Part shown: in pieces, positions 1 through 48,032 of the stretch
Numbering within the stretch: position 1 is the first letter of the stretch
Layout: each line of letters opens with the position of its first letter
Assembly (NCBI GenBank): GCA_012517255.1
Contig: JAAYVH010000325.1
Coordinates: 1 to 48,032 of the forward strand
DNA from: Chthonomonadales bacterium
Lineage (GTDB): Bacteria > Armatimonadota > Chthonomonadetes > Chthonomonadales > CAJBBX01
Reading direction: 5' to 3'
Length of the DNA stretch: 48,032 nucleotides
Notes under the pieces: generated by a model
The model's input: the letters and a program-made list of their open reading frames with translations, nothing else
What the model was told of the DNA's origin: nothing
Databases searched by the model: none
Position numbers and translations under genes: made by a program

Positions 1-123
1 CGGGCATCGCGCGCTCTCGCAGACAGTGTGGAGCGAGGCAGCGCGAATCATGTTATCCACCTCGGCGACGATGGCCGGGCTGGGAATGCGCTTGGTGAGC
101 CAGGAAGGTAAGTTGCGATTCAT
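1..123 (-). CDS. lipA: Lipoyl synthase LipA, N-terminal 41 residues (partial)
   Basis: Reading leftward from ATG at 123-121 gives 41 codons open to the window edge. The start is NLPSWLTKRIP and the visible end is LHTVCESARCP. LipA proteins begin this way: the Cx4C (Cys35, Cys40) is the start of the Cx4Cx5C motif holding the auxiliary [4Fe-4S] cluster that is consumed as sulfur donor. The enzyme is a cytosolic radical-SAM protein that inserts two sulfurs into octanoyl groups on the E2 and GcvH proteins. The radical-SAM core lies outside the window. An AAGG ribosome site sits just upstream of the ATG, and a promoter is at 143-171. It is divergent from hpnC. Identity rests on a short stretch, but the motif is characteristic. 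Confidence 0.85.
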   Translation of the reverse strand, partial: MNRNLPSWLTKRIPSPAIVAEVDNMIRAASLHTVCESARCP

Positions 124-142
124 AGAGAGCCTTTCTGTGTGT

Positions 143-171
143 AGCGTACCGGATAGGCACTCAGGCGTCAA
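143..171 (-). promoter_or_regulatory. Sigma70-type promoter of lipA
   Basis: On the minus strand TTGACG (171-166) is followed by a 17-base spacer and TACGCT (148-143), then 19 bases to the lipA start. The -35 matches five of six consensus bases and the spacing is optimal. Seen in sequence; transcription is inferred. Confidence 0.7.
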
Positions 172-186
172 GACTTCACGGGGCAC

Positions 187-1206
187 GTGGACACTCACGA
201 GAGAGGCATACCGGAAATGCCGGAACGGTCACAGACCGACCTCGGGCCGAGGCCAGAGCCTCGCGACGCCCCGAAGGCTGGGCCGAGAGACGCCGTACCC
301 GAGGCTGTGCCGTATGACACGCGGTATGCCGTAGATCGCCCCTTCGGACTCCGAGAAGCCCGTCAGTATTGCCGCCGTCTTGCGCGGTCCCACTATGAGA
401 ACTTCCTCGTGGGCACGCTGTTTGTTCCCCATCATCTCCACGAGCACTTCCACAGCATCTATGCCTATTGCCGCGTCGCGGATGACCTCGCCGACGAGAG
501 CCCTTCGCCTGAGCGGGCTCTGCAGCTTCTGGATTGGTGGGAGCGCGAGCTAGACCTCGCCTACGCAGGCGCTCCTCGTCACCCGGTGTTTGTCGCGCTC
601 GCCGAGACGGTGGTAACGTTCGGCATCCCCCGCCAGACGCTTGCGGACCTCCTCGTCGCGTTCCGCCAGGATCAGGTTGTCCGTAGGTATGACACCTTCG
701 ATCAGCTCCTTGACTACTGCCGCCACTCCGCGAATCCCGTCGGTCGCCTCGTGCTTCACCTGTTCGGGTACACCGATGATCATCGCCGATGTCTCAGCGA
801 CGCCACGTGCACGGCCCTGCAGCTCGCCAACTTCTGGCAGGATGTCGTGCCCGACTTCGAGCGAGGACGCATGTACATTCCTGCAGAGGACATGCGGCGA
901 TTTGGAGTGACCGAGGAGCAGATCGCCAACCGCGAGTGCACGTCGGGCTTTCGGGAGCTTCTGAAGTTCGAATGCGCCCGCGCGCGCGAGCTCTTCAGCC
1001 ATGGGTCTGCGCTTGCCTCCGTGGTGCCGGGGCGTCTGCGGCTCGATGTGGAGATGTTCACCGAGGGAGGCCTCGAAGTGCTTCGTCGGATCGAGCGACA
1101 GGGATACGACGTCCTCAGCCGTCGTCCAGCCATCCCCAAATCGCGCCAGGCGGCTCTCCTCATCGGCAGGCTGGCACGTTCGCTTACGCCATGGTCTCGC
1201 CGATGA
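187..1206 (+). CDS. hpnC: Hydroxysqualene synthase HpnC
   Basis: A trans-isoprenyl diphosphate synthase of the squalene/phytoene synthase fold. In the HpnCDE route HpnC converts presqualene diphosphate to hydroxysqualene. The first Asp-rich motif is DDLADE, after YAYCRVA. The second is NFWQDVVPDFERGRMYIP, whose FWQDV form is typical of HpnC rather than HpnD. Length is 339 residues from GTG at 187. About 50 N-terminal residues are Pro- and Arg-rich and unlike the family, so ATG 217, with GAGAGAGG upstream, is an alternative start. The stop overlaps the hpnD start as ATGA, so the two are probably translationally coupled. The family is clear; the HpnC/HpnD split is supported by gene order and motif wording. 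Confidence 0.9.
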   Translation: MDTHERGIPEMPERSQTDLGPRPEPRDAPKAGPRDAVPEAVPYDTRYAVDRPFGLREARQYCRRLARSHYENFLVGTLFVPHHLHEHFHSIYAYCRVADDLADESPSPERALQLLDWWERELDLAYAGAPRHPVFVALAETVVTFGIPRQTLADLLVAFRQDQVVRRYDTFDQLLDYCRHSANPVGRLVLHLFGYTDDHRRCLSDATCTALQLANFWQDVVPDFERGRMYIPAEDMRRFGVTEEQIANRECTSGFRELLKFECARARELFSHGSALASVVPGRLRLDVEMFTEGGLEVLRRIERQGYDVLSRRPAIPKSRQAALLIGRLARSLTPWSRR

Positions 1207-2078
1207 GCGTCACCCTGGAAGAGTCCTATCGTCATTGCGTCGCGGCGTCGCGGACGGCTGCCCGCAACTTCTACTATGGGTTCCGTCTGCTCCCACGCGA
1301 CAAGCACAGGGCAATCTGTGCCGTCTACGCCTTCATGCGGCTGGCCGATGACGCCGCGGACGACGCGTCGAACCATGGCGGCGAGGCCCTTGCGCGCTGG
1401 TCCGCCGCTCTGGACGCCGCATACTCAGAGGACGAGACGATCTCGACCGCATCGCCCATCCTTCCGGCGTTTCGCGATACCGCGCGTCGCTACGAGCTTC
1501 GCAAGGAGTGGTTCCTCGAGCTCATGGAAGGCGTTCGGACCGATCTCGGCCCCGTCCGGTTCGCCAGCGTGGCAGAGCTCGACCGCTATTGCTACCGAGT
1601 TGCCGGCGTCGTCGGGCTCGTCTGCCTCCGCATCTGGGGAGTCACCGACTATGACAGAGCTGATCCGCTCGCCATAGACTGCGGCGCGGCATTCCAGCTA
1701 ACGAACATCCTGCGCGACCTCAAGGAAGACGCCCAGCGCGGCCGCCTGTACTTGCCCCAGAGTGACTTGATGCGGCACCAGGTCCACGAGGAGGACATAC
1801 TGGGGTCTCGTCCCTCCGATCATGTTGTTGATCTCATCGCCGACGAGGCCGATCGAGCCGAAGGGCTCTACGAGCGCAGCGCGCCGCTGGCCCGCATGAT
1901 ATCTCCCGATAGCCGCCCAACGTTTCTGGCAATGTTCATGATCTATCGAGGGCTCCTCGCGCTGATCCGTCGCGACCCGGCAGCCGTCCTGCAGCGTCGC
2001 GTCAGCCTGCATCCCCTTCGCAAGATCGCCCTGGCGAGCCGAGCGGTCATGCTGGCTCGCCGTCACAGCACAGAATGA
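1203..2078 (+). CDS. hpnD: Presqualene diphosphate synthase HpnD
   Basis: A second squalene/phytoene synthase family protein, 291 residues. HpnD condenses two farnesyl diphosphates into presqualene diphosphate, the first step of the HpnCDE route. It starts MSVTLEESYRHC and shows NFYYGFRLLP, the first Asp-rich motif DDAADD, and the second motif NILRDLKEDAQRGRLYLP. ATG at 1203 overlaps the hpnC stop by four bases and begins exactly where family similarity begins. Longer upstream extensions in this frame run inside hpnC and are not real. It is followed after 69 bases by hpnE. Confidence 0.93.
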   Translation: MSVTLEESYRHCVAASRTAARNFYYGFRLLPRDKHRAICAVYAFMRLADDAADDASNHGGEALARWSAALDAAYSEDETISTASPILPAFRDTARRYELRKEWFLELMEGVRTDLGPVRFASVAELDRYCYRVAGVVGLVCLRIWGVTDYDRADPLAIDCGAAFQLTNILRDLKEDAQRGRLYLPQSDLMRHQVHEEDILGSRPSDHVVDLIADEADRAEGLYERSAPLARMISPDSRPTFLAMFMIYRGLLALIRRDPAAVLQRRVSLHPLRKIALASRAVMLARRHSTE

Positions 2079-2147
2079 CTTCCATACGACGATCTCCTCG
2101 ACGCGGCCAGACGGCGCATTGCGATCTGCCCCACACAGGAGCATCGC

Positions 2148-3485
2148 ATGCCTGACCGCTGGGATGCCATCGTAATCGGCGGCGGCCTGGCGGGCATATC
2201 GTCGGCAGTCCGCCTCGGGCAAGCCGGTTCCCGCGTTCTCCTGCTGGACAGGCGGCCGTACCTCGGAGGGCGCGCCTCCTCGTTCGTAGACCGAGCGACC
2301 GGCCAGGTGACCGACGTGTGCCAACACGTGACGCTAGGGTGCTGTACGGCGCTCGATCGCCTGCTCCACGACCTCGGCGTACACGATCGTCTCAGATATC
2401 TTGATACGATCACGTTTCAGGATCGTCAGGGGCGGCGCGCCAGTCTGAAGGCGGCGGCGCTGCCTCCGCCCTTGCACCTCGCCCCGTCCCTGTTGAGGCT
2501 TCCCTGGCTCTCCCTGCGCGAGAAGGTCTCCAGCACGCGACTCATGGCCGCCGTGTCCGGCGACGCCCCGGCGCCCGACGATGCCACGGACTTCCGGTCG
2601 TATCTCATCGCACGAGGCATTCCCATTCGCTTGCTCGACCGACTGGTGGAGCCGCTTATTGTCTCAGCATGCAACGCTCCGAGCGCGCAGGTCGCAGTCC
2701 ACCATGGCATCGCCGTGCTTCGCGAGTCCCTGCTCCTGACGAGGACCGGTTATCAGCTCGGTCTTTTCACGCTGCCCCTCGGCGAGCTGTTCACGGAGCC
2801 GACGCGCGAGCTCCTTGCACGATCCGGAGGCGAGATACGCTCTCGAACCATCGTGCGAAACGTCAGCCACAAGCCCCGCGAGGGCTTCACCGTGACGCTG
2901 ATATCAGGCGAGACGCACCGATCGGACGCCTGCGTTCTCGCAGTGCCCTCAGACGCTCTGCCGGATCTCCTGCCGCACGGAGCGCTCGATGCTCAGGTTC
3001 TCGGCAACTCGGTCGCTCTCCGCCATGCGCCGATCGTTGCCGTGCATCTGTGGTTCGATGACGAGCTCGACTGCCCGGAGGCGATAGGGCTGCTGGACCG
3101 AGACGTGCACTGGGTGTTCAACAAGAGCAGAACGTGGACATCGCCTCCGTCCTCAGGAGCCTATCTGACGACGGTCACCAGCGCCGCCGACGAGCTGGCT
3201 TCGCTGCCGAGCAGCGAGATCCTGCGACGAACGCTGAACGATGTGCGCGACTCACTGAGGCTCCCGCCCATGCTGGCCCCTCACCATTCCCGAGTCGCCA
3301 TCGAGCGAAAGGCCACACTGGTGCCCGCTCCGGGAACCGACCGGCTCCGACCAGGTCAGCGTACGCTGCTCCCTGGACTGGCGATTGCCGGCGACTGGAC
3401 CGCGACCGGCTGGCCCTCCACGATGGAAGGCGCCGTCCGCAGCGGCCGAATCGCCGCAGAGATCATCCTGCGCGACACCCGCTAG
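2148..3485 (+). CDS. hpnE: Hydroxysqualene dehydroxylase HpnE
   Basis: An FAD-dependent amine-oxidase-fold protein of 445 residues. HpnE reduces hydroxysqualene to squalene, completing the pathway started by the two genes upstream. The N-terminus has the Rossmann dinucleotide site IGGGLAGISSAVRL and the acidic end of the second strand (LLLDRRPYLGGRASS). The C-terminal FAD-contacting stretch GLAIAGDWTATGWPSTMEG is typical of phytoene desaturase-like enzymes. ACAGGAG precedes ATG 2148. No squalene-hopene cyclase is in the window, so the end product (hopanoids or other triterpenes) cannot be read here. A generic phytoene desaturase-like enzyme is the only alternative, and gene order argues for HpnE. 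Confidence 0.92.
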   Translation: MPDRWDAIVIGGGLAGISSAVRLGQAGSRVLLLDRRPYLGGRASSFVDRATGQVTDVCQHVTLGCCTALDRLLHDLGVHDRLRYLDTITFQDRQGRRASLKAAALPPPLHLAPSLLRLPWLSLREKVSSTRLMAAVSGDAPAPDDATDFRSYLIARGIPIRLLDRLVEPLIVSACNAPSAQVAVHHGIAVLRESLLLTRTGYQLGLFTLPLGELFTEPTRELLARSGGEIRSRTIVRNVSHKPREGFTVTLISGETHRSDACVLAVPSDALPDLLPHGALDAQVLGNSVALRHAPIVAVHLWFDDELDCPEAIGLLDRDVHWVFNKSRTWTSPPSSGAYLTTVTSAADELASLPSSEILRRTLNDVRDSLRLPPMLAPHHSRVAIERKATLVPAPGTDRLRPGQRTLLPGLAIAGDWTATGWPSTMEGAVRSGRIAAEIILRDTR

Positions 3486-3543
3486 TCCTCCGCGATTGGC
3501 GGAACCTACGAGCCATACCGACCGTATGTTAGGCTGATAGACC

Positions 3544-3584
3544 TGAGTATGGTACACTCAAGCCATCTTAGTATGTGCTATGAA
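3544..3584 (+). promoter_or_regulatory. Candidate clpB promoter with an overlapping dyad
   Basis: The 134-base gap between hpnE and clpB holds an inverted repeat, TGAGTAT-GGT-ACACTCA (3544-3560, six of seven pairs). Its right arm overlaps where a -35 would sit for an extended -10, TGC-TATGAA (3576-3584). There is no good TTGACA match at the right spacing. No CIRCE (TTAGCACTC-N9-GAGTGCTAA) and no sigma32-like pair was found. The dyad could be an operator for a heat-shock repressor; this is inference. Confidence 0.35.
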
Positions 3585-3619
3585 TATATGTGGCGCGTGC
3601 AGCCACGTGGAGGCGTCCG

Positions 3620-6322
3620 TTGGACACGAACAAGCTAACCGAAAAGTCCCAGGAAGCGTTGGGCATGGCCCAGTCGCTCGCGCAGCGGCTCGGCCATCCA
3701 GAAGTAGACGGAGAGCACCTGTTCCTTGCGCTACTCGAGCAGACAGATGGTCTCGTCAATCGCCTGCTGCAGCGGTTGGGAGTCGAGACATCGGACTTGC
3801 GGGACCGTGTCGCCTCCGAACTGCAGCGCCGTCCGCGAGTCGGCGGTCCCGGCGCCGAGATTGGCAAGACCTATGTGACCCGACGGCTCGGTCAGCTACT
3901 GACCGCTGCAGAGGATGAGGCCCGTCGGCTCAAGGATGAGTACATCAGCGTGGAGCATCTCGCCCTCGCGCTCATTGATGAGGGCACCTCAACGCCGGCG
4001 GGGCGGAGTCTCAATGAAGTCGGAGTTACACGAGATCGATTTTTGGAGGCTCTGACGCAGGTGCGCGGCAATCAGCGAGTCACCAGCGCCGCCCCCGAAC
4101 AGACCTATGAAGCCCTTGAGAAATACGGGCGCGATCTCGTTCAAGAAGCTCGGCAGGGCAAGCTTGACCCCGTCATCGGTCGTGACGCCGAGATACGCCG
4201 TGTGGTACGCATCCTTCTGCGCAAGACGAAGAACAACCCGGTCCTCATCGGCGAGCCCGGCGTCGGCAAGACCGCCATCGTCGAGGGTCTGGCCCAGCGG
4301 ATCGTCCGCGGCGACGTGCCCGAAGGTCTCAAGGACAAGTCGCTTTTCGCGTTGGATATGGGCGCGCTGATCGCCGGCGCCAAGTATCGCGGCGAGTTCG
4401 AGGAGCGCCTCAAGGCCGTGCTCAACGAGATTCGCCAGAGCGAGGGCAGAATACTGCTGTTCATTGACGAGCTCCACACGATCGTTGGTGCCGGCAAGTC
4501 CGAAGGCTCCATGGATGCCGGCAACATGCTCAAGCCCATGCTAGCGCGCGGCGAACTGCACTGCATCGGCGCCACCACCCTGGATGAATATCGGAAGCAC
4601 CTCGAGAAGGATGCGGCTCTGGAGCGGAGATTTCAGCCCGTGGTGGTGGATCCGCCCACGGTCGAGGATGCGGTCTCCATTCTGCGCGGGTTGCGAGAGC
4701 GCTTTGAAGTTCATCATGGCGTGCGCATTCAGGACAACGCTCTGGTAGCGGCTGCCACGCTGAGCAACCGGTACATCACCGATCGGTTCCTGCCCGACAA
4801 GGCCATAGACCTCGTGGATGAGGCCTGCGCAATGATCCGATCGGAGATGGACTCCATGCCGGCAGAGCTGGACGAACTCACGCGCCGCACGATGCAGCTC
4901 GAGATCGAGGAGCAGGCGCTCAAGAAGGAGAAGGACCGCGCCAGCAAGGAGCGGCTTGAGGCCCTGCGCAAGGAGCTTGCCGAGCTTCGATCCAAGGGTG
5001 ACGCCATGCGCGCCCAGTGGCAGGCCGAGAAAGAGGCCCTAAAGCAGGTTCAGCAACTCCGAGAAGAGCGCGAGCAGGTCCTGCGCGAGCTTGAGGTGGC
5101 TGAGCGTCAGTATGATCTGAACAAGGCCGCCGAGCTTCGCCATGGCCGGCTCCCCATCATCGAGCGGCAGATCCGCGAGGCCGAGGCGGCGGCGGCATCC
5201 TCCACCGGCGCAAGCCGTCTCCTGCGCGAGGAGGTGACGGAAGAGGAGATTGCCGAGATCGTTTCCCGCTGGACGGGCATACCGGTCACGCGTCTGATGG
5301 AGGGCGAACGGGAGAAGCTTCTGCATCTGGATGATGTGCTGCATCAGCGTGTGGTCGGGCAGGATGAGGCCGTGTCTCTGGTCGCCGATGCCGTCATTCG
5401 CGCTCGTGCCGGTATCAAGGATCCGCGGCGCCCCATCGGATCGTTCATTTTCCTGGGTCCGACCGGCGTCGGGAAGACCGAGCTTGCGCGCGCATTGTCG
5501 GAGGCTCTGTTCGACACCGAGGAGCACATGGTGCGCATCGACATGTCGGAGTACATGGAGAAGCACACGGTCAGCCGGCTCATCGGAGCGCCGCCCGGAT
5601 ATGTGGGCTACGAGGAGGGTGGCCAGCTCACCGAGGCGGTGCGGCGACACCCGTATGCAGTCATCCTGTTCGATGAGTTCGAGAAGGCCCACACCGACGT
5701 CTCAAACGTCCTGCTGCAACTGCTCGACGACGGGCGTCTCACTGACGCCCAGGGCCGAACGGTGGACTTCAAGAACAGCATCATCATCATGACGAGCAAC
5801 ATCGGCTCCCAGTACCTGATGGATGGGATCGGCGTGGACGGCTCCATTTCCGATGCCACACGGCGCAGGGTCATGGATGAGCTGCGCGCGCACTGCAGGC
5901 CGGAGTTCCTGAACCGCGTGGATGAGATCGTGCTGTTCAAGCCGCTCACCCTCGCGGAGACCGAGCGCATCGTGGATCTGCAGCTCGAACAGCTCAAACG
6001 GCGTCTCAAGGATCGCGACATCGAGATCACTGTTACGGATGCAGCCCGCACCCATCTGGCAAGAGAGGGTTATGATCCGACCTACGGAGCGCGGCCGCTC
6101 AAGCGGCTCATCCAGCGCAACCTCGAGACGCGCATCGGTCGAGCGCTGCTGGCGGGAGACATCCCCGACCATGCTGTGATCACGATCGATGCGGCCGACG
6201 GTGAACTGCGATTGGCCGTCGAGCGCAAGGTCGCTGCGCATGCCGAGGCGCATGACGAACCGTCCGACACGCCGCCAGGGCCGACGGAGTCGGACGACGA
6301 CACGATGGAGGTTTCGTTCTAA
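3620..6322 (+). CDS. clpB: ATP-dependent disaggregase ClpB
   Basis: A Hsp100 chaperone of 900 residues that threads aggregated proteins through its hexamer, normally together with DnaK. Order: Clp N domain ([18 protein letters not shown] onward), AAA+ domain 1 with Walker A GEPGVGKT near residue 211, and a coiled-coil middle domain near 400-530, rich in Lys/Glu with [20 protein letters not shown]+ domain 2 follows, with Walker A GPTGVGKT near 613 and Walker [11 protein letters not shown]. The long middle domain separates ClpB from ClpC. TTG 3620 is preferred because GGAGG lies six bases upstream and the protein then begins at the family start. The tail is longer than usual and acidic ([11 protein letters not shown]). 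Two hsp20 genes follow. Confidence 0.97.
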
Positions 6323-6326
6323 CGGA

Positions 6327-6343
6327 GGGCCGCAAGGCGGCCC
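6327..6343 (+). other. Short GC hairpin between clpB and hsp20
   Basis: GGGCCGC-AAG-GCGGCCC forms a perfect seven-pair stem with a three-base loop directly after the clpB stop and before the hsp20 ribosome site (AAAGGAG). No T-run follows, so it is more likely an RNA processing or partial attenuation site than a full terminator. Confidence 0.45.
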
Positions 6344-6369
6344 CATCACAAGAAAGGAGATCGGTTCGT

Positions 6370-6825
6370 ATGTCGTGGAGGAACCCTTGGAGCGAGTTGG
6401 AAGTACTGCGCCGCGAACTCGACCGTGCGCTGGGAATCGAGCCCGGGCGCTCGTCGACGCCGCCTCGCGTGGCGTTTCTGCCGGGCCGCGCCGCGCGGGC
6501 CTATCCGTTGACCAATGTCAGCGAGGACACAGAGAACATCTACGTTCAGGCGCTGGCCCCCGGGCTCGACACGGACAAGCTGGAGCTTACCGTGCTGGGC
6601 AACGCGCTGACGATCTCGGGAGTCAAGAAGGGCATTGAGGGCGTGCGGCCCGAGGCCTTTCATCGCAGCGAGCGGGCCGCCGGCCGGTTCGTTCGTTCCA
6701 TCGAGCTCCCCAGCGAGGTGGATGCAGATCGCGTGACGGCGCGATACGCCAGCGGTCTGCTGACCATCACGCTGCCCAGGGCTGCCGCGGCAAGGCCCAG
6801 ACAGGTACAGGTGACCCTTGGATAA
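6370..6825 (+). CDS. Hsp20 family small heat-shock protein (first copy)
   Basis: An ATP-independent holdase of 151 residues with an alpha-crystallin domain at about 45-140. It begins MSWRNPWSELEVLRREL, the usual amphipathic N-terminal arm. The domain contains PLTNVSEDTENIYVQALAPG and the Leu-rich final strands ASGLLTITLPRA. A short tail (RQVQVTLG) ends in a V-x-V motif like the I/V-x-I/V element used in oligomer contacts. AAAGGAG lies upstream of ATG 6370. It sits 47 bases after clpB and 16 bases before a second Hsp20, so the three probably act together on stress-aggregated proteins. Confidence 0.93.
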   Translation: MSWRNPWSELEVLRRELDRALGIEPGRSSTPPRVAFLPGRAARAYPLTNVSEDTENIYVQALAPGLDTDKLELTVLGNALTISGVKKGIEGVRPEAFHRSERAAGRFVRSIELPSEVDADRVTARYASGLLTITLPRAAAARPRQVQVTLG

Positions 6826-6841
6826 GCGAGGAGGAAACGAG

Positions 6842-7243
6842 ATGGCAGAGAAGACAGTCGCTACCCCCGTAGAGGCCGCGGGACAGGCATCCGAGAAGGA
6901 GACCACGCGGGCTGAGGAGCGCTATATCGCGCCCCCCGTGGACATCTATGAGACCCCTGACGGATTGACCCTCGTCGCAGACCTGCCCGGCGTCCCTGTC
7001 GACGGCATGAACATCCAGGTGAAGGAAGGCATCCTGACGATCGAGGGCAACGTGAAGGTGGAGAGCCCTGGCACGCCGGTCTATCGGGAGTATGAACTCG
7101 TGAACTTCTTCCGGCAGTTCCAGTTGGCCGATACGGTAGACACCGACCGGATCACGGCCCAGCTGCGCAACGGCGTGCTGGAGCTGACGCTGCCGAAAGC
7201 CGAGGCGGCCAAGCCCAAAACCATCAAGGTGGAGCTCGGCTAA
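6842..7243 (+). CDS. Hsp20 family small heat-shock protein (second copy)
   Basis: An alpha-crystallin-domain holdase of 133 residues. ATG 6842 is chosen because GAGGAGGAAA precedes it; an upstream in-frame start would overlap the first hsp20. The N-terminal arm is short and Ala/Glu-rich. The domain starts with PPVDIYETPDGLTLVADLPG, the canonical Hsp20 opening, and ends with LRNGVLELTLPKAEAAKP. The tail TIKVELG carries an I-x-V motif. It is clearly diverged from the first copy in the arm and opening strand, so this is an old duplication or two acquired classes, suggesting mixed oligomers. Last gene before a convergent hairpin. Confidence 0.95.
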   Translation: MAEKTVATPVEAAGQASEKETTRAEERYIAPPVDIYETPDGLTLVADLPGVPVDGMNIQVKEGILTIEGNVKVESPGTPVYREYELVNFFRQFQLADTVDTDRITAQLRNGVLELTLPKAEAAKPKTIKVELG

Positions 7244-7252
7244 GTCGTCGCG

Positions 7253-7299
7253 CTGACGGCATCCCGCATCCTCCGGCAGTATGGTCGGGAGGCCGTCAG
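7253..7299. terminator. Convergent hairpin, probable bidirectional terminator
   Basis: CTGACGGC (7253-7260) pairs with GCCGTCAG (7292-7299), extended inside by TCCCG (7262-7266) with CGGGA (7286-7290) across one mismatch. This gives a 13-pair stem around a 19-base loop, between the convergent hsp20 and dusB ends. It overlaps the dusB stop. No strong T-run follows on either side. Confidence 0.55.
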
Positions 7300-8255
7300 T
7301 GCGCAAGCTGCCCGAGAATCCGCTCGACCTCCGCAACGCTGACAGCCCGCATCATCTCCTCGCGGGCGCGCGCTGCGCCAGCCATGCCTGCGAAATACCG
7401 CGGCAACTGACCGCGCAGATGGATGACTGCGTGTCTCTCGCCCATATCCTCGGCCAGCGCTCGAACGTGCCATAGCGCAGCATCCATGCGCTCCTCCCAC
7501 GTCGGCGCTGCCGGCGCTCGCTCGCCTCGGAGCGCCGCTGCAGTATCCCGCAGGATCCATGGGTTCCCGATCGCCGCCCTACCGATCATAACTGCGTCGC
7601 AACCCGTGGCGCCCATCATGCGAACCGCATCGTCGGGATGCCGAATGTCCCCGTTCCCAATCACAGGAACATGGACTGCTGCCTTCATCTCGGCGATCCA
7701 GTTCCAGTCCGCACTGCCGTCGAAGCCCTGGATGGCCGTTCGCGCATGCAGCGTGAAGGCCGCGACGCCGATGGCCTCGAGTTCGCGAGCCAGGGAGACT
7801 GAGGTCAGCGCCTCAGGGCTCCAGCCCGCCCGCATCTTGACGGTAACCGGGATGCCCACGGCCTGCACGACGGCGCCGACTACGCGCAACGCCTGAGCCG
7901 CGTCACGCAGCAGCGCCGCGCCGGCCCCTTGTCGGCATGCCTTCGGGACCCAGCATCCCATGTTGATGTCCACGATGGCCGCTCCGCGACGCTCAACGTC
8001 ACGGGCCGCCATGGCCATAGTATCGGGATCGGCGCCAAAGACCTGTGCCGACAGGGGATACTCCTCATCCGACCACCGGAGCATGGTCTCGGTGCGCGGT
8101 CCCGCAAACCGCATGGCGGCGCTGCTGACCTGCTCGGTGCAGAGCAGCCCGGGCCCGCCAATCCGCTTACACAGGCGCCGGAAAGCCCTGTTGGTGACGG
8201 CCGCCATGGGCGCAAGAACCAACGGAGGGTCCACACGAATGTGGCCGATCATCAT
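7296..8255 (-). CDS. dusB: tRNA-dihydrouridine synthase (DusB-like)
   Basis: A flavin-dependent TIM-barrel enzyme of 319 residues that reduces uridine to dihydrouridine in the tRNA D-loop using NADPH. Visible motifs are [19 protein letters not shown], the catalytic region [20 protein letters not shown] (Cys101), [15 protein letters not shown] and VIGNGDI. The residue after the catalytic Cys is Trp where the family nearly always has Pro. ATG 8255 or 8252 is possible, and the ribosome site is weak. It lies 23 bases after guaB and is probably coupled to it. Dus subtype is inferred from length and motif spacing. Confidence 0.92.
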
Positions 8256-8278
8256 CGCCGTCGGATCGCTGTCAGGCG

Positions 8279-9775
8279 CTATCGCTCGCCGCCGCCTTCG
8301 CCCCGCATGTACTCAGAGGAGTAGTTCGGAGGCTCCTTGGTGATCCAGACGTCGTGCACGTGGCTTTCGCGGAGGCTTGCGCCGCTAATGCGCACGAACT
8401 CAGCCCGGTCTCGCATCTCCGCGAGAGTTCGAGCCCCGACGTAGCCCATACCGGAACGAATGCCGCCCACCATTTGGTGCAGCGTGTCCGAGACAGCGCC
8501 CTTATAGGGCACGCGCCCTTCGACGCCCTCGGGGACGAACCGCGTGCCAGGCTCGTGCGAGTAGCGGTCGCTGGAGCCCTCGCGCATGGCGGCTTCCGAT
8601 CCCATGCCTCGATAGTCCTTGTACGCCCGACCCTGGTAGAGGATCACCTCTCCGGGAGCCTCGTCGGTGCCTGCCAGAAGATTGCCAAGCATGACGGCAG
8701 AAGCTCCAGCCGCCAGCGCTTTGACGGCATCACCCGAGAAGCGTATCCCGCCGTCGGCAATCACGGGAACGCCGTGGATGCGGGCTTCGGCTGCGCATTC
8801 CATCACCGCCGTGAACTGCGGCACTCCGACGCCGGACACGATCCGCGTGGTGCAGATGCTGCCTGCTCCCAGCCCGACGCGTATGCCGTCGGCGCCGGCC
8901 TCCACGAGAGCGCGCACGCATTCGGCCGTCGCAGCGTTGCCGCCGATGACCTTGAGCCGCGGAATGGCGGCCTTTATGGCCGCAACGGCGTTCAGGACTC
9001 CCTGCGCATGGCCGTGGGCTGCGTCAACCACCACCACGTCCACCCCGGCTTCGTACAACGCTCCGGCCCTGCCCACGGGGTCGCGCAGGGGACCGACCGC
9101 TGCTCCCACGCGGAGGCGTCCTCGCTCATCCTTCGTCGCATTGGGATGCTCGCGGACCTTCTGGATGTCCTTGATCGTGATGAGCCCGAGCAGTCGGAAG
9201 CCCGAATCGACGATGGGCAGCTTCTCGATGCGATGGGCCTGGAGGATGTCCTGAGCCTGCTCTAGCGTCGTCCCCTCAGGAGCGGTGACCAGCTTGGACT
9301 TCGGAGTCATGAGATCGCTGATGGGCCGACCGAAGTTGGTTTCGAAACGGATGTCCCTGTTGGTCAGTATTCCCATCAGAACGCCGGACTCGTCTGTGAC
9401 CGGTACGCCGGAGATGTGGTACCGTTCCATGAGCGTCAGCGCATCCTGAATGGTGCGCTCCGGTGTCAGGGAGATCGGGTTGACGATGATGCCGTGCTCG
9501 GAGCGCTTGACTTTGTCCACCTCGGCGGCCTGCACTTCGATGGGCATGTTGCGATGGATGATGCCCAGACCGCCGTCGCGGGCGATGGCGATGGCCATGC
9601 GCGCTTCGGTCACCCGATCCATGGGCGAGGATACAACGGGAATCGCGAGCTCGACGCCATCGGCTATCACCGTCCGCGTGTCGGTCTCGCTCGGCTGCAC
9701 CGCCGTGTCGCAGGGGATCAGAAGCACATCGTCGAAACTGAGACCTTCTTTGATGGTGTACTTCGTGACCGCCAT
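8279..9775 (-). CDS. guaB: Inosine-5'-monophosphate dehydrogenase GuaB
   Basis: Oxidises IMP to XMP with NAD+, the committed step of GMP synthesis, in the cytosol. The protein has 498 residues. It begins [20 protein letters not shown], and a tandem CBS regulatory pair lies near 95-205 ([18 protein letters not shown] and [18 protein letters not shown]). The catalytic loop is [18 protein letters not shown] with Cys near 308. The flap carries SSDRYSHE followed by [16 protein letters not shown] 9775 follows AAGGAGCG and fits the family start; the longer upstream reading would cross the promoter at 9806-9834. First gene of a guaB-dusB operon. Confidence 0.98.
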
Positions 9776-9805
9776 GGCTACGCGCTCCTTGCCTGAGGTC
9801 CGGCT

Positions 9806-9834
9806 ATTGTACCGATGCTGCCGCGCTAAGTCAA
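9806..9834 (-). promoter_or_regulatory. Near-consensus sigma70 promoter of guaB
   Basis: On the minus strand TTGACT (9834-9829), a 17-base spacer and TACAAT (9811-9806) match consensus at five of six bases each. Transcription should start near 9799, about 25 bases before the guaB ATG. No purine-type operator was recognised next to it. Confidence 0.85.
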
Positions 9835-9862
9835 CGCCGCGCATGCGTCCCGGGGAGATGCG

Positions 9863-10879
9863 ATGAACATCGTGCAGACCCACGAGCTGACGAAGATCTA
9901 CAACAACAAGGTAATCGCCGTCAACGGCGTGAACCTTTCGGTCGAGCAAGGGTGCATCTACGGCCTGCTCGGGCCCAACGGAGCCGGCAAGACCACTCTG
10001 CTGAAGCTCCTGATGGGTCTGCAGCGGCCGACGGCCGGCCGGGCGGAGGTGTTCGGCAGTCGCGTGACGCCGAACGCCGCCCCGATCCGCCAGCGCGTCG
10101 GGTACCTCCCCACGAACCCCAAGTTCCCGCCGCACCTGAGCCCCATCGCCTATCTCGATCTGATCGGACAGCTCTTCGGGATGCCTGCCGAGGAGCGCAA
10201 GCCGCGTCTCGCCTCCCTCATCCGCGCGGTTGACCTTCTCGGAGCAGCATCACGCCCCATCCGCAGCTTCTCGACCGGCATGACGACGCGCCTGGGCATC
10301 GCGGCTTCTCTCATCAATGACCCGGAGCTGCTCATCTGGGACGAGCCCACGGCCGGCCTCGATCCGGCTGGCAGGAAATACACGCTCGATCTCATTCGGG
10401 AGCTCGGCAAGACCAAGACGGTCATCGTCTCGTCACACATCCTTTCCGACATTGACCGCGTGTGCTCGCATGTCGGGGTGCTGCATGACGGACAGATCAT
10501 CTACTCAGGATCGGTTCGTGAGCTCAAGCAGACCATCGGTCGCAATCATGTTGAAATGGAAGTGGACGCCCCTGACGAGAGCCTGGCGCGTCTGGAGGCC
10601 TGGCTTGAGGCCTCCCCCGACGTCATCGGGCATGCGATGCGCGGCGACTGGCTGGAAGTTCGGTTCAACCCGGAGTCCGAGCTCGCACAACCCTTAGTGC
10701 GGACGCTGCAGGCAGCCGCCGATTGCGGGGTCAGCGTCGTGTCGCTGAGTTCGACGAAGGCACAGACCGAGGACGCATTCATACAACTATTGGAGGCAGA
10801 TCAGGCCGATGGATTCTCACGCGCCTACAACACCGTTCGTGCGCAGCCTGCTGGCGTCAACGGCGCTGATCAAGGCTGA
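9863..10879 (+). CDS. ABC transporter ATP-binding protein
   Basis: A 338-residue ATPase of the ABC-2 exporter class, acting at the inner face of the membrane with the permease that follows. Walker A is GPNGAGKTT near residue 37, the signature loop is the variant FSTGM, and Walker B with the catalytic Glu is LLIWDEPTAGLDP; the switch His is in VIVSSHIL. The roughly 110 residues after the ATPase core (VEMEVDAPDESLARLEAWL onward) form the C-terminal domain common in ABC-2 ATPases. Substrate is unknown. The 3' end overlaps the permease start by 71 bases. It is divergent from guaB. Confidence 0.94.
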   Translation: MNIVQTHELTKIYNNKVIAVNGVNLSVEQGCIYGLLGPNGAGKTTLLKLLMGLQRPTAGRAEVFGSRVTPNAAPIRQRVGYLPTNPKFPPHLSPIAYLDLIGQLFGMPAEERKPRLASLIRAVDLLGAASRPIRSFSTGMTTRLGIAASLINDPELLIWDEPTAGLDPAGRKYTLDLIRELGKTKTVIVSSHILSDIDRVCSHVGVLHDGQIIYSGSVRELKQTIGRNHVEMEVDAPDESLARLEAWLEASPDVIGHAMRGDWLEVRFNPESELAQPLVRTLQAAADCGVSVVSLSSTKAQTEDAFIQLLEADQADGFSRAYNTVRAQPAGVNGADQG

Positions 10880-12203
10880 CCTCGCGCAACTCGCACGCAA
10901 CTGGGTCCTGCGCGGGTGGCTGATCGCGCTCGTCCTCGTGCTGTTCTTTGGGCTGACATCCACCCTCGTGGGAGCTCGTCTGATGAGCGTTCCCGCCAGT
11001 ACGGTGGTAACCACGACCCTCGCAGGCTTCCTCGTGATATGGAGCATGGTCATCATCGTCCTGAGCGCCGGTTCGGTGGGTCCCGAGGCAGACATTGTCT
11101 CGGACAGCATTCTGAGCCGAGCCTGCACCCGAAACCAGTACATTGTGGCCAAGCTCATCTCGCGCGTGATCGTGGTCCTCGGCGTCTACACCGTTGCTGC
11201 CTCCGTCGCAGGCTTCGCAGCCTATCGGTACGCAGCGTGTGATGTCACCGTATCCACGCTGATTGTCGGCATCTCCATCGTCGGTCTCGCTATCTTGCTG
11301 CTCGTCACGTTCGGCGTGCTGTTCAGCGTGATGTTCAACAACACCATCGTCTCTGTCGTGGCCCTGCTCCGGCTGTGGTATGTGGCTTCGCCGGTCTTCA
11401 GCTTTCTCGGCGCGGAGTATCTCTCTCCAGCAAGTCTGATCCGCAACTTGCCGGCAATCCTCAAAGACCCTCATGCTCCGCAGGTAGTGGAATGCTCCGC
11501 GACGCCGACCAGCATCAACGTCGTCTTCTCCAAGCATGTGGACCCGCGCTCGGCAGAGAATCCGGGCAACTACACGATTGAATGTCCGCCAGGCGTCAAC
11601 CACATGGCCGAGGCCGCCACCTATGACCGGACGAAGACAACCGTCGTGCTCAGTGGCCTCACGCTGACTGCGGGCGAGACGGTGCAGGTCACGGCTCGGG
11701 GCGTGACCGATCCGGGCGGCACTCAGGTGAGCGCTGCCTCAGACACGGCGACGTGTGTGGTTCCCGGCGAGAAGCCCGCGGCCGCCAAGCCCGCGGCGAA
11801 ACCATCTCAGGCTGACAAGACGCCTCCCAGACTGGTCCGCATGGAGGCTGCAATGTCGAGCATCCGGGTGACGTTCAGCGAGCCGCTCGACCCCGACGAT
11901 GCAGAGGACACCGCCAGCTATCTGATCGAGAACCCCGTCGGACGCCAGCATGCTGCGCGCGCCGCTACCTACCGAACGGACAACCGGAGCGTCCTGCTGA
12001 GCGGTCTCGACCTCGATCTCAACGTGCCCATCAAGGTGACGGTGAAGGACGTTCGCGATGTCGCGGGCAATGCGATCTCCGCGCGAGGCAACTCGCTGGT
12101 GCACAGCGAGGTGACGCCCTGGAAGTATGTTCTGGGCTTCGGCTTGCCGGCGCTCATCGCAGCCGCGCTTGCCGTTGCGTGGTTCAACCGGAGGGACCTC
12201 TAG
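10809..12203 (+). CDS. ABC-2 type permease with two inserted Ig-like domains
   Basis: A 464-residue membrane protein. Five hydrophobic segments lie at roughly 35-55, 64-86, 112-138, 148-172 and 176-200, and a sixth at 438-457 just before the end FNRRDL. Between the fifth and sixth lie two similar units of about 95 residues (223-318 and 339-434), joined by an Ala/Lys/Pro linker. Each unit has a VxFSxxxDP strand, a TYxxxxxxVLLSGL-type strand and a VTVKDVRDVAGN-type ending, as in SbsA/Big_5 Ig-like domains. By topology they should lie outside the cytoplasm. ATG 10809 has GGAGG 12 bases upstream; even GTG 10839 would overlap the ATPase gene. Substrate unknown. Confidence 0.88.
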   Translation: MDSHAPTTPFVRSLLASTALIKADLAQLARNWVLRGWLIALVLVLFFGLTSTLVGARLMSVPASTVVTTTLAGFLVIWSMVIIVLSAGSVGPEADIVSDSILSRACTRNQYIVAKLISRVIVVLGVYTVAASVAGFAAYRYAACDVTVSTLIVGISIVGLAILLLVTFGVLFSVMFNNTIVSVVALLRLWYVASPVFSFLGAEYLSPASLIRNLPAILKDPHAPQVVECSATPTSINVVFSKHVDPRSAENPGNYTIECPPGVNHMAEAATYDRTKTTVVLSGLTLTAGETVQVTARGVTDPGGTQVSAASDTATCVVPGEKPAAAKPAAKPSQADKTPPRLVRMEAAMSSIRVTFSEPLDPDDAEDTASYLIENPVGRQHAARAATYRTDNRSVLLSGLDLDLNVPIKVTVKDVRDVAGNAISARGNSLVHSEVTPWKYVLGFGLPALIAAALAVAWFNRRDL

Positions 12204-12239
12204 GGCGCCCGGAGCCGCACCGGCATGCCGAACGTCGTG

Positions 12240-12248
12240 TGCTAAACT
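12240..12248 (+). promoter_or_regulatory. Possible extended -10 promoter of the glmL-like gene
   Basis: TGC-TAAACT lies 42 bases before ATG 12291 in the 87-base gap after the ABC permease. There is no convincing -35. Weak call based on the TGn extension only. Confidence 0.3.
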
Positions 12249-12290
12249 ATCGCGGTTTGCACCATCGCGTTCGGAGTTGCCACCAACATC

Positions 12291-14099
12291 ATGCCCGAAG
12301 TCCAATCCATTCTAGCCACCGACTGCGGAAGCACCACCACCAAGGCGATCCTTATCGAGCGGCGGGGCGACGAGTATCGGCTCGTTGTCCGCGGCGAAGC
12401 CCCCACCACGGTTGAAGCTCCCTTCGACGATGTGACCGTCGGCGTCCTGAACGCTGTACGCGAAGTCGAAGAGCTATCCGGCAAGAAGTTGATCGGCGAT
12501 GAGGGCCGTGTGATCACCCCGTCCGCCGACGGCCAGACCGGCGCTGACCTCTACCTCTCGACATCCAGCGCAGGCGGCGGCCTCCAGATGACCGTCGCCG
12601 GTGTGGTCAAGGCCATGAGCGCCGAAAGCGCTCAGCGAGCCGCTCTGGGAGCCGGCGCCATCATCATGGACGTGATCGCCGTGGACGATGGTCGCCGGGA
12701 CTTCCAGAAGGTCGAGCGCATACGGGCGCTGCGCCCCGACATGATCCTCGTGTCGGGCGGCACCGACGGCGGCACGATCAATCACCTCGTCGAGCTCGCG
12801 GAAATGCTGGTGGCCGCCGATCCCAAGCCCCGTCTCGGCATCGGCCTCAACCTGCCGGTGATCTATGCGGGGAACAAAGATGCCTATCCGGCGGTCGAGG
12901 ACCTCCTCAAGGGCAAGGTTGCCCTCCGCCAGGTCGAGAACCTCCGCCCGACATTGGAGCGGGAGAACCTTCTGCCGGCGCGCGAGGCCATCCACGACCT
13001 GTTCCTCGAGCACGTCATGCAGCAAGCTCCGGGCTACAGCAAGCTCTCTTCCTGGGTCAGCGCCGGCATCATGTCCACGCCGAATGCCGTGGGCAAGATC
13101 ATGCAGACGATCGCTGCCCAGCGGAACATCACGGTGCTGGGCGTGGACATCGGCGGCGCAACGACGGACGTGTTCTCGGTGTTTCGGAACCCCAAGGGCG
13201 AGAGCATCTACAACCGCACCGTGTCGGCCAACCTCGGCATGAGCTACTCGATCTGCAACGTGCTCACCGAGGCGCGCTCCGAGAACATCCGACGCTGGCT
13301 GCCCATCGAGATATCCGAAGAGGAGCTGCGCAATCAGCTCCGCAACAAGATGATCAGACCCACCACGATCCCTCAGCGGCTGGCCGATCTGCACATCGAA
13401 CAGGCGGTGGCGCGCGAAGCCCTTCGATTGGCCTTCGAGCACCACAAGTCCCTCGCTCGCGGGCTCACGGGCATTCAGCAGCAGCGAACCATCGGCGACG
13501 CCATGACGCAGGAGGGTTCGGGCAAGACCCTCGTCGACCTGATGGCCCTCTACATGATCGTGGGAAGCGGCGGAGTGCTCTCGCACTCGCCCAGGCGCGC
13601 GCAAGCCGCCATGATGATGATGGATGCCTATCAGCCGGAAGGGGTCACCCTGCTGACCGTGGACTCGATCTTCATGATGCCGCAGCTCGGCATCCTCTCG
13701 ACGGTTCACCCGGCCGCCGCCACGCAGGTCTTCGAGCGCGACTGCCTCGTGTATCTGGGCACATGCATTGCTCCCGTCTGCGCCGGGCGTGACGGCGACG
13801 TCTGCGTTACCGTCAAGGTAGGTTCCGAGACTGTCCCGGTGCCATTCGGAAGCCTCCGCGTCATCCCCCTTGGCTACGACGCCGACCACAACCCGCTGCG
13901 GGTCGAGGCCCACATTCAGCCTGCACGCGGCTTCGATGTCGGCGCCGGCCGCGGCAGAGCTAAGGATGTCACGGTTACCGGCGGCGAGGTCGGGGTGATC
14001 ATTGACGCCCGAGGACGTCCCCTGACCCTTCCTCAGGACGATACGGCTAGCGTGACCCGCGTTCGCGAGTGGTATGCGGCGATGGGTCTGCCGGTATAA
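12291..14099 (+). CDS. glmL: GlmL/MutL-like ASKHA ATPase (glutamate mutase accessory family)
   Basis: A 602-residue protein of the family named for GlmL (MutL), found beside glutamate mutase and thought to help keep or repair its B12 cofactor. Phosphate-binding motifs of the actin/hexokinase fold are visible: ATDCGSTTTKAILIE at the N-terminus and LGVDIGGATTDVFSVFRNP near the middle. LVSGGTDGGTINHLVELAE is also family-typical. No glutamate or methylaspartate mutase (glmS/glmE) or downstream enzyme is in this window, so the partner is unknown. Two genes downstream of its neighbours is a conserved unnamed protein that I recall beside such MutL genes elsewhere. Not the mismatch-repair MutL. Confidence 0.85.
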   Translation: MPEVQSILATDCGSTTTKAILIERRGDEYRLVVRGEAPTTVEAPFDDVTVGVLNAVREVEELSGKKLIGDEGRVITPSADGQTGADLYLSTSSAGGGLQMTVAGVVKAMSAESAQRAALGAGAIIMDVIAVDDGRRDFQKVERIRALRPDMILVSGGTDGGTINHLVELAEMLVAADPKPRLGIGLNLPVIYAGNKDAYPAVEDLLKGKVALRQVENLRPTLERENLLPAREAIHDLFLEHVMQQAPGYSKLSSWVSAGIMSTPNAVGKIMQTIAAQRNITVLGVDIGGATTDVFSVFRNPKGESIYNRTVSANLGMSYSICNVLTEARSENIRRWLPIEISEEELRNQLRNKMIRPTTIPQRLADLHIEQAVAREALRLAFEHHKSLARGLTGIQQQRTIGDAMTQEGSGKTLVDLMALYMIVGSGGVLSHSPRRAQAAMMMMDAYQPEGVTLLTVDSIFMMPQLGILSTVHPAAATQVFERDCLVYLGTCIAPVCAGRDGDVCVTVKVGSETVPVPFGSLRVIPLGYDADHNPLRVEAHIQPARGFDVGAGRGRAKDVTVTGGEVGVIIDARGRPLTLPQDDTASVTRVREWYAAMGLPV

Positions 14100-14160
14100 G
14101 AGAGGCGTTGGGCGCGTCCGGCTCGCACATCGGACGGCAGCCCCATAGGAGATGATGAAC

Positions 14161-15624
14161 ATGCGCACACGCTTTGGCGTTCTGATCGGTCTGGTTGCCG
14201 CCGCCACGCTGGCGGCATCGGCGTCGGCCGAAGTGAAACTTTCACCCATGTTCGGCGACCACATGGTGCTCCAGCGCAACATGCGCGCGCCGATCTGGGG
14301 CACCGCGGATCCGGGCGAGTCCGTCACGGTGGCCATCGGGCCGCGCAAAGTCGTCGTCCGAGCCGACAACTCGGGCAACTGGATGGCGCGCGTGGGTCCG
14401 TTCCCGGCGGGAGGCCCCCACACCATCACCGTGTCTAGCCCGGCCAACAGCATCACGCTGTCCAATGTGCTGTTCGGCGAGGTGTGGATCGCTTCGGGCC
14501 AGAGCAATATGGAGTGGCCTCTGGCTGCGGTTCGCAATGCCGACTATGAGGTTCGCAACGCCGCCAATCCGAAGATACGCCTGTTCGTGGTAGCCAAGGC
14601 GGTGAAGCCCGAGCCCACGCGGGAACTGGTCGGCTCCTGGGCCGAGTGCACTCCCGAGACCGCTCGCGGCTTCTCGGCTGTCGCCTACTTCTTCGGGCGC
14701 GCCCTCTTCCGACGACTACAGGTCCCCATCGGGCTCATCGAGACCGCGTGGGGCGGAACGCCCGCCGAGTCCTGGACGGCTCGCAAATGGCTGGAGTCCG
14801 ATCCCGATCTGAGCCCGATGCTCGCAAGGATCCCGCCTCCAGGTCAAACCGTCAAGGCCGATGATCCTTCGAAGCCCGCCTGGGACGCCTGGACGCCCAC
14901 CGGACTCTACAACGCGATGATTGCCCCCGTGGCGCCCTACGGCATTGCCGGGGCCATCTGGTACCAGGGCGAGTCGAACGCCAGCCGGGCCTACCAGTAC
15001 CGCAAGCTTTTCCCGGCCATGATCCGCTGCTGGCGCGAAACCTGGGGCCAGGGCGACTTCCCGTTCATCTGGGTACAGCTAGCCAACTTTATGAAGCGCC
15101 AGCCGGAGCCGGGCGAGAGCGCGTGGGCCGAGCTCCGTGAAGCTCAGACCATGACGTTGAGCCTGCCCAAGACCGGTCAGGCCATCGCGATTGACATCGG
15201 CGAGGCCGACGACATTCACCCGCGGAACAAGCAGGACGTAGGCATCCGCCTGTGCCTCGTGGCTCAGCACATGCACTACGGTGACAAGGATGTTGTGGCG
15301 TCGGGGCCGACCTATAAGAGCATGTCCATCAAAGGCTCCCAGGTGACCCTGACCTTCACCGACATTGGCGGAGGACTGATGACGCGCGACGGTCTGCCCC
15401 TCGCAGGGTTCGCTGTGGCAGGCGCCGATCGCAAGTTCCACTGGGCTCAGGCCAAGATCGTCGGCTCGACGGTCGTCGTCTCCTGTGATGCCGTGGAGAA
15501 CCCTGTTGCCGTTCGCTATGGATGGGCCGACAACCCGAACTGCAACCTCTACAACGCCGCAGGGCTGCCGGCCGGTCCGTTCCGGACAGACAACTGGCCC
15601 GGACTGACGGTGAACAACAGGTAG
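14161..15624 (+). CDS. Secreted sialate O-acetylesterase-like SGNH hydrolase
   Basis: A 487-residue exported carbohydrate esterase family protein. A signal peptide is evident (MRTRFGVLIGLVAAATLAAS, cut near ASASA-EV). After an N-terminal beta domain (GDHMVLQRNMRAPIWGTADP) the SGNH core follows: WIASGQSNMEWPL with nucleophile Ser115, WGGTPAESWTA, IWYQGESNA, and DDIHPRNKQDVG carrying the catalytic Asp/His. ATG 14161 is preferred over 14152 and 14155 since TAGGAG then sits nine bases away. The true substrate may be an acetylated glycan other than sialic acid; the family name is broader than its activity. Confidence 0.9.
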   Translation: MRTRFGVLIGLVAAATLAASASAEVKLSPMFGDHMVLQRNMRAPIWGTADPGESVTVAIGPRKVVVRADNSGNWMARVGPFPAGGPHTITVSSPANSITLSNVLFGEVWIASGQSNMEWPLAAVRNADYEVRNAANPKIRLFVVAKAVKPEPTRELVGSWAECTPETARGFSAVAYFFGRALFRRLQVPIGLIETAWGGTPAESWTARKWLESDPDLSPMLARIPPPGQTVKADDPSKPAWDAWTPTGLYNAMIAPVAPYGIAGAIWYQGESNASRAYQYRKLFPAMIRCWRETWGQGDFPFIWVQLANFMKRQPEPGESAWAELREAQTMTLSLPKTGQAIAIDIGEADDIHPRNKQDVGIRLCLVAQHMHYGDKDVVASGPTYKSMSIKGSQVTLTFTDIGGGLMTRDGLPLAGFAVAGADRKFHWAQAKIVGSTVVVSCDAVENPVAVRYGWADNPNCNLYNAAGLPAGPFRTDNWPGLTVNNR

Positions 15625-15677
15625 CGCATGAGCCTCTTGCTGCCCGTAGTCATGGAGTTCGGTCGGAGCGATGAGCG

Positions 15678-16310
15678 TTGAGCGACCCGGTGCCCAAGCC
15701 CTCGGGTCGCGCAACGCTGCGTCTCGGCAATCGCGAGCGCGTACGGCTGCAGACCGCGGTGATACTGGTCATCATCGGCCTGCTGGCCATAGCGCTCCGA
15801 CCGCTCTTCGTGCGGCTCGTTGAAGTCCGCGACTTTCAGACATGTCAGACCAACGTGCGCAAGATGGCCCAGGCGCTGGGAATCTACGCTCAGGAGTGGG
15901 ACGACACATTCCCTCTGGCTGACGTCTGGCTCGACGCCGTTCGCGGTCGTATGGCTGCAGTAGATCCGGATCGCTATCTCAAGTGCCCCAAAGACCATTC
16001 GAGCGCTCCATCCAGCTACCTCTATAACGAGACCATGGCTGGCCTGAGCCTGAGCGTGCGCCGCGACGACCCGGAGAGCACGGCGCGAAGGCGCCAACTG
16101 CGTCGCCTGGACCGAGCGGCATTGGTGATCGAGAAGCACGGCTCAGCAGAGAACGCCCATGCGCCTTTGCCTGACTGGGATGCGGTCGCCGCCAGCATGA
16201 CGTTGCCGCACAACATGCCCGAGGCCACCGGCTCCATCATCTTCGGCAACGGGCGTGCATGGTTCCGCAGTCGGGAAGCCCTGCAGAGCTCGGCGGGCCG
16301 ACGGTTCTGA
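15678..16310 (+). CDS. Membrane-anchored prepilin-like protein of unknown function
   Basis: A 210-residue protein with one N-terminal hydrophobic segment (about 26-46) followed by CQTNVRKMAQALGIYAQEWDDTFPLADVWLDAV and a C-P-K-D motif (YLKCPKD). This pattern, Cys-x-x-Asn, a Tyr-Ala-Gln-Glu turn and a later Cys, matches the soluble part of the abundant prepilin-like (DUF1559-type) proteins of Armatimonadota and Planctomycetota. The Gly-Phe-Thr-Leu-Ile-Glu prepilin cleavage site is absent, so it may stay anchored. TTG 15678 has GGAG nine bases upstream; the ATG at 15671 is in another frame and stops early. Function is unknown. Confidence 0.7.
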   Translation: MSDPVPKPSGRATLRLGNRERVRLQTAVILVIIGLLAIALRPLFVRLVEVRDFQTCQTNVRKMAQALGIYAQEWDDTFPLADVWLDAVRGRMAAVDPDRYLKCPKDHSSAPSSYLYNETMAGLSLSVRRDDPESTARRRQLRRLDRAALVIEKHGSAENAHAPLPDWDAVAASMTLPHNMPEATGSIIFGNGRAWFRSREALQSSAGRRF

Positions 16311-16351
16311 CGTGACACGCCTGCCAACTTAAGTATCGAGGACACACGAAG

Positions 16352-17497
16352 GTGGGAACTGCATATACTCCGGGGCTGAAAGTTAGCTCCAGCACGGTGA
16401 TCGAGAAGACGCGCCGTCTGCCCCTCAAGGGCACGGTTCTTGTGAAGGTCGGCGATCGCGTTGAGCCCGACACGATCGTTGCCCGCACGGAACTCCCCGG
16501 GCCGATGCAGACCGTGAAGCTCGCCGAGCAGATGGGCGTGGAACCCGCCGAAGTCAAGGCCGCTTTGAAGGTCTCGGTGGGAGACACCGTGGAGAAGGGC
16601 ACGCTGCTTGCCCAGACCAAAGGGCTGTTCGGATGGTTCAAGAGCGAGTTTCGATCGCCGGTTGCCGGCAAGATCGAGATGCTCTCCGAACAGACGGGTC
16701 ACCTTGGCATTCGCATGCCGCCGACGCCCGTCGAGAAGGATGCCTACATCAGAGGCACCGTCAAGGAGGTGATCCCGGAGGAGGGAGTTGTCGTGCAATG
16801 CCGGGGAGCGCTCGTTCAGGGCATCTTCGGCGTCGGCGGCGAGCGTCAGGGCCGCATCGCGGTAGCGGTCGATTCGCCCGACGCTGTGCTCACCGACACA
16901 GTCATCACCGCCGAGCATGCAGGCTGCATCGTCGTCGGCGGTTCCAACGTGACCGCGCGAGCCTTGCGCAAAGCAGCCGAGGTCGGCGCTGCCGCCATCG
17001 TCGTCGGCGGCATCGTGGATCGTGATCTCATCGAGTATCTGCGCGAGACGCTGAAGGACCCTTCGTTCGACATCGGCGTCGCGATCACAGGGCATGAGCC
17101 TGTGCCGTTCACAATCGTCGTCACCGAGGGGTTCGGGACGATCCGCATGGCGGGCCGCACGTTCGATCTGCTGCGGTCGCTCGGTGGCGCCTCCGCATCC
17201 GTCAACGGTGCCACACAGATTCGCGCTGGCGTGATCCGTCCCGAGGTCATCGCCCCTTCCGAAACCGACGAAGCCATCCGCGTTGACGCGCCGGAGTCCG
17301 GCCAGCTTCTCGAAGGCACCCACATACGCGTGATCCGAGAGCCCTATTTCGGCGAGCTGGGAGTGGTTACGGCGCTGCCGCCCGAGCTGCAGCAGGTGGA
17401 CTCCGAGACCCATGTGCGTGTCCTGCATGCACGCCTCGAAGATGGCCGCGACGTTGTGGTGCCCCGGGCCAACGTCGAGATCATCGAGGCAGCCTGA
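16352..17497 (+). CDS. Conserved protein of unknown function with hybrid-motif and KOW-like domains
   Basis: A 381-residue soluble protein with no assigned function. The N-terminal 100 residues contain two short halves rich in Gly, Pro and Val (PLKGTVLVKVGDRVEPDTIV and FRSPVAGKIEMLSEQTG), like the barrel-sandwich hybrid fold of biotinyl/lipoyl and RnfC-type domains. No lipoylated or biotinylated Lys motif is evident. The middle has ALVQGIFGVGGERQGRIAVA and GAAAIVVGGIVDRDLIEYL. The last 60 residues look like a KOW-type beta barrel (GTHIRVIREPYFGELGVV to VVPRANVEIIEAA). GTG 16352 has GAGG nearby. I recall similar proteins next to GlmL/MutL genes in other phyla. Possibly a partner of the ATPase at 12291-14099. 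Confidence 0.8.
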   Translation: MGTAYTPGLKVSSSTVIEKTRRLPLKGTVLVKVGDRVEPDTIVARTELPGPMQTVKLAEQMGVEPAEVKAALKVSVGDTVEKGTLLAQTKGLFGWFKSEFRSPVAGKIEMLSEQTGHLGIRMPPTPVEKDAYIRGTVKEVIPEEGVVVQCRGALVQGIFGVGGERQGRIAVAVDSPDAVLTDTVITAEHAGCIVVGGSNVTARALRKAAEVGAAAIVVGGIVDRDLIEYLRETLKDPSFDIGVAITGHEPVPFTIVVTEGFGTIRMAGRTFDLLRSLGGASASVNGATQIRAGVIRPEVIAPSETDEAIRVDAPESGQLLEGTHIRVIREPYFGELGVVTALPPELQQVDSETHVRVLHARLEDGRDVVVPRANVEIIEAA

Positions 17498-17595
17498 GTT
17501 ATTTGTGAAATCCGGTGCAGATGGCTGCGATAGCGGGTACAATGACGGGCGAGAGCAACACCCCAGGTCAACGCAATAGTGCCCCCAAGCAATAC

Positions 17596-17611
17596 TTGCA
17601 CGTACGTTCAA
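17596..17611. promoter_or_regulatory. Sixteen-base near-palindrome in the hox leader
   Basis: TTGCACGT-ACGTTCAA is symmetric at seven of eight pairs, with ACGTACGT at its centre. It has the size and symmetry of a dimeric regulator site. The regulator is unknown. Confidence 0.4.
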
Positions 17612-17703
17612 CTTCAGGTTGCCGCCGGATCTCAGTCACGAGCAACCGCGCCCTGTTCTTCTATCCGTCGCTCGTATCACCAGGCAAACACCCCTGTACT
17701 CGG

Positions 17704-17722
17704 TTCCCATGGACGATGGGAA
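17704..17722. promoter_or_regulatory. Perfect 7+7 dyad in the hox leader
   Basis: TTCCCAT-GGACG-ATGGGAA is a perfect seven-base inverted repeat around five bases, 74 bases before hoxE. It could be an operator or a small RNA hairpin in the transcript leader. Confidence 0.4.
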
Positions 17723-17796
17723 GCGGCCCACCTCTGTTGCCGATCGTCTCAAGCGCCGAGCCATGAGCGTGCCGGTAGAACGTCAAGGAGACATGC

Positions 17797-18324
17797 ATGA
17801 CCGTCGCACCCCCTGAAAAGCCGGCAGAAGCCGGCAAGCCCGTCGCCAAGGGGCATCCCAGCGGCGACAACCGGTTCAAGATGCTCGAAGCCACGATGAA
17901 GCGGCATCAGTATCAGGCGGACGCCCTCATCGAGGTCCTTCATACGGCTCAGGAGCTCTTCGGCTTCCTCGAAATGGACCTGCTTCTGCACATCGCCCAC
18001 AGCCTGAAGGTTCCGCCGAGTCGCGTGTTTGGCGTAGCCACGTTCTATCATTTCTTCTCGCTCAAGCCTCAAGGCGAGCATACGTGCGTCATCTGCATGG
18101 GCACGGCATGCTACGTCAAGGGCGCCGGCAATCTGGTTGCCGCCATCGAGCGTCAGTGCAACATCAAGGCTGGCGAGACCACGCCCGACGGCAAGGTCTC
18201 ACTGATCACGGCCCGTTGCCTCGGCGCCTGCGGCATAGCTCCCGCCGTTGTGCTCGATGGGCAGGTGGCCGGCTACCAGACGCCCGAGTCGCTGACCGAG
18301 ATTGTGAAAGGCTGGATGTCCTGA
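17797..18324 (+). CDS. hoxE: Bidirectional hydrogenase diaphorase subunit HoxE
   Basis: A 175-residue thioredoxin-like [2Fe-2S] protein of the NuoE/HoxE family. Ligands are in [11 protein letters not shown] and [11 protein letters not shown]. It has the usual N-terminal helical part ([20 protein letters not shown]) and the family stretch [20 protein letters not shown]. In five-subunit Hox enzymes HoxE belongs to the diaphorase and passes electrons between NAD(P)H and the hydrogenase. The TGATG junction couples it to hoxF. Lead gene of hoxEFUYH after a long leader. A complex I NuoE is excluded by the hydrogenase subunits next door. Confidence 0.95.
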
Positions 18325-19946
18325 TGGACCTATCCGATCTCCAGGAAATCGCGCAGAAAGAGAATGCAGCCGCCAAGCCGATGCGCATCCGATGCTGCAC
18401 GGCCGCGGGCTGTCTCTCTCAGGACGGCCAGGCGCTCAAGAAGGCGCTGGATGAAGCCGTCGCCGCCGAAGGGCTCTCCGATAAGGTGGAAGTCGTCGGC
18501 GTTGGATGCATGGGGCTGTGCAGTCAGGGACCGCTCGTCCAGATAGACCCCGACGGCCCGCTCTACGAGAAGGTGACCCCTGCGGACGCGCCATCCATCA
18601 TCGCGTCGCTCAAGGGCGAGAAGTGCAAGGCCCGTGTGGGTGACCCCACCATACCGTTCTTCTCGAAGCAGGTTCCCATCGTTCTCGAGAACAGCGGGCG
18701 GATCAACCCCGAGCGAATCGAGTCCTACATCGCCGTGGGCGGCTATCAGCCGCTATGCCATGTCGTTCGCGAAATGCAGCCCCTCGAAGTGTGCGACCTG
18801 ATCACGAACAGCGGGCTGCGTGGCCGAGGAGGCGCAGGCTACCCCACGGGGCTCAAGTGGGCGACCGTCGCCAAAACCGACGCGGAGCGCAAGTTCGTCG
18901 TCTGCAACGCGGACGAAGGCGACCCCGGCGCGTTCATGGATCGCTCCGTTCTCGAGAGCGACCCGCACCGGGTCCTCGAGGGCATGGCCATCGCGGCCTA
19001 CGCGGTCGGCGCCAGCCAGGGCTATGTATATGTTCGCGGCGAGTATCCGCTCGCTATCAGCCGCCTCAAGACCGCCATCGCCCAGGCCCGGCGCCTGGGC
19101 ATTCTCGGCACGGGCGTGTTCGAGACGCGCTTCGACTTTCGCGTGGACATCCGCATCGGCGCGGGCGCTTTCGTCTGCGGCGAAGAGACGGCCCTGATGC
19201 GTTCCATCGAGGGTCAGCGCGGCACCCCCCGACCCCGACCTCCGTTTCCTGCGGCACGTGGTCTCTGGGGCTACCCGACCGTGATCAACAATGTGGAGAC
19301 GCTGGCCAACGTTCCGGCGATTGTGAGAAACGGCGCAGAGTGGTTTGCCAGCATCGGAACCGAGAAGAGCAAGGGTACCAAGGTCTTCGCTCTGGCCGGG
19401 AAGATCACGAATACCGGACTGATTGAAGTGCCCATGGGGACCCCGCTCAAGACCATCGTCGAGGAGATGGGCGGCGGCGTTCCCGATGGCGGCAAGGTCA
19501 AGGCCGTGCAGACGGGCGGGCCATCGGGCGGATGCATTCCCGCCGAGCGCTTCGACACGCCGGTGGACTACGAATCCCTCGCGCAACTCGGCTCCATCAT
19601 GGGATCGGGCGGCATGATCGTCATGGACGAGAAGGACAACATGGTGGACGTTGCCCGGTTCTTCATGGAGTTCTGCATGGACGAGTCCTGCGGCAAGTGC
19701 GTCCCGTGCCGCGCGGGCACGGTGCAGATCTATGAGATCCTGACCAAGATCCGCGAGGGGCGCGGCAAGCCCGAGGACCTCGAGGTCCTGCGTGAGCTGT
19801 GCGACATGGTGAAACAGACGAGCCTGTGCGGCCTCGGTCAGTCGGCGCCGAACCCCGTGTTGAGCACGCTGCGCTACTATCGGCATGAGTATGACGCCTT
19901 CATCACGGCCAAGTCGGGCAAGGCCGAAGCGGAGGCGAACGCATGA
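18324..19946 (+). CDS. hoxF: Diaphorase flavoprotein HoxF (NuoF-like)
   Basis: A 540-residue subunit holding FMN, the NAD(P)H site and Fe-S clusters; it oxidises or reduces nicotinamide for the hydrogenase. The first 100 residues are a thioredoxin-like [2Fe-2S] domain (CCTAAGC and VGCMGLC). The NADH/FMN core follows with [29 protein letters not shown] and [19 protein letters not shown]. Near the end [13 protein letters not shown] and [13 protein letters not shown] provide the [4Fe-4S] ligands. ATG 18324 shares one base with the hoxE stop (TGATG). Longer readings begin inside hoxE and are not real. Cofactor preference for NAD or NADP cannot be read from the sequence by eye. Confidence 0.96.
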
Positions 19947-19972
19947 TAGCCCGAACGAACGAGGACAGATAG

Positions 19973-20689
19973 ATGGCCGTCAAGACACTCACGATAGACG
20001 ATAAGCCGGTGTCGGCGCGCGAGGATCAGACCATTCTGGAAGCGGCGCGTGAAGCGGGCATCGGCATTCCCACGCTCTGCCAGCTCTCTGGCGTGGCCAA
20101 CCTCGGCGCCTGCCGATTGTGCCTGGTGGAAGTTGCCGGCGTGCCCAAGCTGCTGCCCGCCTGTGTGACCCTCGTGCAAGAGGGCATGCAGGTGTTCACC
20201 AACACCGAACGGCTGCGCGAGTACCGCAAGATGATCGTCGAGCTGCTGTTTGCGGAGCGCAACCATGTATGCGCCGTCTGCGTGGCCAACGGACACTGCG
20301 AGCTGCAGAATCTGGCCATTGCAGTCGGCATGGATCACGTCCGCTACTCCTATCGGTTCCCCAAGCTCGAGGTGGACACGACTCACGAGAAGTTCGGCAT
20401 TGACCACAACCGGTGCGTGCTCTGCGCTCGGTGCGTGCGGGTCTGCGACGAGATCGAAGGCGCGCATACCTGGGACATCGCCGGGCGCGGCGCGAAGTCG
20501 CACATCATCTCGGATATGAATGTGCCCTGGGGCTCCGCCACTAGCTGTACATCCTGCGGCAAGTGCGTGCAGGCGTGCCCGACGGGCGCCATCTTCAAAC
20601 TGGGCGCGACGGTCGCCGAGCAGATCAAAGACCGCACGCGCCTGGACTTCATCGTGACGGCACGGGAGAAGAAACAATGGGTCGGCTGA
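19973..20689 (+). CDS. hoxU: Diaphorase iron-sulfur subunit HoxU
   Basis: A 238-residue protein related to the N-terminal part of NuoG. In order: a [2Fe-2S] ferredoxin domain ([14 protein letters not shown]), the His-Cys3 region ([15 protein letters not shown]), and a two-[4Fe-4S] ferredoxin domain ([17 protein letters not shown] and [16 protein letters not shown]). It wires HoxF to HoxY. No molybdopterin domain is present, which separates it from NuoG and formate dehydrogenase. It starts 26 bases after hoxF with a GAGGAC site, and its last 13 bases overlap hoxY. Confidence 0.95.
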
Positions 20690-21219
20690 GAGTAGCTACT
20701 GTCTGGATGGGCGGCTGCTCGGGCTGCCACATGTCGTTCCTCGACATGGACGAGTTCCTGATTGATCTCGCCGATCTGGCGGATGTCGTCTACAGCCCCG
20801 TGGCCGATCCCAAAGAGTATCCCGAGAACGTGGACCTGTGCCTTGTGGAGGGCGCCGTCGCCAACGACGAACATGTTGAGCTTGCTCACACCATCCGTGA
20901 GCGCACGAAGATCGTCGTGGCATTCGGCGACTGCGCCGTGACGGGCAATGTGACCGCCATGCGCAACCCGTTGGGAGCCGTTGAGCCGATCCTGCAGAGG
21001 ATCTACGTGGAGGCCGCCACGATCCATGGTCGGATCCCCTTCGAGAAGGGGATCGTGCCCGAGCTGCTGGATCGCGTCGCTCCGCTGCACGAGATCATCC
21101 CTGTGGACGCGTTCCTGCCGGGATGCCCGCCGCCTGCTCCCCGCATACGCAAGATGCTGGAGAAGATCGTGGCGGGCGAGCCTGCGGTCCTCGAAGGCGA
21201 CGATCTGAAGCCCGGCTAG
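20677..21219 (+). CDS. hoxY: [NiFe] hydrogenase small subunit HoxY
   Basis: A 180-residue small subunit carrying the proximal [4Fe-4S] cluster. Ligands are visible in [17 protein letters not shown], in [10 protein letters not shown] and in [12 protein letters not shown]. The short length, without extra C-terminal clusters or a Tat signal, fits soluble cytoplasmic group 3d enzymes. ATG 20677 lies within the hoxU end (13-base overlap) and begins exactly at the family start [14 protein letters not shown]. It is separated from hoxH by an unusual 145-base gap, while the genes before it are tightly packed. Confidence 0.96.
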
Positions 21220-21256
21220 TCGAGAACAGGGCTGAGCGCCAGTGAGCATCATCGCC

Positions 21257-21338
21257 GTTGCTTCGCTGCGCTCGCAAGGACGTGGTGCGCGACGCGATGA
21301 GCGCCTCGCTGGTACTCCCCCGATAGCGGGGGAGGCGC
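21257..21338. repeat. Repeat-like intergenic insertion between hoxY and hoxH
   Basis: The gap contains a stretch (21257-21282) whose complement reads CGTCCTTGCGAGCGCAGCGA and continues AGCAAC. It closely resembles a short intergenic repeat of the CGTCATTGCGAGCG type that I know from many unrelated genomes. It is followed by alternative hairpins: CTCCCCC-GATAGC-GGGGGAG (21315-21334), and GCGCCTC (21301-21307) with GAGGCGC (21332-21338), which share bases and cannot form together. No second copy was noticed in this window. Confidence 0.55.
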
Positions 21339-21364
21339 AACGACGATAAGGAGTAACCGATTCC

Positions 21365-22783
21365 ATGTCACAACGGATTGTGATAGACCCCGTCACGAGG
21401 ATCGAAGGCCACGCGAAGATCAGCATCTTCCTGGATGATGAGGGCCAGGTGTCCGATGCACGGTTCCACGTGACCGAGTACCGCGGCTTCGAGAAGTTCT
21501 GCGAGGGTCGCCCGTTCTGGGAGATGCCCGGCATCACGGCACGCATCTGCGGCATCTGCCCCATCAGCCACGTCCTTGCGTCTGCAAAGGCTGGCGACGG
21601 CATCCTCGCAGTGCAGATATCGCCGACCGCCAACAAGCTGCGTCGGCTCATGAACCTCGGTCAGATAACCCAGTCGCACGCGCTGAGCTTCTTCCACCTC
21701 AGCTCGCCCGACTTCCTGCTGGGGTTCGATAGCGACCCGGCAACGCGCAACGTGTTCGGTCTCATCAAGGCCGATCCCGAACTGGCCCGTCGGGGCATCC
21801 GGCTCCGGCAGTTCGGCCAGGATGTCATCAGCTATCTCGGCGGATCGAAGATACATCCGGCCTGGGCAACTCCCGGCGGCGTGCGCACGCCCCTTACCGA
21901 GGAAGCCAGAGCCGACATCAAGGCGCGGCTGCCCGAGGCATTCGAGACCACGCGCATCGCGCTCGATCTCTTCAAGAAGCTCCTGGACAAGTACGGACGT
22001 GAAGCGCACATCTTCGGTAACTTCCCCAGCCTGTTCATGGGCCTCGTGGGCCCCAACGGCGTGTGGGAACATCACGATGGCACCCTTCGCTTTGTGGATT
22101 CGTCCCGCAACATCATTGCCGACAACCTGCAGGCACGGGATTACCAGAGCTTTATCGGCGAAGCTGTCGAGCCGTGGTCCTACCTGAAGTTCCCCTACTA
22201 CAAACCCATGGGCTACCCCGACGGCTGCTATCGCGTGGGTCCGCTGGCCCGGTTGAACGTCTGCGACCACATGGGCACGCCTCAGGCGGACAAGGAGCTG
22301 AGCGAGTTCCGGAGCGCCTCGGGCGCAGTCAACTCGTCGTTCATGTATCATCAGGCGCGCCTGATCGAGATCCTGTGCGCCCTGGAGACCATTGAGATAC
22401 TGCTCGACGATCCCGACATCATGGGCGACAGGCTGCGAGCGGACGCCGGCGTCAACCAGCTCGAGTCGGTCGGCGTCAGCGAAGCTCCGCGCGGCACGCT
22501 GTTCCATCACTACAAAGTGGATCGGGACGGACGGCTCGAGTTCGTCAACCTGATCATCTCGACGGGCCAGAATAACGTCGCCATGAACCGGACCGTCGCC
22601 CAGATCGCCCGACACTACGTGCGCGGCCCCAAGGTTGAGGAGGGCATGCTGAACCGTGTCGAAGCCGGCATTCGATGCTTCGACCCATGCCTGAGCTGCT
22701 CGACGCACGCCCTGGGCCAGATGCCGCTGGAGGTGGACATCGTCAGCGCCGACGGCGAGGTGATCCGGCGCATCGCCCGCTAA
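21365..22783 (+). CDS. hoxH: [NiFe] hydrogenase large subunit HoxH
   Basis: The 472-residue catalytic subunit of the bidirectional hydrogenase. The N-terminal L1 motif [10 protein letters not shown] and C-terminal L2 motif DPCLSCSTH give the four Cys that bind the NiFe(CN)2CO centre. The start [14 protein letters not shown] is typical. After the L2 His come 24 residues ([12 protein letters not shown] onward) that the maturation protease removes after nickel insertion; the protease gene is next. Motif wording fits group 3d. GGAGT precedes ATG 21365. Together with HoxEFUY this makes a complete soluble NAD(P)-linked enzyme. Confidence 0.97.
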
Positions 22784-22794
22784 GGATGCCTGCT

Positions 22795-23295
22795 ATGGGA
22801 CCCACAGAGCCAACGGGACCCATATGCGATCAGAGGAGGCCGGAAGCTGCCGGCCTCCTCATTGTTGCTTACGGCAACGACTTGATGGGCGACGATGGCG
22901 CCGGACCTGCCCTTGCCGTCCAACTTGGCGACGATCTGCCCGAGGGGGTACGCGTGATCATCCGGCATCAGCTCACTCCAGAGCTTGCGGACGATGTGAG
23001 CCGGTCCGCCCATGTCGTGTTCGTTGATGCCAGAGTCCCCGATGGCAACCTCGATGCCGTCCTATCGCCGCTCGTCGGGCACGGCGCCGGCGCTATCGGG
23101 CATGTGTGCGATCCCGCATCGCTCATGGACATCGCGCGTACTGTCTTTGGAGCGGCGCCCGACGCATGGCTGCTGTCTCTGCCGACCAGCTCCATGGCTC
23201 TCGGCGAGGGTTTGTCCGAGATCGCGGCGGACGGCGTTCAGCACGGCATCAGCCTGTTGCGCCAGCACATGCGGTCGTTGGGCTACACTGCGTAG
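22795..23295 (+). CDS. hoxW: Hydrogenase maturation protease (HoxW type)
   Basis: A 166-residue endopeptidase that trims the C-terminus of HoxH once nickel is in place. The family signature is AYGNDLMGDDGAGPALA, with the metal-sensing Asp, and a second Asp in VVFVDARVPDG. The later family His (about 93 in HybD numbering) is probably the one in PLVGHGAGAIGH. ATG 22795 is favoured because AAGG lies nine bases upstream; ATG 22786 is the other choice. The first 24 residues are variable. It sits directly behind its likely substrate gene and four bases before hypA. Confidence 0.9.
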   Translation: MGPTEPTGPICDQRRPEAAGLLIVAYGNDLMGDDGAGPALAVQLGDDLPEGVRVIIRHQLTPELADDVSRSAHVVFVDARVPDGNLDAVLSPLVGHGAGAIGHVCDPASLMDIARTVFGAAPDAWLLSLPTSSMALGEGLSEIAADGVQHGISLLRQHMRSLGYTA

Positions 23296-23298
23296 GAT

Positions 23299-23640
23299 AT
23301 GCACGAACTCAGCTTGATGGACAATGTGCTGCAGATGGCCGCCGAGCATGCTCGGGCCCAGGAAGCCACCGCTATCCATAAGATCACCATGCGCATCGGT
23401 GATATGTCGGGCGTGTCCATTGATGCGCTGACGTTCGCGTTCGACGTGCTGGCTCGGGACACCATGGCGGCGGGAGCCGAGCTCCTGATCGAGCCGGTCA
23501 AGGCCCGTTGCCGATGCAAGGCCTGCGCTGCGGAGTTCACCCCCGACAGTCCCATCACCACCTGCCCGGGCTGCGGCGCTCCAGGTGCAACGCTGATCGA
23601 GGGCCGGGAGATCGAGCTCACGTCCATGGAGGTATCCTGA
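23299..23640 (+). CDS. hypA: Nickel metallochaperone HypA
   Basis: A 113-residue nickel-delivery protein working with HypB. MHELSLMDNVL at the N-terminus supplies the nickel ligands (Met1, His2, Glu3). The zinc site is two pairs, CRCKACAAEF and TTCPGCGAPG. Length is standard. It starts three bases after the hoxW stop. Confidence 0.96.
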   Translation: MHELSLMDNVLQMAAEHARAQEATAIHKITMRIGDMSGVSIDALTFAFDVLARDTMAAGAELLIEPVKARCRCKACAAEFTPDSPITTCPGCGAPGATLIEGREIELTSMEVS

Positions 23641-23682
23641 GGATTGAGCGAACCGGCGAAAGCGAGGATGAGAGATCGGAAG

Positions 23683-24393
23683 ATGAGTGATTCAGGCGCG
23701 CTGCGTACCATTGTGATCAAGGAATCAGTTCTCGACAAGAACCGAACCATCGCTCGAGCGAATCGCCAATGGTTCGATGAACGACGCTGTCTGGCGCTGA
23801 ACCTGCTTTCATCTCCGGGCGCTGGCAAGACCTCGCTGCTGGAGCGAACGCTGACCGACCTCGCAGATAGCCGGCGCATGGCGGTGATCGTCGGCGACCT
23901 CGCTACAGACAACGATGCTCGCCGCCTCAACGATCGAGGCGCGGCGATCGTTCAGATCAACACGCTCGACATCTGCCATCTCGACGCGGATATGGTTGCC
24001 CGAGCCTGCAGCACGCTCACGGAGGTCGAGCCCGAAGTCTGCTTCATCGAGAACGTGGGGAACATGGTGTGCCCGGCGTCGTTCGATCTCGGCGAGCATG
24101 CCCGCGTTGTGCTGCTGTCCGTAACGGAGGGCGAGGACAAGCCGGTGAAGTACCCCACCCTGTTCCGGACTGCCGATCTGGTCGTCATCACGAAGTGCGA
24201 CATAGCCGATGCCGTCGGCTTCGATCGCGACGCCGCAATCCGATCGGTAAGAGCCGTCTGTCCCGAGGCGGATGTTATCGAGGTGTCTGCCCGAACCGCC
24301 ACCGGTCTGAACGCCTGGTACGACTGGATCGAGAAGCGACGATCCCATGCAGGTTTCGGTCCATCCCCCGTCGAACATGGGACTCAGGAGTAG
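23683..24393 (+). CDS. hypB: Hydrogenase nickel-incorporation GTPase HypB
   Basis: A SIMIBI-class GTPase of 236 residues that powers nickel release from HypA into the hydrogenase. The P-loop is LLSSPGAGKTSLLERT, switch regions include VGDLATDNDARRL, and the metal/GTP-linked FIENVGNMVCPASFDLGEH and VVITKCDIAD follow. The N-terminal Cys-x-x-Cys-Gly-Cys nickel site and the His-rich stretch of some HypBs are absent. Start is uncertain: ATG 23683 begins near family similarity, ATG 23668 and TTG 23644 (GGAGG 11 bases upstream) are in frame. Confidence 0.95.
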   Translation: MSDSGALRTIVIKESVLDKNRTIARANRQWFDERRCLALNLLSSPGAGKTSLLERTLTDLADSRRMAVIVGDLATDNDARRLNDRGAAIVQINTLDICHLDADMVARACSTLTEVEPEVCFIENVGNMVCPASFDLGEHARVVLLSVTEGEDKPVKYPTLFRTADLVVITKCDIADAVGFDRDAAIRSVRAVCPEADVIEVSARTATGLNAWYDWIEKRRSHAGFGPSPVEHGTQE

Positions 24394-24466
24394 GGTGCCC
24401 CTTCTGCCCAACGCACATCCAGGCTCCAGCGGGTGATTTGCCCCGCGTCACGAAAGGCGAACTGTC

Positions 24467-26746
24467 ATGAGTACACTGAGCAACGAGGCTCTGGCGTATC
24501 ACAGCCGCCCGCCAGCCGGCAAGCTGGAAATCGCACCGACCAAGCCCTGCAGTACCCAGAGAGACCTGTCCCTCGCGTATACCCCCGGCGTGGCAGAGCC
24601 GTGCCGGCGCATTGCAGCCAGTCCGGAGGACGTCTATCGCTATACCGCCAAGGGCAACCTGGTGGCGATCATCACGAACGGGACAGCCGTTCTCGGTCTG
24701 GGCAATATCGGCCCGCTAGCCGCCAAGCCGGTGATGGAAGGCAAGGCTGTGCTGTTCAAGCGGCTGGCGGACATTGATGCCATTGACATCGAGGTGAACA
24801 CCGAGGATCCCGACGAGTTCGTGCAGACGGTTCGACTGCTTCAGCCGTCGTTCGGCGGGATCAACCTGGAAGACATCCGCGCGCCCGAGTGCTTCGACAT
24901 TGAACAACGGCTGGAAGCCGCCTGCGACATTCCGGTCTTTCATGACGACCAGCACGGAACCGCCATCATCACGGGCGCGGCCCTCATCAACGCTCTGCAG
25001 ATAACGGGCAAGCGCATCGAAGACATTCGTATTGTCTTCATGGGCGCAGGCGCGGCCGCCATAGCCACGGCTCGCTTCTACCTGCTCCTCGGCGCTCGCA
25101 AGGAGAACATCGTTCTCTGTGACCGCACAGGCGTGGTCTACGAAGGCCGCGAAGAAGGCATGAACCCGGTGAAGCAGGAGTTTGCTGCGCGCACTGACGC
25201 GCGAACGGCCGCCGATGCGCTGGCGGGTGCGGACGTGCTAGTCGGGCTATCGTCGGCTGGCACCGTCTCGCAAGCCATGGTGAAGAGCATGGCGCCCCAC
25301 CCAATCATCTTCGCCCTCGCCAATCCTGATCCTGAAATTACCTTCGAGGAAGCGAGAGCCGCTCGGCCCGACGCCATCGTGGCAACAGGACGGTCGGACT
25401 TCCCCAATCAGGTGAACAACGTGCTGGGCTTCCCGTTCATCTTCCGGGGCGCGCTGGACGTGCGGGCCAGGTTCATCAACGAACCGATGAAGATCGCAGC
25501 TGCGCGCGCGCTCGCGGATCTGGCACGAGAGGATGTGCCGGATTCGGTCGTTAGCGCCTATGGCGGCTCCGCCCTTCAGTTCGGTCCCGACTACCTCATT
25601 CCCAAACCGTTTGACCCCCGCGCGCTTCTATGGGTTGCGCCGGCCGTGGCCCAGGCCGCGGTGGAATCGGGGGTTGCACGCATGCCGCTCGACGTCCCGC
25701 GGTATCGCGAGTATCTCGAAGCTCGGATGGGCAAGAGCCGCGAGATGATGCGCGTTGTGATGAACAAAGCCAAGCGCGCGCCAAGGCGCGTGCTGCTCGC
25801 CGCCGGCGATCACGAGAAGATGATCCGCGCTGCACATCAGCTTGCCGACGAGCGCCTCGCGCATCCGATCCTTCTGGGTGACCCGGACATCATCCGCCGC
25901 AAGGCGTCGGATCTCAGGATCGATCTCGGCGCTGTGCAGATCGCGGACGCATCCGACCCTGCGCTGCGGCAGCGATGCGCCGACCGGATCTATGAGCTCC
26001 GGTGTCGCAAGGGAGTGACGGCCTCGGAGGCCATGGACCTGCTGAACAACCATGACTACCTCGGCGCCGCCATGCTCGATCTCGGCGAGGCCGACGCGCT
26101 TGTGACGGGCCTCCAGCACAACTACGGCGATGCTCTTCGGCCCATGCTGGAGATCATCAAGGCCCTGCCCGACTGTCGTATCGCTGCCGGCGTCTACCTC
26201 ATCGCCACGCGCTACGACGTGCTCTTCTTCGCCGACGCTGCCGTCAACATTGACCCCGACCCCGACACGCTGGCCAACGTGGCCATACGCACGGCTCGAC
26301 TCGCGAGCGACTTCGACGTGACGCCCAGGATCGCCATGATCAGCTTTTCCGACTTCGGCAGCGTGCGGCACCCCGAGTCGGAGAAGGTTCGTCTCGCTGT
26401 CGAGCTCGTCCGCTTGCGCCAGCCGGACCTCATCATTGATGGCGAGATGTCCGTCGAGACTGCGCTGAGTACGGCAGCCCTGGTGGAGACCTACCCGTGC
26501 AACCGGCTGCGCCAGCGTGCCAACGTGCTCATTTTCCCGACGCTGTCGGCCGGAACTGTGGCATGTCATATCATGCACAAGCTCGCCAACGCCGACGTGA
26601 TCGGCCCGATCCTCGTCGGCATGCGCAAGGCGGTTCATGTTCTCATGCGCAGCGCGGAAGTGCAGGACATCGTTAACCTTGCCGCTATAGGCGTCGTTCA
26701 GGCCCAGCAGCGCGAGGCCATCAGCCACGAGATCCACTGGGCGTAA
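24467..26746 (+). CDS. maeB: Malic enzyme with phosphotransacetylase-like C-terminal domain
   Basis: A 759-residue cytosolic enzyme that converts malate to pyruvate and CO2 while reducing NAD(P). N-terminal malic domain: [28 protein letters not shown] and the metal-binding [13 protein letters not shown]. The nucleotide site is [14 protein letters not shown]. From about residue 430 to the end is the phosphate acetyltransferase-like domain found in MaeB hybrids ([40 protein letters not shown]), which senses acetyl-CoA in characterised members. It lies inside the hydrogenase maturation string, 73 bases after hypB and 57 before hypF, which is unusual. Confidence 0.96.
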
Positions 26747-26803
26747 GCGGGCTGCTGCCATCGTAGTAATGGTTGATATGTACGGGATGGATGCGGCGGG
26801 CCG

Positions 26804-29131
26804 TTGACGGACTCCGTGCGAGTTAGGGTCGCCTTCAGGGGTGTCGTTCAGGGCGTCGGTTTCCGACCGTCCGTCTTCCGGCTGGCGACCTCCCTCAACC
26901 TGACCGGATGGGTCGTGAACACGCCGGACGGCGCGCTGGCCGAGGTTGAGGGTCCACGCGGAGCCGCCGAACGCTTCCTGCTTGAGGTGAAGGGAGCCCT
27001 CCCACCACGCGCATCGGTCTACAGCATGGAGGCCACCTGGCTGGACCCTGCCGGATATGCAGACTTCGAGATCCGCGAGAGCATCCAGCTGGGCTCACGC
27101 ATTGCGCTCGTACCCCCAGACATCGCCACCTGCCACGAGTGTCTGGCCGAGATGCGCGACCCGAACGATCGGCGCTATCGGTATCCGTTCGTCAACTGCA
27201 CCAACTGCGGGCCGCGATTCAGCATCATCGCGCGCCTGCCGTACGACAGGCCGCACACGACGATGGCCGGTTTTGCCATGTGTGCGGCGTGCCGGCGCGA
27301 GTATGAGGATCCACTCGATCGGCGGTTCCATGCCCAGCCCAACGCATGTCCGGCGTGCGGTCCGCACATCGCGCTCTGGTCGTCCGACGGCGCGACGCTT
27401 GCAGAGCGCGACGCAGCCCTCATCGGCGCGGTGGAGGCGTTGCGTGGCGGCCATATCGTCGCCATAAAGGGACTGGGAGGCTTTCACCTCTTGGCGCTGG
27501 CCGACGCCGACGACGTGATACGGCGATTGCGCTCCCGCAAGCGTCGCGAAGAGAAGCCCCTGGCGCTCATGTGCCCATCGCTGGACTGCGCTCGCGCGCT
27601 CTGCCTCATGGAGCCGCTTGAGGAACGATCGTTGACAGGCCCCGAGCATCCGATCGTCCTCATGCGCAAGCGCCCGAGCCCTGACCGGGCCATCTCCGAG
27701 CTGATCGCGCCGGGAAACCCGTATCTGGGGATCATGCTCCCCTACACGCCGCTGCATCATCTGATCATGGCGGAGCTCGACGGGCCGGTGGTGGCAACGA
27801 GCGGCAACGCCAGCGACGAGCCGATCTGCACCGACGAGCATGAGGCGCTCGAACGGCTCGCGGGCATCGCGGACTGTTTCCTTGTCCACAACCGACCCAT
27901 CCATCGCCATGTGGACGATTCCATCGTTCGCATCGTGGCCGGACAGGAGCAGGTGCTCCGCCGAGCGCGCGGCTTCGCTCCTCTGCCGGTTGCTCTGCCG
28001 CATGAAGGGCCGGTCACCCTCGCCACCGGCGCGCATCTCAAGAACGCCGTCGCTCTGGCCACGGGCAGTCAGGTCTACATCAGCCAGCACATCGGCGACC
28101 TCGACACGCGCCCCGCACGCGAAGCTCATGTTCGGGTCGCCGAGGATCTCCTCACGCTGTATGAGGCTGCACCTGCTCTCATAGCATGTGACGCTCACCC
28201 TGACTATGCATCGAGCATCGAAGCCCGGCGACGATCGGATCGCGCGGCATCGGCAGAGCACGGCCAGCCTCTGCCGCAGCTTGTGAGGGTCCAGCACCAC
28301 TACGCCCACGTCCTGAGCTGCATGCTGGAGAACGGTCTCGAGCCGCCGGCTCTGGGAGTATCGTGGGACGGCACCGGACTCGGCGATGACGGCACGATCT
28401 GGGGCGGCGAGTTTCTCCAGATCACGCAAACCGGCTACGCCCGAGTCGGGTATCTGCGCACCTTCCGATTGCCGGGAGGAGACGCCGCCATGCGCGAACC
28501 ACGGCGCAGCGCTGTGGGAGTTCTCTACGAGATCGCTGGCGAGCGGGCTCTGCGCATGGTGCAGACGGACGATCCATCCTGGGATGACACATCCGCTCCA
28601 GTCCTGGCCAGAATGCTGGAGTCGGGCGTGAACTCGCCGCGAACATCCAGCGCCGGGCGACTGTTCGACGCCGTTGCCTGCCTGATCGGGCTGCGCAGTG
28701 TCTCGCGGTTCGAGGGTCAGGCGGCCATGGAACTCGAGTGGGCTATCCGGAACGATGTGCCTCCCGCTTCGTACAGACTAGCGGTACGCGACGAAGGTCT
28801 GGCCGCGATCCTGGACTGGGAGCCGATGATCGCCGCCATTGGCGACGATCATTCGGCGGGCGTGCCGTTGCCCGCGATCGCCCGCGGGTTTCATGAAGCC
28901 CTCATACGAGGTATTGTTGACATGGCGATCCGAGTCGGCCTGGATCGCGTGGTTCTGTCGGGCGGATGCTGGCAGAACCGCTACCTGACGGAGGGCGCCA
29001 TCGCAGCGCTCACTGAGGCGGGTTTCAGGGCCTATATCCACCAGCGCGTCCCACCCAACGATGGAGGCATCGCTCTCGGCCAGGTGGCTGCGGCCCATGC
29101 GTCGCTGGTCGGTTCCGATGGTCGAGAGTAG
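26804..29131 (+). CDS. hypF: Carbamoyltransferase HypF
   Basis: A 775-residue enzyme that activates carbamoyl phosphate and passes the carbamoyl group to the C-terminal Cys of HypE, the source of the cyanide ligands. Acylphosphatase domain: GVVQGVGFRPSVFRLA. Two zinc-finger-like modules follow: CHECLAEM with CTNCGPRF, and CAACRREY with CPACGPHI. Then the YrdC-like domain (IKGLGGFHLLALADADDVIR, KPLALMCPS). The Kae1-like domain has QHHYAHVLSCM, VSWDGTGLGDDGTIWGGEF and VLSGGCWQNRYL. TTG 26804 is the only reasonable start upstream of the acylphosphatase fold; GTG 26816 is possible. Confidence 0.96.
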   Translation: MTDSVRVRVAFRGVVQGVGFRPSVFRLATSLNLTGWVVNTPDGALAEVEGPRGAAERFLLEVKGALPPRASVYSMEATWLDPAGYADFEIRESIQLGSRIALVPPDIATCHECLAEMRDPNDRRYRYPFVNCTNCGPRFSIIARLPYDRPHTTMAGFAMCAACRREYEDPLDRRFHAQPNACPACGPHIALWSSDGATLAERDAALIGAVEALRGGHIVAIKGLGGFHLLALADADDVIRRLRSRKRREEKPLALMCPSLDCARALCLMEPLEERSLTGPEHPIVLMRKRPSPDRAISELIAPGNPYLGIMLPYTPLHHLIMAELDGPVVATSGNASDEPICTDEHEALERLAGIADCFLVHNRPIHRHVDDSIVRIVAGQEQVLRRARGFAPLPVALPHEGPVTLATGAHLKNAVALATGSQVYISQHIGDLDTRPAREAHVRVAEDLLTLYEAAPALIACDAHPDYASSIEARRRSDRAASAEHGQPLPQLVRVQHHYAHVLSCMLENGLEPPALGVSWDGTGLGDDGTIWGGEFLQITQTGYARVGYLRTFRLPGGDAAMREPRRSAVGVLYEIAGERALRMVQTDDPSWDDTSAPVLARMLESGVNSPRTSSAGRLFDAVACLIGLRSVSRFEGQAAMELEWAIRNDVPPASYRLAVRDEGLAAILDWEPMIAAIGDDHSAGVPLPAIARGFHEALIRGIVDMAIRVGLDRVVLSGGCWQNRYLTEGAIAALTEAGFRAYIHQRVPPNDGGIALGQVAAAHASLVGSDGRE

Positions 29132-29145
29132 AGGGGGTTTGTCCT

Positions 29146-29424
29146 ATGTGTCTGGCAGTGCCGGGCAAAGTCATCGCTATCGCCGAGCCTGACGGGGCCG
29201 ACGCTTCACCGCTCCTGCGCACCGGTACGGTGGACTTCGGCGGCGTGACCAAAGAAGTGAACATGGCCTACGTGCCAGATGCCAAGATGGGCGACTACGT
29301 AGTGGTCCATGTAGGCTTCGCAATCAGCGTGATGGATGAGAACGAGGCCAACCAGGTATTCGAGTATCTGCGCCAGATGGATGAGGCCGGCGATCTCGCG
29401 CCCGACCGTTCCCCGACAGCATGA
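29146..29424 (+). CDS. hypC: Hydrogenase maturation chaperone HypC
   Basis: A 92-residue OB-fold protein that, with HypD, holds the Fe(CN)2CO unit and delivers it to the large subunit. The N-terminus [12 protein letters not shown] provides the essential Cys2. [19 protein letters not shown] and [17 protein letters not shown] are family-typical. AGGGGG precedes the start, 15 bases after hypF. The end overlaps hypD by four bases (ATGA). Confidence 0.97.
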
Positions 29425-30551
29425 GGTTCGTAGACGAGTACAGGAGCTCGGCCGACGCGCAGCGCCTGGCCGCGCGCATCGCCGACGTTGTGCGATCCGA
29501 CTGGACGATCATGGAGGTCTGCGGCGGCCAGACCCATTCCATCGTCAGGTTCGGCCTCGATCAGATGCTGCCGGAACAGATCACGCTCGTGCACGGTCCC
29601 GGATGTCCCGTCTGCGTGACGCCGTTGGAGATGATTGATCGCGCCATCGCGATCGCGTCGCGCCCTGAGGTGATCTTCTGTTCGTTCGGCGACATGCTGC
29701 GCGTGCCGGGCTCGTCGCAGGACCTGATGTCCGCCAAGGCATCGGGCGCGGACGTGCGGATGGTCTACTCGCCGCTGGATGCGGTTGAGCTGGCCCGGGC
29801 CAACCCGGACCGCGAGGTGGTGTTCTTTGCCGTCGGCTTCGAGACGACGGCTCCCGCCAATGCCGGAGCCGTTGAAATGGCGCGAGTCCAGAACCTGCGC
29901 AACTTCTCCGTGCTCGTGTCTCATGTGCTCGTCCCGCCTGCCATCACAGCCATCCTTAGCTCGCCGGACTGCCGCGTCAACGGGTTCCTCGCAGCGGGCC
30001 ATGTGTGCACGATTACCGGCTGTCTTGAGTACGAGCCGATCGCCGCGCAATACCGAGTCCCCATCGTGGTCACGGGTTTTGAACCGGTGGATATCCTGCA
30101 GGGCGTGCTCATGTGCGTGGAGCAGTTGGAGCGCAGACGGCACACCGTCGAGAACCAGTACGCGCGATCGGTCCGCCGTGAGGGCAACCCCGCAGCCATG
30201 GCTATGATCGGCAAGGTCATGGAGGTGACCGATCGGACGTGGCGCGGGATCGGCGCCATTCCCATGAGCGGCCTTCGGCTTCGCGATGCCTATGCGGATT
30301 TCGATGCCGAACGCAAGTTCGACGTCGGCTCGATCACGGCGCAGGAGTCGCCCGACTGCATCAGCGGGCTGGTGCTCCAGGGCCTCAGACGGCCCAACCA
30401 ATGCGCGGCATTCGGAACGATGTGCACGCCAGAGCATCCGCTGGGCGCCACCATGGTCTCGTCGGAGGGCGCATGCGCTGCATACTATCGGTATCGGCGC
30501 ACACCCGCCGCTGGCGCTGCCCAGCCGACGCACGCCGGACATCAACCATGA
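29421..30551 (+). CDS. hypD: Hydrogenase maturation factor HypD
   Basis: A 376-residue [4Fe-4S] scaffold where the iron ligands are assembled with HypC and HypE. Conserved Cys motifs [35 protein letters not shown] and AGHVCTITG are visible. The cluster-binding C-terminal Cys set is in [18 protein letters not shown] and [12 protein letters not shown]. The last 17 residues are extra, Ala/Pro/His-rich. It overlaps hypC and hypE by four bases at each end, so the three are very likely translated as a unit. Confidence 0.97.
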
Positions 30552-31591
30552 ACATAGAAGGCCCCGTCTGCCCTGTCCCGCTGTCGCGATACCCGGCCAT
30601 CGTCATGGCTCACGGCGGCGGCGGTCGCCTCATGCGCGACCTCATCGAGAACGCGTTCATCAGCGCCTTTGGAGCCGTCGGCGACAGGCCTGCGCATGAC
30701 TCCGCGGCGCTGGATCTGCCAACCGCAAGAATAGCCTTCACCACCGACTCGTTCTTGATCAGGCCGTTATACTTCCCGAACGCGGACATCGGCGAGCTCG
30801 CCGTATACGGCACGGTCAACGACCTTGCGATGGGAGGCGCCCGCCCGCTCTATCTCAGCGCATCCTTCATCCTCGAGGAAGGGCTTCCCGTCGACACTCT
30901 GATGCGTGTCGTCCAATCCATGAGCCGGGCAGCAGCCGACACGGGTGTCGCCATTGTCACAGGAGACACCAAGGTCGTGGAGAAGGGGCGGTGTGACGGG
31001 ATGTACATCACGACTGCGGGCGTGGGCTCTCTGGAGTGCGTCGGCACGATCGGTCCTGCCGAGGTGCGAGAGGGAGACACGGTGATCGTGAGCGGCGACC
31101 TCGGTCGCCACGGAATCGCAGTCATGGCCGTGCGGGAGGGCTTCGCATTCGGCACCCAGATCGTGAGCGACTGCGCTCCGCTCTGGGATCCTGTTCAGGC
31201 GCTGCTGGCCTCTGGTGCCGAGGTGCACTGTCTGCGAGATCTCACCCGAGGCGGTCTTGCGAGCGCGCTAGTCGAGATCGCCGAGTCAGCCCATATCGAA
31301 GTCACGGTAACCGAGGAGGCCATACCGGTTGCCGACGCGGTGCGTTCTGCCTGCGAGATACTGGGATACGACCCTCTGCACGTCGCCAACGAAGGCCGTT
31401 TCGTGGCGTTCGTTCGATCGGATCACGCCGATCGGGCCATCGAGGCTCTGCGAACCTGTGCGGTGAGCGCCGACGCCGTGTCTATCGGGCGGGTGACCGC
31501 GCGCGGCGAAGGCCGAGTGTTGCTCCGCACGGTGGGCGGTCTTCGTCCAGTTGACATGCTGAGCGGCGAGCAGCTTCCCCGCATCTGCTAG
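30548..31591 (+). CDS. hypE: Hydrogenase maturation dehydratase HypE
   Basis: A 347-residue PurM-like ATPase that dehydrates the carbamoylated C-terminal Cys to thiocyanate, giving cyanide for the active site. It has [31 protein letters not shown] and [14 protein letters not shown]. It ends in PRIC, the required terminal cysteine. ATG 30548 overlaps the hypD stop (ATGA); a longer reading into hypD is not real. Last gene of the hydrogenase block. Confidence 0.97.
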
Positions 31592-31639
31592 AGGAGTCTC
31601 ACAGAGCCTCGGCGAACCTCACGGTGACAGGCTAGTGCC

Positions 31640-31670
31640 GCCGTCAACGCACGAACCGGGCATTGACGGC
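31640..31670 (+). terminator. Hairpin after hypE, possible terminator
   Basis: GCCGTCAA (31640-31647) and TTGACGGC (31663-31670) form a perfect eight-pair stem around 15 bases, 49 bases past the hypE stop. No T-run follows. Position at the end of the hydrogenase block supports a terminator or transcript-protecting role. Confidence 0.4.
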
Positions 31671-31704
31671 ACGCGTCACTTCCTGCAGATACGCGGAGGT
31701 ACCC

Positions 31705-32982
31705 ATGACCCGAATCATCTACCGGCGCCTCGTCCTTGTTGGCCTGGCGCTTCTCCTGTGTGCCGCCGTTGCGCATGCCCAACGTCGCGACGGCTTCGTT
31801 GATCTCTTCAATGGCCGCAACCTCGACGGCTGGCAACTGCTTGACAAAGCCGGCGTCGGCTACATCGTCGAGAATGGCGTCCTGGTCGCTCCATCGGATG
31901 GCGGCGGCAACCTGTACTCCGATCGCGACTACTCGGACTTCGTGCTCCGCTTCGAGTTCAAGCTCGACAAGGCCGGCAACAACGGCGTAGCGATCCGAAC
32001 GCCGCTGGGCGGCCATGCCGCCTACGATGGCATGGAAGTCCAGATTCTGGACGACTACGACCCCATGTACGCCAACCTCGAGCCCGGCCAGTACTGCGGC
32101 TCGATCTACAAAGTCGTGGCCGCCAAGCGGGGCTCGACCAAGAAGGCTGGCCAGTGGAACACCGAGGAGATCACCGCCATTGGCCGCCGCATTACGGTCA
32201 AGATCAACGGCAAGACGATCGTGAATGCTGATCTCAACGCGGTGAGCGACCCGGCAGTTCTCATGGAGCACCCGGGCATGTTGCGCAGCACCGGCAGGAT
32301 CGGCTTCATGGGTCATGGACCCAGCCGCGTCGAGTTCCGCAATATCCGCATTAAGGATCTTGCCAAGCCGGAGAAGGACAACGTCCCCCCGCCGGGCTTC
32401 ACGGCCCTGTTCAACGGCCGTGACCTCAAAGGGTGGAAGGCCCTGGTGGGCGACCCGCCATCGCGGGCCAGGATGACGCCGCAAGAGCTGGCAGAGGCGC
32501 AGCGCAAGGCGGATGTTGAGATGCTCAAGCACTGGACCGTTCAGGACGGCGCGATCGTCTATGACGGCAAGAACAACAGCCTGTGCACGGCCCGCGACTA
32601 CGCTGATTTCGAGATGCTCGTTGATTGGAAGATTCCGCCCGAGGGCGATAGCGGGATCTACCTGAGAGGCACGCCGCAGGTCCAGATCTGGGATCGTCCC
32701 GACGGCTCCGGCGGGCTGTTCAACAATCAGAAGAACCCCAGCAAGCCGCTCGTCAAGGCCGATCGAGCTCCTGGCGAATGGAACAGGTTCCGCATTATGA
32801 TGGTCGGCGAGAAGGTACACGTCTTTCTGAATGAGACGCTGGTTGTTCGCGCCACTGTCATGGAGAACTACTGGGAGCGCGACAAACCGATCTATCCGAC
32901 GGGTCAGATAGAGCTCCAGCATCACGGCAGCCAGCTCTTCTTCAAGAACATCTACATCCGAGAGATACCGCCACAGAAATGA
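31705..32982 (+). CDS. Exported protein with two DUF1080 (3-keto-disaccharide hydrolase-like) domains
   Basis: A 425-residue exported protein. The signal peptide is residues 1-26 (IIYRRLVLVGLALLLCAAV, cut near AHAQ). Two lectin-like DUF1080 units follow: the first opens GFVDLFNGRNLDGWQLL and the second GFTALFNGRDLKGWKAL near residue 214. Both hold the YADFEMLVDWK / YSDFVLRFEFK strand. DUF1080 includes hydrolases acting on 3-keto-glycosides made by Gfo/Idh/MocA dehydrogenases, and one such gene overlaps its end. ATG 31705 follows GCGGAGG. Whether both units are catalytic is not known. Confidence 0.88.
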   Translation: MTRIIYRRLVLVGLALLLCAAVAHAQRRDGFVDLFNGRNLDGWQLLDKAGVGYIVENGVLVAPSDGGGNLYSDRDYSDFVLRFEFKLDKAGNNGVAIRTPLGGHAAYDGMEVQILDDYDPMYANLEPGQYCGSIYKVVAAKRGSTKKAGQWNTEEITAIGRRITVKINGKTIVNADLNAVSDPAVLMEHPGMLRSTGRIGFMGHGPSRVEFRNIRIKDLAKPEKDNVPPPGFTALFNGRDLKGWKALVGDPPSRARMTPQELAEAQRKADVEMLKHWTVQDGAIVYDGKNNSLCTARDYADFEMLVDWKIPPEGDSGIYLRGTPQVQIWDRPDGSGGLFNNQKNPSKPLVKADRAPGEWNRFRIMMVGEKVHVFLNETLVVRATVMENYWERDKPIYPTGQIELQHHGSQLFFKNIYIREIPPQK

Positions 32983-34304
32983 ACGCGCAGATGACCGACT
33001 CACCGTGCCGCGGAGCCTCCGGCGACGGCGCAACGCGGCGAGAGTTCCTCACGGCAGCGGCATGCGGCGCTGGCCTGCTCTTCGGCATCTCGCCGGCCGC
33101 AGCGCGCACCTATCAGGCCAACAGCAAGCTCTCCATCGGCGTCATAGGGGTGGCCAACCGCGGACGCGACAACCTGCAAGGGGTGGCCTCGCAGCAGATC
33201 ACCGCCCTCTGCGACGTCGACTCCGCCTACCTCGATGCCGCCTGCGCGGCATTTCCGGGCGCCGAGCGCTTCGCCGATTTCCGAAAGATGCTCGATCGAG
33301 TCAAGCTCGACGCGGTGGTGATCAGCACGACGGACCACACGCATGCCCCTGCTGCCGCTATGGCGCTCCGTAAAGGGCTCGATGTCTACTGCGAGAAGCC
33401 TCTCACGCATACGGTCCATGAGGCTCGGGTGGTGGCGGATCTGGCACGGCGTCACCAGCGGGTCACGCAGATGGGGACCCAGATTCATGCGGGATCCAAC
33501 TACCGGCGCGTGGTCGAGGCCATCCGGGCAGGCGTCATCGGCCAGGTAGCCGAGGTCCACGTCTGGTGCGACGGCGGCAAGAGCGGCGGCGATCGGCCTA
33601 CGGAGACGCCTCAGGTTCCCCCAACGCTGGACTGGGATCTATGGCTCGGACCGGCGCCTGCACGGCCCTATCATCCGGCCTACGTCCCGCACAACTGGCG
33701 CGGCTGGTGGGACTTCGGAAACGGTACGCTGGGCGACCTCGCCTGCCACCACATGGACCTTCCGTTCTGGGCCCTCGATCTGCGCCACCCGGTAACGGTG
33801 GAAGCTGAGGGGCCGCCGGTCCACCCGGAGAGCACGCCGAGCTGGCTCATTGTCCGCTACGAGTTCCCGGAACGCCAGTCGGGACCCGCTGTAAGCCTGA
33901 CCTGGTACAACGGCGACCGCAGGCCACGCTACTTCGCCGAAGGCAAGCTCCCGTCATGGGGCAATGGCACGCTCTTTGTGGGCAGCAAGGGCATGCTGCT
34001 GGCGGACTACAACCGCCACGTGCTGTTGCCGGAGGGCGAGTTCGCCAACTATCAGCCGCCGCCGCGCACCATACCTGAGAGCATCGGGCACTACGAGGAA
34101 TGGATCGAAGCGTGCAAGAGCCGAGGCTCGACCACCTGCAACTTCGACTACTCGGGCGCGCTTACAGAAGCAGTGCTGCTCGGAAACGTGGCGTATCGCA
34201 GCGGCGAGCGGCTGAACTGGGATGCGCGCAGCCTCCGGGCCAAAGGAGCGCGGCACGCGGACGAGTTCCTGCGCCGGCGCTACCGACGAGGCTGGCGTCT
34301 GTGA
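32979..34304 (+). CDS. Tat-exported Gfo/Idh/MocA family oxidoreductase
   Basis: A 441-residue nicotinamide-dependent oxidoreductase with a twin-arginine signal (ATRREFLTAAACGAGLLFG). The Rossmann half opens LSIGVIGVANRGRDN. EKPLTHTVHEA is the conserved EKP motif, followed by QMGTQIHAGSNYRRV. GDLACHHMDLPFWALDL carries the catalytic-type His-His. Such proteins oxidise sugar hydroxyls, often at C3, with tightly bound cofactor outside the cytoplasm. It overlaps the DUF1080 gene by four bases (ATGA), so an oxidise-then-hydrolyse pair on a glycoside is a fair inference. Substrate unknown. Confidence 0.92.
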   Translation: MNAQMTDSPCRGASGDGATRREFLTAAACGAGLLFGISPAAARTYQANSKLSIGVIGVANRGRDNLQGVASQQITALCDVDSAYLDAACAAFPGAERFADFRKMLDRVKLDAVVISTTDHTHAPAAAMALRKGLDVYCEKPLTHTVHEARVVADLARRHQRVTQMGTQIHAGSNYRRVVEAIRAGVIGQVAEVHVWCDGGKSGGDRPTETPQVPPTLDWDLWLGPAPARPYHPAYVPHNWRGWWDFGNGTLGDLACHHMDLPFWALDLRHPVTVEAEGPPVHPESTPSWLIVRYEFPERQSGPAVSLTWYNGDRRPRYFAEGKLPSWGNGTLFVGSKGMLLADYNRHVLLPEGEFANYQPPPRTIPESIGHYEEWIEACKSRGSTTCNFDYSGALTEAVLLGNVAYRSGERLNWDARSLRAKGARHADEFLRRRYRRGWRL

Positions 34305-34314
34305 TTCAGACGGC

Positions 34315-34647
34315 ATGACACAAGCCGAGCCGGAGCCGCCTCCCGCTCGCTATGTCCTGCCGGAGACGGTCGCCATCGCAGCCGTCGCCCTGGCCGATCT
34401 GCTGGTGACCTCATGGCTGCTCGCCTCGGGAGCAGCGTATGAGGGCAATCCGCTGATGGCCCATGCCTTGCGCCGATGGGGTCCACAGGGCCTCATCGGC
34501 GCCAAAGCCATCCTCATCGGCATCCCGCTTGCCGTGGCTGAGACGGCACGCCGGCGCAACCCGGTTCTCGTGAGGAGCCTGCTTCGAGCGGGCCTCGTGC
34601 TCTACGTTGTCCTGTGGATCATCGGCTTTACTGCGCTGAACCGTTGA
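34315..34647 (+). CDS. Small membrane protein, DUF5658-like
   Basis: A 110-residue protein with three hydrophobic segments (about 18-38, 60-78 and 91-108). ALADLLVTSWLLASGAAYEGNPLM carries the Asp-x-x-x-Thr and Glu-x-Asn-Pro pattern of DUF5658 proteins, followed by GAKAILIGIPLAV. ATG 34315 is 11 bases after the Gfo/Idh/MocA stop. Function is unknown; the match is to a family without a role. Confidence 0.75.
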   Translation: MTQAEPEPPPARYVLPETVAIAAVALADLLVTSWLLASGAAYEGNPLMAHALRRWGPQGLIGAKAILIGIPLAVAETARRRNPVLVRSLLRAGLVLYVVLWIIGFTALNR

Positions 34648-34737
34648 GGGCTTCCGGGTCTGCCGCCCTTTGCTGCAGGTGATGCGCGATCCGGAGCCAG
34701 CATCGGCATTCAGATCCCCGACGTCGCAGCGTCAGCG

Positions 34738-35736
34738 TCAAGTCGCCAGCACCTCCGATACAGCCACAGGTCTCTTCTCATCCGCCGAGCGATAGGCGCA
34801 TTCTGCCATCGCCACGGCCATCCTGCCGTCATGGCCCGTGAAGAGGGGCTTGGCATCGTTGGTGATCGCCTCTATCCACGATGACAGCTCGCGGTCGTAG
34901 GGGTTCAGGCCGCTGATGTCGGCCTGCAGCACCTCCGTCACCTGACCGTCCACCGGCTGGTAGCGGAGGGAGCCGCTGAAGCCGCCGTGCACGAGGTTCC
35001 CCTTCGTGCTCTGCAGATGGACGCGGTATTCGCCGATGGGCGACGACATGCTTGTGTGGAGGCAGCCAGTCCCGCCGTTCTCGAACTCGAGCAGGACGTA
35101 GGCCTGGTCCTCATAGTCCATGCCGCGCATGATGTTGTCCATGAGTGCGTACACGCGCACAGGCTCGCCCATGATGAACCGCATGTAGTCGAGCTCATGG
35201 ACGTTGACCTCCAGCAGCAAACCTCCGGCGAGCTTGCGCTTCGCTCGCCACCCCGAATGGAACGCTTGGCCATAGCCGGCGCGGATCACCGATATCGCCC
35301 GCGGTTCGCCGATGTGCCCCTCGTTGATCACCGAGCGCGAATAGGCGAACAGCGGGAAGAGCCGAAGCACCTGACCCACAAACAGCAGGACGCCAGCCTC
35401 GTCGCAAGCCGCAATCATCTGGTCGCACTCCGCCACGGTCACGCCCAGCGGCTTCTCGCAGAATATAGGCCTTCGAGCGGCGGCGGCGGCAAGCACGTTG
35501 TCCAGATGCGCCCCCGGCGGAGACCCGACGATGACGGCGTCCACGTCAGGTCGGTTGCAGAGTTCCTCGGCAGAGGCCGCCGTATCCGCCATGAACTCCG
35601 AGGCGGCAGCCGCGAGGCTTTCGGGATCCGGGTCGGTGACTGCCGCGACCCGGCACCGCCCAAGCTTGACGCACCGACGAGCAAGATCGCGCGCCATGTT
35701 GCCGCACCCGATCACACCGATGTTCACGTAGTCCAC
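34738..35736 (-). CDS. Gfo/Idh/MocA family oxidoreductase (cytoplasmic, first of three)
   Basis: A 332-residue dehydrogenase-like protein. It starts MDYVNIGVIGCGNMARDLARR, a Rossmann opening, and has IFCEKPLGVTVAECDQMI and LEVNVHELDYMRF. GTG 35736 is chosen because AGGAGG lies seven bases upstream and the protein begins at the fold; the longer ATG reading adds 20 unlike residues. No signal peptide. The 90 bases to its right-facing neighbour at 34647 show no clear terminator. Substrate, probably a sugar or inositol, is unknown. Confidence 0.9.
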   Translation of the reverse strand: MDYVNIGVIGCGNMARDLARRCVKLGRCRVAAVTDPDPESLAAAASEFMADTAASAEELCNRPDVDAVIVGSPPGAHLDNVLAAAAARRPIFCEKPLGVTVAECDQMIAACDEAGVLLFVGQVLRLFPLFAYSRSVINEGHIGEPRAISVIRAGYGQAFHSGWRAKRKLAGGLLLEVNVHELDYMRFIMGEPVRVYALMDNIMRGMDYEDQAYVLLEFENGGTGCLHTSMSSPIGEYRVHLQSTKGNLVHGGFSGSLRYQPVDGQVTEVLQADISGLNPYDRELSSWIEAITNDAKPLFTGHDGRMAVAMAECAYRSADEKRPVAVSEVLAT

Positions 35737-35824
35737 GGCCTCACCTCCTGTGACAGATGTGGGCGATACTAGAGCATCATCGTTCGCGTTGGCCATGTTG
35801 CACCAAGAGTCCTACCGTCAGATT

Positions 35825-35839
35825 CCCGCAGCATGCGGG
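35825..35839 (-). other. Small hairpin between two oxidoreductase genes
   Basis: CCCGCA-TGC-TGCGGG on the minus strand is a perfect six-pair stem five bases after the stop of the gene at 35844-36827, inside a 107-base gap. It has no T-run. It may reduce read-through into the last oxidoreductase gene. Confidence 0.35.
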
Positions 35840-35843
35840 GAGA

Positions 35844-36827
35844 CTACCGCACCGCAACGACCTTGCCCGACTCGGCAGACCGATAGGCCGCAAGCGCGAC
35901 TTCCACAGCCCTGAGCCCGTCCTCGCCGGTGATCGGTACCGGCGTTCCGTCGCGAACTGCCGCGACAAACGACTGCAGCATGAGCAGATCAATGTTGCTG
36001 CCCCAGGGTACCCAGCTCACCCCGCCGGTCCGGTCCGAATACACCACAAGGTTCTGCGAGAACATGTCGAGGGTCAGGACGCCTCGCTCGCACGTAACAT
36101 TCATGGTCACGTCGCCCCACGTCGGGAAGGACTTGGGCCTCGACCACGATGAGTCGAGCGTCGCAAAGACCCCCTTGTCGAAGGCCATCGTCAGAAAGCC
36201 GATATCCTCGAAGTCCTGACCGAACATCCGGTTGGATGTCTCGGCGTAGACCTCGGCAACCTCCTGACCGGTGATCCATCGCATCAGGTCCGTGACGTGC
36301 ACGGTGTGGTCAATCACGGCGCCGCCGCCGCTGAGTTCCTTCTGGACGAACCAGCCGAACGGGCATCGGCCGCGATTGGTGCCGCGGATGGCCAGAATGG
36401 CGCCTGCCTGTCCGCTGTCCACCGTGGCTTTGAGGCGGGCCATGGCCGGACTGAACCGGCACGGAAAGGCCGTCATGAGCTGAACCCCCGCATAGCGACA
36501 CGCCGCGATCATGGCCTCGGCGTCCGCGACGGTGGTCGCGAGCGGCTTCTCGCATAGAATATGCTTGCCTGCCGCGGCCGCCATCTCGCACAGTTCGCGA
36601 TGGCGCACATTCTCCGAACCGATCACCACAGCCTGGATGTCGGCTTTGAGCAGGTCTTCGTAGCTGGCGAATGCCTGAGTGCTGAACTGTGCCGCCGATT
36701 CGCGGGCTCTCGCCAGATCATGGTCGGCAATACCGACCAGCTCCGCCTCGGCTATCTCGTTGATGGCGCCGGCATAGCTGTACGCGTGCATGTGCGCCAT
36801 GCTCATGATTCCTATGCGTACTGACAT
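35844..36827 (-). CDS. Gfo/Idh/MocA family oxidoreductase (second of three)
   Basis: A 327-residue protein starting MSVRIGIMSMAHMHAYSYAG. The usual Gly-x-Gly-x-x-Gly of the nucleotide site is replaced by MSMAHMHAYSY. The EKP motif is intact (HILCEKPLATTVADAEAMI), as is VIDHTVHVTDLMRWITG. AGGAGA precedes ATG 36827. It lies 26 bases after the third oxidoreductase and is probably in one transcript with it. The altered Gly motif occurs in some family members but leaves cofactor binding uncertain. Confidence 0.88.
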   Translation of the reverse strand: MSVRIGIMSMAHMHAYSYAGAINEIAEAELVGIADHDLARARESAAQFSTQAFASYEDLLKADIQAVVIGSENVRHRELCEMAAAAGKHILCEKPLATTVADAEAMIAACRYAGVQLMTAFPCRFSPAMARLKATVDSGQAGAILAIRGTNRGRCPFGWFVQKELSGGGAVIDHTVHVTDLMRWITGQEVAEVYAETSNRMFGQDFEDIGFLTMAFDKGVFATLDSSWSRPKSFPTWGDVTMNVTCERGVLTLDMFSQNLVVYSDRTGGVSWVPWGSNIDLLMLQSFVAAVRDGTPVPITGEDGLRAVEVALAAYRSAESGKVVAVR

Positions 36828-36853
36828 GGGTTGTCTCCTGTCCGTTCCTGTCA

Positions 36854-37873
36854 TCAACGCAGCGCCACAGCCTGGTTGTGTGCAGCCGATTCATTCACTG
36901 CGAGCGCGATCCGTACCGCCTCCATGCCATCCTCAGGTGTCACCGACGGCGCAACGCCTTTGGCCAGGCAGTCCAGGAAGTGCTCCAGCTCCCGCTGGTA
37001 GGGGTTCACGGCCGTCGGACTCTCGGGAACCGGCACCGCAGCGCGTCCCGAGTCGGCCAGTTCCAGCGCGGCAATGTAGGGCGGCGATGCCGGCTGGTTG
37101 AAGGAGTACTCGAGGAGCCCTTCGTTGCCCGCCACTTCGAAGCTAACCTTGAAGCCGCCCGGATCGGCCCACGTACCCTCGACATGGCCGATCACGCCGG
37201 AGACGAACCTCAGCGTGACCAGCGCATAGTCCTTTTCGACCTCCAGCTCAGGATTGGTCGCGCTCTGGCCCGCCGACAGGCCCCTGGCATACACTCGCTC
37301 CACCTCGCCAAAGGTCCAGCGGAGCCAATCGAAGTCGTGAATGATCAGGTCGAGAGCAATGCCGCCGCTCCAAGCGTACTTGCCGTACCAGTTGCGCCAT
37401 GCCCGAGGGAATGGCCCGCCTCGACGCGTCCGAACGCAGGCTACCTCGCCAACGGCCCCTGCCAGCACCTGCGAACGCGCGGCGGCGAACTCGGGAAAGA
37501 AACGCAGGACCTGAGCGGGAAACAGCGGCACCCCGGCTTCGGCACATGCTGCGATCATCCGCTCGCAATCCGCGATCGTACGCCCCATTGGCTTCTCAAC
37601 GACGATCCCTCGAGGCCGATGCGCAGCCGCAAGGCACACGTACTCGGCGTGCCACGGCGTCGGCACGCACACGTCCACGATGTCGGGCTTGACAGCCGAC
37701 AGCATGGCATCGGCGTCGGTGAACGGCCTGGCGCCGATGGATGCAGCCAGCCGCGATGCCGCCTCCGAATCGCTGTCCATGACCGCCGCCACTTCGGCGC
37801 CCGGAATGTTTCCATAGCAGCGCGCGTGGGTTCCGCCCATGCCGCCGCACACAATCATGGCTATTCTGAACAT
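36854..37873 (-). CDS. Gfo/Idh/MocA family oxidoreductase (third of three)
   Basis: A 339-residue protein starting MFRIAMIVCGGMGGTHARCY, a Rossmann opening with Gly-Gly-Met-Gly-Gly. It has IVVEKPMGRTIADCERMI and LDLIIHDFDWLRW. ATG 37873 fits both the fold start and a GAGAGG site; 58 further upstream residues in the same frame are not family-like. First gene of a three-gene minus-strand run, divergent from mqnD. Confidence 0.9.
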   Translation of the reverse strand: MFRIAMIVCGGMGGTHARCYGNIPGAEVAAVMDSDSEAASRLAASIGARPFTDADAMLSAVKPDIVDVCVPTPWHAEYVCLAAAHRPRGIVVEKPMGRTIADCERMIAACAEAGVPLFPAQVLRFFPEFAAARSQVLAGAVGEVACVRTRRGGPFPRAWRNWYGKYAWSGGIALDLIIHDFDWLRWTFGEVERVYARGLSAGQSATNPELEVEKDYALVTLRFVSGVIGHVEGTWADPGGFKVSFEVAGNEGLLEYSFNQPASPPYIAALELADSGRAAVPVPESPTAVNPYQRELEHFLDCLAKGVAPSVTPEDGMEAVRIALAVNESAAHNQAVALR

Positions 37874-38102
37874 GTCTAACCCCTCTCTCCGCTGCCGATC
37901 ACGCGTGACCGAGCCGGCAGAGTCGTCCCAACACGGATCGGCGCCCGGCACAGTCAGCAACGGCGCGGACGCCTCACCTGTCACGTTCTCCGCATCGCGC
38001 GGGATTCCTCCTTGGCGCTGAACGAATCTCGGGCTCTCAGGTACCATCGTAAGCGATCCTCATCAGACAGTGCGGTCTCGAACCCGTTAGGAGGCAGCCG
38101 AC
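37874..38102. promoter_or_regulatory. Divergent intergenic region, oxidoreductase array and mqnD
   Basis: A 229-base gap between divergent genes. It holds a perfect ten-base palindrome TCACGCGTGA (37899-37908), 26 bases ahead of the oxidoreductase start, and AGGAGG (38089-38094) for mqnD. No -35/-10 pair with good spacing was found on either strand. Confidence 0.35.
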
Positions 38103-38969
38103 GTGTTATTGCGACTGGGCCACAGCCCGGATTCCGACGATGCTTTCATGTTCTGGGCCCTGGCATCTGGGCGCGTTCAATCTCCCGGATTGGAGTTTGA
38201 GCACATCCTGCGCGATATCGAAACGCTCAATACCTGGGCGCTTGAGGGCAGGCTTGAGTGCACAGCGGTATCCGCCCACGCGTACGCTCATGTGGCGTCG
38301 CGCTATGCCATCCTCTCCCACGGAGCGAGCATGGGCGACGGCTACGGTCCCAAGGTGGTCAGTTGCCGTCTGAGCGAGCCCTCGGAGCTGGAGGGCGCCC
38401 TCATCGCAGTGCCGGGCGAGATGACCAGCGCGTTCCTTGCGCTTCGTCTGTGGTGGTCCGGCGACGTCGTGCACCACAGCGGCGAGCTGAAGCGGTCGGC
38501 CCTGCGGTACCAGGTCATGCCGTTTGACTCCATCATGGAGGCCGTCCGCGATGGCTCGGCCGACGCGGGACTCATCATCCATGAGGGGCAACTTACCTAT
38601 CGCCACGTCGGTCTGAAGCAGATTGTTGACCTCGGGGCCTGGTGGAAGGAGCGGAGCGGTCTTCCGCTGCCCCTGGGCGTCAACGTGATCCGGCGCGATC
38701 TGCCCGAGGAGATCCAGCGTCAGGCGTCGGCGGCGCTGCGGGCCAGCATCGTGGCGGCGCTAGAAAACCGCCAGGAGGCTCTGCGCTACGCGCTGCAGTT
38801 CGCGCGCGGGCTCGAAAACCGCACCGCCGACGAGTTCGTAAGCATGTATGTCAACGACTGGACCGTTGACATGGGCGAGGCAGGGCGTCGGAGCATCCGC
38901 ATGTTCCTCGAAGAGGGAGCCCAGCGTGGTCTGGTACCGACGCCGCTCGAGCTCCACTTCGTGGACTGA
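38103..38969 (+). CDS. mqnD: 1,4-dihydroxy-6-naphthoate synthase MqnD
   Basis: A 288-residue periplasmic-binding-protein-fold enzyme of the futalosine route to menaquinone; it converts cyclic dehypoxanthinyl futalosine to 1,4-dihydroxy-6-naphthoate. Visible family parts are LGHSPDSDDAFMFWALA, TAVSAHAYAHVASRYAI, IAVPGEMTSAFLALRL, DAGLIIHEGQLTY and LPLPLGVNVIRRDLP, the last with the conserved Gly-Val-Asn. GTG 38103 has AGGAGG eight bases upstream. mqnC and mqnE are 6-9 kb away on the other strand; no mqnA or mqnB is in the window. It converges with the next gene over five bases. Confidence 0.95.
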   Translation: MLLRLGHSPDSDDAFMFWALASGRVQSPGLEFEHILRDIETLNTWALEGRLECTAVSAHAYAHVASRYAILSHGASMGDGYGPKVVSCRLSEPSELEGALIAVPGEMTSAFLALRLWWSGDVVHHSGELKRSALRYQVMPFDSIMEAVRDGSADAGLIIHEGQLTYRHVGLKQIVDLGAWWKERSGLPLPLGVNVIRRDLPEEIQRQASAALRASIVAALENRQEALRYALQFARGLENRTADEFVSMYVNDWTVDMGEAGRRSIRMFLEEGAQRGLVPTPLELHFVD

Positions 38970-38974
38970 GAACG

Positions 38975-39295
38975 TCAGGCGCCCTCGCCAAAGAGAGCGT
39001 TGAACCGATCGGCCAGATGACGTTCGAGCATCTCGAAGGAGAGTTCGAACGCCATCGTCCAGAGGAGGATGACGGCCTCATCCTCCGGCAGGTCGAGCAC
39101 CCGTGAGAAGAAGTCCTTGAGGATCTCCTCGTAGGTCGTCTTGGGCTCATTCAGCACGATGCGCCGCTTCAACTTCCCCTCGAACTCCTGCTGACTGAGA
39201 CCGTCGAGGAAGTCGCGTACATTGGCAGGAGTCGCGTGTTCCAGATTGCGGCCGAACTCCTTGCGGACGAGCTGCCTGAACTCCTCAATCTTCAT
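38975..39295 (-). CDS. Conserved-looking small protein of unknown function
   Basis: A 106-residue acidic, helix-rich protein. It opens MKIEEFRQLVRKEFGRNLE and includes an ATPANVRDFLDGLSQQEFEGK region and a hydrophobic helix (VILLWTMAFELSFEML). No family was recognised. It is 42 bases downstream of pfkA on the same strand and ends five bases from mqnD. Normal codon use and an in-frame position at the end of a long gene string favour a real gene. Confidence 0.6.
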   Translation of the reverse strand: MKIEEFRQLVRKEFGRNLEHATPANVRDFLDGLSQQEFEGKLKRRIVLNEPKTTYEEILKDFFSRVLDLPEDEAVILLWTMAFELSFEMLERHLADRFNALFGEGA

Positions 39296-39337
39296 GCGCG
39301 TCTGGACGCTCGCATCAGTGCGGGCCGTTTCTGACCG

Positions 39338-40327
39338 TCACCCGGCTGTGATCCGGGCGACGTCGCCGATATCGGGCGGCAGAACGCGTTTGCCGCTCAC
39401 CGCATGAGCCAATGGATAGGCGCGCACATCCTCGCCCTCACTGATTCCGACTGCGGCGCCGCTTTGCCCCTCCGCGATGAGCTTAACCGCCGTGTATCCC
39501 AGGCGCGTTGCCAGCGAACGATCGCGTGCCGTCGGTCTGCCGCCGCGCTGGATGTAGCCCAGGACCGTCAGCCGGGCTGAGATACCCGTTGATTGCTCGA
39601 TGCAGCGGGCGACATCCTCGCCCCGAGCAGCGCCCTCGGCAACGACGATGATGGAGGACTTCTTCCCCCGCTCTTGCCAGCTCCGGACTCTCGCGCACAG
39701 CTCCCCCATGTCGAAGGGCAACTCGGGAACGAGAACTGCCTCAGCGCCGCCAGCCAGACCGGACTCCATGGCGATGAACCCGGCCTCTCGACCCATCACC
39801 TCCACCACGAACACCCGCTCGTGCGCTTCGGAGGTATCTCGGATGCGGTCAATGCATTCCAGCGCGGTGTTCACCGCCGTGTCGAAGCCGATCGTGTAGA
39901 GGGTGCCCGGTATATCGTTGTCAATGGTACCGGGCACGCCGATCACGCGCACATCGCATTCCCCCACAAGAGCCGCAGCTCCGCAGTAGGTGCCGTCGCC
40001 TCCGATGGCCACCAGCCCGTCTATGCCGTGACGCTTCAGCGTCTCGATGGCGCGCTGCCGGCCCTCGGCAGTTCTGAACTCCTGGCTGCGGGCGGTACGG
40101 AGAATGGTGCCGCCGAGATAGATGATGCCGCTCACCGAGCGTGCGTCCATCGGCCTAATCTGGTCGTAGACCAGGCCGTGGAAGCCCCGCTCGATGCCCA
40201 CCACTTCCAGACCGAGACCGATGCCCGTTCGGACCACGGCGCGCAACGCGGCGTTCATTCCGGGGGCATCGCCGCCGCTGGTCAGCACTCCTATCTTGCG
40301 GACCGATGCGTTGCGCCTCTCAGACAT
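39338..40327 (-). CDS. pfkA: ATP-dependent 6-phosphofructokinase PfkA
   Basis: A 329-residue glycolytic enzyme phosphorylating fructose 6-phosphate. ATP site: LTSGGDAPGMNAALRAVVR and GGDGTYCGA. The catalytic loop is PGTIDNDIPGT and the sugar site is VVEVMGREAGFIA. Gly in GGDGT and in PGTIDND mark the ATP-using type; pyrophosphate-using enzymes carry Asp and Lys there. Start ATG 40327 overlaps the hpf stop by eight bases. Allosteric residues were not assessed. Confidence 0.96.
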   Translation of the reverse strand: MSERRNASVRKIGVLTSGGDAPGMNAALRAVVRTGIGLGLEVVGIERGFHGLVYDQIRPMDARSVSGIIYLGGTILRTARSQEFRTAEGRQRAIETLKRHGIDGLVAIGGDGTYCGAAALVGECDVRVIGVPGTIDNDIPGTLYTIGFDTAVNTALECIDRIRDTSEAHERVFVVEVMGREAGFIAMESGLAGGAEAVLVPELPFDMGELCARVRSWQERGKKSSIIVVAEGAARGEDVARCIEQSTGISARLTVLGYIQRGGRPTARDRSLATRLGYTAVKLIAEGQSGAAVGISEGEDVRAYPLAHAVSGKRVLPPDIGDVARITAG

Positions 40328-40865
40328 CGGGCTCGATCAGTCCATAGGTGCCGTCATGGCGCCGGTAGAGCGCGCATATCTCGCCGGACTCTTCGTTGCG
40401 GAAGAGGAAGAACGCATGACTGACCAGCTCCATCTGACGCGCCGCCTCGTCAACCGACATGGGCTTCATGGCATAGCGTTTGCGCCGCGCGATGACAGGG
40501 GCAAAGGGCTCTTCGTCCTCGATCTCCAGTTCCGCCTCCTCCCCGGCCTCCGACAGCTTCTCGGCCTGGGGCCGTCTCCGGTCATCGCGGACGCGTCCCT
40601 TGTACTTGACGGCCTGTCGCTCGACCTTGTCCATGACACCATTGATGCCGGCTCGCAGATCGTCGTTCCGCTCCTGACTTCGGAGCAGCACGGAGTCGCC
40701 CTCCACGGTGAACTCCACCACATAGAGCCCTCGCTCGAGCGCGGCAGACAGCTCCATGTGCTGAACATCGCCGAACAGCTTCGCCAATCGCGAAGCCTTC
40801 CGCTCAGCATACTGCCTCACCTTCTCCGGGACCGTATGGCCCGTTGCTCTGATCTCCAGTGTCAT
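40320..40865 (-). CDS. hpf: Long-form ribosome hibernation promoting factor HPF
   Basis: A 181-residue ribosome-binding protein that stalls and dimerises 70S ribosomes in stationary phase. N-terminal HPF/YfiA domain: MTLEIRATGHTVPEKVRQYA. An acidic linker follows (EAELEIEDEEPFAP), then the C-terminal dimerisation domain (AMKPMSVDEAARQMELVSHA and FRNEESGEICALYRRHDG), which defines the long form. ATG 40865 has AAGGAG upstream. It is between ispDF and pfkA on one strand. Confidence 0.95.
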   Translation of the reverse strand: MTLEIRATGHTVPEKVRQYAERKASRLAKLFGDVQHMELSAALERGLYVVEFTVEGDSVLLRSQERNDDLRAGINGVMDKVERQAVKYKGRVRDDRRRPQAEKLSEAGEEAELEIEDEEPFAPVIARRKRYAMKPMSVDEAARQMELVSHAFFLFRNEESGEICALYRRHDGTYGLIEPDV

Positions 40866-40914
40866 AGCACGCTCCTTCGTTGGGAATGGCACAGCGCCGA
40901 TCGAGTGTCTGATC

Positions 40915-42165
40915 CTAGTCCCTGCTCATGGTACGGATGACGGTGGCCACCGCGTAGCAGCCGATACCCTCATGGCGGCCAACGTATCCAAGGCCTTCGT
41001 TGGTGGTTGCCTTCAAGCCGATCCGCGTTGTCGAGATGCCGGCCGCATCGGCCAGCGCGGCCAGCATAGCCTCGCGATGCGGACCGATGCGCGGCATCTC
41101 AGCCTGAAGCGCCACATCGATGTTACTGATCTCGTACCCCTTCTCCCGGACGCGTCGAGCAGCCTCAGCAACGAACTCGCGGCTGGGCCGGTTCCGATTG
41201 CGCGGATCGGTGTTCGGGAACAGCACACCGATGTCGCTCTCGCCGACGGCCCCGAGCAGCGCATCACACACAGCATGCATTACGACGTCGGCATCCGAAT
41301 GCCCTTCGAGCCCGCGAGCATGCGGTATTTGCACGCCTCCGAGCCACAGCGGTCGTCCCTCCACCAGTCGGTGGACATCGTAGCCGATGCCGGTCCTCAC
41401 GCACGGCAGGACGGACCCGTCCGGCGCCCTCATCGGTTCGGAGGTCTCTGACCGCGATCCCGGCGTGCGCGTGCGCCCCTCCAGAATCGTCGCCAGGCGG
41501 GCGGCATCGGCAGCCGTGGTCAGCTTGATGTTGTCAGGATCGCCGGGCACAACTGCGACCGGAATGCCCGCGTTCTCAAGCAGCCCGGCTTCATCGGTCA
41601 GATCCGAAGCCGGCAACCGGCCAGAGGGATTCTCTCGTCTCATGGCATACGCCGCTTCCAGCGCCTCCCGCCTCGCCCCTTGAGGGGTCTGGACAGCCCA
41701 CAGGCCCTCGCGTGAGACAGTCTCGTTGACCAATCCATCGTCGGCGGTCCGCTTCATCGTATCGGCCACGGGAACGCCCGGCACTGCAGCGCCGACACGC
41801 GCAACTCCGTCGAGAACGGCGGCGATGGTGTCTGCGTCCACTGCGGGCCGGGCTGCATCATGTACAAGGACGACATCTACGTCCGGCGGCAACGCTCGAA
41901 GCCCGGCCTCGACGGAGTCGCACCGTGTCGGACCACCGGCAACCACGGCCGCCACCTTGGGGTGCGAGCCCCACGCCGTGCTCGCCGCGTCCCAGACCTG
42001 CGCTCCTGCAACGATCACGATCACGTCGATGCGCGGGTGTTCCGCGAGCGCGTTCACAGACCACTCGAGCGCCGTTCTGCCGGCTACCGTCACGAGGAGC
42101 TTGGGCTGACCGCTACCGAACCTTGTACCGCTGCCCGCCGCCGGCACGATAGCGCCCACTCTCAT
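40915..42165 (-). CDS. ispDF: Bifunctional IspD/IspF of the MEP isoprenoid pathway
   Basis: A 416-residue fusion. IspD half (about 1-230), cytidylyltransferase making CDP-ME: VGAIVPAAGSGTRFGSGQPK, VVAGGPTRCDSVEAGLR, VLVHDAARPAVD. IspF half (about 260-416), making the cyclodiphosphate: TGIGYDVHRLV, GHSDADVVMHAVCDALLGA, NIDVALQAEMPRI, IGLKATTNEGLGYVGRHEG. The linker is Arg/Ser/Thr-rich. ATG 42165 has GGAGGAG upstream and the nucleotide-binding site starts at once, so the 53-base overlap with the gene before it is firm. No ispE is visible. Confidence 0.97.
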   Translation of the reverse strand: MRVGAIVPAAGSGTRFGSGQPKLLVTVAGRTALEWSVNALAEHPRIDVIVIVAGAQVWDAASTAWGSHPKVAAVVAGGPTRCDSVEAGLRALPPDVDVVLVHDAARPAVDADTIAAVLDGVARVGAAVPGVPVADTMKRTADDGLVNETVSREGLWAVQTPQGARREALEAAYAMRRENPSGRLPASDLTDEAGLLENAGIPVAVVPGDPDNIKLTTAADAARLATILEGRTRTPGSRSETSEPMRAPDGSVLPCVRTGIGYDVHRLVEGRPLWLGGVQIPHARGLEGHSDADVVMHAVCDALLGAVGESDIGVLFPNTDPRNRNRPSREFVAEAARRVREKGYEISNIDVALQAEMPRIGPHREAMLAALADAAGISTTRIGLKATTNEGLGYVGRHEGIGCYAVATVIRTMSRD

Positions 42166-43285
42166 GGGACTCCTCCGTCTCGCCATTGCCATCTTTCATG
42201 CGCGCGAAGATCATTTTCCCGGCGACCGTCTGCAGCACGCTGGTGACCACCACGTCCACATTCTCGCCGATGGATCGTCGGCCATCCTCGACCACAACCA
42301 TGGTGCCGTCATCGAGATAGGCGACACCCTGATTGATCTCTTTGCCCTCGCGGATGATGGTGACCGACATGTCCTCGCCCGGCAGCACGACCGGCTTGAG
42401 CGCATTGGCCAGCTCGTTCACATTCAGGACGGTCACGCCCTGAAGCTCAGCCACCTTGTTCAGGTTGAAGTCGTTTGTTATAATCTTGGCATTGAGCTTC
42501 TTGGCGAGCATTACGAGCCGCGTGTCCACTTCGTCGTTGCGGCCAGCCTCCGGTCCGATTCGGTCGTCGAGCGTGCGGACGAGCAGCGTGAGCTCCTTCT
42601 GCATGGCATTGAGGATATCGAGGCCACGACGGCCTCGCGCTCTCTTGAGCGAGTCGCTCGAATCGGCAATGTGCTGCAGCTCATCGAGAACGAAACCTGG
42701 CACATACAGAGTGCCCTCGATGAACCCAGCCTTGCAGATGTCCGCGATGCGCCCGTCTATGATCACGTTGGTGTCCAGGAGCTTGATGCCTTCCACGGGC
42801 TGATGGCTGGCGCCCTTGCTCGCATCCGTTGGCCGGGCGATGAACAGGAACTCGTCCTTCATGCCCATGCTGGCCCTGATGCCGAGATAGACGAAAGTGA
42901 ACCCAAGCAGCGCGCCGATCGGCAGCCCTACGCCCGGCACACGCGCGAGCAGCACGAGGAACGGCAGCGTGATGAGTACGCCGATCACCACCCCCATGAC
43001 CACGGCCACCTTGTCGCGCGCCGACATGCGGTCGAGCGCGTTGCCCATGGCAACGAGCTTAGCGGCGAGTTTCGGGCCGATGATCGCGCCCAGCAGGGCT
43101 CCCAGCACGGTAGTCGCCCCGACAAGGAACTGCCGATAGCCCGGCAACGTTCTGTCGAGTTCCGCCAGCGAGGGGAACTCGCCCATCCCGTGCCAACTGA
43201 TGGACCGACTGAGCGTGAATGCGATGGCTGTGGAAATAAGCGTAAATAGGATTGCGAACCACTGCCTGAAGCCGCGCATTCCCAT
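42113..43285 (-). CDS. PIN/TRAM domain membrane protein (YacL type)
   Basis: A 390-residue protein. Four hydrophobic segments lie in the first 140 residues, for example VAVVMGVVIGVLITLPFLVL. A PIN nuclease-like domain follows (KLLDTNVIIDGRIADICKAG, VPGFVLDELQHIAD, KIITNDFNLNKVAEL), with the expected acidic residues. A TRAM RNA-binding domain follows (IREGKEINQGVAYLDDGTMV, VVVTSVLQTVAGKMIFARM). Often found next to ispD. ATG 43285 has AAGGAGG nine bases upstream. The last 17 codons overlap ispDF. The RNA target is unknown. Confidence 0.93.
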   Translation of the reverse strand: MGMRGFRQWFAILFTLISTAIAFTLSRSISWHGMGEFPSLAELDRTLPGYRQFLVGATTVLGALLGAIIGPKLAAKLVAMGNALDRMSARDKVAVVMGVVIGVLITLPFLVLLARVPGVGLPIGALLGFTFVYLGIRASMGMKDEFLFIARPTDASKGASHQPVEGIKLLDTNVIIDGRIADICKAGFIEGTLYVPGFVLDELQHIADSSDSLKRARGRRGLDILNAMQKELTLLVRTLDDRIGPEAGRNDEVDTRLVMLAKKLNAKIITNDFNLNKVAELQGVTVLNVNELANALKPVVLPGEDMSVTIIREGKEINQGVAYLDDGTMVVVEDGRRSIGENVDVVVTSVLQTVAGKMIFARMKDGNGETEESHESGRYRAGGGQRYKVR

Positions 43286-43379
43286 GTCCCGATCCCTCCT
43301 TTCTGTCAGATTCGGATTGCAGACCCTCCCGTCAGTCGCGGGATCCACTCCGCTATGCGCCCTACACCGCATCTGCGAA

Positions 43380-44891
43380 TCATGGCTCCGCCTCGATCAC
43401 CCTGATGCTGAGCTTTCCGATCACGCGGGCGACCTCCATCATGTCGGTCGGATCGCCTTGCGAGAACTTCACATGGGTTGCATCCACGAAGTCCGTCGGC
43501 AACGTCGCATCGTAGGGAATCCATTGCCCAAGCCAGCACTCCACCCAGGCGTGGTAGTAGAAGCGGCCCTCGCCGTAGACTATGCCGCCGGCCAGCCGCG
43601 TCGGTATGCCGGCCGAACGAGCCAGTGCAGCGAACAGCGTCGCATAGTCGCGACAAACTCCGCGTTTGCGCTTGAGGACATCCAGCGCGGAGCGCGGCAC
43701 GCCGATGCCGAAATCGGGCGTCATGTTCTTGTGAATCCAGGCGCGGATCCGCGACGCCGTCATGGCGGGGTTTCCCGTGGCATCGCGCAGTCGTTTGGCG
43801 AGGTCGCGTATCCCCGGGCGGTCCTGGTCAAGATACGGAGCCGCCTTCGCGTAACGTGCCACGTCTGCCGGCAATGACGAGGACTTCGGCCTGGTTCGAG
43901 GTCTCCCAGCCGTCGCCACCTCAAAGATGAACACGCGTTCCGCCTTGCCGTCGCCAACCTGCGACACCGCGGCTTTCCGTACCTTTTGCCAACGATCGGA
44001 TATCGGCTGATAGTCATCGGGTATCCCGCCAATCTCGAGCGTCAGCTTGCGCGCTTGGCGCGGGTTCGGTATGGGTCGATCCGGCACGATCGAGGTGGCG
44101 GCGGCGAAGTCCTCGGATACCTCGGAGTCTCGGACGAGGCTCTCGGAAGTGCTGGGCTCAGGCGTCCCTGGAAACTTTGCGGCCGTCTCGGTGAGGCGAT
44201 ACATCGCCATACCGAGCGGCAGCCTCGCCCAGAGGAGCTCGCCGCTTTCTGTCTGCCACGAGACCACCGCGCCCTGCGGCGTACTGGCGGTCACGCGATA
44301 GGCATCGTACGTCTCGGCCCCCAGAGTCGCCTTGCCGACAGCGTCAACCTTAACAGCGGCTTTCTCGATCGCCACCGTGAGAGGGTTCAGATAGTACAGC
44401 GTTGCCCGCGTGCCTATCTTCGGGGCGCTGCCGACACCCATGAAGCTGGAGTCCGCTGTCAGTACGGCGCCTTTCGGAATGGGCACGGTCTTCTTTGACG
44501 GGGAGCCTCCGGCCTCGACGAGGCACGTGACGGCATTCGCCCCGAATGTGGCCTTGAGCCGCATCGTGCTGCCGCCGGACTCGATGGTGTATTCCTGCCG
44601 GAGCGGACGGAGCGCCGTGTCGCAGACTGAGATGGCCGTGGTATCCTGCCGGATCGTCGTGCCCATCATCGTGAGGGAAACGGAGCTTACGGTCGTCAGA
44701 CGCACGCGCGTGACGCCGCCTTCGGTTACAGGCTCGGTCGTCAACGACATGCTGCCGATCTTCCGACCGTTCATGTACATGCCGTACCAGCTCGTCTGCC
44801 GATCCTGGGCGCGTGCATGCCCGATGCCGGACACGATGAGGGCAATGGGGATGCCGAGGCGCCACAGGACAGGGCGGGTCGGCGGACGCAT
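43380..44891 (-). CDS. Exported transglutaminase-like cysteine protease family protein
   Basis: A 503-residue protein with a signal peptide (WRLGIPIALIVSGIGHARAQ). The first 350 residues are beta-rich and unrecognised. The transglutaminase core near 400-480 has GVCRDYATLFAALARSAGIP with Cys413, FYYHAWVECWLGQWIPYDAT with the His and Asp. ATG 44891 is preferred for its AGGAGG and signal peptide. A start at 44957, overlapping the mqnC stop as TAATG, would add 22 Arg-rich residues. These proteins are usually peptidases or cross-linkers of the cell envelope; substrate unknown. Confidence 0.88.
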   Translation of the reverse strand: MRPPTRPVLWRLGIPIALIVSGIGHARAQDRQTSWYGMYMNGRKIGSMSLTTEPVTEGGVTRVRLTTVSSVSLTMMGTTIRQDTTAISVCDTALRPLRQEYTIESGGSTMRLKATFGANAVTCLVEAGGSPSKKTVPIPKGAVLTADSSFMGVGSAPKIGTRATLYYLNPLTVAIEKAAVKVDAVGKATLGAETYDAYRVTASTPQGAVVSWQTESGELLWARLPLGMAMYRLTETAAKFPGTPEPSTSESLVRDSEVSEDFAAATSIVPDRPIPNPRQARKLTLEIGGIPDDYQPISDRWQKVRKAAVSQVGDGKAERVFIFEVATAGRPRTRPKSSSLPADVARYAKAAPYLDQDRPGIRDLAKRLRDATGNPAMTASRIRAWIHKNMTPDFGIGVPRSALDVLKRKRGVCRDYATLFAALARSAGIPTRLAGGIVYGEGRFYYHAWVECWLGQWIPYDATLPTDFVDATHVKFSQGDPTDMMEVARVIGKLSIRVIEAEP

Positions 44892-44956
44892 GCGTGGCCT
44901 CCTCTGGGGAGCCAGCCGCGCGACACTGCGGACGCGCGCCGGCCGAATGCGCACCA

Positions 44957-46045
44957 TTATACCTGCGATGGCGCTGGGCCGAGACGCTCGTACCTGGTGG
45001 TCCGACGCGAGGGCTCGTAGCCCGCAGCGCGGATCAGGCGCTCAATCTCGTCAGGTCCCACCCGGAATGTGCAACCTGCGGCCGAAACGACATTCTCTTC
45101 CATCATGGTGGAACCGAAGTCGTCGGCGCCATAGGACAGCGATATCTGCGCCACGCGCGGCCCCATGGTGACCCAGGAGGCCTGAATGTGCGGGATATTG
45201 TCGAGGAAAATGCGGCTGACGGCAAGGGTGTGGAGGTAGTCGAAGGCTCCGGTGCGGCGCCCCCCCAGCTCGGTACCGTCGGGCTGAAACGGCCACAGAA
45301 TGAAGGCGGTGAAACCTCCCGTCTCGTCCTGCAGATCCCGAATGCGCGCAAGGTGCTCGACGCGATCGCCCCACGTGTCCACTGATCCGTACATCATGGT
45401 CGCCGTCGACGGAATGCCAAGCCGATGGGCCTCGCGCATACATCCGATCCACTCGTCTGCAGTGGTCTTCAAGGGAGCGATCGCCAGCCGCACGTTCTCC
45501 GTCAGGATCTCGGCCCCGCCACCCGGGATGCTGTCGAGTCCCGCCTCGCGCAGCCGGCTAAGGCACTCGGCCACAGTAAGTCGCGCACGCCGCGCGATAT
45601 AGATGATCTCTGCCGGCGAGAGAGCATGGAGGATCAACCCTTGCGGACCGAACTCAGCCTTCAGCGCTCGAAAGAGGTCCTCATACCACTCGATGCCGAG
45701 CGCGGGGTTCAGCCCGCCCTGCAGAAGAACCTCGATGCCGCCTGCCTCGATCATCTCGCGGACCTTGCCAACGAGCTCCTCTCGGCTCAGCACATAGCCG
45801 TCGGCGCTGCCGGGGACCCGATAGAAGGCGCAGAACCTGCAGCGCATCCAGCACACGTTCGTGTAGTTGATGTTGCGCCCGATGACGTAGGTCACCACGC
45901 GATCCGGGTTATGACGCAGCCGCATAGCATGGGCGGCCGATGCCAGCCGCGTAAGATCCGACACCTGCCCGAGCGCCATGGCCTCGGCCGGGGTGATCCG
46001 CCGATGGCTGCGAACATCTGCGAGCAGGTCGCGCGCAGCGTTCAC
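44957..46045 (-). CDS. mqnC: Cyclic dehypoxanthinyl futalosine synthase MqnC
   Basis: A 362-residue radical-SAM enzyme of the futalosine menaquinone pathway that cyclises dehypoxanthine futalosine. The [4Fe-4S]/SAM motif is CWMRCRFCAFYR, in the NINYTNVC context. QGGLNPALGIEWYEDL and the SIPGGGAEIL loop are family-typical. GTG 46045 overlaps the mqnE stop by four bases (GTGA), with GGGAGG seven bases upstream. It differs from its paralogue MqnE in the Cys-motif wording (CAFYR rather than CSFAA). The product is the substrate of MqnD. Confidence 0.94.
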   Translation of the reverse strand: MNAARDLLADVRSHRRITPAEAMALGQVSDLTRLASAAHAMRLRHNPDRVVTYVIGRNINYTNVCWMRCRFCAFYRVPGSADGYVLSREELVGKVREMIEAGGIEVLLQGGLNPALGIEWYEDLFRALKAEFGPQGLILHALSPAEIIYIARRARLTVAECLSRLREAGLDSIPGGGAEILTENVRLAIAPLKTTADEWIGCMREAHRLGIPSTATMMYGSVDTWGDRVEHLARIRDLQDETGGFTAFILWPFQPDGTELGGRRTGAFDYLHTLAVSRIFLDNIPHIQASWVTMGPRVAQISLSYGADDFGSTMMEENVVSAAGCTFRVGPDEIERLIRAAGYEPSRRTTRYERLGPAPSQV

Positions 46046-47162
46046 CGCCGCACCTCCCGGTAGAGCCCATCTCGCTCTATCGGGACGGATCGAGCATCCT
46101 CGATGAGGTTCACCATGGCTTCGGCGCTCATCGCCTGTCGCACGTCGCCTCGGCGGCCCTCCGCGAAGGTGATCCTGTACTCCTCCACCGTGCCGTCGAG
46201 GTCGTCGGCGCCGTACCATAGTGCGATCTGCGATACCGGCGTGGTGTTCATAATCCAGAACGTCTTGATGTGCGGCACGTTGTCGAGCATCAGTCTCGCG
46301 ACCGCCACCGCCCGAAGGTCATCGAGCGCCGTCGGCCCCGGTAGATGCGACAGGCGCGTGCCGTCTGGATGGAACGACAGAGGGGTGAACGCGAGAAGAT
46401 GGCCGGTCTCATCCTGGAGTTCTCGCAGGCGGAGCAGATGATCTACCCGCTCCTCGATGGTCTCAATGTGCCCGTAGAGCATCGTTGCGTACTGGGGCAG
46501 GCCGGCCTGTGCGACGGTGCGCGCGATCTCCAACCACTGGTCGGGCGTCAGTTTGCACGGATGCAGAAGCGCATGCACTCGATCACTGAGGATCTCGGCG
46601 CCGCCGCCAGGGACGGAGCTGAGCCCGGCATCTTTCAGGTCCATGAGCGCATCCGCCAGAGGCTTCCCGGCCACGTGCGCGATCTGGTCCAGCTCCACAG
46701 CCGTGAAGGCCTTGATGTGCACGTCGGGGCGCACGGCGCGTACCGCACGGATGACGTCGAGATAGTAGGAGTACGGAAGGTGCGGATGGATGCCGCCGAC
46801 GATATGGACCTCGGTGATGGGCGCGTCGCCATAGCGCAGAAGCGCATCGCGGATCTCGTCCACCGCCATCGTATAGGGTTGCGGACCGCCGCCGCCGATG
46901 TTCGCAGCGAATGAGCAGAACCGGCACTGCTTGTTGCAGACGTTGGTGTAGTTGATGTGCTGGTTGCGGACGTACCAGGTCCGCCGCCCGTGCATCCTCT
47001 CGCGCGCGGCATTGGCGAGCGCACCGACGCCCGTCAGGTCATCCGTCGCATACAGGAGGAGTCCGTCCGGACGGGTTAGCCGCTCGCCTCTGACGACTCG
47101 CTCGGCAACAGGCTGGAGCGCTGGGTCGGTCAGAACCGACAGGATGTCATCGGCCTGAGGCA

Positions 47163-47163
<1 letters not shown>
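46042..47163 (-). CDS. mqnE: Aminofutalosine synthase MqnE
   Basis: A 373-residue radical-SAM enzyme joining 3-enolpyruvylbenzoate with the adenosyl part of SAM to form aminofutalosine. The cluster motif is CNKQCRFCSFAAN after NQHINYTNV. VHIVGGIHPHLPYSYYL, IKAFTAVELDQIAHVAG and LSSVPGGGAEIL follow. It begins one base into the gyrB stop codon and overlaps mqnC by four, so the three are tightly packed. MqnE rather than MqnC by the CSFAAN wording and by its order. Confidence 0.95.

Positions 47164-48032
<869 letters not shown>

Follow-up and report, generated by a model that had tools for sequence, protein, structure and literature searches.

A conserved partner of a GlmL-like ATPase in Armatimonadota and its eight-gene, membrane-associated system

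GlmL has been proposed as a mutase chaperone or reactivase in glutamate fermentation, and a member of the GlmL/MutL family (PF13941, TIGR01319) is encoded in the 48,032-nucleotide stretch of a Chthonomonadales genome analysed here (the window). It resembles the family in being an ASKHA ATPase with intact phosphate motifs and a score far above the Pfam cut-off, but it is a long form with a C-terminal extension, falls below the GlmL equivalog cut-off, belongs to a phylum in which 250 of 251 genomes have no glutamate mutase E, and is encoded with membrane proteins and a 381-residue protein that we call by the working name P1. The N-terminal domain of P1 bears a weak to moderate likeness to the barrel-sandwich domain of RnfC and NqrA (PF13375, PF05896), but P1 has no SLBB, Fe-S or other RnfC/NqrA part and continues instead into an alpha/beta and then a KOW domain. 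Its C-terminal residues likewise superpose on the KOW domains of Spt5 and NusG, but P1 has neither an NGN domain nor a transcription gene context. DUF6754 (PF20539) is a Pfam family without described function, to which one product of the eight genes considered here belongs. These genes are 2TM, SM, GlmL, P1, DUF6754, D, E and F, where 2TM, SM, D, E and F are provisional names that we use here. Rnf, Nqr and ASKHA-driven activators offer a possible working analogy, in which a soluble module sits on a membrane complex or ATP drives a conformational switch; they differ in having no common subunit set with this system, and we claim no membership in them. The literature searched, which excluded subscription journals and preprints, held no paper on DUF6754 or on PF13941, PF20539 or TIGR01319, and its GlmL papers were irrelevant to the system. 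To our knowledge, no system with this combination of parts has been described and, because it nowhere shows the set of subunits that defines a known system, we count this one as new: it is undescribed in the searchable literature, and its parts have known folds.

In the window, the genes from GlmL to P1 lie on one strand with gaps of 41–53 nt (Table 1), and a scan for promoters and terminators yielded no excess of sites over shuffled sequence. The P1 reading frame is, on the evidence of its relatives, a genuine gene and not a chance frame. A public genome scan gave 12 full-length relatives with 49–84% identity, all sharing the start and the AYTPGL motif, and the wider set of 67 full-length relatives spans 45–84% identity. 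P1 was also found in a quarter (75 of 290) of the genomes in a broad sample outside its home phylum, and a plasmid search did not find it. The ABC ATPase and permease genes upstream of GlmL probably lie outside the eight-gene set, since they were found together solely in a near relative, L001. As candidate partners of P1, the ABC transporter and the esterase were rejected, being kept there only in L001 among 15 long-flank loci; neither the esterase gene nor the prepilin-like gene is a member of the set. A prepilin-like protein with one membrane helix does recur between GlmL and P1 in Chthonomonadales (L002–L006, L010 and L015), where it diverges fast (28–78% identity).

Table 1. Positions of the features discussed. 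Plain nucleotide ranges refer to the window; G000 is the genome of the window.
Feature	Location	Strand	Basis or remark
ABC ATPase	9863-10879	+	upstream of GlmL
Permease with Big_5 domains	10809-12203	+	upstream of GlmL
GlmL/MutL-type ASKHA ATPase	12291-14099	+	PF13941, 1e-130, 436.9 bits
Sialate-O-acetylesterase-like protein	14152-15624	+	PF03629, 5e-20; between GlmL and P1; also in L001
Prepilin-like protein, 210 aa	15678-16310	+	one TM at residues 27-45; weak GspG match, E 0.006
P1	16352-17497	+	ORF with GTG start, 381 aa
P1 N-domain	residues ~11-130		barrel-sandwich; RnfC_N matches in relatives
P1 central domain	residues ~131-305		Gly-rich alpha/beta; weak PA-domain fold matches
P1 C-terminal domain	residues ~320-378		KOW-like; Foldseek; Pfam KOW in 2 of 68 sequences
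[NiFe]-hydrogenase cluster	17797-24393		300-nt gap after P1
Malic enzyme fused to phosphotransacetylase-like domain	24467-26746		after the hydrogenase genes
2-TM protein (2TM)	G000:C17:5740-6354		operon member
Small protein SM	G000:C17:6332-6733		operon member
DUF6754	G000:C17:6730-7512		PF20539, E 5e-96
Membrane protein D	G000:C17:7520-8338		operon member
Membrane protein E	G000:C17:8338-9183		operon member
Membrane protein F	G000:C17:9183-9839		operon member
Second DUF6754-D-E-F set of G000	C157 (L131:6409-10286)		D seems to hold a large insert
GlmL-P1 fusion ORF	L173:7826-10663		Fermentibacterota
GlmL-P1 fusion ORF	L174:492-3527		Fermentibacterota
GlmL-P1 fusion ORF	L175:8132-11089		Fermentibacterota
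GlmL-P1 fusion ORF	L176:3597-6686		Fermentibacterota

Three lines of evidence, from gene neighbourhood, gene fusion and joint loss, argue strongly that P1 is a partner of the GlmL-like ATPase. The sequence-only reading of this DNA had placed an esterase and a prepilin-like gene between the two genes here, where both are indeed found, and had stated that similar proteins adjoin MutL/GlmL genes in other phyla. A neighbour count bears this out. In 60 P1 loci fetched regardless of their neighbours from the 75 P1-positive genomes of the broad sample, GlmL was present on the same strand in 45, and in 41 of those it lay within 170 nt (the genes overlapping or at most 168 nt apart); well under one such case is expected by chance, given a span of a few kb and genomes of 1–7 Mb. 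P1 directly follows GlmL in Fermentibacteria, Coatesbacteria and one further bacterium, and four Fermentibacterota reading frames of 945–1029 aa join the two proteins, with the barrel part of P1 repeated and the KOW part missing. Genomes G357, G514, G525 and G390 have reading frames of comparable length with P1 matches, which may be fusions too. The genomes with the fusions also carry divergent DUF6754-E-F sets beside an SH3-like protein (L204–L206).

Among 179 near-complete Armatimonadota genomes, P1 was found in 169 and PF13941 in 167, and all ten genomes without P1 were also without PF13941 (for G185, and for G181 in some searches, absence was taken from tallies). Treated as independent draws, the two sets of absences would overlap in this way with a probability of 9e-15, a value that is too small given the relatedness of the genomes. 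The ten span four families, three of which (f2, f11 and f14) retain P1 and GlmL in other genera, and several separate losses of the pair are needed. The same reading had suggested that GlmL and P1 form an uncharacterised two-component module; the partnership stands, and the size has to be revised, as eight genes recur.

The order 2TM-SM-GlmL-P1-DUF6754-D-E-F is contiguous in L113, L115 and L119, and nearly so in L116, all from other Armatimonadota families. All eight genes occur together in 8 stretches from Armatimonadota and 15 of the 60 from the broad sample. G000 has all eight genes in a split arrangement, with GlmL and P1 in the window and the other six on C17. DUF6754 is present in 166 of the 179 near-complete Armatimonadota genomes and missing from the same ten as P1. 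Of the genomes checked for protein E, all 15 that keep P1 encode it and none of the 15 that lack P1 does. SM, whose gene was first noticed ahead of GlmL in two other lineages, occurred in all 15 P1-positive genomes checked and was absent from the three P1-negative ones. Many bacterial lineages thus keep or lose the system as a set, and operon conservation, joint loss and the GlmL-P1 fusion together support the view that the eight genes act together. A second DUF6754-D-E-F set occurs elsewhere in G000 (Table 1).

Hydropathy predicted membrane helices at both ends of the DUF6754 domain, six to seven in D and several in F. In E it predicted two, which enclose a large domain, and for GlmL, P1 and SM it predicted none. 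The model of DUF6754 (pLDDT 92.8) has a Rossmann-like sheet between membrane helices and weakly resembles Rossmann folds, and Foldseek returned no match below 1e-3 and no clear solved relative. Searches of Pfam and NCBIfam with SM, 2TM, D, E and F gave nothing usable. Two likenesses seen by eye were dropped: 2TM as a bacterial PH-domain protein had no support from a Pfam model, and a suspected homology of DUF6754 and E had none from hhalign.

There may be a link between the system and glycine or lipoyl metabolism. Of the 60 broad-sample loci, 10 have glycine-cleavage genes ending in gcvPB upstream and on the same strand, and six of these 10 have a lipoate-protein ligase gene on the opposite side. 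The run gcvT-H-PA-PB-lplA is directly upstream in all three Fermentibacterota loci, and in one Armatimonadota genome, G062 (L126), the gcv genes and the ligase gene adjoin the other half of the system. No gcv gene was found near P1 in 20 Armatimonadota P1 loci, mostly one per family. The linkage requires at least six changes on the P1 tree (bootstrap range 5–7), and may have had one old origin followed by losses. Because gcv genes are missing from the vicinity of 50 of the 60 broad loci, the metabolic link may reflect shared expression alone.

In the AlphaFold model of P1 (mean pLDDT 90.5, pTM 0.77), the N-domain is rich in beta structure and contains a short helical insert, the centre is alpha/beta, and the C-terminus is again beta-rich. 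Together with Foldseek, and Pfam searches of relatives, the model recovers the barrel-sandwich N-terminus, Gly-rich centre and KOW-like C-terminus that had been read from the sequence. The same reading had known of no role for P1, and in keeping with this, Pfam, NCBIfam, PDB chains and profile search gave no match to a family of known function. The best profile matches had E values of 0.058 or more, and one WD40 match, from a sequence look-up against PDB chains, was spurious. RnfC_N (PF13375) matched 47 of 68 P1 sequences at E<=0.01 (best 3.8e-7, in relatives) and NQRA_N matched 16 of 68; the P1 of the window itself scored 20.8 bits with PF13375, below the cut-off of 25.6. These matches would fit P1 as a peripheral, RnfC- or NqrA-like subunit of an Rnf/Nqr-type electron-transfer or NAD(H)-linked membrane complex, as would the weak resemblance of the DUF6754 domain to Rossmann folds. 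Glycine cleavage yields NADH, so the gcv linkage of the system also favours such a complex. We nevertheless regard it as unlikely: P1 scored 14.9 bits with the full-length RnfC model (TIGR01945), against a cut-off of 245.95, the 68-sequence alignment has no cysteine among its invariant columns, Pfam found no SLBB or Fe-S domain in the P1 of the window, and the operon has no recurring flavin or Fe-S subunit.

At the other end of P1, the last ~60 residues superpose on SPT5 KOW5 (8p4e_Z; TMt 0.85, rmsd 1.3, 60 columns), so that by Foldseek the C-terminus has a KOW fold. The first-ranked Foldseek match of the whole protein was NusG of T. maritima (E 2e-5). P1 could accordingly be viewed as a NusG/Spt5-like or ribosome-linked factor, with the KOW domain binding RNA or a ribosomal protein and the membrane genes serving to localise it, and the KOW domain is indeed compatible with nucleic-acid or ribosome binding. 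However, good superposition is limited to the KOW part (the NusG match runs via parts only, with a TM-score of 0.12–0.13), Pfam found no NGN domain in the window protein or the 68 sequences, and the partners of P1 are an ATPase and membrane proteins, making this reading quite unlikely. The centre of P1 matched the PA ectodomain of ZNRF3 weakly in Foldseek (prob 0.60–0.85, TMt ~0.33) and RraA in sequence at E 0.095 only. The 68-sequence alignment has 57 invariant columns, including the stretches TEGFG, NGATQIRAGVIRPE, REPYFG and PRANVE, and a dense invariant set lies in the centre (Q156, E164, the T246 region, E249, E259, Q289, R291, R296 and E298), which suggests a putative binding site rather than a passive linker.

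The window GlmL has 602 aa, with a C-terminal extension of ~117 aa, and carries the motifs DCGSTTTK (11), DIGGATTD (286) and GSGGVLSH (425). The phosphate-1, phosphate-2 and adenosine motifs of ASKHA proteins are retained in 58, 58 and 57 of 58 relatives, and because these ATP-binding motifs are nearly always kept, the protein is likely to be an active ATPase. It satisfies PF13941 (436.9 bits, cut-off 27), and among named models GlmL and ornithine Or-4 come closest to it. On these grounds GlmL and P1 might act on an adenosylcobalamin mutase as its chaperone or reactivase, with the membrane genes as bystanders. That is very unlikely, as the protein falls below both equivalog cut-offs (240.9 bits against 475 for GlmL, NF040745), and glutamate mutase E (PF06368), the only B12 enzyme surveyed, occurs in 1 of 251 Armatimonadota genomes and not in G000, against 225 of 251 for PF13941. 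Moreover, the constant neighbours are membrane proteins, not mutases, and are lost along with P1. The name GlmL is therefore misleading here and is not to be read as denoting a glutamate-mutase protein. Two Armatimonadota genomes, G063 (L047, L211) and G055 (L048), have an additional, higher-scoring PF13941 protein; G063 is the sole genome with a PF06368 match and may carry a true glutamate-mutase set. Finally, almost every genome of the phylum carries P1, PF13941 and PF20539 (229, 225 and 220 of 251 genomes), so that their joint presence says little, but mere core-genome ancestry, without a common function, is an extremely improbable explanation in view of the joint loss across four families, the tight operons of many deep lineages and the fused genes.

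The membership of P1 in the eight-gene system is well supported; for its mechanism and substrate, we infer the following. P1 is probably a constant cytoplasmic subunit or adaptor that couples the ASKHA ATPase to an inner-membrane system, perhaps one linked to glycine or lipoyl metabolism. By analogy with other ASKHA proteins, GlmL would bind and hydrolyse ATP, opening and closing as it does so. P1 would dock on GlmL, and its barrel-sandwich and KOW surfaces could relay the movement to the Rossmann-like cytosolic domain of DUF6754. The movement would also reach the membrane core of D, E and F, in which the alpha/beta domain of E is placed outside the cytoplasm, and GlmL and P1 would thus constitute a cytoplasmic, ATP-driven module on that core. 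Because the gcv operon and lipoate ligase flank the system in several lineages, we propose that it may move or gate a substrate with a connection to glycine, lipoyl or one-carbon metabolism. More tentatively, a repurposed GlmL-type ATPase and P1 could conceivably be the basis of a widespread inner-membrane machine that has so far gone undescribed, is driven by ATP, and transports or gates a metabolite from glycine cleavage or from one-carbon/lipoyl metabolism.

Retention of the set in about 90% of Armatimonadota, and of P1 in 75 of the 290 broad-sample genomes, indicates that the system is likely important to the cells that carry it. Since its ATPase matches models named after a glutamate-mutase helper, metabolic reconstructions would be led astray in Armatimonadota and in several candidate phyla. 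The genes to be targeted by deletion, co-purification and assay follow clearly from the operon, the fusion and the glycine-cleavage link.

A very divergent P1 subfamily, on a tree branch of 2.9, is represented by L294 and L295, where the other seven genes are not nearby. Downstream of P1 in the window is a bidirectional NAD-linked [NiFe]-hydrogenase cluster that encodes HoxE, a NuoF-like protein, HoxU, the small and large subunits, a maturation protease, HypA and HypB, and whose catalytic subunits best match Vhu/F420-non-reducing hydrogenase models. It is followed by the gene for a malic enzyme fused to a phosphotransacetylase-like domain.
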